DNA of 64,000 bases from Candidatus Saccharimonadota bacterium. Its GTDB lineage: Bacteria > Patescibacteriota > Saccharimonadia > Saccharimonadales > Saccharimonadaceae. Location of the stretch: assembly GCA_027492255.1 (NCBI GenBank), contig JAPUFB010000003.1, positions 201,889-265,888 on the forward strand, read 5' to 3'. Of this stretch, positions 1-64,000 are shown in pieces. The translations under genes were made by a program, and so were the position numbers. The first letter of the stretch is position 1. Each line of letters starts with the position of its first letter. Under the pieces are notes generated by a model. The model was not told the DNA's origin. It did no database searches and saw only the letters and a program-made list of their open reading frames with translations.

Positions 1-446
1 TCCTTAATATCTTGATTAATGACCGTACGCTGATCCCTAAGAGCTGTGAGCGAATTATAGAATTTTACAGGATCACTTGAGCAATTTATCGATACGATAT
101 CACCGAGCATCTCATCGTAATGCTTGTAGTCGACCTGCCGGAACGTATTGAGTTTGGCCTCGAACTGACTAACAAGGAGTGTTTGATCACTGATATTGAT
201 CTTGTTGATGCTCGCTCTGGCATTGAACGCTGCCATAAGTCGCAAGATATCTTCGTATTTATTGCTTCGGTTACTGCGCGTAACAAGTTCAGTACGGCGA
301 AAGGCTTGGATATCCTGCTGGGCGGCGCTGCAGTTTGCCCGAATAACAGCGATATGCTGTTCGCTGAGCGGTACGGCGTCAGCACTTACGAGTGGCGATA
401 ACAGCGCCACAAATATCAGTGCGAGGAAAGGTAATATCCGTTTCAT
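1..446 (-). CDS. secreted protein of unknown function, N-terminal part (runs off the window)
   Basis: The reverse strand reads open from an ATG at 446 to the window edge, so only the first ~148 residues are present. It starts with a clear signal peptide (MKRILPFLALIFVALL, then a cleavage region near SADA). A polar, mostly helical stretch follows, with isolated cysteines near residues 40 and 125. A GATAAT box at 456-461 ends nine bases before the start, which suggests a short or absent leader. It lies downstream of mutY in the same direction. I do not recognise a family. Confidence 0.7.
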   Translation of the reverse strand, partial: MKRILPFLALIFVALLSPLVSADAVPLSEQHIAVIRANCSAAQQDIQAFRRTELVTRSNRSNKYEDILRLMAAFNARASINKINISDQTLLVSQFEAKLNTFRQVDYKHYDEMLGDIVSINCSSDPVKFYNSLTALRDQRTVINQDIK

Positions 447-476
447 GTACTCACTATTATCTCTGTTTTTGCCCCG

Positions 477-1292
477 TTATGTCAAACGAATAACATCACC
501 GTCGCTCACTACCATATTTTCGGCAATCAAAGCACTGAGAGCCGGCTCATATCGATCGTCAGCTAACACAGTATGCTGCAGTTCTTGGTTGGTATATGAG
601 CCACTGATAAGTGCTCTGAGGATTCGTCCACGCATTTCACGCAAAGAACCGCTCAGAGCAGATTGTTTCTTGTAATGTTTACTCAGCCCAAGCTTTCCGC
701 CCGCTGTTTTCTTGAGGTGTGTACCGTAATCCATCAACGCCCAGTACCACTTTCGCGGATCATGTGCAGGCAGGGTTTGGTTGAGCAAGTCAATAATTTC
801 TGTATCGTGTACTTCTGTGACGCCTATGAAAAAATGATGAAAAAAGACGGTGCGGATATTTGTTTCAACGAAAAGAGACGGTTGGTTAAACGCATACGCC
901 AGAATTGCCCCGGCGGTATTTTGGCCAACACCTGGTAGTGTGACAAGTGCTTCACGGGTATCTGGCGGAACTCCATCGTATTGTTCGACGACCATTCGCG
1001 CGGCTTGCCATAAAAACTTAGCTCGGCGGTTATAGCCAAGACCACTCCAGAGACGCAAGACATCAGAAAGTTCGGCCGCAGCAAGCGCCGGAATATCGGG
1101 GAACCAGGCAATAAATTCGTTGAATTTCGGTATGACACGCTCAACCTGCGTTTGCTGTAGCATGATCTCCGAGACAAGGACATAGTACGGTGAGGGTTCA
1201 AGGCGCCATGGCATATCATGACGGCCATGATCAGCATAATACCGCAATACGGTGTCTTGAAAATTTGTGATTTCTTGATCAGAAATTGTCAT
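477..1292 (-). CDS. mutY: A/G-specific adenine glycosylase MutY, short form without Fe-S cluster
   Basis: This is a base-excision repair glycosylase of the HhH-GPD family, expected to remove adenine opposite 8-oxoguanine. The N-terminal block PWRLEPSPYYVLVSEIMLQQ matches MutY and keeps the catalytic Glu in SEIMLQQTQV. The helix-hairpin-helix is LPGVGQNTAGAIL. Two things are odd. The Asp of the classical LDGNV(K)R motif reads VETNIR, so the expected Asp is a Glu. The four cysteines that normally hold the 4Fe-4S cluster are absent from the region after MDYGTHLKKT. At 271 residues it also lacks the C-terminal NUDIX-like 8-oxoG recognition domain of typical ~350-residue MutY. The ATG overlaps the upstream stop codon (TAATG), so translation is probably coupled. 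Confidence 0.88.
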   Translation of the reverse strand: MTISDQEITNFQDTVLRYYADHGRHDMPWRLEPSPYYVLVSEIMLQQTQVERVIPKFNEFIAWFPDIPALAAAELSDVLRLWSGLGYNRRAKFLWQAARMVVEQYDGVPPDTREALVTLPGVGQNTAGAILAYAFNQPSLFVETNIRTVFFHHFFIGVTEVHDTEIIDLLNQTLPAHDPRKWYWALMDYGTHLKKTAGGKLGLSKHYKKQSALSGSLREMRGRILRALISGSYTNQELQHTVLADDRYEPALSALIAENMVVSDGDVIRLT

Positions 1293-1534
1293 TAGCCGAG
1301 AAGTATATCTAGCTTGTGAGCGAATTTGTGATAGCGACCATCGGTATCTTCACCGAGAGTAATAGTCAACTCTTCGCTGTTGAGCGTTACTTCCGGCTCG
1401 ATGCCGAATTCTTCTGCGGCGGCTGCGATGAGAACAAGTTTTTCAACCCCCTCATGAAAGCCAAAGATTGGCTCAACCCGTACAAGTCCTACGCCGTCGA
1501 TATCTGACCAAGAAACGTCGAGATCGTTTTCCAT
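1292..1534 (-). CDS. small protein resembling pterin-4a-carbinolamine dehydratase fold
   Basis: This is an 80-residue protein encoded directly before mutY with a one-base stop/start overlap. The order of its elements (FGFHEGVEKLVLIAAAAEE, then a strand EVTLNSEELTITL, then a helix FAHKLDILL) resembles the pterin-4a-carbinolamine dehydratase (PCD/DCoH) fold. The catalytic His-His-Pro segment of that family is replaced (GIEPEV), so the dehydratase activity is doubtful. A TACTAT box at 1542-1547 ends seven bases before the ATG, fitting a leaderless transcript that would carry this gene and mutY. The fold assignment is tentative. Confidence 0.6.
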   Translation of the reverse strand: MENDLDVSWSDIDGVGLVRVEPIFGFHEGVEKLVLIAAAAEEFGIEPEVTLNSEELTITLGEDTDGRYHKFAHKLDILLG

Positions 1535-1541
1535 GGATTCT

Positions 1542-1547
1542 ATAGTA
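1542..1547 (-). promoter_or_regulatory. -10 box of a probable leaderless promoter
   Basis: TACTAT on the reverse strand ends seven bases before the ATG at 1534, placing the expected transcription start on or next to the start codon. No convincing -35 is visible. Confidence 0.5.
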
Positions 1548-1602
1548 CACCTTTTGTGAAAATTTTTATGCTACTTATCGCTCATAACTATGAAATAAAT
1601 AA

Positions 1603-2139
1603 CTAATCCGTAATTGTATAGCCAGGAATGAAATCAGGAAGAGCCTTGAGACTACCACACACCCCAGCCACGGATTCATTATCGGTACTTATATTTATTG
1701 TGCATGATGTTTTTGGGCTACTGAAGGATATCTGAATAAATCTTTTGCCCATCTCTTCAACTGGCACTGTTCGCGTAAGCACATAGTCGCCTGGAACATC
1801 TTCTTTGAATGAGTCTTGAAGTTTGTTAATTTCTTGAATCTTGGTCGCTTCCATAGCCACTGAGCACATAATTGGCCCTTGAGAGTATTTAGTATTTAAT
1901 CTTGCACACGATTTATTTACTGACGCCGTTTCTCCTAGCAGCTTTTTAAAATGATTAGCAAAAATATCTAGTGATGATTTTACCTCTACTAACGTTTTTT
2001 GATTCTCCGCCTTTTGGCTCATGTAGTTCCTTAATGTTAATCCCAGGAATACAAGTAAAATTACAGCAATAACTACCATAATAACTTTGGGCACTATAGC
2101 ATTACTATGAATTATATTTTTCTTCTTAACCATAACCAT
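1603..2139 (-). CDS. membrane-anchored extracytoplasmic protein, unknown function
   Basis: This is a 178-residue protein with a short basic N-terminus (VKKKNIIHSN), one membrane segment at about residues 18-38 and a soluble extracytoplasmic domain. The domain contains a coiled-coil-like part (about 45-75) and four or five cysteines (SCARL, MCSVA, SCTIN, GVCGS) that could form disulfides; a DsbA-like protein is encoded at 8.5 kb. It follows the SGNH hydrolase gene in the same direction with a 32-base gap. The annotated Met has two alternatives within four codons. No family recognised. Confidence 0.65.
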   Translation of the reverse strand: MVMVKKKNIIHSNAIVPKVIMVVIAVILLVFLGLTLRNYMSQKAENQKTLVEVKSSLDIFANHFKKLLGETASVNKSCARLNTKYSQGPIMCSVAMEATKIQEINKLQDSFKEDVPGDYVLTRTVPVEEMGKRFIQISFSSPKTSCTINISTDNESVAGVCGSLKALPDFIPGYTITD

Positions 2140-2171
2140 ATCTTACATGTTTTAGCAAGGTGTCTCAAGTT

Positions 2172-5006
2172 TTATTTATGAACAATCACCTTATATATTC
2201 CGATAAGACACAGAACACTCAGTATCGATGCAACTATGGCAATCAGGAGATTACCGTCCTCTTGTCTTGGTTGTGAGGTATCAAGTGTTCTCGAGAGAAC
2301 GGGAGTTATTATTGATGTATTGTCAGTTGGATTCTGTGGTATAGGAATCATATTAACTTCACTGTTTACACCCAGCACCCTACTCACCGACCCTAATGCC
2401 TGCCGTGCAGGATCTTCTTGATTTGTATCGATTGACTCTATGCTAACATTACCCGTGTTAGTAGGATTTGACGGGACAATCACGGCTGGCTTTTCGGTAT
2501 ATTCATTATCACAAATATCATCAATGCCATCTTTATCTGCATCTATACCGCTAGGCATACCTATTGTGCAGGGCTCATTTTTGTTCTCTATACCGTCACC
2601 ATCATAGTCGTTAGGACTTACTGCAACAAAGATATAGCTATAAAAATCATGCTTACGACCATCGATATCTCTGACAAATACATGGAGTTGATGGTACCCA
2701 TAAGGCGTACCAATAGGAATCGTAATTGCCTTCGTTATATTTCCGGCTGAATCAACAACTGAATCACCAAGCCATATGGGCTCAGAGTGAAGCTCGACAC
2801 GAGCCGCCGTTCCGGTAGCGAAAGTACTCGAAGCTGTATTTAATGACAGATTAACTACTTCGCTCTTATCGGTGAAGAGTATACTTGTTTGATTTTGAGC
2901 GACGTAATTCGTGTCTGTATCTGTCACGGTAATATTCGTATCACCTACAAACAGATTGCGGTAATACGCTGTCGGCTTGACTTGCGAGATATCAACAAGG
3001 GGCATCTTGGCGGTAAAGTTATTAGTTAATTCTTTGATTCGCAACGCCTCTAACTTATGCCCTAACAGATTTGGGTGAAAACTTTCATGATCAACAAATT
3101 CGCCCGTCGGAATCGCGCTTTCTCCTGTCATACTCACACCGTTGACTGCGATCGTCTTACCTATTCCGCATAACCGATAATCATGGTCAGCATCAATAAA
3201 CACATTCGAAACATCAATATAGCGAACTCCTGCACGTTGAGATGCAACCTTAATTGCTTCATTTAGGTATTCCACTAAATGATCAGCAAATACTTGCTCT
3301 GTCTGAGATAAAGGTACGCTGAGAGGACAGAATCCATCCGGATTTACCATCTTAGGATAACCTACAATATAAAGACGCGGCTCATTTCCCGACATACTAC
3401 CCAAAATTGCCTTATACGTCGCCGTAAGCTCTGGAATCTTCTGATCAATCTCATTTGCAAGTTTCTCGCGGTCATTTCGACCAGAGTAACACTTACTGTT
3501 ACCTGTAAGCGGATTAAATTTATTGATAATACAGGCTTTGATGATGTCACCAAAACCAACATCATTACCTCCAATGGAAAGGGTGACTACTGATGGATTT
3601 TTATTGTTCACAAAATAACGCTGACCAAGATAACCGGGAAGAAAACTGTCTGAGATTACAGCGCGGCTCTTTGTATTATCGATATCCATATATCCTGAGG
3701 CCTGAAGATAATTTGGGCTAATTGGGTTTGAGTCAATATTTTTATTAATATTTGGCATCCTAGCTCCCGAACATGCAACCGACCCGAATGTATCAATCCC
3801 AAGATCGGCACTCAGGATATACGAATATGATTTTGTTGATTGATGACAAAGATTATAAGTATTCTTATCAACATAAAAGTTTGTATCACTTCTGTAATCA
3901 TATATACCCTCACCAGAGGCAAAAGAATCTCCCATCGCTAGATAGCTCTTAGGCTCTACCGCAGAACTTGATGGTACCGTAACGTAGTAAAGACTATATG
4001 TAAAACTGTTGTTATCGATATGCCGATAACCTGCCATAACCGCCATCTTGTTTTCATTAACAAACTTTATATTTGTGATCTGTAGTGTCCCACGCTGCAC
4101 GTTTGACTTTTCTATAGTGTTAATCGCATCATTTAACTGCCAATACATTTCACGACGCTGACAATTCCGATTTTGCGTGCCTGTTTTTGTCGAATCGCAT
4201 TTCGTAAGATCATAGAGATAGAAGCTCGACATCGGTACGAACTTTGCAACATATTGGCCAGCGTTACTAATCGCAAGTCGCGGTGCATATTGATTACTTT
4301 GATAGCTATAGAAAGGAAAAATCTCTTTTGTTGCGGTATTAAATCGTAGCTGACCTTTACTACTATCTAGAAGTAGCCATTTTCCATTATCTGAAAAATT
4401 ATAGCCGCCATAAGGAGTAATTGCAGTTCCCGTCTCGTCATGAAGCGTGTAGTCGGGAGATTTTATGAGATTATATGTACTCTTACTTGTCGTATCTTGC
4501 GAAAAACTTTGATCAATATCGTCAATAATACTGAGCGTGGCGCCACCCGGACATGAATATCCATAACTACACGTAGCAACGACAAGACTATTGGTACCCG
4601 GGATCATGTAAGCCCAAGAGTAATAGAGTGATCCAAATGATAGCTGACGCAGCGCAACACCTCCAATAGGCAGTAATTTGCCATCTGCAGTCAGATAGTT
4701 TCGACTCCCTTGCTGCTGCATGTTCATCGAATGTTTTGTCCATACATCTTTCCCGAAGAAGTCTGTCGTGATACGATCAAGCGAATAATAGTCGGTAGGA
4801 ACCGTAGGGATATTATCATAGAGACTTGCGTTTGTACCGTCATAGGTGGCGTCTTTTATCTTCTCAACCGTTAACGCGCCACTATACCAATCCGCAGCGA
4901 CAAACAAAGAGTCAGCGCGAGCGTTTATTGCACACAAAGCCACTAGAAAAACTATTCCGAAACAAAATATAAGCAGCTTTTGTAAATAGGAAACACTGCG
5001 CCTCAT
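2172..5006 (-). CDS. secreted, membrane-anchored SGNH/GDSL-family hydrolase
   Basis: This is a 944-residue surface enzyme with a signal peptide at residues ~8-32. Residues ~33-345 form a beta-rich region with propeller-like repeats. An SGNH hydrolase domain follows: block I is GDSFASGEG (about residue 357), the oxyanion block is GGNDVGF (about 477), and the Asp/His block is DHESFHPNLLGH (about 636-648). Next come an Ig-like region, a thrombospondin-type-3 calcium-binding segment (DYDGDGIENKNE, DADKDGIDDICD, about 797-835) and a C-terminal membrane helix (about 915-938) ending in a short basic tail. SGNH enzymes are esterases or acylhydrolases; the substrate here cannot be read, but cell-wall or host lipid esters are plausible. 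Confidence 0.85.
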   Translation of the reverse strand: MRRSVSYLQKLLIFCFGIVFLVALCAINARADSLFVAADWYSGALTVEKIKDATYDGTNASLYDNIPTVPTDYYSLDRITTDFFGKDVWTKHSMNMQQQGSRNYLTADGKLLPIGGVALRQLSFGSLYYSWAYMIPGTNSLVVATCSYGYSCPGGATLSIIDDIDQSFSQDTTSKSTYNLIKSPDYTLHDETGTAITPYGGYNFSDNGKWLLLDSSKGQLRFNTATKEIFPFYSYQSNQYAPRLAISNAGQYVAKFVPMSSFYLYDLTKCDSTKTGTQNRNCQRREMYWQLNDAINTIEKSNVQRGTLQITNIKFVNENKMAVMAGYRHIDNNSFTYSLYYVTVPSSSAVEPKSYLAMGDSFASGEGIYDYRSDTNFYVDKNTYNLCHQSTKSYSYILSADLGIDTFGSVACSGARMPNINKNIDSNPISPNYLQASGYMDIDNTKSRAVISDSFLPGYLGQRYFVNNKNPSVVTLSIGGNDVGFGDIIKACIINKFNPLTGNSKCYSGRNDREKLANEIDQKIPELTATYKAILGSMSGNEPRLYIVGYPKMVNPDGFCPLSVPLSQTEQVFADHLVEYLNEAIKVASQRAGVRYIDVSNVFIDADHDYRLCGIGKTIAVNGVSMTGESAIPTGEFVDHESFHPNLLGHKLEALRIKELTNNFTAKMPLVDISQVKPTAYYRNLFVGDTNITVTDTDTNYVAQNQTSILFTDKSEVVNLSLNTASSTFATGTAARVELHSEPIWLGDSVVDSAGNITKAITIPIGTPYGYHQLHVFVRDIDGRKHDFYSYIFVAVSPNDYDGDGIENKNEPCTIGMPSGIDADKDGIDDICDNEYTEKPAVIVPSNPTNTGNVSIESIDTNQEDPARQALGSVSRVLGVNSEVNMIPIPQNPTDNTSIITPVLSRTLDTSQPRQEDGNLLIAIVASILSVLCLIGIYKVIVHK

Positions 5007-5051
5007 ATATCGTTATCGTAACAATGACCTTAAAATTTTACAAGCACTAAT

Positions 5052-5125
5052 AGTATACTTTTTATATACATATTCGTATACGTGTGCATAAATGTATATT
5101 TGATCTTCGTACAGAAAAGTATACA
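5052..5125. repeat. inverted repeat in the divergent intergenic region
   Basis: GTATACTTTT (5053-5062) and AAAAGTATAC (5115-5124) are perfect inverted copies about 52 bases apart, with a further GTATAC palindrome between them. They flank the region between the SGNH hydrolase and the forward membrane protein and could be paired operator sites. Function is inferred only from position. Confidence 0.4.
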
Positions 5126-5127
5126 AT
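5100..5127 (+). promoter_or_regulatory. sigma70-like promoter for the 4-TM membrane protein
   Basis: TTGATC (5100-5105) and TACAAT (5122-5127) are separated by 16 bases. The predicted start lies about 45 bases before the ATG at 5178, which has the ribosome binding site GAAGGTGG. Confidence 0.5.
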
Positions 5128-5177
5128 GCTTATGTATATATAAATTAAGCTTAAAATTAAGAAGGTGGCTCTCACTT

Positions 5178-5663
5178 ATGTTGCACTACACTAAACTTCC
5201 TAAAAGTACTCCGAAATGGCTGGCTAACGCCCTGCTATGGCTTGGCGGTGCTATCGGTATTGGTCTTATGCTCGAAGTCTACAATGCGATCTATGGGTTA
5301 ATGGCGTATTTCATGCCACTATTCTTCCCGAGTGCAGGATTCTCAATCTCAACTGACGAAGGACTTGCTCTCGGACTGATGGGCGGACTCGCCACACTTA
5401 CAATCGTACTCATCATCATGATGGCGATGGATATGAATAGTTTCCGTCACAAAGCCGCGCTCCTTAAGAGCGAAATTGTCATCGCTATGGGCGTCCTCAC
5501 GGCCTGTGCCGTACTCGTCGGGTACGCAACACCGAGCCTCAAATATGGATTCTCAGGCTGGAATGTCACATTTGCTATTGCAACGATAGTCTTTGCAGGC
5601 GTACTTCCATATCTTGTACTAAAAACCAAAGCCGCGCAAAAGATTCGTCCCCTCAAGGGATAA
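5178..5663 (+). CDS. four-helix integral membrane protein, unknown function
   Basis: This is a 161-residue protein with four predicted membrane helices (about residues 15-45, 58-82, 100-122, 130-150) and a basic C-terminal tail (KTKAAQKIRPLKG). An upstream in-frame ATG at 5082 would put the start before the likely promoter, so the ATG at 5178, preceded by GAAGGTGG, is chosen. The gene stands alone between a divergent hydrolase gene and the convergent aspS, from which it is separated by a strong bidirectional terminator. No family recognised. Confidence 0.7.
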   Translation: MLHYTKLPKSTPKWLANALLWLGGAIGIGLMLEVYNAIYGLMAYFMPLFFPSAGFSISTDEGLALGLMGGLATLTIVLIIMMAMDMNSFRHKAALLKSEIVIAMGVLTACAVLVGYATPSLKYGFSGWNVTFAIATIVFAGVLPYLVLKTKAAQKIRPLKG

Positions 5664-5672
5664 GTTATCAAT

Positions 5673-5712
5673 AAAATACATCATCGTCCACGTGTTCGAT
5701 GATGTATTTTTA
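5673..5712. terminator. bidirectional intrinsic terminator
   Basis: A perfect 14-bp inverted repeat (arms 5673-5686 and 5697-5710) begins with AAAA and ends with TTTT, giving a T-run on both strands. It separates the convergent 4-TM protein gene and aspS. Confidence 0.9.
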
Positions 5713-5718
5713 TAGGAT

Positions 5719-7464
5719 TTATAACCCAAGCTCTTTGAGCTGTGATGAATCAACCGTACTTGGAGAATTCATCATAACGTCGATACCTGAACCATTCTTT
5801 GGGAATGCGACAATCTCACGAATATTGCTCTCACCCATCAACTCCATAAATAACCGATCAACCCCATAGGCGCAGCCTGCATGTGGTGGCGCACCAAATT
5901 TGAAAGCGCTAAGCATTGCTCCGAAGCGCGATTCAACATAGGCTGCATCATATCCTAGTAGGCCAAAGACTTTATACAGTACTTCGGGGTTGTGGTTACG
6001 TACTCCACCAGAGCATATCTCGTAGCCGTTCATAACCATATCGTATTGGTCGGCAACAATCGAAAGTTTATCTTCGGTATTCTCAAGCACCTCGAGGCCG
6101 CCCTTTGGCATACTGAACGGGTTATGCCCAAAGTCCATCTTGCCGGCTTTGTCATCAAACTCGTAGAAAGGAAAATCGATAATCCAAGCAAGCGCGACAA
6201 CATTCGGATCCTTGAGGCCAAAATGATCACCGAACTCACTTCTGAGCCGCCCAAGCACTTTATTCGCTGTTTTACGGGTATCAGCAGCAAAGAAAATTGT
6301 ATCCCCATCATTCGCGCCCATGCGGTTTTTAAGTTCGGCAAGTTCGGTTTCGTTCATGAACTTCGCAATCGGAGATTTCACTTCATTGTTTTCATACGCG
6401 ATATACGCAAGCCCGCCCGCACCTTCGCTTCTGGCGATTTCAGTAAACGAGTCAATCTGCGAACGACTGAGTCCAGCTGCGCCATTGACGCATATGGCTT
6501 TAACGACTCCACCAGCATCAACTGCTTTTTTAAAGACACTAAATTCAGAATCCTTAAAAATATCAGACAGATCAACCAGTTTCATCTCAAACCTGAGGTC
6601 AGGCTTGTCAGAGCCATACGTATCCATCGCTTCGCTATACGGAATGCGTGGAATATCTTCACTCATAAGACGTTTGCCGGCAAAATCGGTAGCTAATTGT
6701 TTAATAAGCGGTTCTGTCATAGCGCGTACAGTTTCGCCATCTTCAACAAAGCTCATCTCAAGGTCAAGTTGGTAGAATTCTCCATACAAACGATCAGCTC
6801 GAGGGTCTTCGTCGCGAAAACAAGCCGCAAGCTGATAGTAACGCGAGACACCACCAACCATCAGGAGCTGCTTGAATTGCTGGGGTGCTTGCGGAAGCGC
6901 ATAAAATTTTCCTTCATGTACCCTAGACGGTATCAAGAAATCACGCGCACCCTCTGGGCTACTACTGGCAAGAATTGGGGTCGCAACCTCCATAAACTCA
7001 TGTTCATCCATGAACGCACGAATACGTCGGTACATCTCTGCACGTTTCATAAGCATGTGCTGCATCTTTGGTCGTCGTAGATCAAGGTAGCGATACTTGA
7101 GACGTAGCTCTTCGTTTGCTTGTGCGTCTGAAAAAGGTTGGATAGGCAATGCTTCAGAGCGGTTTAGGATTGTTAGTGAAGAAACAACAAGCTCGAGAGA
7201 ACCTGTTTCGATTTTGTCATTTTTGAGCTCAGCATCACGCTCCTTGACTTCGCCTTCGGCAGAAATCACATATTCATCTCGAAGTTCGCCTGCACGAGTA
7301 AACGTATCACCTTGTTGAGGATTGATCACAAGCTGAGCCACACCAGTATGATCGCGCACATCAATAAAAATAAGTCCGCCGTGATCGCGACGAGAATGTA
7401 CCCATCCCTCAACGGTGACATGTTTACCGATTTTGCCCACAAGTTCTTTGACTAGTGTTCTCAT
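5719..7464 (-). CDS. aspS: aspartyl-tRNA synthetase, bacterial type
   Basis: This is a 581-residue class IIb synthetase with full bacterial architecture: an OB-fold anticodon-binding domain (about 1-105), the catalytic core with motif 2 (FRDEDPRADR) and motif 3 (GAPPHAGCAYGVDRLF), and the bacterial GAD insertion (about 290-400). The anticodon-domain loop reads RRDHGG. From what is known of the family, His at this place is typical of non-discriminating enzymes that also charge tRNA-Asn, whereas Leu is typical of the discriminating type. That would imply an Asp-tRNA-Asn amidotransferase (GatCAB) elsewhere; this is inference. Its ATG overlaps the stop of the upstream CBS-domain gene by four bases, so the two form one operon. 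Confidence 0.96.
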   Translation of the reverse strand: MRTLVKELVGKIGKHVTVEGWVHSRRDHGGLIFIDVRDHTGVAQLVINPQQGDTFTRAGELRDEYVISAEGEVKERDAELKNDKIETGSLELVVSSLTILNRSEALPIQPFSDAQANEELRLKYRYLDLRRPKMQHMLMKRAEMYRRIRAFMDEHEFMEVATPILASSSPEGARDFLIPSRVHEGKFYALPQAPQQFKQLLMVGGVSRYYQLAACFRDEDPRADRLYGEFYQLDLEMSFVEDGETVRAMTEPLIKQLATDFAGKRLMSEDIPRIPYSEAMDTYGSDKPDLRFEMKLVDLSDIFKDSEFSVFKKAVDAGGVVKAICVNGAAGLSRSQIDSFTEIARSEGAGGLAYIAYENNEVKSPIAKFMNETELAELKNRMGANDGDTIFFAADTRKTANKVLGRLRSEFGDHFGLKDPNVVALAWIIDFPFYEFDDKAGKMDFGHNPFSMPKGGLEVLENTEDKLSIVADQYDMVMNGYEICSGGVRNHNPEVLYKVFGLLGYDAAYVESRFGAMLSAFKFGAPPHAGCAYGVDRLFMELMGESNIREIVAFPKNGSGIDVMMNSPSTVDSSQLKELGL

Positions 7465-8465
7465 ATATCCTTCTTTCCTCTTGGCTCATTATTGTTCTTC
7501 GGATTGCTTTCAGCGACAGCACGTAGATCATCAAAGGCGTCAAATTCATCAACAATCTTTTTTCCTAGTAGCGCTTCAATCACATCTTCGAGACTGATAA
7601 GACCAACCGTCTCTCGATAGTCATTGACTACTATAAACAAATGATGCCGGGTACGCAAAAATGCATGAAGCGCATGCTGTAAATCTTTTCCCTCATGGAT
7701 AAAGTGTACCTTCTTCTGCATCGCATCCTGAACCTTAGTGTGGCTAGATCTCAGATCGATGAGGTCATGAAGATAAAGCATCCCCACGATATGGTTAATG
7801 TCGCCATCAGTTACCGGAAAACGACTATGACCCGTTTTGTGAAGCTCGTCCATGACGAGAGGACCAATGCCATCTTTGATATCGACACTGGCTATCATAC
7901 TCTCGGGTGTCATGATATCGCGTACCGTCTTATGGTCAAATGCAAGACTTGCCTGCAACCGCTCAACCTCAGTGGACGATAGCACCCCAGGTGAACGTTC
8001 AAGTAGCTCAAGTAGTTCTTGTTGGGAATTAAGCGCTATATCGTCGTAGTGCACAGTTCTGTCACGAAACCATGTCAGCAAAGGGTGCAGTATCTTTGTA
8101 AGCCTTAGGAGGTACGGCATAGCGCGATCGCGGAGTGCATCTGAGAGATTTCCGATAAATCCTAGTCTATACGTCAGTGGCAATAACAGCAGACCTATCG
8201 TCCCAATAATTGTTCCCATTAAGACACCAAATAATACGACAGCTGTCGTAAAGAATCCAACAGAAATAAGAGTGCGAATACTATAGTGAAGACTTTCTAG
8301 TAACGGCTCCTGTTCAAGCGAAACAGTCTCATTGATAGCGATCTCGTTATGTGCCGCAACTAATCGAGCGCGCTCAGAAGCAGAATAGCGTGGAGTAACG
8401 CGAAAACGCATCGCCGCGACAACGGCGAGCAGCATCCAAACAGCGATAACAAGAATTGTATTCAT
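7461..8465 (-). CDS. CNNM/CorC-type membrane protein with CBS pair
   Basis: This is a 334-residue protein with an N-terminal membrane helix, two further helices around residues 65-110, and a cytoplasmic pair of CBS domains (about 165-295) introduced by VRDIMTP, as in CNNM/HlyC/CorC proteins. It is shorter than usual and lacks a C-terminal CorC-HlyC transporter-associated domain, ending instead in an acidic/basic tail. Family members act in Mg2+/cation efflux or in sensing adenine nucleotides; corA lies 1.2 kb away. It is the first gene of the operon with aspS (four-base overlap). The TACAAT box seven bases before its ATG suggests a leaderless start. Confidence 0.8.
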   Translation of the reverse strand: MNTILVIAVWMLLAVVAAMRFRVTPRYSASERARLVAAHNEIAINETVSLEQEPLLESLHYSIRTLISVGFFTTAVVLFGVLMGTIIGTIGLLLLPLTYRLGFIGNLSDALRDRAMPYLLRLTKILHPLLTWFRDRTVHYDDIALNSQQELLELLERSPGVLSSTEVERLQASLAFDHKTVRDIMTPESMIASVDIKDGIGPLVMDELHKTGHSRFPVTDGDINHIVGMLYLHDLIDLRSSHTKVQDAMQKKVHFIHEGKDLQHALHAFLRTRHHLFIVVNDYRETVGLISLEDVIEALLGKKIVDEFDAFDDLRAVAESNPKNNNEPRGKKDI

Positions 8466-8472
8466 CGCTTCT

Positions 8473-8478
8473 ATTGTA
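8473..8478 (-). promoter_or_regulatory. -10 box (GCTACAAT) of a leaderless promoter
   Basis: TACAAT on the reverse strand ends seven bases before the ATG at 8465. The same GCTACAAT context recurs before 30336, 32451 and 60076. Confidence 0.55.
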
Positions 8479-8511
8479 GCTTTTTCACACCTGTTGCGCT
8501 AGGTTATAGCG

Positions 8512-8517
8512 TATAAT
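8512..8517 (+). promoter_or_regulatory. -10 box for the DsbA-like gene
   Basis: A consensus TATAAT lies 36 bases before the ATG at 8554. An AGGAG sits between them, so this gene has a normal leader. The -35 is weak. Confidence 0.55.
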
Positions 8518-8553
8518 GGAAGGACGTAACTTTTATAGGAGACAACTACTCTC

Positions 8554-9237
8554 ATGAACCGTACAACCTGGATAGTATTATCTGTGCTTTGTGTTATAGG
8601 CCTTGGCGCACTTGTTGTATTTACTAAAAAAGAAACTGTGAAGGTTGATACTACAGACCCCACGGCAATCATCGCGAACGCTTCTGATGCTATCGGTGAT
8701 AATGTCACGGGCAAAAAGGATTCAAAGGTAATTCTCGTGGAATATGGCGATTTCCAATGCCCTGGCTGCGCCGGCTCCTTTTCTACTGTCGAGAAAATCG
8801 TAGAAAAATACGGTGATCGTATAGCATTTGTCTTTAGAGAATTCCCGCTCACACAAATTCATCCAAACGCTTATGCTGCTGCCAGCGCGGCAGAATCCGC
8901 CGGACTACAGGGTAAATTCTGGGAAATGTATCGAATGCTCTATCAAAACCGTGATTCATGGGTAAACAGTTCAGTCGATCAGCGCAGTGCGATATTTGAA
9001 GGCTACGCAACGCAAATTGGCCTCAATATCGACACATACAAACAAGATCTTGTTAGTAAGAAGGTTGCTAACAAGATTGCAAGAGATCAAGCCCTCGGTA
9101 ATAAACAGTCTGTCAGCGGCACGCCAACATTCTTTATTGATAAAACCCTCATCAGCAGCGCGGATGTTAAAAAAGTTATCAACGGTGACTCAACGCCACT
9201 CGAAACAGCGCTTGATGAAGCTCTGAAGAATCAGTAA
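8554..9237 (+). CDS. DsbA-like thiol-disulfide oxidoreductase, membrane-anchored
   Basis: This is a 227-residue protein with a single N-terminal membrane anchor (about 5-24) and an extracytoplasmic thioredoxin-fold domain of the DsbA/DSBA_2 type. The active site is CPGC (Cys69 and Cys72, in FQCPGCAG) and the cis-proline loop is SGTPTFFI (about 187-194). The expected role is forming or shuffling disulfides in exported proteins, of which this window encodes several with cysteine pairs. It is monocistronic: its own promoter lies upstream and a strong terminator directly follows. Confidence 0.9.
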   Translation: MNRTTWIVLSVLCVIGLGALVVFTKKETVKVDTTDPTAIIANASDAIGDNVTGKKDSKVILVEYGDFQCPGCAGSFSTVEKIVEKYGDRIAFVFREFPLTQIHPNAYAAASAAESAGLQGKFWEMYRMLYQNRDSWVNSSVDQRSAIFEGYATQIGLNIDTYKQDLVSKKVANKIARDQALGNKQSVSGTPTFFIDKTLISSADVKKVINGDSTPLETALDEALKNQ

Positions 9238-9252
9238 GAATATCCTGAGAGT

Positions 9253-9295
9253 AAAAAAATGACCCGGCACGGGATAGTGTGGGGTCATTTTTATA
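9253..9295 (+). terminator. intrinsic terminator after the DsbA-like gene
   Basis: AAAAATGACCC and GGGTCATTTTT form an 11-bp stem around a 16-base loop and end in a T-run. It is symmetric and could also serve the small reverse-strand gene that ends at 9301. Confidence 0.85.
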
Positions 9296-9300
9296 TAGTA

Positions 9301-9441
9301 CTAATTAGCGATATACTCTTGCCAATCAGCTGGTAGAACATCTACCACAACGCGCTTGGCCCGAGTGGGCTCTTTGCGAATTGTAATGGGCATTGGTAAA
9401 CTCCCTGCTTTTTTTGCTAACTGCGATAAACAAAAAAGCAT
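9301..9441 (-). CDS. 46-residue small protein with own promoter and strong RBS
   Basis: The reverse strand between 9441 and 9301 encodes 46 residues, ending RVVVDVLPADWQEYIAN before TAG. Three signals support it: a GGAGGA ribosome binding site five bases before the ATG, a TTGACC-N18-TATAGT promoter about 70 bases upstream (9510-9539), and a GC-rich stem-loop in the leader. The protein is basic in its first half and ends in an acidic/aromatic tail. An internal Met at position 17 (MPITIRKEPTRAKR) is an alternative start. No known family recognised. It occupies most of what would otherwise be a 400-base gap before corA. Confidence 0.6.
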   Translation of the reverse strand: MLFCLSQLAKKAGSLPMPITIRKEPTRAKRVVVDVLPADWQEYIAN

Positions 9442-9509
9442 ATATCTCCTCCATTTACTGCAGCATCGTCGACCGCGGGCACCGCGCGCGATGCGAAGAG
9501 ACGAATCGT

Positions 9510-9539
9510 ACTATAGCTTCATGAGCGTTTTGAGGTCAA
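9510..9539 (-). promoter_or_regulatory. sigma70-like promoter of the 46-residue gene
   Basis: On the reverse strand TTGACC (9539-9534) and TATAGT (9515-9510) are separated by 18 bases. The leader contains the arms GCATCG and CGATGC around a CGCG stem. Confidence 0.6.
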
Positions 9540-9631
9540 GCATGAGAATAATGAGATATATACAGGGGTCAAAGCAAAGTTATCCACACGCTATACACAG
9601 ATTTTTCCCACCTCTACCAGTGAACATTTAC

Positions 9632-10561
9632 TTAAATAATCTTTTTTGCCCGTGCAATGAAGATAGTCGCAAGCATCACGAGAAGCGTAACACCGACAAC
9701 AATAAAATAACTAAATGGTGCATCCCCAAATGGAAGACTTACATTCATCCCATACATTCCGAAAAAGACATTGGGGAGTGCGATAAGCACCGTTGCAATA
9801 GTGAGAACTTTCATCGTACGGTTTAGCTCGTTACCCGCAATTGTTGAATATGCTTCACGGATATTAACAATTGTCTTCATAGTACTTTTACATGCTTCAA
9901 TGGACTGTTCAGTATTGAGTAGTAGGTCATCAACAAGATCGGCCTCCTCCTCAAGCATAATCACATGGCGACCATTTCTCAGACGACGCAGAAGTACGGA
10001 AAGCGGCTGTAAAACTGAAAGGAATTCATTGAGCTCATCTTCTATCAGCACAAAGTCGATAAAATCACCTTTCTCAACACTCTGTGAGCGTAAACGGCTA
10101 CGGATAATTTGAATTTTACGAGATACACGATTCAAGAAAACGTCATATTCATCAACAATTTCTTCAAGGATAAGCAGTAATAGTCGCGAGGCGCTAGTTG
10201 TTGTAAATTCAAGCTTGCTATTCATAAATTTATCAAAACGCGGAAGCGTACGGTAGGCAATCGTCATGAAGAAATCCGGACCACTTACGAGAAGAAGTGG
10301 CGATGTTGACGGTTCATGTTCTTGTCCCTGATACACGTGTCGTGCATACAAATAGGTTATGGCACCGTCCTGTTCAAGACGAGGCATCTCATCCTCGTCA
10401 AGCACATCTTCAAGATCACTCACATCAAGCTTAAAGCGTTTCGCAAGATCTGTAATCTCCTTATTTGTCGGTTCTTCAACATGCACCCACGCACCCTTCT
10501 TGTAGGTAGCAAGGACAGCAAGCCGGTCTTCGACCGCTTTTTTGAAGAGATACGTAATCAC
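9632..10561 (-). CDS. corA: CorA-family magnesium/cobalt channel
   Basis: This is a 309-residue CorA-type divalent cation channel: a long cytoplasmic helical N-terminal domain, then two C-terminal membrane helices. The signature GMN is present in YGMNVSLP (about residue 270), directly after the first helix, and the short C-terminus is basic (RAKKII). Family members form pentamers that admit Mg2+. The start codon is GTG (reads M-ITYLF). A TTAAAT box six bases before it would fit leaderless transcription but is weak. It lies next to an NRAMP-like carrier in the same orientation (38-base gap), giving a small metal-transport group. Confidence 0.92.
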   Translation of the reverse strand: MITYLFKKAVEDRLAVLATYKKGAWVHVEEPTNKEITDLAKRFKLDVSDLEDVLDEDEMPRLEQDGAITYLYARHVYQGQEHEPSTSPLLLVSGPDFFMTIAYRTLPRFDKFMNSKLEFTTTSASRLLLLILEEIVDEYDVFLNRVSRKIQIIRSRLRSQSVEKGDFIDFVLIEDELNEFLSVLQPLSVLLRRLRNGRHVIMLEEEADLVDDLLLNTEQSIEACKSTMKTIVNIREAYSTIAGNELNRTMKVLTIATVLIALPNVFFGMYGMNVSLPFGDAPFSYFIVVGVTLLVMLATIFIARAKKII

Positions 10562-10599
10562 GCCTCTATTTAACCACTGTTCGCTCTGGTTACCAAAGA

Positions 10600-11940
10600 C
10601 TAGTGTATAAAGAAGCTAGCTAACATTGATATGGCAGCGATTGCCATAACGACAAAGGCAGTCCATACGCCAATTCGTGCTAATGGACTCACTGTGTATT
10701 CGCCCATGATATCTTTGTTTGCACCGATCCGCGCGATCATAGTAAGCAGCGGTACCGCAGCGACACCATTGACTACAGCAGCAATGATCAGCGCTTGAAT
10801 AGGATCAATACCGATAAAGTTAATTGCGAGACCTACTAGGGTAGCAACAATAATTACTAGATAAAATCCTTTGGCCTTTTGCCATTTGCGAGACAAGCCT
10901 TCTTTCCAGCCGACCGCTTCACTAATCGCATACGAACAACTACCGGCAAGTACTGGTATGGCGAGCAGTCCAGTACCCAGGATGCCGATAGAGAAAATCA
11001 ACTTAGCAACAAGGCCTGCGTTTGGAAATCCATGAACCAGTGGTTCGAGCGCACGCGCAGCATCAGATGCGGTATTAATTTCAGTAATACCGCTATGGTT
11101 CAGTACTGTTGCGCAGACAAGCATAATAAACCAAGCGGAGACCGCAGCCAGTGTCATGCCTACAATATTGTCTAGCTTGACGCTCGCGAGGAACTTTTTG
11201 GAAATACGCGGCGCAGAGCGATGATTGATTCCGAGCCTTTTTGCCGCTATCTCATCCTCCACAACCTCTGATGTGTCCCAGAAAAACAGATATGGCGAAA
11301 TAGTTGTCCCAATAAGTCCCACCATAATCATAATTGTTTCAAAATCGAAGGGGACATGTGTTGGATCAAGCGTCGCCGCAAATACCTCTACCCATGGCTG
11401 GCCAACCACAAAGGCAGTTATCGGATATGCAAATAAAACAATTGCTAGCCATTTTAGAATCTGCGCATAGCGCTTATAGGGAACAAATATCTCAAGCAGC
11501 AATACAACTAGCGCTGTTCCTATGACTGCACCTGCATAGGGAATAGTCGGAACAAGCAGACCAATTGTTGACGCCATGGCTCCAAGATCTGCACCAATAT
11601 TCACGATATTGGCAACGATAACAAGCAAAAGAGCAAGATACAGCATTTTTCGGCTGTAATTCTCCTTGATCAGCTCCGCCAATCCCTTACCCGTAACGGC
11701 ACCGATCCTTGCGCAAGTACCCTGGACCGACAAAAGCATCGGGAACATAAACGGAATCATCCAAAGCAGTTTATACCCATAAACCGCACCCGCTTGCGAA
11801 TATGTCGCAATACCAGAAGGATCGTCGTCTGCCGCGCCAGTTACGACGCCAGGCCCAAGTATCCGTATAAACCGACTAAAGCGCCCATGAGAATGGATAC
11901 TTTTCTGAAGCGCTCGATGTGTATGAATACGCTTGAACAT
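10600..11940 (-). CDS. NRAMP-family divalent metal transporter with variant motifs
   Basis: This is a 446-residue carrier with about 11 membrane helices and the APC-like fold of NRAMP proteins. The helix-1 motif that is DPGN in classical Mn2+/Fe2+ NRAMPs reads DDDPSG here (about residues 37-42). The helix-6 motif, usually with a metal-binding Met, reads TISPYLFFWD. These replacements place it in one of the NRAMP-related clades whose ion preference differs from or is unproven relative to MntH, so manganese should not be assumed. The basic N-terminus (FKRIHTHRALQKS) is cytoplasmic. Confidence 0.85.
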   Translation of the reverse strand: MFKRIHTHRALQKSIHSHGRFSRFIRILGPGVVTGAADDDPSGIATYSQAGAVYGYKLLWMIPFMFPMLLSVQGTCARIGAVTGKGLAELIKENYSRKMLYLALLLVIVANIVNIGADLGAMASTIGLLVPTIPYAGAVIGTALVVLLLEIFVPYKRYAQILKWLAIVLFAYPITAFVVGQPWVEVFAATLDPTHVPFDFETIMIMVGLIGTTISPYLFFWDTSEVVEDEIAAKRLGINHRSAPRISKKFLASVKLDNIVGMTLAAVSAWFIMLVCATVLNHSGITEINTASDAARALEPLVHGFPNAGLVAKLIFSIGILGTGLLAIPVLAGSCSYAISEAVGWKEGLSRKWQKAKGFYLVIIVATLVGLAINFIGIDPIQALIIAAVVNGVAAVPLLTMIARIGANKDIMGEYTVSPLARIGVWTAFVVMAIAAISMLASFFIH

Positions 11941-11971
11941 ACTTAGGCTTAATAGTAGCGGTTTAAGCTCG

Positions 11972-11992
11972 AAAAAGCTACTGCTTTTTTTC
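11972..11992. other. small stem-loop between divergent genes
   Basis: AAAAAGC-TACT-GCTTTTT forms a 7-bp hairpin followed by T bases. It lies between two divergent start codons, so it is not an obvious terminator and might act in the leader of the Kef-type gene. Confidence 0.3.
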
Positions 11993-12048
11993 TTAATATG
12001 TCATACTACTAAGGTAGAAAAACTATCGCATTGTACTAAATAAAAACT

Positions 12049-13728
12049 ATGAATTTGTTTACTGAAATCAGTCTCGTTCTCGTTATCGTTGCAGTCATCT
12101 CGCTCGTTATGCGTTTATTGCGACAACCGCTTATTATGGGCTATATACTGACAGGGATACTTGTCGGACCGAGCATGCTCAATGTTATTCAGTCGCGCGA
12201 AGCATTTGAGGGTTTTAGCAATATCGGTATCGCGCTTCTTCTGTTTATTATCGGCCTAGGTCTTAACGCCACAATCATAAAAGGACTAGGGAAAGTAGCG
12301 CTCTTTACCTCATTTTCAGTCTTTGTGCTGGTTGGTGTCTTATGTTTTGGTCTCAGCGAATCATTCGGCTTTAGTTTTAAACACGGTATTGTAATCGCAG
12401 CTGCCTTGCTATTTAGCAGCACGATCATCGTTCTTAAGATGCTTTCCGATAAGCGAGAAACGGCGCGTCTGTACGGACAAATTGCTGTTGGTATCCTGCT
12501 CATCGAAGATATTGTCGCAACAGTTGTCATCCTTGGAATCGGCGCAATCGGCACGGCTCATGGACTGCATATCGCAGATATTGCATTACTGCTTGGCAAA
12601 GGTATAGGGTTGGGGTTGACACTCTTTCTCGTTGGGGCATATATTATGCCCCGAATCGTCAAATCCTTCGCAAAAAGCCAAGAGTTTCTCTTTATCTTTA
12701 CGATGGCATGGGCATTTGGTGTTGCTACACTCTTTGATCGCCTCGGTTTATCACATGAAGTTGGCGCATTATTTGCCGGTGTTAGTCTGGCATCATTGCC
12801 TTATGCATCAGAGATGAGCTCCCGACTTAAACCACTTCGAGACTTCTTTATCGTGCTATTCTTCGTCACGCTCGGCAATAGCTTTGCCTTTGATAACTTG
12901 TCAGGCGCACTCATACCTGCCCTTGTCTTGGCTGCAGTTGTCTTAATTGGCAAGCCGTTATTTGTCATGTCGAGCCTTGGTGCACTTGGATATACAAAAC
13001 TGACGAGCTTCAAGACTGCCGTACATCTGTCACAAATCAGCGAATTTTCAATTATCCTAACTGTTTTTGCTATGAAAGTCGGACTTGCGGACGAGCGCGT
13101 CGTTGGTATTGTGACCCTTGTTGCCTTCATCACAATCGGGCTCTCTACATACCTCATGAAGTACGATGATCAACTCTACAGGCTTCTTGAATCACATCTT
13201 GGCTGGTTTGAACGAAAAAATATCCGTGAAAAGATTACCCGTAGCCTCCCGTATACCGCAATCGTTTTCGGCTATCAACACGGCGGTCACGAATTCGTTG
13301 AAACCTTCCGCGCCATGAAGCAGCGCTATTTAGTCGTAGATTATGATCCAGAAATTATTGACTATCTTGACACGCAGGGTATCCGTCATGCATACGGCGA
13401 TGCTACCGATGAAGAATTCCTGGAAGAAATTAATGCTTCAAAAGCAAAGATTGTCGTCAGCACGATGACTGACCACGGCATGAACCAGCTCCTCTTGAAT
13501 TCAATTAGAAAACAAAACTCAGACAATGTCTTTATCTGCCATGCGGATGGATTCGAAGAAGCTGATAGACTCTACGACGCAGGAGCAAGTTATGTAATTC
13601 TACCTCATTTCCTAGGAAGCGAGCGTATTAGTGGCTACATACAAAAACACGGTATCGACAAAAATATGTTCGAAAGTTTCCGTAAAAAACATGTTATCGC
13701 AATCGGAGATCGCGCCCTACGCGGCTAA
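12049..13728 (+). CDS. Kef-type cation:proton antiporter with RCK domain (CPA2)
   Basis: This is a 559-residue monovalent cation/H+ antiporter of the CPA2 family. About 12 membrane helices occupy residues 1-380, and a cytoplasmic TrkA-N/RCK nucleotide-binding domain follows (about 400-525, beginning AIVFGYQHGGHEFVETF). Family members export K+ or Na+ in exchange for protons and are gated by bound nucleotides. The glycine motif GYQHGG departs from GxGxxG, so nucleotide preference is uncertain. There is no C-terminal TrkA-C domain. Its 3' end overlaps the convergent 448-residue gene by 12 bases, so the two transcripts must be antisense at their ends. Confidence 0.9.
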   Translation: MNLFTEISLVLVIVAVISLVMRLLRQPLIMGYILTGILVGPSMLNVIQSREAFEGFSNIGIALLLFIIGLGLNATIIKGLGKVALFTSFSVFVLVGVLCFGLSESFGFSFKHGIVIAAALLFSSTIIVLKMLSDKRETARLYGQIAVGILLIEDIVATVVILGIGAIGTAHGLHIADIALLLGKGIGLGLTLFLVGAYIMPRIVKSFAKSQEFLFIFTMAWAFGVATLFDRLGLSHEVGALFAGVSLASLPYASEMSSRLKPLRDFFIVLFFVTLGNSFAFDNLSGALIPALVLAAVVLIGKPLFVMSSLGALGYTKLTSFKTAVHLSQISEFSIILTVFAMKVGLADERVVGIVTLVAFITIGLSTYLMKYDDQLYRLLESHLGWFERKNIREKITRSLPYTAIVFGYQHGGHEFVETFRAMKQRYLVVDYDPEIIDYLDTQGIRHAYGDATDEEFLEEINASKAKIVVSTMTDHGMNQLLLNSIRKQNSDNVFICHADGFEEADRLYDAGASYVILPHFLGSERISGYIQKHGIDKNMFESFRKKHVIAIGDRALRG

Positions 13729-15063
13729 TATATAGTTGTCTTGAAGTATTATGTCGGTCCGTTTATCTCGAATACAGCGCACCGTACCACCAATCGCGAC
13801 TCGATCTGAAAGAATTGCGTGCTCACCAAACTCTGTTTTAATAATCGCTTCGAACTGAGTGTCAGTAGGCTCAGCTTCAATGACATTCACTATCGTTTCT
13901 GAGTTGTTAGCATGGACTCTCGGCTTCTTTCCGCCATTACCAGTCGATACCACCTCGCCATTCACAACCGACGCCTCACATTCGGTACACATAATACTTG
14001 AGGCACAGGGATCACCGAATTGAGCAGCACCACAGAAAGGACAGTGCATCCAGATTTTTTCGCCGATGCCTTGTTTTGCTAACATTTCTTTCGGGCTCAT
14101 AGTGGACGCTATAGGGCAATCGCCGTTCGCATACTCTTTACCCTCTGCCCGTGCAGCGTCACCGGCATCAGAAAGTGATCCGACAACAGTACCGAGCTGA
14201 TGCGCCTGCTCGATAGCGGCAAGGAAGTTGTAGGTCGCACGTTCGTACTCGGGAGTAAAACGAAAATTAACTCCGTATTTTGTGCGTATTTGTTCAATTT
14301 CGTACACGTGTTCGTTTATGATTGATGGGAATTTTTCGATATATAATTTGGTATCGAGTATTTTTGAATCTTGACGACCCGCATACCACTCACCGCCGTA
14401 CTGTAGTTTCATCGCAGCATCATAGCGCTCTCGAATCACCTTGCTTGGCCGCTCGCCCTTGAGGTCTTGCATATGCCCTAAGAAGTTCATGGCAAGAATA
14501 TCCTCACTCGTCGCAGCATCCGGGATTTCGGCGCCAAACATATCAGCGACCGCCTGCAACGCAACCCTGTCGCCGCCATCAAGCGACATCGAGGTAACCC
14601 GAATCCCGTCGGCCGTTCGTTCCGTAATTCGGACCATTGTTTTCTTACGCGATTTGTCATATGCCTTCAAATCAACCTGTCCACTCAGCACACTATCAGG
14701 TGTTGGCGACATATGCATCAAGATTCCTGAACCCTCCTGATCTGACTGGAAAAATGCAATCTGAGCTCGGAACTGCGCATATTCAATATGGCGTCTGAGC
14801 AGCTCAATTGAAAATTCCGGCCGAATCTTGACAATCTCCTCAGCAGTCTGAATACCATCGAGAAATATTTTCTTTAGGGATTGTCCTTGAAAGAAGAAAT
14901 CTTCATCTTTGTACACGTATTCAAATGTGTTGTGCATTGCACCATCCACGCGTTCTGTTCCTTCAGTGAGAAGATCCGTCCAGAGTCGCTCGCGCTCAAA
15001 CCGACGATGCGTGTCGTATCGGTGCCTTTCCACTGCCCTTCTCTGTATCACCCCTGTTTGCAT
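13717..15063 (-). CDS. lineage-specific protein with zinc ribbon, behind a riboswitch-like leader
   Basis: This is a 448-residue cytoplasmic protein of unknown function. The first ~330 residues are mostly helical and charged. A four-cysteine zinc ribbon, CPFCGAAQ...CTEC (about residues 335-357), follows, and then a beta-rich C-terminal domain. There is no signal peptide or membrane helix. The first ATG directly follows the T-run of a terminator-like hairpin, and a long structured leader precedes it (15064-15300). GTG codons at positions 5 and 11 are alternative starts, the latter behind AGAAGGG. The gene is monocistronic and converges on the Kef-type gene with a 12-base overlap. Confidence 0.65.
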   Translation of the reverse strand: MQTGVIQRRAVERHRYDTHRRFERERLWTDLLTEGTERVDGAMHNTFEYVYKDEDFFFQGQSLKKIFLDGIQTAEEIVKIRPEFSIELLRRHIEYAQFRAQIAFFQSDQEGSGILMHMSPTPDSVLSGQVDLKAYDKSRKKTMVRITERTADGIRVTSMSLDGGDRVALQAVADMFGAEIPDAATSEDILAMNFLGHMQDLKGERPSKVIRERYDAAMKLQYGGEWYAGRQDSKILDTKLYIEKFPSIINEHVYEIEQIRTKYGVNFRFTPEYERATYNFLAAIEQAHQLGTVVGSLSDAGDAARAEGKEYANGDCPIASTMSPKEMLAKQGIGEKIWMHCPFCGAAQFGDPCASSIMCTECEASVVNGEVVSTGNGGKKPRVHANNSETIVNVIEAEPTDTQFEAIIKTEFGEHAILSDRVAIGGTVRCIRDKRTDIILQDNYILAA

Positions 15064-15093
15064 ATAAAAAATCTCTCGCCTTACGCCCGAGAG
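15064..15093 (-). terminator. intrinsic terminator in the leader of the 448-residue gene
   Basis: On the reverse strand CTCTCG and CGAGAG form the stem and six T follow, ending at the start codon. The 5' arm region CTCGGG can instead pair with CCCGAG (15132-15127), a possible antiterminator. Confidence 0.75.
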
Positions 15094-15300
15094 AAAAGAA
15101 AATTACCTATAGTATTTCACTTCCTGCTCGGGAAAAGCCTTTTGGAGTCTCCTCTTTTTTAGAAGAGACTCGTAGTGATTTGGCGTTCGGACTTGTCCAA
15201 TATCTACCCCTAGATATATTCGACTCACCGTTGCGGCACAGTTCGTGAATTACACACGATTACCCATCTCACTGGCTATCTGTTTGTTAACAAGGTTGAT
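15064..15300 (-). ncRNA. cobalamin-riboswitch-like leader RNA
   Basis: The ~235 bases before the 448-residue gene hold no reading frame but strong structure. The reverse strand carries, in order, elements matching the cobalamin riboswitch core. GGGTAA is followed by a stem with a TGTAATT loop (15269-15245, family form TGnnAAT). Next is CTGTGCCGCAACGGTGA (about 15241-15225, family form CnGnCCCGCnACnGTnA), a short hairpin, and AAGTCCGAACGCC (15195-15183, resembling the B12 box). AGTGA and TCACT could close the junction. A 10-bp hairpin (15145-15171) and a terminator with a competing antiterminator follow. The family is assigned from remembered consensus, one C is missing in the core, and no covariance search was possible. 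Confidence 0.5.
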
Positions 15301-15304
15301 TATA
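15299..15304 (-). promoter_or_regulatory. -10 box of the riboswitch-like leader
   Basis: A perfect TATAAT on the reverse strand, with TTTTAA at the -35 spacing, would start a transcript near 15292 that covers the whole structured leader. Confidence 0.55.
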
Positions 15305-15356
15305 GACGCAATATGTAGCGTTTAAAATAGCAAATAGACACAAAATGTAGTATTTT
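15303..15356. repeat. two imperfect 21-22-base direct repeats, candidate operators
   Basis: TAGACGCAATATGTAGCG (from 15303) and TAGACACAAAATGTAGTA (from 15335) recur with a 32-base period, roughly three helical turns. The first copy overlaps the leader promoter; the second lies toward the DUF475 gene. They may bind a regulator of both directions. Confidence 0.4.
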
Positions 15357-15378
15357 ATTCACCATCCTTTCAGTATGA

Positions 15379-15384
15379 GATAAT
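15379..15384 (+). promoter_or_regulatory. -10 box of the DUF475 gene, leaderless
   Basis: GATAAT ends eight bases before the ATG at 15393, and no ribosome binding site is present. Confidence 0.5.
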
Positions 15385-15392
15385 AGTACACA

Positions 15393-16430
15393 ATGACAAA
15401 ACCACACGCCATACATCCATTGCGGATATTTCTCGTTTCAGCACTCCTAACCCTCTCTTTGGGTGCATGGGTTGTTAGCACAAAAGGAGCGGCAGCACTG
15501 TGGCTTTTTACTATTCTTGTTATTCTTGAAGTCACCTTTAGCTTTGATAACGCCGTAATAAATAGTAGAATCCTCACTCGTATGTCAAAATTTTGGCAAA
15601 CCCTCTTCTTGACCGTTGGTATCATCTTCGCAGTCTTTATTATTCGTTTTGTGTTGCCGATTATTATCGTCATGCTGTCGAGTGGTCATGGGTTTATGGA
15701 AGTAGTAGATCTTGCGCTTAATAAACCTACATTGTACAGTGCAACACTTCATGAAGCTGCACCGATCATTAATGCGTTCGGTGGAACATTCCTACTTATG
15801 CTAGGCATCAGCTACTTTATGGATCGGGAAAAAGACATCCACTGGCTGAGGCGATTCGAGAAATACCTTTCAAAATTTGGCCGTTTCGAAAACTTCAAAA
15901 TATTTGTCATGTTGCTCGTCGCGATGATCTTGTATGGAACTGCTGAGTCCGCCCATCGCGAGATTGTTCTCGTTGCTTCCATTATCGGTACCGTGCTCCA
16001 TATCGGACTAGAACTCTTTGGTGACTATTTCTCATCGAGACAATCAGGCACGAAATTACTTGTTGGTGGCGCGGCATTTGCCTCATTTGTTTACCTGAAT
16101 ATCCTTGATGCATCATTCTCTCTCGATGGTGTGATCGGCGCATTTGCTATCACCAATGACGTACTACTTATCATGGCCGGACTTGGCGCTGGCGCCCTCT
16201 GGGTGCGTTCTATCACCGTGTATCTCACGCGCACAGGCACACTGGCAAAGTATAGATATCTAGAACACGGCGCACACTGGGCAATTCTCGTCCTTGGGAT
16301 TGTCATGCTCGTGAAGCTGTATCATATTGAACTACCCGAGTGGTTCGTGGGATCAATCGGTCTTATATTTGTTGCTACGGCGATTATTTCCAGCGTCCTC
16401 GAAAAGCGCCGTGAAGATTCTGTGCAATAA
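15393..16430 (+). CDS. DUF475 family (TerC superfamily) integral membrane protein
   Basis: This is a 345-residue protein with about nine membrane helices and two internally related halves. Each half carries the acidic membrane motif of the TerC/DUF475 group: EVTFSFDNAVIN near residue 50 and DASFSLDGVIGAFAITND near 240. TerC-superfamily proteins are linked to metal (Mn2+/Ca2+) efflux and tellurite resistance; DUF475 itself is less well characterised. It is transcribed alone, divergent from the riboswitch-led gene and convergent with yajQ (13-base gap). Confidence 0.88.
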   Translation: MTKPHAIHPLRIFLVSALLTLSLGAWVVSTKGAAALWLFTILVILEVTFSFDNAVINSRILTRMSKFWQTLFLTVGIIFAVFIIRFVLPIIIVMLSSGHGFMEVVDLALNKPTLYSATLHEAAPIINAFGGTFLLMLGISYFMDREKDIHWLRRFEKYLSKFGRFENFKIFVMLLVAMILYGTAESAHREIVLVASIIGTVLHIGLELFGDYFSSRQSGTKLLVGGAAFASFVYLNILDASFSLDGVIGAFAITNDVLLIMAGLGAGALWVRSITVYLTRTGTLAKYRYLEHGAHWAILVLGIVMLVKLYHIELPEWFVGSIGLIFVATAIISSVLEKRREDSVQ

Positions 16431-16443
16431 GTCCTGTTAGTCA

Positions 16444-16938
16444 CTAGCGATAATTCGTAAAGTTCAGCGGATAATCAAGATTTGCACTGTTCAGTGTTGA
16501 CATAACACCTTGTAGCTCATCTTTGCTTCCGCTCACGACGCGGACGGCGTCACCCTGGATTGATGGTTTAGCTTTTGGATGTGTATCACGAATAATTTTG
16601 GAGATTTCCTTTGCCTTCTCTTGGGAGAGTCCTTCAACAAATGGTATTTCTTGCCAGGCCCGCAAATTAGCTTCATGAATCTCGCGCGAAAGATCAAGGA
16701 CTTTAGCGGTCATATTTCGCCCTACTAGTTTTTTACGAAAGACATCAAGCACCTGATCAATCTGCCAGGGACTATCAGCGGTTAACTTTACGCCAGTCTT
16801 GTCACCAAGCCATTCGATAGCCGCAGCCGTCCCTTTAAAATCAAATCTATTTTCAATCTCACGCACGGTTTGCTCGTATGCGTTATTCATCTCTGCTTTG
16901 TCATATGTCGACACGATATCGAAACTATAGTTTGCCAT
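16444..16938 (-). CDS. yajQ: YajQ/UPF0234 family nucleotide-binding protein
   Basis: This is a 164-residue protein matching YajQ throughout: MANYSFDIVSTYDKAEMNNA at the start and the family pattern RFDFKGT and IRDTHPKAKPSIQGDAVRV later, forming two ferredoxin-like domains. Members bind nucleotides, including cyclic di-GMP in some species, or RNA. A longer reading frame exists upstream, but TATACT at 16946-16951 ends seven bases before ATG 16938, and this Met is the conserved family start. It is followed by a convergent gene with only 13 bases between. Confidence 0.93.
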   Translation of the reverse strand: MANYSFDIVSTYDKAEMNNAYEQTVREIENRFDFKGTAAAIEWLGDKTGVKLTADSPWQIDQVLDVFRKKLVGRNMTAKVLDLSREIHEANLRAWQEIPFVEGLSQEKAKEISKIIRDTHPKAKPSIQGDAVRVVSGSKDELQGVMSTLNSANLDYPLNFTNYR

Positions 16939-16945
16939 AGACTTT

Positions 16946-16951
16946 AGTATA
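16946..16951 (-). promoter_or_regulatory. -10 box of yajQ, leaderless
   Basis: TATACT on the reverse strand ends seven bases before ATG 16938. It fixes the start at the conserved MANYSF. Confidence 0.6.
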
Positions 16952-16957
16952 CCGTAG

Positions 16958-18001
16958 TCACGGAACGAGTGGTAACATGTCCTGCATACTTTCGTATGGC
17001 AACCAGTGAGAAATAGTATGAACCCGACTACGATCATCCGTAGTAACATCTGTAATCGACACAAACTTACCGCCATTTGCAACTGCATTTAATATAGAAA
17101 ATATCCGCATCTGTAATAACTTCGTGTTTGTCGCGATGATTCTCTCTGCAATCTCTGGCGTAATATCCTGCAGATGTGCGCCCTCACAGCACAGTAACCA
17201 TACAGCGGGACCGTAGTCTTCCTGCATCATGATGCTTGCCGTCTTTTGAGCAAGCGTCTTATCCTGAAGCAGTGCACCAAATACCTTTTCAAGTGTACTG
17301 ATCGTTTCATGAAATTGCTTAACGAACCCTTTATCACCATCTGCTGAGAAAATTCTCATTTTATCGAGCAGGGCGCGCTGATTATAAAATCGAGTCTTCA
17401 CATCTTCCTCAATATACACACCCCCGTACTCATCCACCGAAAGCTCTGTGCCATTCATACATCTCACTGTATTCTGAAGTAAAATCAACGTTTCAAGATC
17501 CGGCGGAAGCTCAGCCTCAAGAATTGTATCGATGCCCTTTTTTATACCCTCTGACTCCGGGCCGTACTGAAGACGACCGTAGATAATTCGTCCAGTACGC
17601 TTATTGGCCGAGAGGAATGCTTGAGATTCTGAAATAGCGACATACCCGAGAAGCCCTACTCGCGTTCTTACCTCATCTGTGTCGACTACTTCTGCTTCAA
17701 TACTGCGGGCTAAGCTAACAGCTGCGTCATATACTTGTTTATCCTCAGTATAGTGCGGCAGTCCGAGTCGTGTCGCAAGGCTATTTTGAGTAATTCTCGC
17801 ATAGATAATAGTATTGGGACCTGCAAATGGTACCTCATCGGCCACCCGATGGTTTAAAGACGCCGCGTCTCTGAGACCACGACGAAGCACTTCTGATGGA
17901 CGATTATCAATCAGTCGTTCGCCATCCCGATAAGTCACCTTATCGGGATAGATAATATCGGGTCTGTTATGTATATACGCTCTGTCCTGTAAAAGACTCA
18001 T
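16958..18001 (-). CDS. Fic-like protein with degenerate active-site motif
   Basis: This protein of about 347 residues is helical and cytoplasmic. The segment QAFLSANKRTGRIIYGRL (about residues 132-149) closely follows the Fic core HPFxxGNKRTGR, but the catalytic His is Gln, the Pro is Ala and the first Gly is Ala. If it has the Fic fold it probably does not transfer AMP in the usual way; structural or regulatory roles are possible. The rest shows no recognised domain. Of two Met codons two positions apart, ATG 18001 is preferred because TATAGA (18010-18015) ends eight bases before it. Fic assignment is moderate. Confidence 0.6.
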   Translation of the reverse strand: MSLLQDRAYIHNRPDIIYPDKVTYRDGERLIDNRPSEVLRRGLRDAASLNHRVADEVPFAGPNTIIYARITQNSLATRLGLPHYTEDKQVYDAAVSLARSIEAEVVDTDEVRTRVGLLGYVAISESQAFLSANKRTGRIIYGRLQYGPESEGIKKGIDTILEAELPPDLETLILLQNTVRCMNGTELSVDEYGGVYIEEDVKTRFYNQRALLDKMRIFSADGDKGFVKQFHETISTLEKVFGALLQDKTLAQKTASIMMQEDYGPAVWLLCCEGAHLQDITPEIAERIIATNTKLLQMRIFSILNAVANGGKFVSITDVTTDDRSRVHTISHWLPYESMQDMLPLVP

Positions 18002-18009
18002 ATGCATAG

Positions 18010-18015
18010 TCTATA
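18010..18015 (-). promoter_or_regulatory. -10 box of the Fic-like gene, leaderless
   Basis: TATAGA on the reverse strand is eight bases from ATG 18001 but only two from the alternative ATG 18007, supporting the shorter protein. Confidence 0.5.
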
Positions 18016-18050
18016 CCAGATGTGATTGGGTTCAAATCATAAGAATGATA

Positions 18051-19727
18051 TTATTCACCGACAGGCATGTGCGGTGTGTCTCGAAGTTTCTTTTCTTCGA
18101 TAAACGACACAACAGCAACACCAAGTACTACCAAGACAGAGCTAATCATAAAAATATGGTGCAGTGAGTCTGTGAAAGCATTAACTACTTTAGTGCTAAA
18201 GTCCCGCTGCTCTGTTTCGAACTTCTGAGTTGCTACCTTGGCAACAGGTGCAGGTAATTTTGCAAAGGCACCAGTCGCACCGGTCGTAATATCTTCTTTT
18301 GCCATATTAATCCTGAGAAGTGCATCGGCATTGAGATCGCCTTGCATCAGCGCAGAAGCAGCTGGCGAATTCTTAAGCGTTTGAACATACGGGATAGTAT
18401 TCGGATCACCAATACTTGTCATGATTCCTGCCGTTAAGATACCGGAGAATATTGCTGTACCAATTGTTGATCCAAGGCCTCGGAACATCTGAACACTCGA
18501 AGTAGCAGCACCGAGATCGCGCTGTTCGAACTCATTTTGCACAGCGAGAGTCAGAACTGGCATCGTCATACCGAGCCCGAGTCCGGCAAAGGCCATAATT
18601 ACCGCCTCATGCCAGTAGGGCGTATCAGGTTGAAGGGTGATGAGGGACAAAATACTCAGTGCTGTCAGGCTCATACCAGCCACGATAAATGCTTTGTATC
18701 GTCCAAGGCGCGCAATCAGCTGACCAGTCGAGATAGAGCTCACCATCATACCACCCACCATCGGAAGAAGCATGAGTCCGGCATTTGAAGCGTTAGCACC
18801 GAATACCTGTTGGTTAAATTGCGTGAGATAGAGGATAGACCCCATAAAGGCTGCACCGAATAGGAGTGAAACAATCGTCATGAGCGAGTAGGTTTTCTTT
18901 TTAAAGAATCGGAGTGGCAAAATCGGTTGCCTTGCGCGGCGTTCGACCCACACAAACGCTGCGGTTGCGAGAATCGTAACGACAAAGAGTGTTCCCTTAA
19001 TGAAACCGAGACTAGCTCCTTGGTCGATAAATGATTTAAAGATAACTTCTGTATTATCGACTGCGAGGATAAGCGCTGACAATGCGACTGTGATAAAGGC
19101 AGCTCCAGCGTAGTCTGGATAATGTTTTCCCTCATGTCGAATTGGCGGACAGTAGCGCGCAATCATAATCGAGGCAACAATCCCGACAGGAACATTAATC
19201 AGGAAGGTCCAACGCCAGTTGGTTGTCATACCAAGGATATGCTGTCCATCGGTCAACCACCCTCCGAGCAATGGCCCAATCACAGAACTCATACCAAATA
19301 CTGCACCGATTAATCCTTGCCACTTTCCTCGCTCGCGTGGTGTGAAGAGATCACCAACGATAGTAAATGCGTTCGCCGTAATAATACCACCGCCAATACC
19401 TTGAAGAGCGCGCCATGCGATGAGCCACTCGATACTCGGAGCCATACCAGACAGCAACGAGCCAACTGTGAAGATGATGACACCGATAAGTAGCAGGAGC
19501 CGTCGTCCAAACATATCAGATAATTTGCCAGCTAATGGAACCGTCACAGTAGTCGTCAGCATATAGGCTGTTACGACAAACCCAAGACTTGAGTAACTAT
19601 TAAATTCTTTTACGATTGCGCCGAGCGCAGTAGCAATAATCGTCTGATCGAGCGCCACTAGCAGCAATGCACTCATGACAGATAGCATGACAATCAGCTT
19701 CTGCTTTGTTGAGATGTGATGAAGCAT
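18051..19727 (-). CDS. DHA2-family (EmrB/QacA) MFS multidrug exporter
   Basis: This is a 558-residue drug:H+ antiporter with 14 predicted helices. Visible signatures are the helix-1 motif LDQTIIATAL, the loop 2-3 motif GKLSDMFGRRLLLLIGV and the helix-5 antiporter motif (VIGPLLGGWLTD). A long extracytoplasmic loop lies between the last two helices (about residues 430-510), as in EmrB. It exports hydrophobic compounds using the proton gradient. The start codon overlaps the stop of the upstream AbrB-type regulator by one base (TAATG), so the regulator probably controls this exporter. Confidence 0.93.
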   Translation of the reverse strand: MLHHISTKQKLIVMLSVMSALLLVALDQTIIATALGAIVKEFNSYSSLGFVVTAYMLTTTVTVPLAGKLSDMFGRRLLLLIGVIIFTVGSLLSGMAPSIEWLIAWRALQGIGGGIITANAFTIVGDLFTPRERGKWQGLIGAVFGMSSVIGPLLGGWLTDGQHILGMTTNWRWTFLINVPVGIVASIMIARYCPPIRHEGKHYPDYAGAAFITVALSALILAVDNTEVIFKSFIDQGASLGFIKGTLFVVTILATAAFVWVERRARQPILPLRFFKKKTYSLMTIVSLLFGAAFMGSILYLTQFNQQVFGANASNAGLMLLPMVGGMMVSSISTGQLIARLGRYKAFIVAGMSLTALSILSLITLQPDTPYWHEAVIMAFAGLGLGMTMPVLTLAVQNEFEQRDLGAATSSVQMFRGLGSTIGTAIFSGILTAGIMTSIGDPNTIPYVQTLKNSPAASALMQGDLNADALLRINMAKEDITTGATGAFAKLPAPVAKVATQKFETEQRDFSTKVVNAFTDSLHHIFMISSVLVVLGVAVVSFIEEKKLRDTPHMPVGE

Positions 19728-19969
19728 TATTTTCCCTCCCCTATTATTTCTTTAAAATGCGCGAAATTCTTACCCATCTGAATCACGTATTCCTGAGCTT
19801 TCCTTTCAGTAATAAAGCCGATGGACTTTTTGTCATCAAGATAAAGGGCAACGAGTTTATCGCCAGGCTTAATCTCCATAGCCTCACGAACTTCTGACGG
19901 TATGACCACCTGCCCCTTTGGACCTACCGTTACTGTACCAGCAAGATGTATATGTTTATGAAATGGCAT
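19727..19969 (-). CDS. AbrB/SpoVT-type transcriptional regulator
   Basis: This is an 80-residue protein with one SpoVT-AbrB swapped-hairpin DNA-binding domain: TVGPKGQVVIPSEVREAMEI followed by KPGDKLVALYLDD (about residues 12-50). The C-terminal ~25 residues are helical and charged. It is the first gene of a two-gene operon with the DHA2 exporter. A perfect palindrome overlaps its own -10 region, so self-repression is likely. The start at 19969 is close to the promoter, with almost no leader. Confidence 0.88.
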   Translation of the reverse strand: MPFHKHIHLAGTVTVGPKGQVVIPSEVREAMEIKPGDKLVALYLDDKKSIGFITERKAQEYVIQMGKNFAHFKEIIGEGK

Positions 19970-19979
19970 AGGTATCTAT

Positions 19980-20006
19980 GTTATACAAGTATAACTTCTA
20001 CGTCAA
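19980..20006 (-). promoter_or_regulatory. promoter and palindromic operator of the abrB-exporter operon
   Basis: GTTATACTTGTATAAC (19980-19995) is a perfect palindrome covering the -10 region. TTGACG (20006-20001) is the -35, with TAACAT 17 bases away. The -35 lies inside the 3' end of the upstream methyltransferase gene. Confidence 0.6.
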
Positions 20007-20638
20007 CCCTGTCTGGTTAAGATCGCGAGTGAGCGCTCGACCCGCTTTTTGTATTGCTTGCCATCAACCCACTCGTCCACAGCCCGGGCCGCACCAGGAA
20101 GCGCCTCATTAGCATAGTCGTCAATAACAATAGTTGCCCTCTCTGCAAGATATGGAGCAATAAGCTCAAGGGACGTTTTAATTGAGCGGTAATAATCACC
20201 GTCTAGGAATGCAAAGGCAATCTTTTTAGGTATATCCTGAGTAGATAATTCCTCAAACCAGCCCTTGTGTATATATGGAAGCGAAAGACCTGCTTTCTTA
20301 TAGTGCTCAATGAAACGCTTTTTGCTTGCTAATAACTCCCCTGTTTTAAACTGTTCGCCAACTGGCGAACTATCTTCGCGCTGCTTATCGGGCAGGCCAG
20401 CAAATGAATCATATACATGAAATTCACGCCTATCATTAGCACTCAGAAGAAACCGCGAGATATACAGCGACGTCGTACCCTCATAACATCCTAACTCAAC
20501 CACTGCTCCATCGATATTGTTATCGATACTCATCGCTAAAGCCTTCAAAATTACTCGTACCTCACCAACATCAACTTGGTTAGAGATTAATGTGTGGCTT
20601 TGAAGTAGTTTTTCAATACTATTTGCAGACGACGTCAT
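20003..20638 (-). CDS. TylF/MycF-family class I SAM methyltransferase
   Basis: This is a 211-residue O-methyltransferase of the macrocin-methyltransferase (TylF) group. The Rossmann motif I region is VVELGCYEGTTSLYISRFL (about 41-59), followed by the family marks YDSFAGLP (about 78) and the metal-binding region AFLDGDYYRSIKTSLELI with IDDYAN (about 145-180). Family members methylate sugar hydroxyls and need Mg2+. In this genome the substrate may be a surface glycan. It is transcribed alone; the 3' end overlaps the downstream promoter. Confidence 0.85.
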   Translation of the reverse strand: MTSSANSIEKLLQSHTLISNQVDVGEVRVILKALAMSIDNNIDGAVVELGCYEGTTSLYISRFLLSANDRREFHVYDSFAGLPDKQREDSSPVGEQFKTGELLASKKRFIEHYKKAGLSLPYIHKGWFEELSTQDIPKKIAFAFLDGDYYRSIKTSLELIAPYLAERATIVIDDYANEALPGAARAVDEWVDGKQYKKRVERSLAILTRQG

Positions 20639-20687
20639 AAGTACATCCTAGTATAAACGAGATACACCGCAGGAGTGACAAAAATAC

Positions 20688-21089
20688 CTACGCTGCGACT
20701 CGAGAGTTAAGAATGATTCTTTGTTCACTGCCTGGCTCAAGCGCATCAATAAGGCTGACTACACCTACCATCACAAAGACAAGCGTGTCGATCACTGAAA
20801 GACTATAGGTAAATAGTAAGCTAGGAGCTATAAGAAGTAGTCCGATCGCGGATGAAAAGATCAGAGCTCGAAAGATAGATGAACGCGGCGGTCGTGTGAC
20901 GATCAGTATAGCCATCAACAATAACACTCCTAGACGGAGTATATCTGCAGTCGTCGTAGAGGTAATTAAGAGATTAATGCCATTCTCCCATTTATCAAGC
21001 GAGGTTATCAGGGTAACGAAAGCAATGAGAGTTATGATACCGCAGTAAAATTTCTTAAACACGCTCTTGTTCACCTCCGGTATATTCAC
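20688..21089 (-). CDS. small four-helix membrane protein, unknown function
   Basis: This protein of up to 133 residues has four predicted membrane helices (about 15-30, 45-62, 70-90, 95-115) and a short polar C-terminus. The start is uncertain. GTG 21089 gives MNIPEVN..., but the only good ribosome binding site, GGAGG at 21078-21074, lies 11 bases before a second GTG at 21062. It is divergent from the Crp/Fnr gene and shares the intergenic TGTGA-N6-TCACA site, with a CATAAT box right beside it. No family recognised. Confidence 0.6.
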   Translation of the reverse strand: MNIPEVNKSVFKKFYCGIITLIAFVTLITSLDKWENGINLLITSTTTADILRLGVLLLMAILIVTRPPRSSIFRALIFSSAIGLLLIAPSLLFTYSLSVIDTLVFVMVGVVSLIDALEPGSEQRIILNSRVAA

Positions 21090-21114
21090 ACTACTCGCCG
21101 TGAAGAAATTATGC

Positions 21115-21130
21115 TGTGATGTTTTTCACA
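21115..21130. promoter_or_regulatory. Crp/Fnr-type operator
   Basis: A perfect TGTGA-TGTTTT-TCACA half-site pair lies between the Crp/Fnr-family gene and its divergent neighbour, just upstream of the regulator's -35. Autoregulation is the simplest reading. Confidence 0.7.
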
Positions 21131-21153
21131 TTTGCAACACTCAGAGGGTATAC

Positions 21154-21159
21154 TATAAG
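21154..21159 (+). promoter_or_regulatory. -10 box of the Crp/Fnr gene, leaderless
   Basis: TTGCAA lies 16 bases before TATAAG, which ends seven bases before ATG 21167. A longer reading frame from 21116 would begin upstream of this promoter and is rejected. Confidence 0.6.
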
Positions 21160-21166
21160 AGTAATT

Positions 21167-21841
21167 ATGCCGATGCGCACTCTCATCAACTCTCTACGCC
21201 CGCTAGGCCATATGCAGCTCTATCGCAAGGGGTCAAGTATTCTCTTGCAAGGCGAGATCCCTCGCAATTGTTTTATTATTGTCGATGGCATTGTTCGCGC
21301 CTATGCTATTACAAATGGCGGAGAGGAACGCTTAGTCGCCCTGTATGGACCCGGTGATATATTTCCTTTTGCATGGGTGCTAGGTCAAGCATCGACGTCA
21401 CTTTTTTATTACGACGCCGTCAATGATGTAAGAGCACTGCGTATTGATAAAACCACTCTTACTGAGATGACAGATAAAGACCCTATCGCCAACAAGGCAC
21501 TCATAAAGCTCCTCAGTCAGGATTACGCCGCTCTTATGATGCGTATCACAGGACTCATTCAATCTCGCGCCGTCGATAAAATTGCGTACACTCTCTATTA
21601 TTTGCTGCTACGGTATGGGATTGAACGTGCGGAAAATGAATATTTTATCGACCTAAAGCTCAGTCAAGGCATGCTAGCGCAGCTTATTGGACAAACCCGT
21701 GAGAGTACTGCAAAAAATATTAAAATACTAAGGGACAAACGAGTAATCAGCTACAAGAGCTCAAGTTACTCTGTTCGCAAAGACAAACTTGAAAAATTTC
21801 TTGGCGAAGATAGTTTCCGAGACCTTGAACTCAAGGGATGA
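21167..21841 (+). CDS. Crp/Fnr-family transcription regulator
   Basis: This is a 224-residue regulator. The N-terminal cyclic-nucleotide-binding beta-roll (about 10-115) includes KGSSILLQGEIPRNCFIIVDG. A dimer helix follows (about 120-145), then a winged helix-turn-helix (about 165-205) with recognition helix QTRESTAKNIKIL. The Arg-Glu of TRES corresponds to the Crp residues that read TGTGA, matching the operators at 21115 and 22690. There is no cysteine cluster like Fnr. The effector cannot be deduced; the usual cAMP-binding Arg/Ser signature is not obvious. It converges on the response regulator with a five-base gap. Confidence 0.9.
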   Translation: MPMRTLINSLRPLGHMQLYRKGSSILLQGEIPRNCFIIVDGIVRAYAITNGGEERLVALYGPGDIFPFAWVLGQASTSLFYYDAVNDVRALRIDKTTLTEMTDKDPIANKALIKLLSQDYAALMMRITGLIQSRAVDKIAYTLYYLLLRYGIERAENEYFIDLKLSQGMLAQLIGQTRESTAKNIKILRDKRVISYKSSSYSVRKDKLEKFLGEDSFRDLELKG

Positions 21842-21846
21842 AGCAA

Positions 21847-22239
21847 TTATTGTTTCTTGCCTATGATCGTTTCGACTAGTTTTAGAAGATCCTGCGGAGT
21901 AGCTCGAGCTTTTAATACATAGTGCTGGGCTCCGAGTTTGTATGCTTCATTAATATCTCTATGATCGTCAAAGTTACTAAAGACAACAATGGTGGTGTCC
22001 GGATGATTCTCCGCATTAAATTCTTTCAAAAAACCCACACCATCCAATACTGGCATACGTAGATCGAGAAGAATAATATCCGGATCAGACCTGTTCTGCT
22101 GAATATGATCGAGTGCAATCCGGCCATTAGCGGCGGTCGTAACAATATAACCAGCACTTGAAAGAATAAGCTCGTAAGCATCACACAGGGCAGTGTCATC
22201 TTCAACTACTAGTATCGCTACTTCTCTTGTTGCCTTCAT
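21847..22239 (-). CDS. single-domain response regulator (CheY-like receiver)
   Basis: This is a 130-residue receiver without an output domain. The acidic pocket is VVEDD (about 11-15), the phosphoacceptor Asp is in LLDLRMPVLDG (about residue 57), the switch residue is in VVFSNF (about 86), and the conserved Lys is in YVLKA (about 109). It could relay phosphate from a histidine kinase such as that at 48.2-50 kb, or act by protein contact; the pairing is not shown by the sequence. Confidence 0.93.
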   Translation of the reverse strand: MKATREVAILVVEDDTALCDAYELILSSAGYIVTTAANGRIALDHIQQNRSDPDIILLDLRMPVLDGVGFLKEFNAENHPDTTIVVFSNFDDHRDINEAYKLGAQHYVLKARATPQDLLKLVETIIGKKQ

Positions 22240-22302
22240 AAATGTCTATAGTATATCGTAACAACTTCATTGCATGTAAAGTTTCTTACATTTCCTCACA
22301 TA

Positions 22303-22336
22303 CTAAAATTCGCGCGAGTGAGAGCGCGAATTTTAG
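22303..22336. terminator. hairpin terminator after the GlsB-like gene
   Basis: A 13-bp perfect stem (CTAAAATTCGCGC and GCGCGAATTTTAG) surrounds an eight-base loop. It lies 18 bases beyond the GlsB-like stop and is symmetric in both directions. Confidence 0.7.
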
Positions 22337-22353
22337 TCTTGAGATTGCATAAT

Positions 22354-22623
22354 CTATACTGTACGATCTCCTCGAAAGACACGGATTAAGCCAAGAAGAA
22401 TAACTGCCCCGAGTATCGCCGTAAGAATACTTGGAATACTAAAGCTATTTGGATCGACTGAAGTACCCATAAAGGTACGTACTAAAAACCCACCGATAAA
22501 AGCACCGATAATACCGACAACAATATTTGCAAATGCCCCCATGCTTGCATCTGTTTTCATGATCATCGACGCAACCCAGCCGGCTAATGCGCCAACCACA
22601 ATCCACATAATAATATCAATCAT
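22354..22623 (-). CDS. GlsB/YeaQ/YmgE-family small membrane protein
   Basis: This is an 89-residue transglycosylase-associated-type protein with three membrane helices. The glycine-rich pattern MWIVVGALAGWVASMIM and NIVVGIIGAFIGGFLVR is typical of the YeaQ/GlsB family, whose members are stress-induced. The ATG at 22623 is preferred over 22644 because AGGAG lies between them. A perfect Crp-type site (22690-22705) sits about 70 bases upstream, so it is a likely target of the nearby Crp/Fnr regulator. A hairpin terminator follows. Confidence 0.85.
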   Translation of the reverse strand: MIDIIMWIVVGALAGWVASMIMKTDASMGAFANIVVGIIGAFIGGFLVRTFMGTSVDPNSFSIPSILTAILGAVILLGLIRVFRGDRTV

Positions 22624-22689
22624 AGTGATATCACTCCTGTTCATTTTATTAATGTAGTAACCATCTTAACGAGTAGACAAGGGGCTTGA

Positions 22690-22705
22690 TGTGATAAATG
22701 TCACA
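22690..22705. promoter_or_regulatory. second Crp/Fnr-type operator
   Basis: A perfect TGTGA-TAAATG-TCACA lies upstream of the GlsB-like gene and just beyond the stop codon of the small prepilin-like gene. Confidence 0.7.
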
Positions 22706-22737
22706 TAAAATATCGTCTCTTGCGAGCTTTAGCACTC

Positions 22738-22872
22738 TTATGAACCGATGGAAAAATAAAGAGTCACCAGTATGATGATCACGATAATAACAACGATTGC
22801 CTCAAGCAAGGTAAATCCATCCTGCGTAGCGTCTTGGTTTAGTAGATTGTGCCCCATAAGTTGTATCTTCAT
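22738..22872 (-). CDS. very short prepilin-like protein (44 residues)
   Basis: The reverse strand encodes 44 residues with a type IV prepilin signature: an 18-residue leader ending ...TQDG, then FTLLEAIVVIIVIIIL with Glu at position +5 and a membrane helix. It stops after LYFSIGS, so the globular head of a pilin is absent. It may be a minimal pilin-like membrane peptide or the remnant of a pilin. It is divergent from the F1-like operon, and no strong ribosome binding site is visible. Type IV pili are common in Saccharibacteria, but no other pilus gene lies in this window. Confidence 0.55.
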   Translation of the reverse strand: MKIQLMGHNLLNQDATQDGFTLLEAIVVIIVIIILVTLYFSIGS

Positions 22873-22913
22873 AATAGCATGTTTTGTCGCTGTTATAACC
22901 TCTAGCAATTTGC

Positions 22914-22919
22914 TATACT
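22914..22919 (+). promoter_or_regulatory. -10 box of the F1-like ATPase operon
   Basis: TATACT is followed 12 bases later by GAGGGG (22931-22936), a good ribosome binding site that has no ATG, GTG or TTG at proper spacing. An ATT (22941) or ATC (22944) start is implied. Confidence 0.5.
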
Positions 22920-22940
22920 AGTGGGAAAAAGAGGGGCATC

Positions 22941-23798
22941 ATTATCAATAGTCAGAATAGGCGCATTCTTTTCTCTGAAAACAAGCGGTTCGTGCCGCTA
23001 TTAGCGGTGTTGTTCTTTCTTGTACTACTCGCAATTGGAACCCGTACTGTTCTCGCGATTACTTCTGTTGCGCAAACCTATAATTCACCCGATTCATTGA
23101 CACTCGGTTCAATTGTCAGCCTGCAAAAAGATAGCACCGATGAAGTCACTGCCGCAAATAGCAACAACGTTGATAGTTTATTTGGTGTTGTCATCACTCC
23201 TGATGATTCCCTACTCACGCTTACGACCGGGGGCAAAAATCAGATTAATATCGCCACGAGCGGTATGGTCGCAATCCTAGTATCAGATATCAATGGAGCT
23301 ATCACGACTGGCGATCATATCACCGCTTCACCGATTTCAGGAATCGGGATGAAGGCAAACACTAACGTGAGAGTTATTGGTACGGCACAGGGTAATCTCG
23401 ACACGCAAAATGCGACAAAGCAAACCTACAAAGAGACAAATGGAACCGAACACGAGGCGAGCATTGGCGCAATACCAGTACTTGTTAATGTCTCTTACTA
23501 CTTTAAGCAACCAGATAAAACAATCATTCCCGCGGCCCTACAGAATATTGCCAACTCCCTTGCTGGCAAGCCTGTGAGTACGATGCCGATTATCATCAGT
23601 GCAGCAATTTTTGTTGTCACTATTATTGTTGTTGTTAGTATTATCTACTCGATAGTACGCAATGGTATTATTTCAGTCGGTCGCAATCCTATGGCTCAAT
23701 CTGCCGTGTATCGAAACGTTATACAGATGTCCGCACTCGTCCTTGGTATTCTCGCGGTTGGCGTCGTCGCTATTTATCTCATATTAACTAAGATGTAA
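22941..23798 (+). CDS. exported beta-domain protein with F-ATPase subunit c-like C-terminal hairpin
   Basis: This is the first gene of the F1-like operon, in the place of subunits a and c. From a probable ATT start (285 residues) it has a basic n-region (NRRILFSENKRF), a signal or anchor helix (~18-40) and an extracytoplasmic beta-rich domain (~41-205). Its segment GMVAILVSDINGAITTGDHI, then SGIGMKA, recalls a domain common in phage tail fibres and CPR surface proteins. Two C-terminal helices (~215-240, 258-280) joined by ISVGRNPMAQ resemble a subunit c hairpin with its RNP/RQP loop. No acidic residue occurs in either helix, so the ion-binding carboxylate is missing. Start at GTG 22992 (268 residues) is the alternative but lacks the n-region and RBS. 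Confidence 0.7.
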   Translation: MINSQNRRILFSENKRFVPLLAVLFFLVLLAIGTRTVLAITSVAQTYNSPDSLTLGSIVSLQKDSTDEVTAANSNNVDSLFGVVITPDDSLLTLTTGGKNQINIATSGMVAILVSDINGAITTGDHITASPISGIGMKANTNVRVIGTAQGNLDTQNATKQTYKETNGTEHEASIGAIPVLVNVSYYFKQPDKTIIPAALQNIANSLAGKPVSTMPIIISAAIFVVTIIVVVSIIYSIVRNGIISVGRNPMAQSAVYRNVIQMSALVLGILAVGVVAIYLILTKM

Positions 23799-23809
23799 GG
23801 ACATATATT

Positions 23810-24679
23810 ATGGTGCCAAATACCCTCTACCTGCAAATCTTTATCCTACTGAACGCGTTCGTTCTTGGTATTATCGTTACGTTAGTTGTTCAGCATGCCC
23901 GTGCGCATTTTAAGCACAAAAAGGAACAGGTTTTAATGCCAGACAATAAGCCTGAAGATACCCGCTTGCCTCGTTTTAAGGTCCGCGGTATCCGCATGAG
24001 CACTGAAGCAAGAGAGAGGTTGCTTAAAAATGCAGAGGAAAGTTTCGCGAATATCCTCAGCCGTTCAGCCAGCTCACTTGAACAAAATCTACAGGAAAGT
24101 ACTGCTTCATTACGACAGCGCCTCGATGGTCTTGGCTCACAAATCACTAGCGAAGAAATGCGCGAATATCAGCAAACTCTCGATGATCTCCAGCAAAACG
24201 CCCGCAATTCCCTTGGCGGTATGCAATCAATAATTACTGAACATCAGACAGAAATTGTCACAAAATTAGCTGAACATCAAGCACAACTTGAAGCCGAACT
24301 AACAAAACGACACGCACAACTACAAGCCGAGCTCGATGATCGACAGGCTGAACTTGAAGCCGAACTAACAAAACGACAATCAGAGTTACAGACCCAGCTT
24401 GCCGACAGACAGAGTACGCTTGTTGCTGCAGAAACATCGCTCGAACAGGAATTTTCAGAACGCAGAGCGGCACTGCAGGCTGAGCTCGAAAAGGAGTTGT
24501 CTGCAAAAAAATTATTTATTGCTCAGCAGATGGATACAAAAATTGGCGACGTCATCTCTTCTTTTCTGGTAGAAACACTCGGTCACAATGTTGATCTTGG
24601 TGCCCAGAGTCGATATCTAACCGACCAATTAAATGAACATAAAGCCGAGCTTACGGGAAGTATTGTTAATGAATCTTAA
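23810..24679 (+). CDS. long subunit b-like stalk protein (F-ATPase-like)
   Basis: This is a 289-residue protein at the position of atpF. It has an N-terminal membrane helix (about 8-29), a basic cytoplasmic linker, then a very long helical coiled coil (about 60-245). Residues ~160-210 form 11-residue repeats of the type AELTKRQSELQ, the hendecad pattern of right-handed coiled coils seen in F-type b dimers. It is nearly twice the usual ~160 residues. The C-terminal ~45 residues, after FIAQQMDTKIGDVISSFLVETL, probably contact the delta-like subunit. It starts 12 bases after the previous gene behind TAAGGA, and its end overlaps the delta-like gene. Confidence 0.75.
   Translation: MVPNTLYLQIFILLNAFVLGIIVTLVVQHARAHFKHKKEQVLMPDNKPEDTRLPRFKVRGIRMSTEARERLLKNAEESFANILSRSASSLEQNLQESTASLRQRLDGLGSQITSEEMREYQQTLDDLQQNARNSLGGMQSIITEHQTEIVTKLAEHQAQLEAELTKRHAQLQAELDDRQAELEAELTKRQSELQTQLADRQSTLVAAETSLEQEFSERRAALQAELEKELSAKKLFIAQQMDTKIGDVISSFLVETLGHNVDLGAQSRYLTDQLNEHKAELTGSIVNES
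24285..24377 (+). repeat. direct repeat inside the b-like gene
   Basis: Two identical 27-base copies (24285-24311 and 24351-24377) are 66 bases apart, equal to 22 codons or two hendecads. The coiled coil probably grew by in-frame duplication, and its length may vary between strains. Confidence 0.7.
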
Positions 24680-25154
24680 GCTACCTGAGACCATCGCATC
24701 GAAGCAAGATATTTCAACTCTTATAGCTGAGATTAGAGAGTATGCCCAGTGGTTTGAACATGAAACTATCAAGCGACGGATGAATGTTACTGAGCTGTCA
24801 ACACCACCACAGTTCTCAACCACCGCCGTAAGGCTGATTCATGACCTTAGCGTCGAACACACCGTCACTCTTGAGCTTATTACTCAACTCGCAAAAGAAC
24901 TTGAGGTGTATGCGCAAACAGCGCCAAATATCAGTATTACGCTTGCTGCTCCTATTACTCCTAGTGTTAAAGAAGAGCTAGTGCGGTGGTGTCGTGAGAA
25001 TATCTCACCTATGACGCTCGTCAGCTTCACATTCAACACAACGCTACTTGGTGGTTTAGTGGTGCGATACGGAAGTCACGTTTATGATTGGTCATTTCGA
25101 CGTAAGATTCTTGATAATCGAAGCCGGTTAGCAGAGGTATTGCAGCGTGTTTGA
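24669..25154 (+). CDS. atpH: F-ATPase delta-like subunit
   Basis: This is a 161-residue protein at the position of atpH. The N-terminal half is helical. The C-terminal half carries the delta/OSCP signature: SFTFNTTLLGGLVVRYGSHV followed by YDWSFRRKILDNRSRL, corresponding to the family pattern LLGGlvvrvGdkviDgSlr. Delta holds the top of the alpha3beta3 head to the b stalk. ATG 24669 is chosen over an upstream in-frame ATG because GGGAAG lies eight bases before it; it overlaps the b-like gene by 11 bases. The end overlaps atpA by eight bases (GTGTTTGA). Confidence 0.8.
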   Translation: MNLKLPETIASKQDISTLIAEIREYAQWFEHETIKRRMNVTELSTPPQFSTTAVRLIHDLSVEHTVTLELITQLAKELEVYAQTAPNISITLAAPITPSVKEELVRWCRENISPMTLVSFTFNTTLLGGLVVRYGSHVYDWSFRRKILDNRSRLAEVLQRV

Positions 25155-26646
25155 AAACCAACGTTTTCAGCAGCTTGTTGAAGCCGATAACTTAACCGGT
25201 GAAGTTGTTGCTGTTAATCGCTTTATCGTCGAGGTAAGAGGTCTCGAAGGTGTGCATATTGGCGCACAAGTCCTTTTTGAAGATGGGCAGCGTGGTATGG
25301 TCCGAGAAGCATATGGAGCACGTGTTATTCTCTATAATATCGACTCAGAAAACCTCGCGATAGGCACACTTGCCGTTGTAGAATACAACATGTTGAGTAT
25401 TCCTGTTGGTCCCGAACTTGTTGGCCGTGTCGTGAATCCAATGGGCCAACCTCTTGATGGCTTAGGACCTATCCAAACATCACAGACTTCAGGTATTTTT
25501 ACACCCGCACCAGGAATTATGGATAGAAAAATGCTTGATGAACAACTTGTGAGTGGCGTTTCTGCAGTCGATAGCTTTTTTCCAATCGTGCTTGGACAGC
25601 GCATCGCCATCCTTGGCGATAGTAAGTCAGGTAAGAGTACCTTTCTTAGCCAGCTTACTGCCAATCAACAAGGCTCAGACAAAATTGCCGTATATGTACT
25701 CGTTGGAAAACGTAAAGTCGATATTGAACGGCTCCTGGCTGGACTTCGAGACTCTGGCGCCATGGATCATACGATCGTTGTGCTTGCGAACATTTTCGAT
25801 TCACTTACCCAAAGCTATCTTGCGCCATACGCCGCCTGCGCAATGGCAGAATTTCTCTGGTACGGAGGAAAGGACGTCATTATCATGTATGACGACCTCT
25901 CAAGCCATGCCGAAGCATACCGACAATTGTCACTACTCCAAGAAGTTGATCCTGGCCGCGATAGCTATCCGGGTGACATCTTTTACACACACTCCTCGCT
26001 CCTCGAGCGAGCCGGCAAATTACTTTCCAATGATAAAACACTTACCTCTCTACCTGTCGTCTTGACCCCAAATGATGATATTACAGCCTATCTTTCAACT
26101 AATATTATGTCGATTACTGATGGTCAGATCATTTTTGATCTTGGTTATTTTCGAAAGGGCGTTCGCCCAGCGGTTAATGCCGGCCTTTCGGTTTCTCGTG
26201 TTGGTGGTCAAGCTCAAACAAAACGTCAAAAACAACTTTCATCAGCACTCTTTAAGGCATTAGCACATTATCATCAAGCTGAGGAGTTCTCACACTTCTC
26301 TAGTCAATTATCCAAAGAAACTCGTACCGACCTTGCTCGAGGTAAACACCTCTATGCCGCCCTCCAGCAGCCTCCCGAGGAACTCCATTCCCTCCCAGAA
26401 CAGCAACTTATGCTCGAGACAATCATGAAAAGCCCTGACGACCGCGCTATCGACGTTGCTGGTATGAAGATTGCCGTCAAGGAGCTCGCTCAACAGGTTC
26501 AGAATGATGAAGATTACGACAAACTTGAGACTGAACTGCTTGAGCGTTTCGGCGCAAAGCCGCTCGCTCCTGTTGAGGCTGTAAAATCGGAGGATGCAGT
26601 CAACGAGGATGCAAATAAGAAAGAGAAAAAAGATGCGAAGAGCTAA
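25147..26646 (+). CDS. atpA: F1-ATPase alpha-like subunit
   Basis: This is a 499-residue alpha homologue with a beta-barrel (about 1-85), a nucleotide-binding domain with P-loop GDSKSGKST (about 157-165), and a C-terminal helical domain. The alpha marks are SYPGDIFYTHSSLLERAGKL and LSVSRVGGQAQT; Arg351 of the latter corresponds to the arginine finger that completes the catalytic site on beta. The P-loop differs from the usual GDRQTGKT. A Lys/Glu-rich tail of ~25 residues is added at the C-terminus. The start is GTG, overlapping the delta-like stop. It is clearly alpha and not the V/A-type B subunit. Confidence 0.93.
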   Translation: MFENQRFQQLVEADNLTGEVVAVNRFIVEVRGLEGVHIGAQVLFEDGQRGMVREAYGARVILYNIDSENLAIGTLAVVEYNMLSIPVGPELVGRVVNPMGQPLDGLGPIQTSQTSGIFTPAPGIMDRKMLDEQLVSGVSAVDSFFPIVLGQRIAILGDSKSGKSTFLSQLTANQQGSDKIAVYVLVGKRKVDIERLLAGLRDSGAMDHTIVVLANIFDSLTQSYLAPYAACAMAEFLWYGGKDVIIMYDDLSSHAEAYRQLSLLQEVDPGRDSYPGDIFYTHSSLLERAGKLLSNDKTLTSLPVVLTPNDDITAYLSTNIMSITDGQIIFDLGYFRKGVRPAVNAGLSVSRVGGQAQTKRQKQLSSALFKALAHYHQAEEFSHFSSQLSKETRTDLARGKHLYAALQQPPEELHSLPEQQLMLETIMKSPDDRAIDVAGMKIAVKELAQQVQNDEDYDKLETELLERFGAKPLAPVEAVKSEDAVNEDANKKEKKDAKS

Positions 26647-27496
26647 TGTTATCGAGAAGGATACGGCCAGCATTGGCACTCTTAAAGACTTGACAAACGT
26701 CTTTGAAAGTCTCGCGAGTACTCAGGTCGCTAAAGTGAAAAATAGAGCAACTCTTTCAAAACAGTTCTTCCAATTACTCTGGGAACGATATACGGCAATC
26801 CGCGTTGACCCAAAAAAGCGCATTACAAACCGTGAAGAAACCGGTAACGGTCGTAAAGTACTTGTTCTCATCTCAGCTGAAGCGGGCTTGTCCGGCGACC
26901 TTGACCAGCGCATGATCGAATCAATGCAGCAGGAATACGCACGCGGGTCCACCGATATTATTGTGCTTGGAAGTCACGGCGCCAGTCAGCTTACGCAGCG
27001 CGGAATCCCGTATATTCGCTTCTTCCAAGTCCCAGAGTCCGATAGTTATATAAACGTCAATCCCGTCATTGAAGCGGTTTTACCATATTCAAGTATCGCC
27101 GTGTATTATGAAGAGTACCTTTCGCTCGGACAACAAGAAGTGCGCCGCATTGATCTCGTCACGCACATGCAAGACCTTAGCAAAAATGCCGAGGAGGGTG
27201 TCATCACTGCTGATGATACTATCTTTGAGCCCTCACTTGATGAAATCGCCGACCAGATGGAGATCACTATGATGAGCTTAGCCCTAAGTCAGACGATTCT
27301 TGAGTCTGGTCTCGCTCAAGCAGCAAGCCGTTTCAACGCTATGACTGTTGCTGAAGATCGCGCAAGTGAACTTTTAGGAGAATATAGGCTCGAATATCAC
27401 CGTGCCAAACGTTCTGAAAGTGATCGTCGTCTACGTGAAGTACTTGTAGGGATTAAAAAGAAGCGCCGTGAAGCAGCGGCTGCGGGGAATAAATAA
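26633..27496 (+). CDS. atpG: F1-ATPase gamma-like subunit (central shaft)
   Basis: This is a 287-residue gamma homologue. The N-terminal helix (about 1-50) and C-terminal helix (about 225-287) would form the coiled-coil shaft. The conserved C-terminal block is SRFNAMTVAEDRASELLGEY, then YHRAKRSESDRRLREV, corresponding to family YNRARQAxITxELxEI. The Rossmann-like middle contains LVLISAEAGLSGDLDQRM. The C-terminus is unusually basic (KKKRREAAAAGNK). ATG 26633 (MRRANVI) overlaps the alpha gene by 14 bases; further upstream in-frame ATGs have poorly spaced ribosome binding sites. Confidence 0.9.
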   Translation: MRRANVIEKDTASIGTLKDLTNVFESLASTQVAKVKNRATLSKQFFQLLWERYTAIRVDPKKRITNREETGNGRKVLVLISAEAGLSGDLDQRMIESMQQEYARGSTDIIVLGSHGASQLTQRGIPYIRFFQVPESDSYINVNPVIEAVLPYSSIAVYYEEYLSLGQQEVRRIDLVTHMQDLSKNAEEGVITADDTIFEPSLDEIADQMEITMMSLALSQTILESGLAQAASRFNAMTVAEDRASELLGEYRLEYHRAKRSESDRRLREVLVGIKKKRREAAAAGNK

Positions 27497-28896
27497 TGAA
27501 TCAGTCGGAACTCAAGAAGGAAGATTTTATAGGCAGCATCGCTTCAATTCGCGGCCTCACGGTTGAAGTAGAAGTTCAAGGAACCAAACCTGATACAAAA
27601 GAGTTACTTGCTGTACAAGACCTCCCTAGTGCTTTTATTGAAGCGAACTTCTTCCGCGGCAGTCACGTCGTCTGTCTTAATCTTAATAATAATTCTGAAA
27701 TCCACTGCGGACAAAAAATTTACCGCACACACCAAAGAGTCACTGTGCCTGTCGGAGAAAAAACAATGGGACGCGTATTTAATGCTCTTGGCGAACCTCT
27801 GGATAAGGGTGAGCCAATTAATGAATTGCGTCGCCCAATCACCGTTCCGAGCGGAACAACGAGCTACCGCTCAAGCAAGAAACTAGAGATGCTCGAAACA
27901 GGTCTTAAGGTGATCGACTTCCTCACGCCTTTTGTTAAAGGCCGCAAAATTGGCATCATCGGTGGTGCCGGTGTCGGTAAAACCGTCCTTACGATGGAGA
28001 TGATCCACAACGTGACGCGTAGTGAAAAAAGTCTTTCGATCTACTGCGGTGTTGGTGAGCGTATTCGCGAAGGCAATGAGCTCTATGAAACACTTAAGGA
28101 TACGGATGTCCTCAAGAATACAGTGATGTTCTTTGGACAGATGGACGCAACGCCAGCTATTCGCTCAATGGTAGCTCCGGCCGCCGCAACGGCTGCCGAA
28201 TATTTCCGCGATGAAGAAGGACGCGATATCTTGTTCTTTATTGATAATATTTACCGACACGTCCAGGCAATGACAGAGATGTCCACTAATCTTGGCCTTA
28301 TTCCGAGCGAAGGCGGCTATAGCCCGATGGTATTCTCTGATCTTCGTCGTCTCCAGGATCGTCTAAGTTCAACCGAACAAGGCACAATCACGAGTGTCCA
28401 GGCAGTGTATATTCCTGCAGACGACCTCTCTGACCCGGCTGTCCAGGCTATTTCACAGCAGCTTGATTCGGTGCTCGTACTTGACCGATCTATTGCGGAG
28501 CAAGGTATTCGTCCGGCAGTGAATCTTTTGAAAACAACTAGCTCCCTTTTAACACCTGATATTGTCGGTGAACGGCATTACCGCCTGGCTGAAAAAGTTC
28601 AAGCTGTTATGCAAAAATACGATTCACTCAAAAACATCATTGCAATCGTTGGTGAAAATGAGCTGAGCCCAGAAGATCGCAAGGACTATCAAAATGCGAA
28701 AAAGCTTATTCAGTTCTTTTCGCAAAACTTCTCAGTGGCTGAAAAATTCTCTGGTCAACCGGGAGAGTACTATACTCTTGAACAAACGCTTGACGGTATC
28801 GAAGAGATTTTAACGGGCAAACCAGCCGAAGAAAAGTCAAGTGAGCAAGCGGTTGAAACACCTAAAACTGAAGGTAATGAGACTAAAACGAGCTAA
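27496..28896 (+). CDS. atpD: F1-ATPase beta-like catalytic subunit
   Basis: This is a 466-residue beta homologue with the catalytic residues intact: P-loop GGAGVGKTVL (from about residue 156), the catalytic Glu188 and its Arg in GVGERIREGNELY, Walker B ILFFIDN, and the ENELSPEDR form of the DELSEED lever (about 387-395). Some normally invariant segments differ. GMNEPPGAR reads GQMDATPAIR, and LPSAVGYQPTL reads IPSEGGYSPMVF. It should hydrolyse ATP. An acidic/Ser-rich C-terminal tail is present. It begins on the gamma stop (TAATG) and ends on the epsilon start in the same way. Confidence 0.95.
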   Translation: MNQSELKKEDFIGSIASIRGLTVEVEVQGTKPDTKELLAVQDLPSAFIEANFFRGSHVVCLNLNNNSEIHCGQKIYRTHQRVTVPVGEKTMGRVFNALGEPLDKGEPINELRRPITVPSGTTSYRSSKKLEMLETGLKVIDFLTPFVKGRKIGIIGGAGVGKTVLTMEMIHNVTRSEKSLSIYCGVGERIREGNELYETLKDTDVLKNTVMFFGQMDATPAIRSMVAPAAATAAEYFRDEEGRDILFFIDNIYRHVQAMTEMSTNLGLIPSEGGYSPMVFSDLRRLQDRLSSTEQGTITSVQAVYIPADDLSDPAVQAISQQLDSVLVLDRSIAEQGIRPAVNLLKTTSSLLTPDIVGERHYRLAEKVQAVMQKYDSLKNIIAIVGENELSPEDRKDYQNAKKLIQFFSQNFSVAEKFSGQPGEYYTLEQTLDGIEEILTGKPAEEKSSEQAVETPKTEGNETKTS

Positions 28897-29165
28897 TGTC
28901 AAAGAATAGCGCAATACTCAATAAAATAAACGTGATCGCCCGGGCACCTTTCCAGGTATATTACGAGGGCGAAGCCGACTCTCTATCAGCGACTAACCGC
29001 ATCGGAAAATTTGATATATTACCAGGGCATGCCGACTTCTTTTCAGTCTTACATCCTGGTGATATTGTTATTCAAAATGGCGACGCCGAACCGACCATAT
29101 TTCCTATCGTCAACGGTATTATCACTGTGAGGGATAACGAAGTCAGACTATTTGTTAATATGTAG
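28896..29165 (+). CDS. atpC: truncated F1 epsilon-like subunit
   Basis: This is an 89-residue protein holding only the N-terminal beta-sandwich of epsilon: FQVYYEGEADSLSATNRIGK, then FDILPGHADFFSVLHPGDI and FPIVNGIITVRDNEVRLFV, matching the family pattern GxxGilpgHapl and GgvveVxxNxvtvl. The C-terminal two-helix domain, which in typical epsilon can inhibit ATP hydrolysis, is missing. Epsilon normally joins gamma to the c-ring, so here it may join the shaft to the c-like hairpin of the first gene product. It is the last gene of the operon. Confidence 0.88.
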   Translation: MSKNSAILNKINVIARAPFQVYYEGEADSLSATNRIGKFDILPGHADFFSVLHPGDIVIQNGDAEPTIFPIVNGIITVRDNEVRLFVNM

Positions 29166-29196
29166 CGCTGCTGGCAGTGCGTTGTATCAAGCGCTA
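29163..29196. other. inverted repeat between convergent genes
   Basis: TAGCGCT (29163-29169, containing the epsilon stop codon) and AGCGCTA (29190-29196) can form a stem. There is no T-run, so termination is possible but unproven. Confidence 0.35.
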
Positions 29197-29201
29197 GCAC
29201 C

Positions 29202-30227
29202 CTATTGCATCACAATATAATCAAACGCGTATCCGTTTGGTCCAGGAATGTCGTTAGTGCCAATTGAAAAACCGCTCGCTGTACGATTCACGTAGACATT
29301 GCGCATACCAGCACCGATAGCGGTTACGATAACTCGCGGTGAACTACTGAACGCTCGTTCAAATGTTATATTTGCAAGAATCCCACTTGAGCCGCCCACG
29401 CCGACATTTACCGCAACAGTTCCAGCGGCATCACTGCCGCTAATAGAAACTGTACCCGCAGGACCAACGGCTGATCCGGCACTCACACTTGGCGCATTAC
29501 CCCTCGTAATAATATGTCCACCTATCGTCAAGGTTGTATCCGAAGTCAGGCTGCTCGCTTGGAAATTACGAACAGAGAGAGTTCCACCAACTGCCAAGCT
29601 GCCGGCAATATTAACATTGTTATTAACCGTCAATAATTGACTCATCGTGACAGTGCCTTGAAATTTAGCCGAACCGTTGCTCGTCAGGTCTTGCAGGATT
29701 GCAAGCTTATTAAACTTCGTATCACCACTGACGTTCAGAGTATTAATATCAACCGTACCTGCCTGTAGTTTCGTGATACTTGCATCATTAGCTGTGAGCG
29801 CGCCATTGAGATTGGTTGTACCTGAAACCGTAGCATCATTTGCAATAGTGACTTTTCCATTAAAGGTAGCTGATGGCCCCACTGTCAATTGTGCTCCTGC
29901 GTCTGTCACGTTATTACGACTCATACCAAGCTTGTCAAGCGTCGCTTGATTGAGTGCAACTTCACCGATGCTTACTTCGCTAGATTTCTGTTGTCCCTGC
30001 ATCACGAAATAAATAATACCGATATTGACCGCTATCACTGCTGCGATAACGCCCAGCCCAATAAAAGTTGCTTTGTGGCTTGGTCGATAGGTTGTACGTT
30101 TAAATAGTACTGGTTTTACTGCAGCATTCTTAGCAGCAGTCTCGATCGCTGACGATCCTTCAGCAGGTGCCTGCAGCATTTCTGGCTGCGGCTGATTAGA
30201 TTCATCTGGCTTCGTATCTTCGGGCAT
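29202..30227 (-). CDS. membrane-anchored tail-fibre-like surface protein
   Basis: This is a 341-residue type II membrane protein: an acidic Pro/Glu-rich cytoplasmic N-terminus (about 1-50), one membrane helix (about 52-75) and an extracytoplasmic stalk. Residues ~100-235 are short repeats of the kind FNGKVTIANDATVSGTTNL and INTLNVSGDTKF, typical of trimeric beta-helical phage tail fibres and CPR surface proteins. The C-terminal ~90 residues form a separate beta domain (ILANITFERAFSSSPRVIVT) that could be a receptor-binding tip. It converges on the F1-like operon with a 36-base gap. Adhesion is inferred from architecture. Confidence 0.75.
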   Translation of the reverse strand: MPEDTKPDESNQPQPEMLQAPAEGSSAIETAAKNAAVKPVLFKRTTYRPSHKATFIGLGVIAAVIAVNIGIIYFVMQGQQKSSEVSIGEVALNQATLDKLGMSRNNVTDAGAQLTVGPSATFNGKVTIANDATVSGTTNLNGALTANDASITKLQAGTVDINTLNVSGDTKFNKLAILQDLTSNGSAKFQGTVTMSQLLTVNNNVNIAGSLAVGGTLSVRNFQASSLTSDTTLTIGGHIITRGNAPSVSAGSAVGPAGTVSISGSDAAGTVAVNVGVGGSSGILANITFERAFSSSPRVIVTAIGAGMRNVYVNRTASGFSIGTNDIPGPNGYAFDYIVMQ

Positions 30228-30322
30228 AATGTAATACTGTTAGTATACTATAGCGCTTACGGCTATTCATAACTCGCGACTCTCCTGATGATTTAGCGAT
30301 CCCTTGTAGTAGCTGTCTCTGC

Positions 30323-30328
30323 TACAAT
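30323..30328 (+). promoter_or_regulatory. -10 box (TGCTACAAT), leaderless
   Basis: TACAAT with an upstream TGC ends seven bases before the ATG at 30336. No ribosome binding site is present. Confidence 0.55.
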
Positions 30329-30335
30329 AGAGCTT

Positions 30336-31058
30336 ATGGTACGGAGGATACTATTGTTTACGTTCGCTGTTAGCCTTATGACAAATTTTGTCGTATTGAC
30401 AGTGACCGCTGCTGACCCAGCATCTGCCAGTTACCGTCTTGATGAAAGCGGTATCGGTAACGGCAATATGCTCCAAGCCAGTTCAACAAGTTACCGGGCG
30501 TATGATAATGCAGGAGATATCGGTATTGGTTTTAGCCAATCAAGTGGCTACCGCGTACTATCGGGCGCGCTAACAGGTCATGATCCAACATTGGCCTTTT
30601 CGGTTAACACGTCAACAGCAAATTTTGGCCTTTTCACACCAGCCCAAGCCTCAACGGCGACTGCAACATTCTCTGTAAAAAATTACACCTCATACGGGTA
30701 TGTCGTCCAGATAGAGGGTGATCCGCCAACTAACGATGGGTATTCTCTTAAAAATATGGACGTCACCGGCCCTTCTCAAAATGGCGTAGAACAGTTCGGG
30801 GTTAACCTAGTTGCGAATACAGCACCTGTCTCATTTGGAGCAAATCCGGATAATGGATCGTTTGGTTTTGGCTCAGTGTTACCCGATTATGCAACCGCTA
30901 ATAGTTATCGTTATATTAATGGTGAAATCATTGCGAAAGCCGATAAGGAGTCGGGTGAAACCCTCTATACAATAAGTTATCTTATTAATGTTGCCGCATT
31001 AACACCCGGTGGAACCTATAGAACAAGTCAAACTCTCATTGTGACTGGTACGTATTAA
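30336..31058 (+). CDS. secreted WxL-like surface protein
   Basis: This is a 240-residue exported protein with a signal peptide (about 1-27, ending TVTAADPASA). It then has a segment SASYRLDESGIGNGNMLQAS and a beta-sandwich domain. The C-terminal part (VEQFGVNLVAN ... ISYLINVAALTPGGTYRTSQ) shares a pattern with the two following proteins: a QFG-NL strand, a Y-R-YIN/VSS strand and a final Y-YxxNV...GxYxTxxTxI strand. It has no membrane anchor. By architecture and by the DUF916-like partner gene at 33598 it resembles WxL-type proteins that coat the wall; homology is inferred. Confidence 0.65.
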   Translation: MVRRILLFTFAVSLMTNFVVLTVTAADPASASYRLDESGIGNGNMLQASSTSYRAYDNAGDIGIGFSQSSGYRVLSGALTGHDPTLAFSVNTSTANFGLFTPAQASTATATFSVKNYTSYGYVVQIEGDPPTNDGYSLKNMDVTGPSQNGVEQFGVNLVANTAPVSFGANPDNGSFGFGSVLPDYATANSYRYINGEIIAKADKESGETLYTISYLINVAALTPGGTYRTSQTLIVTGTY

Positions 31059-31106
31059 GTTATTTTTTAAAGTTATCCACAGGCTGAAATTATATGCAAA
31101 ATATAG

Positions 31107-31136
31107 TTGACGTCTTGATAAAGCTCGTGCTATTAT
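31107..31136 (+). promoter_or_regulatory. promoter of the first WxL-like paralogue
   Basis: TTGACG-N18-TATTAT. The spacer end AAAGCTCGTGC is nearly the same as in the promoter at 32414-32443. Confidence 0.65.
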
Positions 31137-31168
31137 GCTGAAGTAAACAAATTTAAAACAAAAATAAT

Positions 31169-32371
31169 ATGAGTAAACACCACCACATCTCAAAAACCCC
31201 GCTTCTGTTTGCTGTCCTCCTGATGGCAACGCTTGTTATACAAGTAATCCTACCAAAACAAAGCTTCGCAGCGCAGATTACAGCTCGTAGCTTAACTCTT
31301 GAGAAATCCTCAAGTGATTTGACAAAATATGGCGGCTCTCGTGCAAGTGGTATGGTTGGCGGTGGTGGTACGGTAGATCATTTCTTCCAGTTTACTCTCC
31401 CTGGTGGTAATAGTGTCGGATCAATCAAGTTTCAATATTGCACAACTGCGGCAACGACTACCCTTCTTGACTGTACCGTTCCGGCTGGGCTAAACACAAC
31501 AAGTATTACCGTCACAACCGAAACAGGCTGGTCGGGTGTGGCCGTTAATAATACGACAAATGGTGTACCTTATATATATAAGGCCGGTGGCGCAACTGCT
31601 GTTGGCGCTAACCAAGCAGTCACCTATCGACTTCATAATGTTGTAAACCCTAGCGCAAATAATACTTCCTTCTACGTTCGCATCACGACATACAACTCAA
31701 CCGATACGACAGGCGCGGAACTTGATCGTGGTGTCGTAACCGCCTCAACGGCTGAAGCTATCGTACTTGACGGAACGATGCCTGAATCACTCGTCTTCTG
31801 TACTGGCGAAACGATCGCAACCACAGCTGGCGTTCCAGACTGTGCAAGCCCTCTCAACACCGATGGTATCATTAGCTTTGACAGACTCTTCTCCCCTGCA
31901 GATACTGCTATAGCAACCTCCCAGATGGCCGCATCAACTAACGCCGGTGGTGGCTATGCAATCACAGTCAATGGTACGACGCTTATGTCAGGTACTAATT
32001 TCATCGATGCTATCGATGGTGCTGATCCGAACGATAGTCGTCTAGGTATAAGCCAGTTCGGCTTGAATCTTGTACTTAACGGTGCAGATAGCGCAGACTT
32101 AACCGACCCAGATGTTGGGGCGAATGTTGCCCCTGCCTATGATGGTGCAAATTATCGTGGAGCGCCAGTTGCCGCTTCGGGATATGACGTCAAGGACCAA
32201 TATCGATACGTATCCAGTGAGGTTGTTGCTAATAGCTCTTCCGCGGGTGCTGGCCAAGGCGCAACTAATGCTCAAATCTACACTGTATCATATATAGCAA
32301 ACGTCCCAGGTAATCAGCCTGCCGGTAACTACACTACTACCCTCACGTATATCTGCACTCCAACCTTCTAA
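31169..32371 (+). CDS. secreted WxL-like surface protein, paralogue A
   Basis: This is a 400-residue exported protein with a signal peptide (about 8-34). The N-terminal beta domain contains DHFFQFTLPGGNSVGSIKFQ and a disulfide-type CTTAATTTLLDC pair. The conserved segment MPESLVFCTGETI comes next, with a second Cys in GVPDC. The C-terminal domain starts QMAASTNAGGGYAITVNG and ends YTVSYIANVPGNQPAGNYTT, then CTPTF. It is strongly similar to the next gene product. The leader between promoter and ATG has no Shine-Dalgarno site. The cysteines suggest dependence on the exported DsbA-like enzyme. Confidence 0.7.
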   Translation: MSKHHHISKTPLLFAVLLMATLVIQVILPKQSFAAQITARSLTLEKSSSDLTKYGGSRASGMVGGGGTVDHFFQFTLPGGNSVGSIKFQYCTTAATTTLLDCTVPAGLNTTSITVTTETGWSGVAVNNTTNGVPYIYKAGGATAVGANQAVTYRLHNVVNPSANNTSFYVRITTYNSTDTTGAELDRGVVTASTAEAIVLDGTMPESLVFCTGETIATTAGVPDCASPLNTDGIISFDRLFSPADTAIATSQMAASTNAGGGYAITVNGTTLMSGTNFIDAIDGADPNDSRLGISQFGLNLVLNGADSADLTDPDVGANVAPAYDGANYRGAPVAASGYDVKDQYRYVSSEVVANSSSAGAGQGATNAQIYTVSYIANVPGNQPAGNYTTTLTYICTPTF

Positions 32372-32413
32372 CTCTGGTGAAGCCCACTCAAGAAAAATAG
32401 TTTCGTGATTTTG

Positions 32414-32443
32414 TTGACCCTCCTGTAAAGCTCATGCTACAAT
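32414..32443 (+). promoter_or_regulatory. promoter of paralogue B, leaderless
   Basis: TTGACC-N18-TACAAT with an upstream TGC; TACAAT ends seven bases before ATG 32451. Confidence 0.7.
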
Positions 32444-32450
32444 TGACCTC

Positions 32451-33593
32451 ATGAGAGTGAGGAGTGGACTCGTAGCTATGAGTTTGGTGTTAGTGCTGGC
32501 AACAGTTACTAGCGCCTTTCAGCAGAATACTGTGTATGGTGTACAGCTCGATTCACGTAGTCTTACATTACAATCTAATACGGCTGGAACTATTGGCGGT
32601 TCTACACCAGGTGGGACTGTTAATCACGAATTTAAGTTTACTATCCCGACCGGTGGGAACGTTGGTTCTATTAAGTTTGAGTACTGTACGACAGCCGCTG
32701 ATGCACCCGCTCAGTCATGCGCGACTCCGATTGGACTTACGACCACTGGCGCAGCTCTTGGCACATCAAGTGGCGTCACAGGCTGGTCGAGCGTCGTGAC
32801 CCCAGATACCCATACAGTATATGTAACTAGAAGCGCTGCGAACGTCACGGCTAGTACCGTAGCAACGATACAAGTACGAAATATTACCAACCCCTCTGCG
32901 ACAAATGCAACGTTTTATGCTCGTATTTCAACCTATGTATCAACCGACACTTCCGGTACGGCAGTCGACACCGGCTCAGTTGCTGCCAGCACCGCAACAC
33001 AAATCTTACTTTCGGGTATCATGCCTGAATCCCTCGTCTTCTGTGCGGGTAAAACAATCACCGTCAATACAGGCGTTCCGGACTGCTCAGTAGCAACACT
33101 CGCAGATGTAAAATTTGATCGCCTCTTCTCGCCTTCAGATACTGCTGTTGCAACCTCGCAAATGGCAGCCTCTACCAATGCAAAATACGGATACGTCATT
33201 ACTGTCACTGGTCCGACGCTCACGTCAGGTTCAAATACAATTACTGCAATGACGTCTGCCGGTGCAAGTACGCACGGTACCGCACAATTTGGCATGAATC
33301 TTAAAGCAAATACGACTGCCACTACAACACCAGCTACTGGTGCGGAAGTAAGTCTTGCGTCAGACGGAACGAATCTTCGTGGACGAGCACTTGCCGGATA
33401 TAATACTGTCGACACTTTTAAGTTCGTACCCGCCCCCGCCACCCCTGACCCTGTTGCCGATAGTGCCCAGGGCGGCGCAGGGCCAACAAACGGACAGGTT
33501 TATACCACCACTTATATCGTGAATGTACCTGGTAATCAGCTCCCTGGTACTTACACTTCCACCATAACCTACATATGTACCCCAACATTCTAA
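32451..33593 (+). CDS. secreted WxL-like surface protein, paralogue B
   Basis: This is a 380-residue exported protein with a signal peptide (about 1-28) and the same two-domain layout as paralogue A. Shared segments include HEFKFTIPTGGNVGSIKFEY, MPESLVFCAGKTI, GVPDC, SQMAASTNAKYGYVITV and the ending NQLPGTYTSTITYICTPTF. The ending YTSTITYIC occupies the position of the distal WxL motif in Firmicute proteins but has no Trp. The four-base gap to the DUF916-like gene shows co-transcription, supporting a ligand/anchor pair. A and B probably arose by tandem duplication and kept similar promoters. Confidence 0.7.
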   Translation: MRVRSGLVAMSLVLVLATVTSAFQQNTVYGVQLDSRSLTLQSNTAGTIGGSTPGGTVNHEFKFTIPTGGNVGSIKFEYCTTAADAPAQSCATPIGLTTTGAALGTSSGVTGWSSVVTPDTHTVYVTRSAANVTASTVATIQVRNITNPSATNATFYARISTYVSTDTSGTAVDTGSVAASTATQILLSGIMPESLVFCAGKTITVNTGVPDCSVATLADVKFDRLFSPSDTAVATSQMAASTNAKYGYVITVTGPTLTSGSNTITAMTSAGASTHGTAQFGMNLKANTTATTTPATGAEVSLASDGTNLRGRALAGYNTVDTFKFVPAPATPDPVADSAQGGAGPTNGQVYTTTYIVNVPGNQLPGTYTSTITYICTPTF

Positions 33594-33597
33594 CTTC

Positions 33598-34611
33598 ATG
33601 AAAAAGAATCTGTTCATCACTACAAGCCTCAGCCTCAGCCTTTTGTCTGTCATGGTGCTTTTCTCTTCGGCAGTAACTGCCGTAAGCCCTAATCAAGATG
33701 CAAGCCAAGCACTCGAAATCGCGCCACCAGTCCTCAATCTTTCCGCAAATCCGGGGGAGAAGATAGTCGCACAAATAAGTCTACGTGATATCTCACCTGG
33801 ACCACTTGTAGTAAAAGGTCAAGTCAATGACTTTGTGTCAGGAGGTGAGGACGGAACGCCACGAATCTTGCTCGAAGATGGCGAACCAAGCCCATACTCA
33901 ATGAAAAACTGGTATGGCCCCCTTGCAACGCTCAATCTAAAGTCAAAGCAGATTGAAAATCTCACAGTAACGATTAATGTGCCGAAAGATGCTGCACCTG
34001 GTGGTTACTATAGTGTTATCCGCTTTACCGCAACGCCTCCTGATCTTAACGCATCTGGGGTATCCTTGTCCGCCAGCCTTGGCGCCCTTATTTTGATGCA
34101 GGTTAAGGGTACTGCTACGGAAGGTATGGGAATTGAAGAGTTTTCTGTTGCTAAAGAGGTTGTCGACGGAAAATATACCGCTGGATCATTCTTCGAAAAT
34201 ATCCCCCTGACATTCGTTGAGAGGCTTAAGAATACCGGGACAATCCATGAGCAACCGGTTGGCCAAATCTCAATAAAGGATATGTTTGGCAACCTCGTTG
34301 CTACGGTCAATGTCAACCTCGAAAATCGTAACGTTCTTCCTGGTAGTATTCGACGATTCGAAGCTCCTCTTGATAAGTCGGTTGTTGGTGATCGTATTTT
34401 CTTTGGACGCTATACTGCTGAACTAAAAATGACATACGGAACCGAAAATAAGACTATGACCAAAACTCTTGCCTTTTGGGTTGTACCCTGGAAGCTTGTA
34501 CTCGGGATTGTTTTTGGACTCATCTTCCTCTTCTTGATCACTCGCTTCGCACTCCGTCGCTATGCTGATCGTGTTGCAGACCGTGCATCGTATCGCCGAC
34601 GAAGACGCTAA
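33598..34611 (+). CDS. DUF916/WxLIP-like membrane-anchored protein
   Basis: This is a 337-residue protein with a signal peptide (about 1-28), two Ig-like beta-sandwich domains (about 45-165 and 180-290), one C-terminal membrane helix (about 297-317) and a basic tail (RRYADRVADRASYRRRRR). This layout and phrases such as PPVLNLSANPGEKIVAQISL and PKDAAPGGYYSVIRF are those of DUF916-type WxL-interacting proteins, which in Firmicutes bind both peptidoglycan and WxL proteins. It directly follows paralogue B. The tail would be cytoplasmic. Confidence 0.75.
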   Translation: MKKNLFITTSLSLSLLSVMVLFSSAVTAVSPNQDASQALEIAPPVLNLSANPGEKIVAQISLRDISPGPLVVKGQVNDFVSGGEDGTPRILLEDGEPSPYSMKNWYGPLATLNLKSKQIENLTVTINVPKDAAPGGYYSVIRFTATPPDLNASGVSLSASLGALILMQVKGTATEGMGIEEFSVAKEVVDGKYTAGSFFENIPLTFVERLKNTGTIHEQPVGQISIKDMFGNLVATVNVNLENRNVLPGSIRRFEAPLDKSVVGDRIFFGRYTAELKMTYGTENKTMTKTLAFWVVPWKLVLGIVFGLIFLFLITRFALRRYADRVADRASYRRRRR

Positions 34612-34619
34612 AAACATGG

Positions 34620-34625
34620 TATGAT
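34620..34625 (+). promoter_or_regulatory. -10 box, leaderless
   Basis: TATGAT ends seven bases before ATG 34633 and lies just after the previous stop codon. Confidence 0.45.
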
Positions 34626-34632
34626 ATAGCTT

Positions 34633-35589
34633 ATGGCAAACTGGCTAAAAATTAGTCCACATTATCATAGCGGACAACTGAGACCTCATGAGCATACTTC
34701 GTATTTGCCTTTAGCGATCCTACTCGCGATAGTATCTTTTCCCCTGCTCTACTTTACTGCAGAAGCAGCGACACCTTATACTGGCCCAGAAGCGGGATCT
34801 ATAGGTATTTCTGGTATCGTTCCCGCTCCACCTCCAACAACTGCTGCAACAATTACATCCCCGAAGGACGGGCAGCATTTTATCATCTCTCCGGTCACTT
34901 TTTCAGGTACCTGTCCTAAGAATACACTCGTCGAGATGTATAAAAATGATATATTCGGTGGCTCAAGCAGCTGTACTGACCAGGGTACTTTCTCCATCGA
35001 TGTTGATCTTCTCTATGGTGAAAATAAGATGATCGCAAGAGTGTACGATGCACTCAATCAGCCTGGACCCGATTCAAATACTGTCACTGTGTATTACGAT
35101 GTATTACCTCCGCAGCTCGGCCCACTCAGCTCACTCGACTTCGGTGGAGCACAGTTACTCCTTAATACTGATGCGGCCTTTCGTGGTGTATTTCCCGGTA
35201 AGGAGATGAGTTTTCCTCTTGATATTATTGGAGGTACGCCGCCATACGCCGTGAATATCCAATGGGGTGATGCTAACAATAAGGTTGTATCGCGCAATGA
35301 CAACGTTACATTTCGTACTCCTCATACCTATCAGAAGGCTGGTATTTTCCAGATTAGTATTCAAGCAACCGACTCACAAGGCAGAGCGGCTTTTATGACA
35401 GTTGCGGCAATCGTGAATGGACAGCCTGACACTGTGACAACTACTAGTGCAACTACCTCAACCACTAATAAACTTCTGCTCCTTTGGCCTCTTTACACAG
35501 CTGCTGTCGCAGTTCTTCTTAGCTTCTGGTTAGGTGAACGCCGCGAAAAAGCCGTTCTCGCAAAACATGGACTAATTGTTGCCCAGTAA
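34633..35589 (+). CDS. membrane-anchored surface protein with PKD-like domains
   Basis: This is a 318-residue protein with a cytoplasmic basic/His-rich N-terminus, a first membrane helix (about 28-48), an Ig-like domain with a disulfide-type Cys pair (FSGTCPKNTLVEMYKND, SSCTDQG), a PKD-like domain (about 185-260, PHTYQKAGIFQISIQATDSQ) and a C-terminal membrane helix (about 285-303). Both ends would be cytoplasmic. PKD and Ig-like modules act as spacers or binding modules on surface proteins. It belongs to the same-direction surface block but has its own leaderless promoter. Confidence 0.72.
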   Translation: MANWLKISPHYHSGQLRPHEHTSYLPLAILLAIVSFPLLYFTAEAATPYTGPEAGSIGISGIVPAPPPTTAATITSPKDGQHFIISPVTFSGTCPKNTLVEMYKNDIFGGSSSCTDQGTFSIDVDLLYGENKMIARVYDALNQPGPDSNTVTVYYDVLPPQLGPLSSLDFGGAQLLLNTDAAFRGVFPGKEMSFPLDIIGGTPPYAVNIQWGDANNKVVSRNDNVTFRTPHTYQKAGIFQISIQATDSQGRAAFMTVAAIVNGQPDTVTTTSATTSTTNKLLLLWPLYTAAVAVLLSFWLGERREKAVLAKHGLIVAQ

Positions 35590-35717
35590 ATAACTATCGA
35601 CTTTTCCACAGGAATATACTTGCATCTCGTGCAATAAGCGTTTATGCTTAATACTAGATAAAACCAGAGAGACAAAAAGGCTTTATCAAAAATTAACAAA
35701 CAAACCAAAAGACAAAA

Positions 35718-38700
35718 ATGTTATTGAGATTGTCTGGGATTTTCCGCAAGCTGTTTGCGTACGCTTTGATATTGGGCGGCGCAGTCATAGGTGGCGTTAC
35801 TTTGCTAACGGCGCCGGTTTTTGCTACCGCAGGAATTAACCAGCAACTAAACTTTCAAGGACGTCTATTTAACACACAGGGTGCGGTCGTGTCTGACGGT
35901 TACTACAATATGCAGTTTAAAATCTATCAGGATGGTCCAGGTACGACTGCCGGTAACCCCGGAGGAACACTTAAGTGGACCGAGGACTGGACGAATTCTG
36001 GTGGCAATGGCGTCCTCGTAAAAAACGGGTATATTTCTGTTCAGCTTGGCTCAGTTACGCCATTCGGTACGAGCGTTGATTGGAATCAAGATACGTTATG
36101 GCTCAGCATGAATATTGGCAACACAAACCTTACGTGTACCCCATTTAGCTCCTGTGTACCCGATGGCGAAATGGTACCTATGAAACGACTAACAGCAACA
36201 CCATATGCTATGAACGCGGGAATGCTTGGCGGAAGGGATGCATCAGGTTTTATCCAAAATTCAACCTCATTACAATCAGCTGCTAACTTCAATATACAAG
36301 GGACGGGTCAAGCAACAACCTTCCAGGCTTCTACATCCGTACTCACCCCTTCTATTGACCGTGCTAGTGCGGGTACATTAACGATTGGCACAAACGCGAC
36401 CAACACGACAGCAATCACGATCGGAAGCAGTAATATGACAACGTCAGTTGCAGGAAAGCTAGTTATCGGGACCGTAACAACTACTCCAAATGCTAACTTA
36501 CAAATAGTAGGTACGCTAGGCGTGATCGGACCAGTGTCCTACCCAGTGTATTTTGACAATAGCCCTAGTAGCGCTTACTGGACTATCGACAAATCAAATA
36601 CTGCGTCGGATGCTTCGATCGTTTTGCGCGATCAAGGTGCAGTGAGGGGTGAAATCGGACTCGTAACGGATAATAACCTTCATTTTAAAACAGTAAGCGG
36701 TGCTGCTGGTTCAGAAACCTTTACTGATCGACTCATCATCCAAGCTAGCGGTGAAACGTACACAACCGGCAAGCTAGGTGTCGGAACAGTCCCGACCGAA
36801 CAGCTACATATCGCCACAAGCTCTACAGCCGGAAAAGTCATCACAAAAATCGAGAATACCAATACAGCGGCAGGCTCAAAATCAACTGCCCTTCAATTTA
36901 GCAGCTCAACTAATAACTGGTCGGTTGGTACTGATATCGGTCTCAATGGTGGCAACAACTTCGCTATTCAAGACAACAACTTCGGTTATATGCCCCGCTT
37001 CTTCATAGATAGTTCGGGCCGGGTTGGTATTGGCACAGACAACCCTACCTACAAGCTTGATGTTGCAGGTGATTTCCATACAACCGGGGCCGCCACTATC
37101 GCCGGACTCTTAAGCGCTTCCGCAGGAGCCACTATATCCGGTGCTGCGATCAACCTTAACGCCTCCAGCAACTTCGCGGTCAATATAGGCACAGGTACGA
37201 CGAATGCAACTGTCACAATTGGGAATAGCTCCAACTCAACTCTACTGAGCTCTAATACAATTACCGTTGGCACTGCTACGGCTACTCCAAGTAATGCAAC
37301 AAACATCCTCGGTGTAGCTCAGACAAATGCCAATACCGCAGGTAATGCTATGGTTATTCAAGGATCAACTGGCCTCAATGGCAATGGTGGCACGGTGACA
37401 GTCCAGGGCGGAAATGCCAACGGCACCGGAACACTCGGTGGTAACTTAACGCTGACCGGCGGCACTGGATCGACATCGAATGGGGCCGTCATACTTGCAA
37501 CCTCCACCTTCCAGACAGCAACAACAGATGCTAGCTGTTTCCCGCTCGGCACTGAAAGCACCTCCACATCAAACTGTACATTTGCGCAAACATCAATCAA
37601 TAATAATGCTTCAGTCATAGCCGGATTTACCGCGGATGGCCAAAAGGCATTTATGCCTGATCCGAGTATCGTCACAGCTGGTCGTGTGGTCTACGTGACT
37701 GCTTCTAACCTCACTAAGGACTTTACCCTCTCTGTTAATGGCGGTGGTCAAGGTAATGAAATTGGTATGCGTAAGAATACAACGGCAACCATGATCTGGA
37801 ACGGTGCCGACTGGACAGCGGCGGGTGCATCAAGCTCCACGACACTTCAGTCCGCCTACGACAACACTTTGCAGAGTGCTGGTGGAGCCGAGCTTATTGT
37901 TGGCCATAATCTTGCAAACAACAACACGAATGGCCTAACTATTCGCGATTCCACCCTAAATCCGACGACTGGTGCTCTTGTGACGGTTCAGTCAGGGTCA
38001 GCAGCAAATCTCTTCTCTGTGAACAGTAATGTCACCGAGTATGCTTCTAACCCAGGTGCAGAAACCTATAATGGCACAGTAACTACTACATTCCCAGCCT
38101 CGACATGGGTAGCACTGACAGGGTCAACTGTTTCTCGAAATGTAACGACGGCAAATATCGCTACTGGTCAAGGTTCAGCACAAGTTCTTACGGCAACTAC
38201 AGCCGGTTCAGGTGTAAAAAATGTTCTCACAGCGCCATTGAGCGTAGGTCAACACTATAACGTGTCATTTACAGCCAAACTTCCATCTGGAGCTGGTGCC
38301 TTCACTGATATGGGCGTCTATTATTCAGTCGATGGCACAAATGATACGGTACCATGTATCATTAACCAGGCAATTAAGGCAAGTGTATGGACAAAGGTAA
38401 ACTGCGCATTCACAGCCTCGGGCTCACCATCTGCCGCAAACTCGATTAATATCCGGCAAGTTGGCGGCGGAACCATTCGCACCTTCTTTGTTGATAACGT
38501 CTCAGTGACGATCGCAGCTGACTACAACTACGCAACGGATGGTGGAGTAGATGATAATACAAACTTTAGTACTAACTGGACGCTTGCAACTGCTGGTAGT
38601 GCGACTGGTACAATGAGTCGTGATGTACTCGATGGCAATGATGCGAGCAGTAGTGCGAAAATCACCTCACTCAGCAATACCGCAAATGCTGGTATTCGTA

Positions 38701-39746
38701 ACAAACTCTCGATCAATCCACTACAAAGTACCCTCTACCGCATTAGTGTCTATGCAAAATTAGCCGCTGGTACTTTCAATGATTTCAAGATCCGGTATTC
38801 AGCAACAGGCGCACAAACAGCTGGTGCTGCAAACTATATCGACTGCGTTGATTACAACAAGCAGACTATTACTACATCCGCGTGGACACAGATCACCTGC
38901 TATATAACTACTGATGCTACTACGGTCACAAACCCATATATATATTTCGTCCAAACAGCAGCTCCGGGCACAACCCGCACCTTCTCTGTTGACACCTTCT
39001 CTATGACACTCGCCTCAAATTCAACACCAAACGTGCAAATAGGAAGTGGGAGTAACGGAGGCCCAACAACCCTCTTCACAGTTGATAAGGGTGCGAGCGC
39101 TCCAATTGCTGCTAACAATGATGCCCTTCTTGGTAGTATGTACTACGACACGACCCTTGGTAAATTGCAGTGCTATGAAGCGGATGGTTGGGGCGCGTGT
39201 GGTTCCAGCCCTGATAATATCATCACCATTAGCCCAGAGTATACGAACGCCGTCCTACATGGTACGGGTATAGGCACTATGACAAGTGACATCTGTTCTG
39301 ATTACCTTGGCATCAATGATGGTAGCGGTACGCCTGCTCAACCTATTATTTGTAGCACCGGAGAGACCTATAACTTCTACAAATGGACGAGTCCTCAAGC
39401 GACTGCTCAAGCTTACAGTATTTACGTTACCTATCAGCTGCCGAGTACCTTTAAGAGCTTCAACTCTGGGCAAACCTCCCTGCAAGCACGCGTCGATAAT
39501 ACGAGTAATGCCTTTGTGAAACTACAGATATACAAAAACCACGGCGGACTCTCGACCTGCGGTAGCGACAATACGATCACGACATCAGCCAATACGTGGC
39601 AATCTCCGATCGCCAACGGCACCGCCGATCCATCAACTTGCGGCTTTGCGCCCGGAGATAGTATCGTCTTCAAGATTACCGCGAGCGCGAGAGCGACTTC
39701 GAGCGCCTATATCGGAAACCTCAACTTTGCCTTCAGTAACAAGTAG
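35718..39746 (+). CDS. giant tail-fibre-like surface protein (1342 residues)
   Basis: It has a signal peptide (about 1-36), then INQQLNFQGRLFNTQG, the opening of a family of long CPR surface and tail-fibre-like proteins. A jelly-roll region with LTATPYAMNAGMLGG follows, then many short beta-helix or pseudo-fibre repeats (about 190-640, such as AGTLTIGTNATNTTAITIGS). Two related carbohydrate-binding-module-like beta-sandwiches (about 772-930 and 935-1097) both end in FFVDNVSVTI or FSVDTFSMTL. A C-terminal domain follows. There is no anchor helix at the C-terminus and no LPxTG motif. It is probably an extracellular fibre or adhesin that binds glycans. Confidence 0.75.
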   Translation: MLLRLSGIFRKLFAYALILGGAVIGGVTLLTAPVFATAGINQQLNFQGRLFNTQGAVVSDGYYNMQFKIYQDGPGTTAGNPGGTLKWTEDWTNSGGNGVLVKNGYISVQLGSVTPFGTSVDWNQDTLWLSMNIGNTNLTCTPFSSCVPDGEMVPMKRLTATPYAMNAGMLGGRDASGFIQNSTSLQSAANFNIQGTGQATTFQASTSVLTPSIDRASAGTLTIGTNATNTTAITIGSSNMTTSVAGKLVIGTVTTTPNANLQIVGTLGVIGPVSYPVYFDNSPSSAYWTIDKSNTASDASIVLRDQGAVRGEIGLVTDNNLHFKTVSGAAGSETFTDRLIIQASGETYTTGKLGVGTVPTEQLHIATSSTAGKVITKIENTNTAAGSKSTALQFSSSTNNWSVGTDIGLNGGNNFAIQDNNFGYMPRFFIDSSGRVGIGTDNPTYKLDVAGDFHTTGAATIAGLLSASAGATISGAAINLNASSNFAVNIGTGTTNATVTIGNSSNSTLLSSNTITVGTATATPSNATNILGVAQTNANTAGNAMVIQGSTGLNGNGGTVTVQGGNANGTGTLGGNLTLTGGTGSTSNGAVILATSTFQTATTDASCFPLGTESTSTSNCTFAQTSINNNASVIAGFTADGQKAFMPDPSIVTAGRVVYVTASNLTKDFTLSVNGGGQGNEIGMRKNTTATMIWNGADWTAAGASSSTTLQSAYDNTLQSAGGAELIVGHNLANNNTNGLTIRDSTLNPTTGALVTVQSGSAANLFSVNSNVTEYASNPGAETYNGTVTTTFPASTWVALTGSTVSRNVTTANIATGQGSAQVLTATTAGSGVKNVLTAPLSVGQHYNVSFTAKLPSGAGAFTDMGVYYSVDGTNDTVPCIINQAIKASVWTKVNCAFTASGSPSAANSINIRQVGGGTIRTFFVDNVSVTIAADYNYATDGGVDDNTNFSTNWTLATAGSATGTMSRDVLDGNDASSSAKITSLSNTANAGIRNKLSINPLQSTLYRISVYAKLAAGTFNDFKIRYSATGAQTAGAANYIDCVDYNKQTITTSAWTQITCYITTDATTVTNPYIYFVQTAAPGTTRTFSVDTFSMTLASNSTPNVQIGSGSNGGPTTLFTVDKGASAPIAANNDALLGSMYYDTTLGKLQCYEADGWGACGSSPDNIITISPEYTNAVLHGTGIGTMTSDICSDYLGINDGSGTPAQPIICSTGETYNFYKWTSPQATAQAYSIYVTYQLPSTFKSFNSGQTSLQARVDNTSNAFVKLQIYKNHGGLSTCGSDNTITTSANTWQSPIANGTADPSTCGFAPGDSIVFKITASARATSSAYIGNLNFAFSNK

Positions 39747-39766
39747 TCGTCCCATTCTGTTTATGC

Positions 39767-39772
39767 TACAAT
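39767..39772 (+). promoter_or_regulatory. -10 box (TGCTACAAT) of the giant Kelch gene
   Basis: TACAAT with an upstream TGC lies 35 bases before ATG 39807, which has its own AAGGGG ribosome binding site. Confidence 0.5.
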
Positions 39773-39806
39773 AACAGAGAAGCCACTTCGGTGGTATGTA
39801 AGGGGT

Positions 39807-42800
39807 ATGGGTATAAATAGACATCGATTATTTAAGCGACGTTCGTGGCATTTCAACTGGAAGGCCTCCCTTGAACGTATCTCTGCTATTCCAAGACAAT
39901 GGGTTAAGTCGACGAAAAGTGGTAAGGAGTACTTAGCGATTCCATTACCTACACGCCAACAATGGATTCGTATTGGCATCGTCGTTAGCGCTATTCTTCT
40001 TCTCGCACTTGTTGCTGTCCAGCTATACCGCTTCTATGGGCCTCAGAATTATCGCCTCAGCTCTGCCGAAACAATTCTTGCCAGCCCGAGCGACATCCTC
40101 GCGAAGGATCTGAAATACGACACTAAAACTCGCACCTTCTCTTTCTCCCATGGAAGTGCAAACACCTCAGAGACTAGGCAAAATGGAGCAACACTCGTCT
40201 CGGCGACACTCCCTGCCGATGCAACGAAGGGAATTACTGTCACAGACCCGAACTACAAAGTCGATCTTGTGATGAAACCTATTGTCAAAGCGGCAGAGGG
40301 AAAACAGCAACAAAACCGTATCATTTATCCTATTCGCGATCGTAATGGTTGGCTCGTCTATACTGCGCTTGGTACGGGTATTCGAGAAGATATTGTACTA
40401 GCAGAAAATCAAGGTGACTCCTATGCACTATCCTATGATCTCACACTTCCAAACGGTACTGAGGCTCGCAAGGAAACCGATGGTAGTATCGGTATCTACG
40501 GTAACGAGGTATTCATGAGCAACGTTACCGCGGCGAGTGAAGCCGACCAGAGCTTGCTCGAAAAAGCGAGAACAAATGCGGCAAAAAACCTATTATTATT
40601 CACAATTCCAAAACCAGTCGTCATCGAATCAGGAAAGCAGAGCTCCTCAGTTGTTGCCTCGTTTGACCTGAGTGGTACTCGACTTGCAATCAAAGCCACT
40701 GGTCTCGCAAGCGCCTCATACCCACTCACTATCGACCCAAGCATCTATATCGTCACCGCGCAACAATTCATGAATGGCAACAATGAAACGAATATTGACT
40801 TCGATGTTGCTGATAAACTTATTCGCAAAGCCCCTACAACAGGTGCCCGATTCAATAGCTGGAATAGTACTACGCAACTCCCCCTGTCCAACTGGGCAGG
40901 AGGGACAACTATCGCTGGAGGTTACATCTACTCAGCTGGTGGAATTTCATCAAATAGCCAAACTTATTCCACTCAAGGGTCGGGCACATTTACTGTACCG
41001 AGTGGTATTACTTCTATCACTGTTAAGCTCTGGGGTGGTGGTGGTGGAGGTGGCGCTGGTGGCTCAGCGGCAGCAGGTGGCGCCGGTGGTGGCGCTGGTG
41101 AAACTACAGGTACGATTGCGGTTACCCCTGGTGAGACTCTTGATGTATATGTTGGTGGTGGTGGTGCAGCCGGCACGCGCAATACCTCAGGTGGTGGTGG
41201 AGGTGGAGGTGGCTATACGAGCATATATAGGGGCACTACTCTCCTTGCTCTCGCTGCAGGTGGAGGTGGAGGTGGAGGTGGCCGCTCAACTTCGACCCAT
41301 ATCGGTGGAGCTGGTGGCGCGGGCGGTGGTACAAATGGAATAGCCGGTAGCGCATCGCTCACAAATGGCGGTGGTGGTGCGGGTACCTCGTCAGGAGGAC
41401 TTGGTGGAACGAGTACGAGTGGCTTCCCTGGTCAAGCCGGCATCTCACTTGATGGTGGCGCCGGTGCAAATGGTGCAACTACAGCAGGTACAGGCAGTGG
41501 CGCCGCGGGCGGTCTCGCGACAGGTGGTAATGGTGGGTCGGTCACGTCGACGACGCGAGCTGCAGGTGGAGGTGGAGGCTCAGGCTGGTTTGGTGGTGGT
41601 GGTGGCGCTGGTGCAGGTACCGCTGCCGGAGGAGGTGGTGGTGGTGGTGGCTCGAGCTTTGGTACAGGGTTGACGCTCAACGCCGGTTCGGGTAGGACGC
41701 CGGGAAACTCAACTGATACAGATCGCGCAGGCGCAGGTCAGGGTGGAGCCGCAGGCGCGAGGGCAGGCGTTGGTACCGCAGGAAGCACTGGTATTGCTCT
41801 CATCAGTTTTGGTTCAGGTGGTATGGCCGCAAGCGCATCCCTCAACTGGATGCAACTTAGTACGACCGACGGCACCCTGCAGAGTCCAAATCCGGGAGAT
41901 GGCGTATGTAGCGGTTGGTGTACTGACGCGGCGTACAACCTCCCTACTCCTCTCACGAATTTTAGTATGCTTTCCTACAACGGCTTTCTCTATGTCATTG
42001 GTGGCATGAACTCCGCTGGTACCGTACAAAATAGCATTTATGTTGCTAAGCTTGGCGCCAATGGTGAACCACAACTCTGGAACCCAACATGGAACCCGGC
42101 AACTGATCCAACGAAATCAACCTGGTCGTATTGGTACACTAGCACGACTACCCTTTCGAGCGCACGATCAGGAGTACAGGCAGTCGCCTACAATAACCGC
42201 CTCTACGTATCGGGAGGCCGAACAGCGACGGTCGCCGTAAACACCATGGAAATCGCCGATATCCTGCCAACAGGCCAGATAGGCGCATGGTCCAGCGGTA
42301 CCAACCTTCCGTACAACGTCTACAATCATGGCTCATATGTCTACAACGACAGGATTTACATCCTTGGTGGCGCAAGCACGATAGGCGGTGCACCGATCGC
42401 CACAGTATATTACAACAAGATCAACAGCAATGGCACACTTAATACATGGCTCCCTACCACGAGCATGCCAGGCGCGCGCATGAGCAACGGTGGCAACTTC
42501 ACTACTGTGTGGGGTGCGTATGTCTATGTGTCTGGTGGATGTAGCGCCGTCATCGGAGGTGGTAAAGATTACTGCAGTACTATTCTCACAGACTCAGATG
42601 TTGCCAGTATTAACGCAGACGGTAGTATCGATACCTGGAATGCGATTGGCACACTGTCCGATCAACGTACTGGCCAAACACTTCTTGCATGGCGTAACTC
42701 TATTTATCAAATAGGAGGGTGTACGGCACAGAATACGACGACCGGCGCATGCACCACCCCGACAAACGCCGTCAAGTATGGCACCGTAAATCAAGATGGA

Positions 42801-45800
42801 GACGCCTCAACCGTGGGATCATCGGTCGCAAGTGGAACCGCACCCTGCAGTGGCGCGAGCCCTTACGGATGTAACATGCCTGGTGTCGCCTATATCGGTA
42901 ACTTACTCCCCGTGTCATTTATTTCAAATGGCTACCTCTACCTCGTGGGAGGATGTGTCGACAATACCTGTAGTGGTACCGCGTCAGGTAACTCAGCATA
43001 CACGGCTATTTCATCGACGGGAATCATGACCGCACCATCTACCTGCCCTAGTCCGCGAACGATTCAAGGCGGCGCCTGGTGCGTTGACACGACAAATACG
43101 ATCAGTACTGGTGTTGCCGCTGCAAGCCCCGTCGTGTTTAACGGTATCGTCTACCTCGTCGGGGGGCTCAATGGCGGCGGTAATATCGGTAATATCAACT
43201 ACGCGACCATTAGTCAGACCGACGGAAGCCTTAGCTCTTGGACCACACAGGCACTCTCAAGTGTGGGCACTCCTGGAGTAAATAACGTCTCATACCTCCA
43301 TGCATTTGCTCGCGCCAATCCGAGTGGTGCCGGTAGTAATGCACCTGGAAACCTCTATATACTCGGAGGGTGCACTGCGAGTAGCGGCGCCGGCTGTACG
43401 GCGTACAGCGCAAACGTCTACAAATGTACCATCCAGACTGCGGGAGCGATATCAGGCTGTACAATGACTGGCCAACAACAGATTAATAATACTGGCGATA
43501 GCGCGACAGGCCTCGGTATCATGAGCGGGACAGTCTATGCAAACTATATCTATCTAATCGGCGGCGTCACACCAAACCTCGTCGACCTCAAAACTGTCCA
43601 TTACGCAAAAATCGATAACACAAATAATATTGTATCCACGGTGAACGACACGAGTACGGGGGGGTGGGTTGAGTCGCCGCATCAGATGGCAGTCGGTCGT
43701 CGTCGCTCGGCAGCCTTCGGCTACAACGGCTACCTCTACGCGGTCGGCGGATATGAGGCCAGCACCGGTGTTCTCGCCGATATTGAGTTTATTAAGATCA
43801 ATGTGAGCGACGGAAGCTTAGTATCGTCGACAGGCGCCTGGACAGTAAGTGCCGTGCAAATCAATCAGCGATGGGGGTTGACCGTACCGATCAGTAACTC
43901 GTACGCGTATGTCATCGGGGGATGTACGGTTGGTGCAAGCCCAGGAGGGTGTACGACGCGTACTGACGTCATACAAACTTTCCAAGTCTACAACAATGAC
44001 AGTGGTGCGCCCGCTGGCTATTCAGCATCCTCAAATGCCTATACGACCGACCCAAATCGCGTCGGTGCCAGCTCGACGATCATCAACGGTAAGATGTATG
44101 TTGCAGGTGGATGTACGAGTGGAGTTGTTGATTGTGACGCCGCGACAACCAATGTATCGTACACGACGATCGACACAAGTGGCAACCTGGGACCCTGGTC
44201 GAATACGACCGCCGCGCTCCCCGCAGCACGCACCTGGGGTAAACTTGTCAACACAGGAGGAAGTCTCTATTACGTGGGCGGCCAGAGCAGCACTTCAACC
44301 GATGAGCGTGCTGAAGTATACTACGCAACACCAACTGCGGGCGGAGACGTCACATCATGGACAGCTGCAACCAATGGCCTGCCTTCAGCTCGCACAAAGC
44401 TTGGCGCTACCGTCTGGAATAATCGAATCTATGCCGTTGGTGGACTCGACAGCTCGAGTACGACATCGAATACCGTCTATGTCAGTCCGCAGCTAACTAG
44501 TGGCGGAAATATCGGTACCGCCTGGTCGACAGCCTCGACCGCATTTAATGTTGCCCGAAGTGGCGCCGCCGTCACTTCTTACGCAAATAATCTCTATCTA
44601 CTGGGCGGATATAGTGGCGCAAACTATCTGAGTGACGTTCAATACACCCAAATCGATGCCAGTACGGGTCTTGTATCAGGAGCATGGAAATACTCCGAAA
44701 GTCTCCCAAATGCCGTATCTCAAGCCGATAGCTTCGCAGCAAATGGTTACATCTACCTCATGGGGGGCCGTTCAAGTGACACAGCCTGTAGCCGCGACAC
44801 CCTCGTTGCTCCTATTAGCGCTAATACGACAATCGACAGCGGCAATAAGCCGACTGGTGTTGGCGCATGGTACACCACCAATCAACGATTTGTCGGTCCG
44901 CGCTATGGCAATACCGCCGCCTACTACGACGGCAAAGCATATATTACAGGCGGTGCTGATTGTTCAACAGGTGGCACGGCAGCCGGCGCAACCACAACCC
45001 TCTCTACACCCGGCGTCACGACCTACACCGTCCCCGCTGGCGTTACCTATATCAAGGTCAAGACCTGGGGTGCGGGTGGTGGTGGAGGTGGAGGTGCAGT
45101 GACTGGTGCGAATGGAGGTAGTGGAGGTGGAGGTGCCTACGCTACTGGGATTATCCCTGTCACACCAGGCGAAGTCTTGAGCGTCAGTGTCGGCTATGCG
45201 GGACAGGGTGGTGGCAGAAATACTTCAGGCTTCGGTGGTGGAGGTGGAGGTGAATCCGGTATCCGGCGCACAGACGGAGGAAGTACTCCGTTGATTATTG
45301 CAGGAAGTGGCGGCGGTGGAGGTGGTGCAAGAAATGCGAGCGGATCAAGCGGTGGAGCCGGAGGAGCTGCCGGTACGACAACGGGCTCTCCGGGTGCAAG
45401 CGGTGCGGGTACGACACCCTTCGCAGGTGGCGGTGGCGGTGGAACGCAAAGTGCAAGCGGAGCCGCAGGTACGGCAACAGGCGAAGGCAACTCATGTGCC
45501 GCGCAGCTCGGTGGCTACCTAGACGGAGGTCAAGGTGCCGACGGTCGATCGACCGGCGCCTGCACATGGGGCACAGCCGGCAACCATGGTGGTGGGTTTA
45601 TTACAGGTGCTGGTGACGGAGGTAGCGCGATCGCGACTACTCGCTCAGGTGGCGCCGGTGGTGGTAGTGGCTACTATGGCGGCGGTGGCGGTGCAAGTAG
45701 TGGTGCAACCGCGGGTGCCGGTGGTGGCGGTGGAGGTTCAACATATGTCATCCCGTCAGCGCTCAGTATCTCTACGCAAGCCGCAACCACGACAACACCG

Positions 45801-46409
45801 GGTAACTCGGCAGACACCGACAGGGGTGGTGCTGGTAATGGCGGCACTGGTGGTGTTGGCGCAGCATTTGGACTGGCAGGCTCCAATGGTATCGTCCTTA
45901 TTACCCCAGTCATGGTCTATGCGACACCGACAGTCCAGCAAACGGCCCTCTTGTCTCAACCGCAAGTTGCCAAATATTCGATCATGTTCGATACTGACAC
46001 CGACGTCTTCCCAAATTATTGGCTCCTCAATGGTGTCGATAACTCGATTGGTGCTCGCTGGCAACTCAAATATCGCAGCATGGCAAACCAACAAGCGAGT
46101 AGTCTGTGTGCAACAATGACTACATGGGGGCAAGAAACAAACTTCGGCGACGTAGTGCTCGGAACGCCTGGCGTATACACTGTTAAAGATGGCTCTGGTA
46201 CGAATATATCGTGTGGACGCTACTTCTATTTCAATGTCTCAGTTGATAGTTCTCAGGCCTTCGGCTATCCTGATGATGTATCCCGAGGCCCAACAATTAC
46301 TGACCTCACTTTACAATTCACGGCGGATCCGAGTAAACGTCTTATGCACGGACGTACATTTACTGGAGGCTTACAGATGCCTGATGATACTCCTTTATAT
46401 ACTAATTAA
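39807..46409 (+). CDS. giant Kelch-repeat/glycine-rich surface protein (2200 residues)
   Basis: This is a type II membrane protein: a basic cytoplasmic N-terminus (about 1-53), one helix (about 54-75), then an enormous extracellular part. Residues ~80-320 form a lineage-specific domain. Two glycine-rich domains (about 390-680 and 1725-2040) each open with a strand of the type GTFTVPSGITSITVKLWG and continue in Gly-rich runs, as in tail-tip adhesins with polyglycine helices and ALK-type Gly-rich modules. Between them lie many Kelch repeats (for example LYVIGGMNSAGTVQNSIYVA), enough for more than one propeller, with extra Cys pairs. A C-terminal beta domain ends the protein. No sortase motif is visible. 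Adhesion or prey/host contact is inferred. Confidence 0.8.
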   Translation: MGINRHRLFKRRSWHFNWKASLERISAIPRQWVKSTKSGKEYLAIPLPTRQQWIRIGIVVSAILLLALVAVQLYRFYGPQNYRLSSAETILASPSDILAKDLKYDTKTRTFSFSHGSANTSETRQNGATLVSATLPADATKGITVTDPNYKVDLVMKPIVKAAEGKQQQNRIIYPIRDRNGWLVYTALGTGIREDIVLAENQGDSYALSYDLTLPNGTEARKETDGSIGIYGNEVFMSNVTAASEADQSLLEKARTNAAKNLLLFTIPKPVVIESGKQSSSVVASFDLSGTRLAIKATGLASASYPLTIDPSIYIVTAQQFMNGNNETNIDFDVADKLIRKAPTTGARFNSWNSTTQLPLSNWAGGTTIAGGYIYSAGGISSNSQTYSTQGSGTFTVPSGITSITVKLWGGGGGGGAGGSAAAGGAGGGAGETTGTIAVTPGETLDVYVGGGGAAGTRNTSGGGGGGGGYTSIYRGTTLLALAAGGGGGGGGRSTSTHIGGAGGAGGGTNGIAGSASLTNGGGGAGTSSGGLGGTSTSGFPGQAGISLDGGAGANGATTAGTGSGAAGGLATGGNGGSVTSTTRAAGGGGGSGWFGGGGGAGAGTAAGGGGGGGGSSFGTGLTLNAGSGRTPGNSTDTDRAGAGQGGAAGARAGVGTAGSTGIALISFGSGGMAASASLNWMQLSTTDGTLQSPNPGDGVCSGWCTDAAYNLPTPLTNFSMLSYNGFLYVIGGMNSAGTVQNSIYVAKLGANGEPQLWNPTWNPATDPTKSTWSYWYTSTTTLSSARSGVQAVAYNNRLYVSGGRTATVAVNTMEIADILPTGQIGAWSSGTNLPYNVYNHGSYVYNDRIYILGGASTIGGAPIATVYYNKINSNGTLNTWLPTTSMPGARMSNGGNFTTVWGAYVYVSGGCSAVIGGGKDYCSTILTDSDVASINADGSIDTWNAIGTLSDQRTGQTLLAWRNSIYQIGGCTAQNTTTGACTTPTNAVKYGTVNQDGDASTVGSSVASGTAPCSGASPYGCNMPGVAYIGNLLPVSFISNGYLYLVGGCVDNTCSGTASGNSAYTAISSTGIMTAPSTCPSPRTIQGGAWCVDTTNTISTGVAAASPVVFNGIVYLVGGLNGGGNIGNINYATISQTDGSLSSWTTQALSSVGTPGVNNVSYLHAFARANPSGAGSNAPGNLYILGGCTASSGAGCTAYSANVYKCTIQTAGAISGCTMTGQQQINNTGDSATGLGIMSGTVYANYIYLIGGVTPNLVDLKTVHYAKIDNTNNIVSTVNDTSTGGWVESPHQMAVGRRRSAAFGYNGYLYAVGGYEASTGVLADIEFIKINVSDGSLVSSTGAWTVSAVQINQRWGLTVPISNSYAYVIGGCTVGASPGGCTTRTDVIQTFQVYNNDSGAPAGYSASSNAYTTDPNRVGASSTIINGKMYVAGGCTSGVVDCDAATTNVSYTTIDTSGNLGPWSNTTAALPAARTWGKLVNTGGSLYYVGGQSSTSTDERAEVYYATPTAGGDVTSWTAATNGLPSARTKLGATVWNNRIYAVGGLDSSSTTSNTVYVSPQLTSGGNIGTAWSTASTAFNVARSGAAVTSYANNLYLLGGYSGANYLSDVQYTQIDASTGLVSGAWKYSESLPNAVSQADSFAANGYIYLMGGRSSDTACSRDTLVAPISANTTIDSGNKPTGVGAWYTTNQRFVGPRYGNTAAYYDGKAYITGGADCSTGGTAAGATTTLSTPGVTTYTVPAGVTYIKVKTWGAGGGGGGGAVTGANGGSGGGGAYATGIIPVTPGEVLSVSVGYAGQGGGRNTSGFGGGGGGESGIRRTDGGSTPLIIAGSGGGGGGARNASGSSGGAGGAAGTTTGSPGASGAGTTPFAGGGGGGTQSASGAAGTATGEGNSCAAQLGGYLDGGQGADGRSTGACTWGTAGNHGGGFITGAGDGGSAIATTRSGGAGGGSGYYGGGGGASSGATAGAGGGGGGSTYVIPSALSISTQAATTTTPGNSADTDRGGAGNGGTGGVGAAFGLAGSNGIVLITPVMVYATPTVQQTALLSQPQVAKYSIMFDTDTDVFPNYWLLNGVDNSIGARWQLKYRSMANQQASSLCATMTTWGQETNFGDVVLGTPGVYTVKDGSGTNISCGRYFYFNVSVDSSQAFGYPDDVSRGPTITDLTLQFTADPSKRLMHGRTFTGGLQMPDDTPLYTN
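46398..46403 (+). promoter_or_regulatory. -10 box inside the end of the Kelch gene, leaderless
   Basis: TATACT ends seven bases before ATG 46411, within the last codons of the giant gene. Confidence 0.5.
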
Positions 46410-46410
46410 T

Positions 46411-46977
46411 ATGACACATCCTACCCCTTCACTTCATCTGCTCTGGAAAAAACAACATAGGCTTAAGATTAGCTTGTTCTTTGTGGTACTCGTTGTAGCG
46501 ATTCTTCTTCTATGGCTCAGTCCACACTATTTTGTCACTACACAGCCGAATCAAGCGTCCAGTGAAGATAATACTGCCGTTTCAGGAAAACTCACAAAAG
46601 GGACTCCGGACTACCCAACCATCTTGCCCTCAGGCAAGACAATTACTCAGTTAGGCGGCTGGACAAGGGTTAGTCCACCAGACCATAATGCTGTGTATGC
46701 CTATACTGATACGATTGATGGGACACCGATTATTGTCAGTCAACAACCTCTCCCAGATATCCTAAAGGATAATGTCGCCACTCAAATGGAGGAATTTGCT
46801 AAAGGCTACAGTGCTGATCGTTTTATTACGGTCGGTAGTGTGAAGGTATATATTGGTACTTCTACTAAAGGACCGCAATCCATAATATTTACCCGTAATC
46901 GTATTCTCATCCTTATAAAAACATCTGCTATTGTCAAAGACTCGTCTCTCACTCACTATATTCAATCTCTGAAATAA
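46411..46977 (+). CDS. membrane-anchored extracytoplasmic protein, unknown function
   Basis: This is a 188-residue protein with a basic/His-rich cytoplasmic end (SLHLLWKKQHRLK), one membrane helix (about 20-38) and a soluble outer domain of mixed alpha/beta character (about 60-185). A longer in-frame reading begins at 46189 inside the Kelch gene, but ATG 46411, one base after that gene's stop and seven bases after TATACT, is more likely. It converges on the next reverse gene with two bases between. No family recognised. Confidence 0.65.
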   Translation: MTHPTPSLHLLWKKQHRLKISLFFVVLVVAILLLWLSPHYFVTTQPNQASSEDNTAVSGKLTKGTPDYPTILPSGKTITQLGGWTRVSPPDHNAVYAYTDTIDGTPIIVSQQPLPDILKDNVATQMEEFAKGYSADRFITVGSVKVYIGTSTKGPQSIIFTRNRILILIKTSAIVKDSSLTHYIQSLK

Positions 46978-46979
46978 TG

Positions 46980-47528
46980 CTATGGCGTAATAACGAGATC
47001 TGCTCGATAGAAAGCAGAATTTTTCTTATTCGCGCACGTAACATCGACCGGCCAAGTTCCAGGCGTTGCACCTTCAGGTATTGTCCATGTCCACACTACT
47101 ATTCCAAACTCATCGGCTACTTTTGGAACAAGTCCAGAGTCTTTGAGCTCAGCTGCGGCAACATCTTTCCCTATTGTAATTGCAATCTTGCATGCGGCAC
47201 CAGCATTGGTCTTTATATTGAGTGAGGAATTACTTTTTTGCGCTACAGGAGACCCGAAAATTTGCATAACAATACTGACGGGAATGTCGTCGGGTATTGG
47301 TTGTGGTTTTTTCTGGACAACTTTTATCGGAGTCGGCTCAGGGGTCACTGCACTGTCAAGTGGTTTCTGTTTTCCCATATACCAGGTATAGATAATACCC
47401 GCCCCAATAAATAAGAATAAAAGAATACCAATCGAAAGAAGATAATTACGAATCTTACGACGACGCATATGCTCGGCATAAGGTGTGCGTTTTTTTCCCT
47501 TAAGACGCGACCGCTGTATCTCAAGCAC
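46980..47528 (-). CDS. membrane-anchored protein with Ig-like domain
   Basis: This is a 182-residue protein with a very basic N-terminus (SRLKGKKRTPYAEHMRRRK), a membrane helix (about 28-50), a Pro-rich linker (EPTPIKVVQKKPQPIPDD) and one Ig-like beta-sandwich (about 80-182). Two cysteines (ACKIA, VTCAN) are placed to form the usual disulfide. The last part TPGTWPVDVTC is typical of such domains. The start is GTG (reads M-LEIQRS) behind AAAGGA. It is transcribed away from the next reverse gene with a 26-base gap and is probably part of the same operon. Confidence 0.65.
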   Translation of the reverse strand: MLEIQRSRLKGKKRTPYAEHMRRRKIRNYLLSIGILLFLFIGAGIIYTWYMGKQKPLDSAVTPEPTPIKVVQKKPQPIPDDIPVSIVMQIFGSPVAQKSNSSLNIKTNAGAACKIAITIGKDVAAAELKDSGLVPKVADEFGIVVWTWTIPEGATPGTWPVDVTCANKKNSAFYRADLVITP

Positions 47529-47554
47529 TAGAGATATCCTTTATTGAGATGTTG

Positions 47555-48121
47555 TTAGTTTTTGTTCTGAGAATGATACTTATTAATATTCTCAACGACT
47601 TTGCCATCAGATTTAAGATTTTCTACATAGAGTACTTGTGAGCGATTTATTACCATCATATCTTCTGGTCCATGAACCTCGTTGCCGAGCTTAACGAGTT
47701 CAAGGTTATTATTGACATCACTTGCCTGGGTTGTAGATGTCTGTGTTGATTTTTGAACATAAAATACATCCTTGATGATTATGACATCGCTTTTCACAGA
47801 TGTAACTTTACCGAAATAGCACTCACCACTCTGTAGACATGCGACTTGGTATTTACTCGTATTTATATACGACGGTATGCCTGCTTGAGTAATAAACCAG
47901 TTAATACCGAAACCGATGACGCCAAGTGTTGCTATTGCGAGCAAGAATGTGACTAATTTCTTCTTTCCCTGCACCGGTTGTCTTCGAGTCCCTGGTCGAG
48001 GACTCACTGGGCGATGCATTGCAGTCGGTTCTTCTATTACCGGATTAGCACTAACTCTCTCTGCGGGTTTACGGTCAGTAGTGGCCTCTGAACGTTCACC
48101 ACGAAACGGAAAATTTTCCAT
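47555..48121 (-). CDS. membrane-anchored protein, unknown function
   Basis: This is a 188-residue protein with a cytoplasmic N-terminus of about 55 residues rich in Arg, Pro and Glu, one membrane helix (about 58-78) and a small outer domain (about 85-188) with one Cys pair (ACLQSGECYFG). The outer part reads as a small beta-barrel-like fold (YFGKVTSVKSDVIIIKDVFY). The ATG has TGGAG close upstream. It lies between the histidine kinase gene and the Ig-like protein gene, all in the same direction. No family recognised. Confidence 0.65.
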   Translation of the reverse strand: MENFPFRGERSEATTDRKPAERVSANPVIEEPTAMHRPVSPRPGTRRQPVQGKKKLVTFLLAIATLGVIGFGINWFITQAGIPSYINTSKYQVACLQSGECYFGKVTSVKSDVIIIKDVFYVQKSTQTSTTQASDVNNNLELVKLGNEVHGPEDMMVINRSQVLYVENLKSDGKVVENINKYHSQNKN

Positions 48122-48183
48122 AACATAAACTCCATTCTTTCTTAGCTATAAATATAATACCATAAGAGGTATACTGCTATCAA

Positions 48184-49992
48184 TCAAGCCGAGTCGAGAT
48201 TAACAAGGACTGAACTACTGGCAAATTCCTTAGGGAGAATGAGAGTAAATGTACTTCCTTTATCGAGCTTTGATTTAACTAAGATATCGCCACCATGTGC
48301 ATGAGCTATATGGGATGCTAAGAATAACCCAAGTCCACTTCCGCCTTCAGTATGCGATAAGGGGTTATGAAGACGATCAAATCTCCTAAATATCCTCTCA
48401 TAGTACTCTGCCGGGATCCCCACTCCATTATCTGTCATAGACAGAAGGACTGTGTTACTATCTTCTTTCAGCATAATCCTGACCCTGCCACCCTCGTATG
48501 AATATTTAATTGCATTACTCAGGAGATTGTCGATAACCATCATAATATACCGATCATCAGCAACGATTTTATGTGATTTTTTCGTTGTAATCTTAATGTC
48601 TATTTTTTTACTTTTTACTCTTTCATCAGATAGTTCTATCACTTGACGCGTCATGGCTGTCAGATCAAATTCCCTTGGCTCAAGTCGTAGCTGGCCAGCA
48701 TCAATCTTCGATACATACAGCATTTCGTTAATAATCTTTATCTGTCGCTCATTGGCATCGAACGCTTTCTTTGCAATATCCTCTTGTGCGGGAGAAAGCT
48801 TACCAACAATACCTCCCGTTAAGATGCCTAGATATTGTTTAACACCGCTCGCAGGCGTACGGAGTTGATGGGACGTTAGCGCGAGAAGTTCGTCTTTAGT
48901 CCGTTCCATCTCTTTTTCGTACGACGCCTCAACTCGTACGAGTCGCGAAACGAGCACAATAAAGATCCATACACTCAGCACTAGACTTAATACAATACCA
49001 AGCCCAAGGATAACCCATGGAGTTGCTAGTACATTAAACGGCCGTCCGTAACCGGCAGTGCGTATTTGCCAAGTACGGCCATCAATAAGCAAATCCTGTA
49101 CGGATTTTTGCCCATCGACCGAATTTATAGAGTCACCGCTCGCAAATAACGTTACACCTCCAGCAGCCGTTGTATCGCGGAGTTCAATACTACGCGCTTC
49201 GTTCATGATATTTGATTTCTTTAGGTAATTTGCCATAAAATCATACGGCCTCAGTGCAACATACACATAACCAGTTATGTTCTGTTCTCTGTCCTGTTTT
49301 GTTGTCACGACCGAACCAGTCTTATAGATCGGGTAGTAAAGTAGTACGCCTTTTTGCTGAGTATCCTGAGTGAGTGCTTTATCTTGCACAAGTATAACCG
49401 GTTCTGACATCACGACGTGTGCCGTATCTCTCGCTTGTATCATAGCAGCTTGGCGCGTTGGCTCCGAAAACATATCGTAACCAAACGCTTCAAGATTCGC
49501 TCCCTCAAAAGGTTCTATGTAGTCGATGGCTGTATATAGTTCACGATCCATCGATGGCTTGACTGAAAAATCATTAAATCCCTCATTCTTCACTGACTGA
49601 ATAAAGTCGGGAAGCTCGTCTTTAGTCATAACCTTCACATATCCAAGCCCTACACTTGAGGGCAGGAGTTCACGAATCTTCATACTATCATAAAAATATT
49701 TCCAGTCAGCTCGTGTTACTGTGTCCTGTTTTATACCAAAAATACTCGCGGCAGCAAGCAGTACTTTCTCGTAATCCTTTATGTTTTTCTCTGCAAAATC
49801 ACGTGCAACTACCGTTTGATGGTCTAATTGTCGTTGATCATCACGAGTATTCTGAGAGGATAGTGACTGGGAAAAGATGATCGCAAAAATACAGCCCATC
49901 AGAAACAATGAGATTGAGACAACCCCGGCAGTTTTATACGTTGACGCCCAGTTTTTATCTAGACCAATCAGCGATTTTAGCTTATTAATCAT
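48184..49992 (-). CDS. CHASE-domain sensor histidine kinase
   Basis: This is a 602-residue membrane histidine kinase. After a first membrane helix (about 22-42) comes an extracytoplasmic CHASE domain (about 75-260), a ligand-sensing module. A second helix follows (about 325-350), then a HisKA domain with phosphoacceptor His ~375 in LTSHQLRTP, and an HATPase domain with N-box (IDNLLSNAIKYS), G1 (MTDNGVGIP) and G2 (GGSGLGLFLASHI). There is no receiver domain and no adjacent response regulator; the single-domain receiver at 21.8 kb is a candidate partner. TACACT (50000-50005) ends seven bases before its ATG. Confidence 0.92.
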   Translation of the reverse strand: MINKLKSLIGLDKNWASTYKTAGVVSISLFLMGCIFAIIFSQSLSSQNTRDDQRQLDHQTVVARDFAEKNIKDYEKVLLAAASIFGIKQDTVTRADWKYFYDSMKIRELLPSSVGLGYVKVMTKDELPDFIQSVKNEGFNDFSVKPSMDRELYTAIDYIEPFEGANLEAFGYDMFSEPTRQAAMIQARDTAHVVMSEPVILVQDKALTQDTQQKGVLLYYPIYKTGSVVTTKQDREQNITGYVYVALRPYDFMANYLKKSNIMNEARSIELRDTTAAGGVTLFASGDSINSVDGQKSVQDLLIDGRTWQIRTAGYGRPFNVLATPWVILGLGIVLSLVLSVWIFIVLVSRLVRVEASYEKEMERTKDELLALTSHQLRTPASGVKQYLGILTGGIVGKLSPAQEDIAKKAFDANERQIKIINEMLYVSKIDAGQLRLEPREFDLTAMTRQVIELSDERVKSKKIDIKITTKKSHKIVADDRYIMMVIDNLLSNAIKYSYEGGRVRIMLKEDSNTVLLSMTDNGVGIPAEYYERIFRRFDRLHNPLSHTEGGSGLGLFLASHIAHAHGGDILVKSKLDKGSTFTLILPKEFASSSVLVNLDSA

Positions 49993-49999
49993 CCTTAGT

Positions 50000-50005
50000 A
50001 GTGTA
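50000..50005 (-). promoter_or_regulatory. -10 box of the histidine kinase gene, leaderless
   Basis: TACACT on the reverse strand ends seven bases before ATG 49992. Confidence 0.4.
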
Positions 50006-50077
50006 ACAAATTATCACTAGCTCTACCGAACACTTAGCCTGGCTATCCGTAATATTTTTCACTCATTTAATACAAAT

Positions 50078-51256
50078 TTATTGACGTCGAATCGTCGAAT
50101 CGTGAACGCGGGTCGGCCGAGCAGGCACTTCTCGTTTCGATGTCATAGGCAGATCATCACCCAGTGATGCCTGGATTTCCTCGAGAGTTTTGGCATTATC
50201 TGGAGTAATTTTCCCAAGTGTGTACTGATAGGCAACATCACTATAAATAATAGTAAACCGAGTTGCGTCTAAACCTGCTGGTGATGATACTATCGGTGAC
50301 TTTAGCTCCTCCTCAAGATTCAGCATATCTTCGAAACTCTTCACCTGGACTATGCTCTTTTTGGAAAGATCTGCTTGATGGGCTGCTCTAATAATAATCC
50401 CATCATGATAGCGATATATTTTCTCAAGCTCACGTTGATACGGTGTTTTAAATATTTGCTTACGAAGACCATATACAAATGACACCAACGAGAGAACGCC
50501 TAACGCTAGTGCACCGTATGTTTCATACTGTGATTGTCTATCGACGCCAGTTTGTATAGAAGCGGTTACAATCTGCTTCGTATCCTGTTTGTCGTATTTC
50601 TGGCTAAGTATAAATATTTGTTCGCCAATAGGCGCCGTTACCGACGCTGTCCGTATATCATTAAATGGTGTTCCGTCGATAATGCCAGACACATTGATCG
50701 TAAACAACACGGTAATATCGCTACTAATCGGCAGTGTCATCGACAGGCGCAATTGTTCAATCATTCTTTTATATTCATCGTAAGAAACATCCGCACTCGG
50801 ATCAAATGTGAGAGATTTTGCAGTCACCGAATCATGTACCGGCTCCTTCACCTGAACTTCCTTCGTCCACACATCTACCGTATCAGCCTCGCTCCCTTTT
50901 GGTGAATATCTGCCTCGAATTATTGCTCGTATATCATATGCATACGAAAGTTTTTGTTCTTCTGACCCAGAAAAGCTGTAATGAAACGTTGTCTTTAATT
51001 TGTCCGTCAGGTCCATAATATACGCACTGTTCTTCCCGGGTCCATTATCATAAAAACTACTTGGAAAATACGTGACACTCTTATCAACAGATTGTTTTAC
51101 TGTATAGCTATATGCGGATGAGACTGGTGTGGTATTTGACCGACGTTTGATGACGTCGTTCGCAAGATAGCCCGCTGCTCCAAGCAGAAATATACCGAGC
51201 ACAACGAAACCGATTGGACGACGTGCATGTTGATGATACTCAGCTAGCTGCGACAT
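50078..51256 (-). CDS. DUF5305-like membrane protein of a SipW locus
   Basis: This is a 392-residue protein with an N-terminal membrane helix (about 15-33), a large extracytoplasmic beta-rich domain (about 45-245, with SYSYTVKQSVDKSVTYFPSS and YDIRAIIRGRY), a second helix (about 252-270) and a cytoplasmic domain (about 275-392). This layout matches DUF5305 proteins, which in archaea and Firmicutes lie beside SipW-type signal peptidases. Its function is unknown; an accessory role in exporting or assembling the fibre subunits encoded just upstream is likely. It starts 11 bases after the peptidase gene. Confidence 0.7.
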   Translation of the reverse strand: MSQLAEYHQHARRPIGFVVLGIFLLGAAGYLANDVIKRRSNTTPVSSAYSYTVKQSVDKSVTYFPSSFYDNGPGKNSAYIMDLTDKLKTTFHYSFSGSEEQKLSYAYDIRAIIRGRYSPKGSEADTVDVWTKEVQVKEPVHDSVTAKSLTFDPSADVSYDEYKRMIEQLRLSMTLPISSDITVLFTINVSGIIDGTPFNDIRTASVTAPIGEQIFILSQKYDKQDTKQIVTASIQTGVDRQSQYETYGALALGVLSLVSFVYGLRKQIFKTPYQRELEKIYRYHDGIIIRAAHQADLSKKSIVQVKSFEDMLNLEEELKSPIVSSPAGLDATRFTIIYSDVAYQYTLGKITPDNAKTLEEIQASLGDDLPMTSKREVPARPTRVHDSTIRRQ

Positions 51257-51267
51257 TGAATAGTTCC

Positions 51268-52449
51268 TTAGTGTTTTTGCGATATCTCACGTAACCAGAC
51301 TGTTGGATAGCCGATGAATGGCACGCTTGAGCGAATAATGCCAATGATGTGAGATTGTGCGACTGGAGGATCACGGCTTGGGTTGTTGTCACCTTTGGTC
51401 GTGAATATGCGGTCACCGCTATCATCTTCTGCTGTATCAATTGCCACCACCCTATGAGTTATTGTTTTCTTATCTGCTTCATATTGTATGATATCGCCTA
51501 TGTTTATGTCCATCGGGTTACGTACCTGCTGCACTACCACCATTGAACCACGACTGAATACCGGCAGCATACTATTGGACATAATCACGACAGGTTTGTA
51601 GGTAAATGCTCCTGTCATGAAAAGAATAAGTGCTATCATAATCAAGCCAAACATAGCATCAAACGCAAATCTTGAATGACGACGATAATGATGACGGGAT
51701 CGTATTTCATCAGTATCGACATTACTGCGATCAACAATGACATAGACAGCCATTGCAAGAATAATTGATGACATGCTCGTCATATACCAGTCGTATTTTG
51801 GAATAATAGGAGGTAAAATAGTTGCCGCTACTATCCCGAGACCATAGACAAGCTGGGAGCTAAGCCCAACAGTCGTTGAGAGATACCCGAGCAGCATGTT
51901 ATTAATGATTGCCGGTACAACAAAGGTAATCAAGAACTTTACTACCTCAACCGCTGAGCTCGTATCTCCTATTTGTAGTAATGCAATTTGTTGCATAGCA
52001 AGAATAAGACTCACTATGATGCCAAACCAAAGAGCATTACGCCTGCCAACAAGGAGTAGTAAACTGTAGCGAATATACTCGATCGCGGCGGCGGTGATAC
52101 CAAATACGCAGATATTCAAAAGGATCGTTTCTATGCTTGAAGCAACTGCATTATGCACAAATGTCACTACTAAGCCAGTTAAAAAGTAGATTACAAACCA
52201 CACCGATATAACAGAACCCACAACGAATGCCTTATCACTCTTGTGCCTCAGTCGGTCGCGTTGACCTCTGAGTATGATATGGGCTCCGATTGCAGCCAGT
52301 CCGGTAAATAATGGTTGCGCGACATACAGTGCATCGTGCGAATCAATAATACCTCCCTGCCACATAAGACGTGGACAAATCGCTGCAACAACTACGATAA
52401 TCAGTAGCTCCCAAGCTGAAGATTTTATAGCAAAAAGCTTTTGAAACAC
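51268..52449 (-). CDS. sipW: SipW-type (ER-type) signal peptidase I with extra membrane helices
   Basis: This is a 393-residue protein. The N-terminal ~265 residues carry about eight membrane helices. The C-terminal third is the S26B signal peptidase: catalytic Ser ~292 in VIMSNSMLPVF, and ITHRVVAI (about 331) with His where bacterial type I enzymes have Lys, the mark of the Ser/His ER-archaeal/SipW class. The final box is FTTKGDNNPSRD. Such enzymes process TasA/camelysin-like proteins, and three likely substrates are encoded directly upstream. The long membrane region is unusual compared with ~190-residue SipW. Confidence 0.85.
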   Translation of the reverse strand: MFQKLFAIKSSAWELLIIVVVAAICPRLMWQGGIIDSHDALYVAQPLFTGLAAIGAHIILRGQRDRLRHKSDKAFVVGSVISVWFVIYFLTGLVVTFVHNAVASSIETILLNICVFGITAAAIEYIRYSLLLLVGRRNALWFGIIVSLILAMQQIALLQIGDTSSAVEVVKFLITFVVPAIINNMLLGYLSTTVGLSSQLVYGLGIVAATILPPIIPKYDWYMTSMSSIILAMAVYVIVDRSNVDTDEIRSRHHYRRHSRFAFDAMFGLIMIALILFMTGAFTYKPVVIMSNSMLPVFSRGSMVVVQQVRNPMDINIGDIIQYEADKKTITHRVVAIDTAEDDSGDRIFTTKGDNNPSRDPPVAQSHIIGIIRSSVPFIGYPTVWLREISQKH

Positions 52450-53262
52450 CTACGCCTTTCCCTTCACCGCTGCAGCAGTTGTTGTCCAGGTAGTCATATT
52501 CGTCGTCACGGTTGTATTGAATTGGTACTGAGCACCGTTCGCAATCGAAATAGCAGCCCCCGTATAGGTGAGTACTGTTGCGGTGCACGTATAAGTAACT
52601 CCCGTGGGTACTGTTGAAGTACATGTTCTTGTCGTTGGAACCGTCACCCGCCACCCACTAATGGGCTGTCCGGAGTTATTCGTGATGGTCACTGTCAAGG
52701 GAAATGCACCGCCTGTTTTTGTCCCCGCTTTAGCAACAACGGTAAGCCCTGTTATTGCGACATAGGTTGTCGCATATGTCGCGGAGATGACGACATTTTG
52801 TGGTACAAAATTAGCGGTTGCGGTTGCAAATCTAATAGGAGTTGTTGCGTTATTAACTACATTTGTACCACCTGCCGCGACTGTAATAGTGTCCGATAAG
52901 GTGATGACATGGGTAGTGTTATTGATTGAGCAGGTGATAGTTGTTGGACATGTCACTGTCGTGACATCTGCTGGTACGGTAAATTGTACATTCCAGGCGG
53001 TGATCGAGGTCACCCCGTTGTTCTTGATTGTCATCGGATTGAGTGAATATGTGTATTTACTCGCCGCAAAGGTGAATGACTTTGTATATGTTACTGTTGT
53101 GTAGTTATTCGAGACATAAGCAACACTCGACTCATTACCGTTGACTGTCAGATCTTGACTAAAAAGTGCATAGCTCATGCCTGTTATAAACATTGGCATA
53201 GTCAGCAGTAAACCAAGTTGTCGTAGTAGCGGATTCCGTCGCCTGAGCCGTCTTATACCCAC
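52450..53262 (-). CDS. exported protein with CBM2-like domains, probable SipW substrate
   Basis: This is a 270-residue protein with an Arg-rich N-terminus (GIRRLRRRNPLLRQ), a hydrophobic stretch (about 17-33) and SYALFSQDLTVNG, which resembles the cleavage region of the two TasA-like proteins upstream. Two carbohydrate-binding-module-2-like beta-sandwiches follow: the first contains TIKNNGVTSITAWNVQFTVP (about 75), the second VTITNNSGQPISGWRVTVP (about 190). Each has a Cys pair. It probably decorates the fibre or fixes it to a glycan surface. It ends directly at the peptidase start (one-base spacing). Confidence 0.7.
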   Translation of the reverse strand: MGIRRLRRRNPLLRQLGLLLTMPMFITGMSYALFSQDLTVNGNESSVAYVSNNYTTVTYTKSFTFAASKYTYSLNPMTIKNNGVTSITAWNVQFTVPADVTTVTCPTTITCSINNTTHVITLSDTITVAAGGTNVVNNATTPIRFATATANFVPQNVVISATYATTYVAITGLTVVAKAGTKTGGAFPLTVTITNNSGQPISGWRVTVPTTRTCTSTVPTGVTYTCTATVLTYTGAAISIANGAQYQFNTTVTTNMTTWTTTAAAVKGKA

Positions 53263-53278
53263 CGATTAACTCCACGCG

Positions 53279-53773
53279 TTAGTTTTGTATATAATTAAAA
53301 TTAATCGTCGCCGCTTTTGATGCACCGCTAGGATTAGTTGTGGCACTTGCTGCCCATACCACAGTCACTGTTGCTGTTGCTGTTGCATTCGGAGCAAGCG
53401 TATCATTCACAGCAACACCTGTTATTGAATAGGTGAGGTACGCTGGCGCTGCTGCATTAAGCGTCGTCAGGTCAGTAATTGTACTGAGTTTGGCGTTGAT
53501 ATTTCCTTGATTTTTTATTGCCACCTGATACGACGATGTTGCACCTGGATAACCCAATCCAACATTGAAAGTTGCCGAGGTAGTAGTAAAGGATGGTGCT
53601 ACCTGGTCAGTTGCTCCAACCTGCCCTGTTGCGGTGATGCTGATAATTCTCACATCCCAGTTACCTGTTGCCGTACCCGTACCATTGATAGTAAGAGTTG
53701 ACGCAAAGGAAGCATAAGCCACTGATGCGAAGCTAATCAGGACAATGGCGATAGGGAGAAACTTGTTTTTCAT
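53279..53773 (-). CDS. TasA/camelysin-like fibre subunit, paralogue 1
   Basis: This is a 164-residue exported protein with a signal peptide (KNKFLPIAIVLISFASVAYA) directly followed by SFASTLTINGTGTATGNWDV, then a single beta-sandwich of Ig-like topology (about 28-164) with a hydrophobic strand GYPGATSSYQVAIKNQGNI. The combination of short signal, beta-sandwich and neighbouring SipW is that of TasA/CalY family subunits, which polymerise by donating their N-terminal strand. It has 17 bases to the CBM2-like gene. It contains no cysteine, unlike the WxL-like proteins. Confidence 0.72.
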   Translation of the reverse strand: MKNKFLPIAIVLISFASVAYASFASTLTINGTGTATGNWDVRIISITATGQVGATDQVAPSFTTTSATFNVGLGYPGATSSYQVAIKNQGNINAKLSTITDLTTLNAAAPAYLTYSITGVAVNDTLAPNATATATVTVVWAASATTNPSGASKAATINFNYIQN

Positions 53774-53833
53774 GTTTATATACGTTCCTTAATACCAATT
53801 ATACAACAGTAGTACGCATACACAATAAACAGA

Positions 53834-53861
53834 GTACTCCTCAGCAATGACTGAGGAGTAC
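53834..53861 (-). terminator. hairpin between the two TasA-like genes
   Basis: GTACTCCTCAG and CTGAGGAGTAC form an 11-bp perfect stem with a six-base loop after the first fibre gene. Only a weak T-rich tail follows, so it may be a partial terminator or RNA processing site that makes the first subunit more abundant. Confidence 0.6.
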
Positions 53862-53883
53862 AGCTTATTCATCACTAGTCTTT

Positions 53884-54384
53884 TTAGGTATTTTGGACGT
53901 AGTTGAAGTCAATAGTAACAGCTTTTGATTGCGTGGTAATATTTGTAGTACTACCAGCAACCCATGTCACAGTCACTGTTGCTGTCGTTGAAGCCCCCGC
54001 TGCAAGCGTATCATTAACTGCAACGCCGCTTATGCTATAGGTGATATCGACTGGTGACTCAGCGTTTTTTGCGGCGAGATTAGTAAGGGTATCAAGTTTT
54101 GCTGGGATGCTCCCTTGATTTTCGATAACAACATCATAGGTTGACGTTGCGCCAGGATACGCAAGGTCAACATTGAATGTTGCGGACGTTGCTGTAAAAC
54201 TTGGTGTTGTCGCGTGGTCAGTTGCACCGGTTTGATTTTTTGCTGTGATGCTCGTAATCTGAATATCCCAGGTACCCGTTGCGGTACCGGTACCATTGAT
54301 AGTAAGGAGCTGAGCGAAGGCGGCGTAAGCGACTGAGGCAAGCGCAACCACGACGACAGCGGCTACTAATAGTTTGTTTCTCAT
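53884..54384 (-). CDS. TasA/camelysin-like fibre subunit, paralogue 2 (first gene of the locus)
   Basis: This is a 166-residue paralogue of the next gene product, with the same signal peptide ending ASVAYA, the start FAQLLTINGTGTATGTWDI, and similar segments such as YPGATSTYDVVIENQGSIPA and TYSISGVAVNDTLAAGA throughout. It is the first gene of the fibre locus. TATAAA followed by AAGGA precedes its ATG by about 18 and 11 bases. The following hairpin would make it the most expressed subunit. No cysteines. Confidence 0.72.
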   Translation of the reverse strand: MRNKLLVAAVVVVALASVAYAAFAQLLTINGTGTATGTWDIQITSITAKNQTGATDHATTPSFTATSATFNVDLAYPGATSTYDVVIENQGSIPAKLDTLTNLAAKNAESPVDITYSISGVAVNDTLAAGASTTATVTVTWVAGSTTNITTQSKAVTIDFNYVQNT

Positions 54385-54527
54385 TTCTCGTATTCCTTTA
54401 TAGTGTTAAATTATCCTATGCTATTAACATACAACATATTGCTTATGGTGACAAGTGAAAATAAATGAAATATTCCTGATGCCTACGTTGTACTACGTAT
54501 AGAGCTTAACGAAGGAAAGGACCATTC

Positions 54528-55178
54528 ATGAATAATAAATTAAAAAGTTTGTTTCTTAAAAATTGGCCATATCTGTTAATTGCCATACTAATTATCATGC
54601 TTACAGCTACAGTACTGTGGGTGGGTATGAAGAGTAGTGAATTATACGTACTAAGACAAAGTAGTAATAGTCGTCAATCTCCGACCGACCCTACCGCCCT
54701 CCTTGAAGAACATGGTATTACTCCACTCACGAGCGAGCAATCAAGCCAAAACAGCGCAACCACTGAAGACCTTATCTATATCATAGAGGAAGAAAAACTT
54801 GCACACGATGTCTATGTTGCACTCTATGAGAAATGGGGCTTGAGAACCTTCAATAACATTCAAAATAGTGAAACAACCCATCAGAATATGGCGCTAGGAG
54901 TAATAGAGAGCCGCGGACTTACCGACCCACGAAAGCGCGACACCGGTCAATTCACTAATAAAGATCTTCAGTTACTCTACGACAAGCTCGTGGCCCAAGG
55001 CAGCCAGAGCGTCACAGAAGCCTATAAGGTTGGGGTTACAATTGAAGAACTGGATATTTCAGATATACAGAAAATGTTATCTCGGTTAGATCCAAAAGAT
55101 ACTGATATTAAAAATGTACTGGAAAATCTTATGAGTGGATCCGAAAACCACTTGCGAGCCTTTAACCGTAAACTATAA
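54528..55178 (+). CDS. DUF2202 ferritin-like protein, membrane-anchored
   Basis: This is a 216-residue protein with an N-terminal membrane helix (about 13-35), a polar linker, and a DUF2202 domain (about 70-216), a ferritin-like four-helix bundle. Likely metal ligands are in YIIEEEKLAHDVYVALYEKW, NSETTHQNMALG and SGSENHLRAFNRKL, giving the Glu/His pattern of di-iron proteins. Its role is not established in the family. The ATG has AAGGAAAGGA upstream. It immediately precedes the ECF sigma gene and probably belongs to the same functional group. Confidence 0.85.
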   Translation: MNNKLKSLFLKNWPYLLIAILIIMLTATVLWVGMKSSELYVLRQSSNSRQSPTDPTALLEEHGITPLTSEQSSQNSATTEDLIYIIEEEKLAHDVYVALYEKWGLRTFNNIQNSETTHQNMALGVIESRGLTDPRKRDTGQFTNKDLQLLYDKLVAQGSQSVTEAYKVGVTIEELDISDIQKMLSRLDPKDTDIKNVLENLMSGSENHLRAFNRKL

Positions 55179-55180
55179 CC

Positions 55181-55186
55181 TATAAT
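55181..55186 (+). promoter_or_regulatory. -10 box of the ECF sigma gene, leaderless
   Basis: A perfect TATAAT starts three bases after the DUF2202 stop and ends seven bases before GTG 55194. Confidence 0.6.
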
Positions 55187-55193
55187 AATTATC

Positions 55194-55754
55194 GTGAATA
55201 ATAGTGACGTCGAATCCGATGCTACTCTCATTACCCGCATTATTGCAGGTAATGCCGAGCTGTATGCTGAAATTATGCAACGATATGAATCGAAGCTCCT
55301 GCGATATGTCACCTATCTCATTCACGATTCGAATGCAGCTAGGGATGTTGTGCAGATAACATTCATCAAAACCTATCAAAATCTTCAAGGATTCGATACT
55401 AAATACAAATTCTCGTCCTGGATTTATCGGATCGCTCACAACGAAGCAATGAATATAATCAAATCCTCAAGCCACTATGTTGATGAAGATATCAATAACC
55501 TTCCAGAGGCAAGATATGAACCAACTACTGCTGATGCTATCGACAATGAAATATTAACAACGAATGTCCATGAGTGCGTATCCAGGCTAGAACCAAAGTA
55601 TCGTGAAGTTATTCAACTTGTCTATTTCGAGCGTATGAAGTACGAAGAAGCAAGTGACGTATTGCATATACCAACCTCAACCGTCGGTGTTTGGCTATCT
55701 CGAGCGAAAACGCGATTGAAACGCATTTGTGAACAGAAAGAGGTAAGACGATGA
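55194..55754 (+). CDS. ECF-type RNA polymerase sigma factor
   Basis: This is a 186-residue group 4 sigma factor. Region 2 includes YVTYLIHDSNAARDVVQITF and FSSWIYRIAHNEAMNIIKS (about 40-90). Region 4 includes YFERMKYEEASDVLHIPTS and TVGVWLSRAKTRLKRI (about 143-180) with the helix-turn-helix. It should direct transcription of a small regulon, probably including its neighbours. The start is GTG. The end overlaps the next membrane protein by four bases (ATGA), the usual arrangement of sigma and anti-sigma genes. Confidence 0.93.
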   Translation: MNNSDVESDATLITRIIAGNAELYAEIMQRYESKLLRYVTYLIHDSNAARDVVQITFIKTYQNLQGFDTKYKFSSWIYRIAHNEAMNIIKSSSHYVDEDINNLPEARYEPTTADAIDNEILTTNVHECVSRLEPKYREVIQLVYFERMKYEEASDVLHIPTSTVGVWLSRAKTRLKRICEQKEVRR

Positions 55755-56224
55755 AAGAAATTAAACAAGCCGCTATCGCTGATATTGTTATGGATAAAAT
55801 TGCACACGGAGATATACGCATGCGTCCAAGAGTATACTTCAGCTTACTTACCGTCGTATCAGTTGTTACGGTTATTTTCTCGGCTCTCAGTATTGCCTAT
55901 CTCTCAAGCATGCTATTTTTCTGGGTACGTATCCAAACAGCCAATACTATGGCCTGGGGTGCTCGTTCTAATCTCGATGAAACACTCGCATCATTTCCGT
56001 GGTGGGCATTCTTCCTTGCTCTTGCGCTTTTAGCTGTTACGGCATTACTTATTAAGCGATATGGTCACATGTACCGACATCGAACGGTCGGTATTATTTT
56101 TGTTTTGCTCGCTACATCATTACTTCTTGGCTTTGGATTCTCTGCCTTGGGTATAGGTAGTTCACATACGAGAGGACAGCTACCAGACTACACCGAACAG
56201 CGTGGACCAGTTTGGCGACGATAA
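55751..56224 (+). CDS. membrane protein coupled to the ECF sigma gene, possible anti-sigma factor
   Basis: This is a 157-residue protein with a short cytoplasmic N-terminus (about 1-28, EIKQAAIADIVMDKIAHGDI) and three membrane helices (about 30-60, 78-97, 110-130), ending in a polar tail. There is no recognised zinc anti-sigma motif (HxxxCxxC). The only link to anti-sigma function is the four-base overlap with the sigma gene and the membrane location, so the role is inferred from context. Confidence 0.65.
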   Translation: MKEIKQAAIADIVMDKIAHGDIRMRPRVYFSLLTVVSVVTVIFSALSIAYLSSMLFFWVRIQTANTMAWGARSNLDETLASFPWWAFFLALALLAVTALLIKRYGHMYRHRTVGIIFVLLATSLLLGFGFSALGIGSSHTRGQLPDYTEQRGPVWRR

Positions 56225-56299
56225 ATAACTGAAATAATTTTGCTATTACGAGCGTATTACATAAGCAAACACACGTTAAATAAAGGAGATTTTTGTAGT

Positions 56300-56758
56300 A
56301 TGAAAAAAATATTTACCTATGGTATCGCGGCACTTGCCGTCATTAGTATTGTCGGCGTCAATAACATCAATGCCTCGGCAATAAGTGGCCATGATAATTG
56401 GGCTAGTGCGGGTGAGCATATCGGAGATAATCAACACCATGGTCGTCAAGGATCACTTGACTCACGAGCAAAAATCCTTGGCGTATCCACAACTGATTTA
56501 GAAGCTGCGCTAGAAACCAAAACTATGTCACAAATTGCTCTTGAGCATGGACTAAACGATGCTGATTTTCAGGCAAAAATGCAAGCTGCATCTCTAGCCC
56601 GCTGGGAGTCTCGTGGTTTAAGTACAAGTGAAATTGCCACACACATTACAGAACAGCAAGAACGTCATAACACCAACTCATCAGTTGATCATAAATTTAG
56701 TAGCGGTGATAATAAACGCCAAGGTGGTTACAGCCACAATCATCGATCAAGTTATTGA
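56300..56758 (+). CDS. secreted His-rich small protein of the ECF module
   Basis: This is a 152-residue exported protein with a signal peptide (KKIFTYGIAALAVISIVGVN, about 1-27) and a His/Asn/Ser-rich mature chain. The middle segment SRAKILGVSTTDLEAALETK, then TMSQIALEHGLNDADF, resembles repeats in DUF2680-like secreted proteins. Histidines at both ends suggest metal binding. ATG 56300 is chosen because AAAGGAGAT lies ten bases upstream. A strong terminator follows, closing the DUF2202/sigma/membrane/secreted group. Confidence 0.72.
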   Translation: MKKIFTYGIAALAVISIVGVNNINASAISGHDNWASAGEHIGDNQHHGRQGSLDSRAKILGVSTTDLEAALETKTMSQIALEHGLNDADFQAKMQAASLARWESRGLSTSEIATHITEQQERHNTNSSVDHKFSSGDNKRQGGYSHNHRSSY

Positions 56759-56762
56759 TTTG

Positions 56763-56797
56763 AACGAGGCCCTGCATACGTAATGGGCCTCGTTTTA
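56763..56797 (+). terminator. intrinsic terminator closing the ECF module
   Basis: AACGAGGCCC and GGGCCTCGTT form a 10-bp GC-rich stem with a 12-base loop and a T-run. Confidence 0.9.
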
Positions 56798-56876
56798 TAG
56801 TCTACTAATCGCGGTGCCAGATTCAATTTTACAGAGAAGCCTAGATTGAAATGGGCTGTTTATGGTGTAGTTATCG

Positions 56877-57869
56877 TTACGACCGGAGTATACCTTCAAT
56901 ATAGTTGTGAATATCCGTATATGCACCTACACCAACGCGCGGTATGAGCGCAGCTTGGCCATCACGACTCGTGTAGTCAGAAAGATAAGACATACCACCA
57001 GTATTCTGGAGTGAAATACTATACGTTGTTGATACTGATTGTGCAAGATCATATAGCCGCCTAACCTGGCCGACCGATAAATTACTTCCTACATTAGTAC
57101 CCACGTTTTTTATAAGAGTAAGTAGCGTGGTTGGATTAACTACAGTGTTGAGTGCACTCGCTTTTTTCATAAATGCCTCGAGAATACGACGCTGGTAGAG
57201 CGTGCGATCAAAGTCGCCATTTGGCAACCCGTAGGCAATTCGCCCATCATTGGTTGGATCATTACGTGAGCGTGCTAGTTTTAATGCTTGATCACCGCTT
57301 AGATGCTGTAATCCATTACCAATACTAAACCCAATCATCGGATCGTAGATTCCTCGCGCATCATCACTCGTAATTATGACGTCTACACCACCAACCGCGT
57401 CCACCATATCGCGGAAAGCCGCGTAATTTACAAGAACAGTGTGGTGAATAGTAAGACCGGTAATATCATCAACTTGTGTTTGCAGATCATTCATACCACC
57501 GACAGTATAGACGGCGTTAAGCTTCATATATGAACCATTTTCGTTCACCCATAAATCCCGCGGAATACTAATAAGTGACAGTTTCTTAGTCGCGATATCA
57601 AGACTTGCGATCATAATACTATCAGTCAAAGTAGCACCGCTATGTCCAGTATCGTCAATGGAGTTACCGTCGATAAGTATATTAACCTGGCCGGAAGACT
57701 CACCATTTAATGCCTCTGGTTGTAGGATATCCGCAATAGTCCCGCTGGACGTTGCTTCCGCGACGGCTTTATTCGTATCAGCATACAGTGTATATACGGC
57801 GTTGAGACCAAATGCCCCCGCGGCAATAAGAACGCCAATTGCGAGGGTAAGTTTCCAATGTCGTATCAT
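56877..57869 (-). CDS. LytR-CpsA-Psr (LCP) family protein
   Basis: This is a 330-residue membrane-anchored LCP enzyme with one N-terminal helix (about 8-28) and the LCP domain (about 75-245). The conserved residues are visible in SLISIPRDLWV, LNAVYTVGG, VDAVGGVDVIIT, LKLARSRN and DFDRTLYQRRIL; the Arg/Asp residues bind the polyprenyl pyrophosphate head. Family members transfer glycopolymers from lipid carriers to peptidoglycan, or to proteins in some lineages. ATG 57869 is used; a GTG three codons upstream is possible. Confidence 0.93.
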   Translation of the reverse strand: MIRHWKLTLAIGVLIAAGAFGLNAVYTLYADTNKAVAEATSSGTIADILQPEALNGESSGQVNILIDGNSIDDTGHSGATLTDSIMIASLDIATKKLSLISIPRDLWVNENGSYMKLNAVYTVGGMNDLQTQVDDITGLTIHHTVLVNYAAFRDMVDAVGGVDVIITSDDARGIYDPMIGFSIGNGLQHLSGDQALKLARSRNDPTNDGRIAYGLPNGDFDRTLYQRRILEAFMKKASALNTVVNPTTLLTLIKNVGTNVGSNLSVGQVRRLYDLAQSVSTTYSISLQNTGGMSYLSDYTSRDGQAALIPRVGVGAYTDIHNYIEGILRS

Positions 57870-57920
57870 ACCCCCCACGATAACGACAGTTTCTGAAATT
57901 TCCTTTAAAACCTATCGTAG

Positions 57921-57926
57921 TATAAT
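57921..57926 (+). promoter_or_regulatory. -10 box of the small Cys-rich gene, nearly leaderless
   Basis: TATAAT ends ten bases before ATG 57937, and no ribosome binding site is visible. Confidence 0.5.
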
Positions 57927-57936
57927 TATTATTGTT

Positions 57937-58203
57937 ATGAATACTCAAAAAATCCTTGGCGGAACTATCCACGCACTACCAGACACCCTTCGAGATATCC
58001 TCGCAGTCAATCCTGATGCACTCGCTACCTGGAATGCAACAACGCCACTCGCACGCAATGAGTGGATATGTCTTGTAACTTCCGCAAAACAGCCCGAAAC
58101 GACCCTTCGTCGACTTGAGCGTGCTCGCTCGCAATTATCTCGTGGTCAACGCCGTCCCTGCTGCTGGGAGGGGTGCCCTCATCGCGAAAAAAACGGAAAA
58201 TAG
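57937..58203 (+). CDS. small YdeI/OmpD-associated-type protein
   Basis: This is an 88-residue protein with the pattern ATWNATTPLARNEWICLVTS, AKQPETTLRRLERAR and GQRRPCCWEGCPHRE. The same order (aRNEWICWV, AKK.eTR..R, GkRRPCCW.GCpH) occurs in a widespread family annotated as YdeI/OmpD-associated or bacteriocin-protection-like. The C-terminal Cys/His cluster looks metal-binding. The biochemical role is unknown. It lies between divergent LCP and convergent tyrS genes. Confidence 0.75.
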   Translation: MNTQKILGGTIHALPDTLRDILAVNPDALATWNATTPLARNEWICLVTSAKQPETTLRRLERARSQLSRGQRRPCCWEGCPHREKNGK

Positions 58204-58266
58204 CAGTCAATATGTTAAATAGCTATTTTGCGGGTCTGAATATTCCACAAGACGAGAATAATCTAT

Positions 58267-59496
58267 CTAGTTTGGTCCAATAATTAACTTATAGGTATGC
58301 TTTTTACCTATGTGTAAAATGTCGCCATCTGTAAAGGTAGCATCAGCCACACCATCATCGATGCGAGTATCGTTAATACGTACAGCTCCTTGAGTAACGA
58401 GTCGGCGAGCCTGACTTTTACTATTTGCCGCACCCACTCTAACAATACAGTCAACAACGGCGACTATATTGCTCGGGAATTGCAATGTCTGAACATCATC
58501 CGCTATCCCTTTTTGACTTACTTCTGCGATCCATTGTTGTTTCGATTGTTGGGCAGCCTTTGCACCGTGGTACATGCCAACAATCTCCTCTGCGAGTATA
58601 AGTTTAATATCACGCGGATTTGTACCCGCCTCTAACCGTCCCCTATATTCATTTACTTGAGCCATTGGCAAACGAGTACAATCAACGAAACACTGCATAA
58701 CCCCGGGATCCGGTAACTGCATGATCTTCATGAACATTTGTTTCGGCATCTCGTTTAGTCCAATGCCCGTACCTAGGCTTTTGCTCATAAGTTTTTCGCC
58801 TGTAACAGGATTTTCAAGCAGTGTAGTTGTAATAACAAATTTCTCTTTATTCTTCAGACGCTTTAGCAATACACGACCCGCTAACATATTAAACGTTTGG
58901 TCTGTACCGCCAATTTCTGCATCAACTTCCAGTGCAACCGAATCATATCCTTGCATAAGCGGATAGAAAAATTCATGAACATAAAGTGGCTTACCTGCGG
59001 CAATACGCTTCTGGAATGCATCACGATCAACCATTTGCTGTACAGTAAAGTTTGAGGCAAGCTCAACAATATTCGCAAAGGATAATTGCGATAGCCATTC
59101 CGAATTAAACCTAAACTCGATAGGGTTATCAGTTGACTCAAAGTCAAGAATTCTGCCAATTTGATCTTTAAAAGTCTGTAGATTATCGAGGACCTGTTCA
59201 CTGGTCAATTGTATGCGCATTGAAGTCTTGTCACTTGGATCGCCGATCATAGCAGTAAAATCACCCACAAGTACAATGATTTTATGACCCATAGCATGAA
59301 GACGTTCCATAAGTAAATAGTTTGTGGAGTGCCCAATATGTACATAATCAGCAGTTGGATCGATACCAACATAAAACGAAAGCTGGCGGCCACTCTGTAG
59401 CTGGGTGCGCAAATCTTTCGCCGTCGGAATAATTTCAGCAATCGAACGAGTCAAAACCTCTTCAATTGCCTCGGGATTAGTATTAATAGTCATCAT
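58267..59496 (-). CDS. tyrS: tyrosyl-tRNA synthetase
   Basis: This is a 409-residue class Ic synthetase. The HIGH motif is intact in YVHIGHSTNYLLMERL (about 50-65), the KMSKS loop reads KLMSKSLGTGIGL (about 230-242), and the C-terminal S4 RNA-binding domain contains SKSQARRLVTQGAVRIND (about 357-374). Length and spacing fit the TyrS2/TyrZ-like bacterial group. It attaches tyrosine to tRNA-Tyr. GGAG precedes the tandem ATGATG start. It is followed in the same direction, 79 bases upstream, by the HIT gene, but the two appear to have separate starts. Confidence 0.96.
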   Translation of the reverse strand: MMTINTNPEAIEEVLTRSIAEIIPTAKDLRTQLQSGRQLSFYVGIDPTADYVHIGHSTNYLLMERLHAMGHKIIVLVGDFTAMIGDPSDKTSMRIQLTSEQVLDNLQTFKDQIGRILDFESTDNPIEFRFNSEWLSQLSFANIVELASNFTVQQMVDRDAFQKRIAAGKPLYVHEFFYPLMQGYDSVALEVDAEIGGTDQTFNMLAGRVLLKRLKNKEKFVITTTLLENPVTGEKLMSKSLGTGIGLNEMPKQMFMKIMQLPDPGVMQCFVDCTRLPMAQVNEYRGRLEAGTNPRDIKLILAEEIVGMYHGAKAAQQSKQQWIAEVSQKGIADDVQTLQFPSNIVAVVDCIVRVGAANSKSQARRLVTQGAVRINDTRIDDGVADATFTDGDILHIGKKHTYKLIIGPN

Positions 59497-59575
59497 TACT
59501 CCACTTCACACAGTTTTGTTGATTGTCTTTTAATTTTATCACGAGTAAGGATATTACCCCACCCCTGTCGTTAGG

Positions 59576-60076
59576 TTAACGTCTATCCTGTCTCGTAAAG
59601 TCTAGGTTGTTCTGCTGAAAAAGGCTCGCATACCGCACTCGCTCCGCGATATCTGCAGGCTGACGTACACCCGCCGTCTTCGTATCATTATACGTATCGT
59701 TGTTATATCGAGGAATTATATGCAGATGATAATGTGGGGCATGCTGGTCTCCGGCATATTCATTATTTTGACGGATAGTTATTCCTTTGCAGCCAGGATA
59801 GATACGTCTCATCGCTGTCGCAATTTTTCGACTAGCGATAAATATTTCAGCCCCAAGCGAATCCGGCAGGTCATAGATCGTCTCATAATGATCAACCGGA
59901 ACGATTATTACATGTCCTTCGCATGTGGGTATAAAAAAACTGTTAATAAGCGCTACAATCCGCCCATTATCGTAAATAATATCTTCTGGAGAAATAAGTG
60001 TATGCTTGACATCACGCTCAGCCCTGATGCCTGCGCATATGGGACATAGCTCTCTCGAAATTGACTCAGTATTCAT
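59576..60076 (-). CDS. HIT-family nucleotide hydrolase/transferase
   Basis: This is a 166-residue histidine-triad protein. The active-site motif HYHLHI follows QHAPHY (about residue 132), and the N-terminal half carries VALINSFFIPTCEGHVIIVP. Two cysteines at the start (CPICAGI) may hold zinc. HIT enzymes cleave dinucleoside polyphosphates or nucleoside phosphoramidates; the exact substrate is not readable. Its start is 42 bases from the divergent kinase gene, with leaderless-type -10 boxes for both. Confidence 0.9.
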   Translation of the reverse strand: MNTESISRELCPICAGIRAERDVKHTLISPEDIIYDNGRIVALINSFFIPTCEGHVIIVPVDHYETIYDLPDSLGAEIFIASRKIATAMRRIYPGCKGITIRQNNEYAGDQHAPHYHLHIIPRYNNDTYNDTKTAGVRQPADIAERVRYASLFQQNNLDFTRQDRR

Positions 60077-60082
60077 TCATAT

Positions 60083-60088
60083 ATTGTA
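60083..60088 (-). promoter_or_regulatory. -10 box (GCTACAAT) of the HIT gene, leaderless
   Basis: TACAAT on the reverse strand ends six bases before ATG 60076. Confidence 0.6.
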
Positions 60089-60106
60089 GCATCACTCTCT
60101 GCGCGG

Positions 60107-60112
60107 TATATT
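60107..60112 (+). promoter_or_regulatory. -10 box of the kinase-aminotransferase cluster, leaderless
   Basis: TATATT ends six bases before ATG 60119. With the HIT promoter it forms a back-to-back pair in 42 bases. Confidence 0.55.
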
Positions 60113-60118
60113 TAGTAC

Positions 60119-61054
60119 ATGCACAAAAAAATCAACATGGCAGACATTCTGCCTGATCTTGATTCTGTACTAACAAAAACCTATAACTTTGGCGTTAAGT
60201 CTCTTGATCAAATTGATGAAGATGCGACTCAAAACAAAAACTTTATTATTAATACGCCGCATAAGTGTTATTTTATGAAAATCTACACATCCGGCTCACT
60301 TGAAGAGAGAAAGTTTGAAGCAAATGTTCTAAACAAACTCGAAGATCAAGGCTTTACGTTCGGTATGCATGTTTTACCTGGTAGTCCTTTGCTCGTTGAT
60401 AACAAGCCCGTTATGTTATTTAGTGCCATCGAAGGCTCTACTCTCGTGACGCAGCAGATAAACCTTGATGATACATTAGAGATAGCCACCAACATGGCAT
60501 ACATGCATAACACCCTCTATGGTTTTACACCCGGTGAAAAAAATCGTTTTAATCCATTGAATTTCGATTTTATGAATGAGTTCGATTTGGATTTATCTGA
60601 TCCTATTATAAAAACTGCTTACGATCTCTTATCGAAAGCGTTTCATAGTATAAACCTTGATCAGTTAAGAAAAACTGTTATTCACGATGACTTATCGCCT
60701 CACAACATAATGCGAAATGCAAATGGGCGATTGCATTTTATTGATTTTGACGATTCCCATTTCTCATTCCGAGTATGCGATATTGGTACGGTAGTTAAAG
60801 AATTTATATTCCCCTTATCAGGAAAATTAGACCAGCCTACTATCGATACCTTTATTAAGCACTACGAATCTGTAGTTAACACTCCCCCTCTTAGCAATGA
60901 AGAGAAACGGCTTATCATTCCTATGGCTCTGAGGCGCGCCTTGTTTATGTACGCATACTACCGAATGACAGAACGTATTCGTAACATATATTTGCAAAGT
61001 AATAATGAGTATGTTACTATATCGAATATAATAGCTGAAAGGAACTGGCAATAA
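60119..61054 (+). CDS. APH/choline-kinase-like phosphotransferase
   Basis: This is a 311-residue kinase of the aminoglycoside-phosphotransferase/homoserine-kinase-II superfamily. The catalytic loop is VIHDDLSPHNIM (about residue 198) and the metal-binding motif is LHFIDFDD (about 215). The N-lobe lysine is probably in YFMKIYTSG (about 55). It phosphorylates a small alcohol or amine substrate that cannot be deduced; the neighbouring nucleotidyltransferase suggests that the phosphate is then activated with a nucleotide. It overlaps the next gene by one base. Confidence 0.82.
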   Translation: MHKKINMADILPDLDSVLTKTYNFGVKSLDQIDEDATQNKNFIINTPHKCYFMKIYTSGSLEERKFEANVLNKLEDQGFTFGMHVLPGSPLLVDNKPVMLFSAIEGSTLVTQQINLDDTLEIATNMAYMHNTLYGFTPGEKNRFNPLNFDFMNEFDLDLSDPIIKTAYDLLSKAFHSINLDQLRKTVIHDDLSPHNIMRNANGRLHFIDFDDSHFSFRVCDIGTVVKEFIFPLSGKLDQPTIDTFIKHYESVVNTPPLSNEEKRLIIPMALRRALFMYAYYRMTERIRNIYLQSNNEYVTISNIIAERNWQ

Positions 61055-61560
61055 TGGCTCAGCCGTGTCCCCTGAAAGTTGGTTTAGTTATAGGCAAATT
61101 TGCTCAAGTTCATAACGGGCATCTAGACCTGATTAAATATGCACTCACAATTGTCGATAAGTTGTTTATAGTGGTGTACCACAGCCCTGATCATACAAGT
61201 ACGCCACTTCCTGAGCGTGCAGCATGGTTGCGTTTATTCTTTCCTGATGAAAATATTGTTGTTATTGAAGGCTGGAATGCACCAAATAGGCACGAGGATA
61301 CACCAGAGGTTCGTCATCTTCAGGAGCAATATTTAGAAAATGTCATGGAAGGTATTAATCTCACTCATATTATCTCGTCAGAAGAGTATGGCGAACACCT
61401 CTCAAAACACCTGAGAGTCGAAAATGTTGTCTACGACAAAACCCGACACAATCGACCAATCTCTTCTACTATGATTCGAAATAACTTTAATAGACACCTT
61501 AACCAGGTACCCCAAGAGATTAGGAATCGTATAAAGGAAGACGTTCACGTAATTGTGTAA
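61054..61560 (+). CDS. cytidylyltransferase-like (NadR/NMNAT-type) nucleotidyltransferase
   Basis: This is a 168-residue enzyme of the HxGH nucleotidyltransferase superfamily: LVIGKFAQVHNGHLDLI (His-x-Gly-His as HNGH, about 16-25) and the C-terminal ISSTMIRNNF (about 145) that closes over the nucleotide. It transfers NMP from ATP or CTP to a phosphate-containing substrate. Being translationally coupled to the kinase, it may use the kinase product, as in CDP-alcohol pathways. The substrate is unknown. Confidence 0.85.
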   Translation: MAQPCPLKVGLVIGKFAQVHNGHLDLIKYALTIVDKLFIVVYHSPDHTSTPLPERAAWLRLFFPDENIVVIEGWNAPNRHEDTPEVRHLQEQYLENVMEGINLTHIISSEEYGEHLSKHLRVENVVYDKTRHNRPISSTMIRNNFNRHLNQVPQEIRNRIKEDVHVIV

Positions 61561-61581
61561 TACAAAGGAGGAGGAACGCGT

Positions 61582-62787
61582 ATGGATAACTATCTAGCAG
61601 GCAACACGAATTCGCCAATCCCATTTCCGGAGAGCTACCCAAGAGATATTATAAGCGGCAATGGAGCCTACGTGGCCGACGCAAGCAATAATCAGTATGT
61701 AGATCTATGGATGGGGTATGGCGCGCTACTACACGGACACCAGCATGCCACCGAGAAGAAAACCATCACACAACAACTCTCAAACGGATGGTTTTTTTCT
61801 TACCCCACAAAACTTGAAACAGATCTCGCCGCGAAAATACACTCACTAATTCCGTGCGCTGAACGTGTTCGTTTTAGTACTAGCGGATCGGACGCCGTCG
61901 CATATGCAATTCGTGCAGCGCGTCGTTTTACTGGACGAAAAGCAGTACTAGCAATTGATGGCGGATATCATGGTGTACACGAAAATATGGTCTCAAATAC
62001 CGCAACTCTCAGCCTCGAAATGCCAGACCTAACACTATTTAACGACAACGAGATGACTGTAGCCAAGATATTAAGTAAACGATACGCCTGTTTCATTCTA
62101 GAGCCCATCCTCGCCAACAATGGTTGCGTCCCTCCAGATCCAGGTTTTCTCGAAGCAGTACGCAAAGCTTGCACCGACACTAACACTGTTCTTATTTTTG
62201 ATGAGGTTGTGGTAGGATTCCGAACCTCCGTTAATGGTGCTCAGTCAATGTTTGGTGTTACACCAGACCTTTGCACTCTTTCAAAAGCAATTGCTGGTGG
62301 GTTACCGCTTTCAGCTGTCTGTGGAAAAAAGGATATCATGGAACAGTTCTTACCGTCTGGTGAAGTGTTTTTTGCCGGTACCTTCAACGGATCGCCTTTA
62401 TCAATTGCTAATGCATTAGGTGTTATCGAAAGCCTAGAAACAACCTATCCTTATCAAGAAATGGATCAGTTTAGAGAACAGTTCTCTCAAGATCTGCTTA
62501 AATTAGCGAGAAAGCACGACGTAAAACTTGCAATCCAGGGCGCTACATCGATGATGTCACTTGCTTTTGGTTGTACCAGTTACCGCCATGGTGTCAAGGA
62601 GGCAAATGCAAACCCTAAAACCTATGCATGTTTTGCTGAGTACATGGCTAAAGAACATCGAATCTTACTCCCTCCACTTTATACGGAAACGATATTTCTA
62701 GCGCCAGCTCACATTGCGATCAAAGATAATTTATTGGATGCATTCGATAAAGGTTTTAAATGGTTAAGCGCTAATACAAGGAGTTAA
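61582..62787 (+). CDS. class III PLP aminotransferase (glutamate-1-semialdehyde aminomutase-like)
   Basis: This is a 401-residue enzyme of the class III fold. The Schiff-base Lys is in TLSKAIAGGLPLSAVCG (about residue 236), the PLP pyridine-binding Asp is in LIFDEVVVGFRTS (about 207), and RFSTSGSDAVAYAIRAARRF (about 95) binds the phosphate. It resembles HemL, but no other tetrapyrrole gene is in sight and the neighbours suggest a dedicated small pathway. A very strong ribosome binding site (AAAGGAGGAGG) precedes the ATG. Confidence 0.87.
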   Translation: MDNYLAGNTNSPIPFPESYPRDIISGNGAYVADASNNQYVDLWMGYGALLHGHQHATEKKTITQQLSNGWFFSYPTKLETDLAAKIHSLIPCAERVRFSTSGSDAVAYAIRAARRFTGRKAVLAIDGGYHGVHENMVSNTATLSLEMPDLTLFNDNEMTVAKILSKRYACFILEPILANNGCVPPDPGFLEAVRKACTDTNTVLIFDEVVVGFRTSVNGAQSMFGVTPDLCTLSKAIAGGLPLSAVCGKKDIMEQFLPSGEVFFAGTFNGSPLSIANALGVIESLETTYPYQEMDQFREQFSQDLLKLARKHDVKLAIQGATSMMSLAFGCTSYRHGVKEANANPKTYACFAEYMAKEHRILLPPLYTETIFLAPAHIAIKDNLLDAFDKGFKWLSANTRS

Positions 62788-62795
62788 TTAACGAT

Positions 62796-64000
62796 ATGAA
62801 TACAGAGTACACATCTACCTTAGATAAACTCAATCTTATTATTAAACAGGCAGCTAAGTCTCCCCTTTACAAGACCCAGCTCCCTCTGCCTCGAAAGAGT
62901 ATCGTTTCACTTGATGATTTTGCAAGAAAGGTTCCTTTTACGCTCAAGCAGGATTTACGCGATGCATATCCATATGGAGGCCTTACGGTTTCAAAAAGCA
63001 AAGTTATTGAAATCCATACCAGCTCGGGCACCTCTGGCAGACCCGTCGGGTCATTTCTAACGAAACGTGATATCGAAAAAAGCTCGATGGAAATAGGAAA
63101 AGCATGGGCGACTTTTGGTGTGGATGAAGATAGTGTCGTATTGTTCGCTATGAGCTACGGTCTCTACAGTGGCGCAGCAATAAATACGTACGCAATCCAG
63201 TCACTTGGGGCTTTTGTCGTTCCCGCCAGTATCGTACCGATTGATAAATATATTGATCTAATTCTTGATTACGGTGTTACCCATATCGTTGCTGTGCCAG
63301 GATTCTATTACTATCTACATCATCGCATGCTAGAACGAGGTATCGACCCAAAGTCAACCTCACTGTCAACAATGATTGCCGCGGGTGAAACGTATTCTGA
63401 AGCGACACGCAGTGAGATTGAAGCTATGTTTAACACCACAGTTTATGATCATTATGGGCTCGTAGAAGTTAACACTGGTATTTGTTACGAATGCCCTTTC
63501 AAAAATGGTCTTCATGTCCTTGATGACTATGTTTATGCAGAAGTGATAAACTTCTCTGACCCGGCCAATCCTACAATCGCAAAACCCTGTGAGCTAGGTG
63601 AACTCGTTCTTTCTAATTTAGATAAAGAAGCTTCGCCCGTACTCAGGTATCGAACGGGCGATATGGTCACGAATCTCGGCGTTGTCTCATGTGAATGCGG
63701 ACGCACTACTCAGAAAATTAGCCGTATAATGGGACGGGCTGATTCAGTTATTTCAATCAAAGGCGTCAAGCTCGACCCCTATGCATTACGAGTTGATATA
63801 CAAAAGCAATTCAACACTGTAAAGGATGGTATGATGTCCATTCGCGTCCAACGCAACCGCATCCATTACACACCAGTGATTCTTGCAACTCTTAATAATG
63901 CTGAACATGTTGATCAACTAAGAGATTTCGTGTATCGAGCAACCTCTATCAAATTTGACGTTCAACATATGCCTATCGAATACTGGTTTACTAATAAAAA
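62796..64000 (+). CDS. PaaK/CapK-like AMP-forming ligase, 5' part (runs off the window)
   Basis: The reading frame is open from ATG 62796 (AAGGAG upstream) to the window end, about 401 residues. It matches the phenylacetate-CoA-ligase/CapK group of adenylate-forming enzymes. The ATP-binding P-loop is HTSSGTSGRPVG (about 74), then YDHYGLVEVNTGICYEC (about 218), the motif LRYRTGDM (about 283) and CECGRTTQKISRIMGRAD (about 299). It activates a carboxylate as acyl-AMP and usually passes it to CoA or a carrier. It follows the aminotransferase by eight bases, so the four genes form an operon. Confidence 0.85.
   Translation, partial: MNTEYTSTLDKLNLIIKQAAKSPLYKTQLPLPRKSIVSLDDFARKVPFTLKQDLRDAYPYGGLTVSKSKVIEIHTSSGTSGRPVGSFLTKRDIEKSSMEIGKAWATFGVDEDSVVLFAMSYGLYSGAAINTYAIQSLGAFVVPASIVPIDKYIDLILDYGVTHIVAVPGFYYYLHHRMLERGIDPKSTSLSTMIAAGETYSEATRSEIEAMFNTTVYDHYGLVEVNTGICYECPFKNGLHVLDDYVYAEVINFSDPANPTIAKPCELGELVLSNLDKEASPVLRYRTGDMVTNLGVVSCECGRTTQKISRIMGRADSVISIKGVKLDPYALRVDIQKQFNTVKDGMMSIRVQRNRIHYTPVILATLNNAEHVDQLRDFVYRATSIKFDVQHMPIEYWFTNK

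Follow-up and report, generated by a model that had tools for sequence, protein, structure and literature searches.

The tapA-sipW-tasA operon of Bacillus subtilis combines a dedicated SipW peptidase and the TasA fibre with a minor protein whose N-terminus resembles a donor strand (PMC9674648). In Clostridium perfringens, the sipW-bsaABCRSD operon encodes a polymerising matrix protein that depends on SipW, and in addition a two-component system and accessory proteins that are secreted (PMC7395162). ABPx, which is related to TasA, was described as a donor-strand-exchanged fibre (PMC11952670), and the corresponding archaeal bundling pili AbpA/AbpX are found in Pyrobaculum and Pyrodictium. An incomplete Ig-like fold filled by the strand of a neighbour is also found in the chaperone-usher pili of FimG type, which have an outer-membrane usher and a chaperone.

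A comparable gene set is present in the window (the whole stretch of 64,000 nucleotides analysed here), which belongs to a genome of the Saccharibacteria family, from an ultra-small bacterium of parasitic type (854,584 bp, 99.45% complete). An ORF check of the window confirmed five ORFs at 50078-54384, contiguous and all oriented in the same direction on the minus strand. A previous interpretation of the letters alone, hereafter the sequence-only reading, had proposed both this contiguity and a CPR-type genome, and was right on both points. The gene order is tasA1, tasA2, CBM2-like, peptidase and DUF5305, the last four being separated by gaps of 16, 0 and 11 bp. A subunit gene, a dedicated SipW-type peptidase and a minor secreted protein are therein grouped together, as in operons of the tapA-sipW-tasA or sipW-bsa type. 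Our main reading, with a probability of about 0.77, is that the operon builds a TasA-type surface fibre by donor-strand exchange. The features are the following:

53884..54384, minus strand: tasA1, first TasA-type fibre subunit and predicted major subunit, 166 aa (ORF, paralogy with tasA2, AbpX profile match, AF2 model)
54322..54384, minus strand: TasA1 signal peptide, residues 1-21, predicted cut after AYA, MRNKLLVAAVVVVALASVAYA followed by AFAQ (analogy with mature TasA)
54274..54321, minus strand: putative donor strand AFAQLLTINGTGTATG, mature residues 1-16 (unfolded in the AF2 monomer; conservation)
53834..53861, minus strand: 12-bp hairpin with a T-rich tail between tasA1 and tasA2 (z -4.0; counterparts in relatives)
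53279..53773, minus strand: tasA2, second TasA-type subunit, 164 aa (ORF, identity to tasA1)
52450..53262, minus strand: CBM2-like minor subunit, 270 aa (SipW-type signal, N-terminus ALFSQDLTVNG, two beta-sandwich repeats)
51268..52449, minus strand: membrane-fused ER-type (Ser/His) signal peptidase, 393 aa (TIGR02228 above cut-off, SEC11 homology, TM count)
50078..51256, minus strand: DUF5305 protein, 392 aa (PF17231 match, AF2 pLDDT 88.5, adjacency to the peptidase)
48184..49992, minus strand: CHASE-domain histidine kinase, a neighbour gene outside the conserved cassette

The histidine kinase was rejected as a member of the operon and left out of the cassette because it is not conserved in relatives, other genes occupying its place in the related loci L015, L016 and L017; this is a difference from the C. 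perfringens operon.

The two small subunits had been described as paralogous TasA/camelysin-like proteins. Their paralogy is evident (65% identity) and a TasA-type assignment is sustained by the AbpX match given below, while membership of the TasA/camelysin Pfam family is not: PF12389 matches neither subunit at E<=10 nor anything in the whole genome, and reaches only 4 of 84 members of the subunit family, weakly (best E 8e-4). The NCBIfam SipW-signal models likewise found no match among the window proteins. The BsaA model TIGR04090 matches three members of the subunit family, a feature in common with C. perfringens. The closest solved subunit by sequence profile is the AbpX of the archaeal bundling pili (9sj2, E 2.2e-5; 9rhp, E 4.1e-4), which differ in having archaeal hosts. 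Direct hhalign comparison of the subunit profile with B. subtilis TasA (8AUR) gave P 8e-4, aligned over the PGD...N.G motif. The HMM profile of the subunits was built up by iteration and its most distant members could therefore be drift. As judged from these comparisons, the two small subunits are most probably TasA-type without being members of the TasA/camelysin Pfam family. Like the B. subtilis subunit, they are predicted to be small secreted beta-sandwich proteins in which a short signal is followed by a free N-terminal strand, but they are shorter (145 vs 234 mature residues). The position of the predicted cleavage in TasA1 was derived by analogy, since mature TasA starts with AFND.

The AlphaFold (AF2) monomer of TasA1 is a confident beta-sandwich (pLDDT 92.3) with mature residues 1-19 lying outside the fold. 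This N-terminal segment is conserved above the level of the folded body (information content of 2.12 vs 1.51 bits) and follows the alternating-hydrophobic pattern F-x-x-x-L-x-I-x-G; the same N-terminus is also carried by the CBM2-like protein and by large multidomain proteins of related operons. Such conservation, common to proteins with different bodies, is as expected for donor strands, and a strand that is conserved and placed outside the monomer fold is characteristic of donor-strand fibre subunits. The sequence-only reading was to be abandoned if the predicted subunit folds had no relation to TasA or if a free N-terminal donor strand was lacking. On the second point, AF2 predicts a free N-terminus, which is strongly conserved. 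On the first, the sequence profile matches AbpX and aligns with the TasA motif, but Foldseek comparison of the TasA1 model returned generic beta-sandwiches (best E 0.014, none <=1e-3), TasA being absent among the best 50 matches, and was not counted as support. Weak matches to 3bfq and 6fq0, with a FimG/donor-strand complex at 0.13, recall the chaperone-usher pili, whose usher and chaperone have no counterpart in the window cassette and with which no sequence kinship exists.

The peptidase is composed of about 7 TM helices (residues 1-265) followed by an S26 domain (266-393) containing S293 and H332. The TIGR02228 match (86.4 bits, cut-off 51.85) is confined to residues 269-386, and homology to SEC11 is found with E 1e-19. 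Both S293 and H332 are invariant in the homologue alignment, with S-x-S-M and H-R visible wherever the displayed stretch includes the motif. Family score and catalytic residues both designate an ER/archaeal-type signal peptidase I of the Ser/His kind, and the proposed Ser/His SipW-type peptidase with an extra membrane part of ~265 residues is hereby confirmed. An ordinary Ser/Lys SPase I is encoded elsewhere in the genome, separately from the cassette enzyme. The B. subtilis operon similarly pairs a dedicated Ser/His SipW-type peptidase with a second, minor protein; the window peptidase differs from SipW by its fusion to the additional helices and scores 57.3 bits against the SipW equivalog NF046067, below the cut-off of 190. 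No Pfam family was found in the N-terminal membrane part in any of 7 homologues.

The adjacent gene was correctly recognized as encoding a DUF5305-like protein (PF17231, 68.7 bits for a cut-off of 29), and the same family matches 68/69 of its relatives. AF2 predicts a TM helix (15-40), a beta ectodomain (49-229), a second TM helix (232-268) and a cytosolic alpha/beta domain (272-348). Profile search of the PDB gave a single weak match, in which the helix region aligned with chain sc-CC-6-95 (E 0.0018), and Foldseek gave generic Ig-like folds (best 1.5e-3). No naming of DUF5305 was found in the literature searched. DUF5305 is absent from the B. subtilis control, and neither DUF5305 nor a membrane-fused peptidase is described in the C. 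perfringens operon.

The proposed mechanism can be briefly summarized as follows. TasA1, the main subunit, and TasA2 would be exported by Sec. The cassette's own membrane-fused Ser/His peptidase would then cleave them behind Ala-Tyr-Ala and so release the N-terminal strand AFAQLLTING. Each subunit would be a beta-sandwich one strand short, whose groove is filled by the freed strand of a neighbour, allowing the fibre to grow. The CBM2-fold protein, by means of its similar N-terminal strand, may join as a minor subunit at the base, cap or tip, in a role like that of TapA. DUF5305, with its two membrane helices, outside beta domain and cytosolic domain, would most likely serve as a membrane anchor or as an assembly partner of the peptidase. 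The hairpin located after tasA1 is a probable attenuator lowering downstream expression, so that more of the main subunit would be made than of the other proteins; hairpins of different sequence occupy the equivalent place in the related loci L015, L016/L026, L025 and L029. The analysis itself establishes the genes, their order and conservation, the predicted folds, the free and conserved N-terminus and the separate housekeeping peptidase; polymerisation, the roles of the minor parts and surface attachment are what we infer.

The cassette recurs with unchanged gene order in 80 named loci and in no fewer than 4 further genera of its family, and is therefore more than a chance assembly. DUF5305 lies directly downstream of the peptidase in 80/80 of these loci and TasA-like matches, usually upstream of the peptidase, are found in 77/80. 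The relatives are mostly uncultured gut Bacilli and Clostridia, together with Saccharibacteria, and the cassette is consequently not special to CPR. It is rare in the phylum (3/380 genomes); the tree places Saccharibacteria at three separate positions and rejects a single clade. The gene set appears to have moved laterally between lineages. A plasmid origin was rejected, no plasmid match being found for TasA1. The rarity and lateral movement of the cassette, as well as its broad occurrence in gut Firmicutes, fit a fibre serving biofilm matrix or cell-cell aggregation without specific host binding, as do TasA in Bacillus and BsaA in C. perfringens, the best-studied relatives of the arrangement (PMC9674648, PMC7395162). 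A 0.85-Mb genome would however be an odd home for a matrix system, and we give this function slightly less than an even chance.

The CBM2-like protein bears on a different function. The sequence-only reading noted its similar signal region, which is of SipW type, and its N-terminus resembles the donor strand. The first of its two beta-sandwich repeats has a CBM2 fold, a further difference from the B. subtilis minor subunit, and the profile of this domain matches the CBM2 structures of ChiC (2rtt, 5e-8) and Cex (1exg, 5e-7). The protein itself scores 18.8 bits against CBM_2 (PF00553), below the cut-off of 24, a value exceeded by its relatives in L031 (28.2) and L045 (33.7). In CBM2 domains, polysaccharide is bound by surface tryptophans; where 1exg and 2rtt show two tryptophans within the alignment, non-aromatic residues stand instead. 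Invariant tryptophans are limited to W90 and W204, one per repeat, in the core motif. Glycan binding, and with it the earlier suggestion of a fibre carrying glycan-binding modules, is unsupported because the binding-face tryptophans are missing. A host-attachment fibre, with the CBM2-like protein at its tip binding the cell-wall polysaccharide of a host bacterium, is on these grounds unlikely, all the more since few genomes of the phylum carry the cassette, its relatives are mostly free-living-type gut Bacilli and Clostridia, and type IV pilus-type ATPases are encoded in the same genome; in its favor, the CBM2 homology is real, the large multidomain proteins sharing the N-terminus resemble tip adhesins, and Saccharibacteria must hold on to their hosts (PMC12206443). 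Less probable still is that the products are Ig-like proteins, secreted or at the surface, which a special peptidase matures and which do not polymerise: taken singly, members of the subunit family find their best matches among generic Ig-like families (DUF7507, CARDB, DUF11) and no significant Foldseek match was obtained, but the conserved, unfolded N-terminus is unneeded for cleavage alone and common to proteins with other bodies, and the profile matches AbpX.

Returning to the donor-strand fibre, a broader proposal can be put forward tentatively, as somewhat less likely than not. The multi-helix peptidase and DUF5305 may work as a single dedicated apparatus in the membrane, cleaving the subunits, handing them over and anchoring or nucleating the growing fibre. 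The cassette may then represent a separate class of donor-strand biogenesis, widespread in uncultured gut Firmicutes, acquired more than once by Saccharibacteria and possibly serving host contact. DUF5305 gains a consistent context, as in all the relatives found it adjoins a SipW-type peptidase fused to membrane helices. Since the cassette is small, has apparently moved laterally and is conserved in lineages as different as gut Bacilli and Saccharibacteria, it is testable in simple recombinant systems; its role in episymbiosis could be tested in a cultured Saccharibacterium possessing the cassette. For CPR bacteria, it would add to type IV pili another possible class of surface fibre.

Five reading frames were recovered exactly where the sequence-only reading had placed them, in a genome of six contigs with a total of 854,584 bp and a completeness of 99.45%.

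Cassette genes in order of transcription (window positions 50078-54384)
First, minus strand: tasA1, 166 aa
Second, minus strand: tasA2, 164 aa, 65% identical to tasA1
Third, minus strand: CBM2-like protein, 270 aa
Fourth, minus strand: peptidase, 393 aa
Fifth, minus strand: DUF5305 protein, 392 aa

From tasA2 onwards the intergenic gaps measure 16, 0 and 11 bp. Six of the 198 genomes examined from the order contain relatives of TasA1, and DUF5305 occurs in 3 of the 380 from the phylum; the cassette is therefore rare in CPR. The order subunit(s), CBM2-like protein, peptidase and DUF5305 is kept in the related genomes G149, G121 and G192, the last two belonging to the same family as the window genome, while G135 and G169 carry the cassette without the CBM2-like gene. 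The peptidase family, without DUF5305, served as query against 84,980 species genomes; the 80 loci returned came chiefly from uncultured gut Bacilli and Clostridia and also from Saccharibacteria. Although it was not queried, DUF5305 lies immediately 3' of the peptidase in 80/80 loci, in nearly all at a distance of 100 bp or less, and 68 of 69 relatives match PF17231. TasA-like genes, typically one to four and just 5' of the peptidase, occur in 77/80. The invariant core of the cassette is therefore the peptidase together with DUF5305.

The Ser/His SipW-type peptidase with an extra membrane part of about 265 residues was borne out. Residues 269-386 constitute an ER/archaeal-type signal peptidase I (TIGR02228 above cut-off; SEC11 1e-19) whose Ser293 and His332 do not vary across the alignment. 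Residues 1-265 form about seven membrane helices, a part for which none of seven homologues gave a Pfam match. As an ordinary Ser/Lys signal peptidase is encoded separately in the genome (C4:236821), the membrane-fused peptidase is a dedicated enzyme. In the AlphaFold2 model of the DUF5305 protein (pLDDT 88.5) a beta ectodomain (49-229) is flanked by a membrane helix (15-40) and a second helix (232-268), and a small alpha/beta domain (272-348) lies in the cytosol. For this model Foldseek returned only generic Ig-like folds, and DUF5305 was named in no paper found by literature search. Its most economical role would be that of an anchor or assembly partner.

The TasA-like nature of the subunits was upheld in part. 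Single-sequence searches gave weak, generic Ig-like matches only, but a profile built from 84 family members matched the archaeal bundling-pilus protein AbpX (E 2.2e-5 among 177,635 PDB sequences), and hhalign of the subunit profile with the TasA sequence of 8AUR, itself verified letter by letter, aligned the PGDxxTxxFxxxNxG motif (P 8e-4). PF12389 had no match in the window genome; it and the BsaA model TIGR04090 weakly matched a few subunit-family members. In the AlphaFold2 model of mature TasA1 (pLDDT 92.3) the beta-sandwich starts at residue 20, leaving the N-terminus outside the predicted fold (pLDDT 50 for residues 1-10, 75 for 11-20). Since Foldseek did not confirm a TasA-type fold for this model (the best hit, at 0.014, was generic, and FimG with donor strand stood at 0.13), kinship of fold with TasA is suggested here by sequence comparison.

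Conservation is higher in the unfolded N-terminal segment than in the body (2.12 versus 1.51 bits), F2, L6, I8 and G10 standing out. The same motif (YALFSQDLTVNG, GYALLQTTLSIGG, GFARYNRILQLGG and the like) opens the mature CBM2-like protein, and related operons encode proteins of 580-880 aa whose mature part starts with it too. Residues adjoining the cut suffice for signal cleavage, so conservation extending ten residues further, on different bodies, fits a shared donor strand. In gut Saccharibacteria and Bacilli (L075 8076-10559, L079 8024-10534, L102 8195-10343 and other loci) the 580-880-aa proteins, which have the same signal and the look of tip adhesins, are encoded beside the cassette.

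The suggestion of glycan-binding modules was not supported. The CBM2-like protein has two repeats, the first truly of CBM2 fold, and its profile matches chitin- and cellulose-binding CBM2 structures (5e-8 to 5e-7). Glycan binding is nevertheless without sequence support, because non-aromatic residues stand where those CBM2s show two tryptophans in the aligned stretch, and the invariant positions are limited to a core Trp in each repeat and a single Cys pair. A putative minor fibre subunit with a TapA-like role is the better reading of this protein, the N-terminus of TapA resembling the TasA donor strand (PMC9674648).

A perfect 12-bp hairpin with a T-rich tail (z -4.0) separates tasA1 from tasA2. 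All other two-subunit loci checked in the window's clade (L015, L016/L026, L025, L029) have a 9-14 bp hairpin at the same position, with a sequence varying between lineages. Stems of at least 8 bp occur in 28 of 96 gaps 3' of a subunit gene across all relatives versus 0.8% in shuffles, a count to which ordinary terminators also contribute. If it acts as a partial terminator, the hairpin would ensure a surplus of the main subunit.

Several other features were also recorded. A 2200-aa membrane-anchored protein with Kelch propellers and two glycine-rich domains (39807-46409, plus strand) is possibly a giant surface adhesin; part of a similar protein and its three small following genes also adjoin the cassette in L015. 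The gene immediately 5' of the subunit gene passes Wzy_C (O-antigen ligase, PF04932) in L016 (9406-10719) and L017 (5837-7111), and the gene 5' of tasA1 in L025, L026, L029 and L031 resembles these by sequence start. Such genes might serve fibre glycosylation; the sole Wzy_C gene of the window genome lies 22 kb from the cassette (C3:278419). A LexA-like repressor gene, judged by sequence start, immediately follows DUF5305 in L016, L017, L025, L026 and L031. An AdoCbl-II (B12) riboswitch, unusual in a reduced CPR genome, was detected at 15173-15274 on the minus strand (37.3 versus a gathering score of 36.5), 5' of an uncharacterised 448-aa gene (13717-15063).

In the peptidase tree (79 sequences) Saccharibacteria occupy three places, each imposed by strongly supported branches, and the window's clade lies on a long branch. 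One place is held by a single sequence, that of L064; this MAG contig is labelled Saccharibacteria, yet its peptidase clusters with Erysipelotrichaceae, which may reflect transfer or a binning error. A single saccharibacterial clade was rejected with L064 excluded from the group (AU p 0.0007). The simplest reading is horizontal movement between Firmicutes and Saccharibacteria, in either direction. The Bacilli locus L052 (4686-11635) holds two complete peptidase-DUF5305 pairs with differing tree positions, one sister to the gut Saccharibacteria clade.

The arrangement, known here from sequence and predicted folds, would function in the manner of the B. subtilis tapA-sipW-tasA and C. perfringens sipW-bsaA operons. 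Its distinguishing features are shorter subunits, a membrane-fused peptidase, an obligatory DUF5305 partner and a CBM2-fold minor protein. Literature searching found no paper linking Saccharibacteria with TasA-like fibres; an AbpA study possibly listing bacterial relatives lay outside that search. Rarity in the phylum together with wide occurrence in gut Firmicutes argues that the putative fibre serves more generally in adhesion or as a matrix. Attachment to a host cell is a fair hypothesis for the Saccharibacterium, but that same distribution speaks against it.
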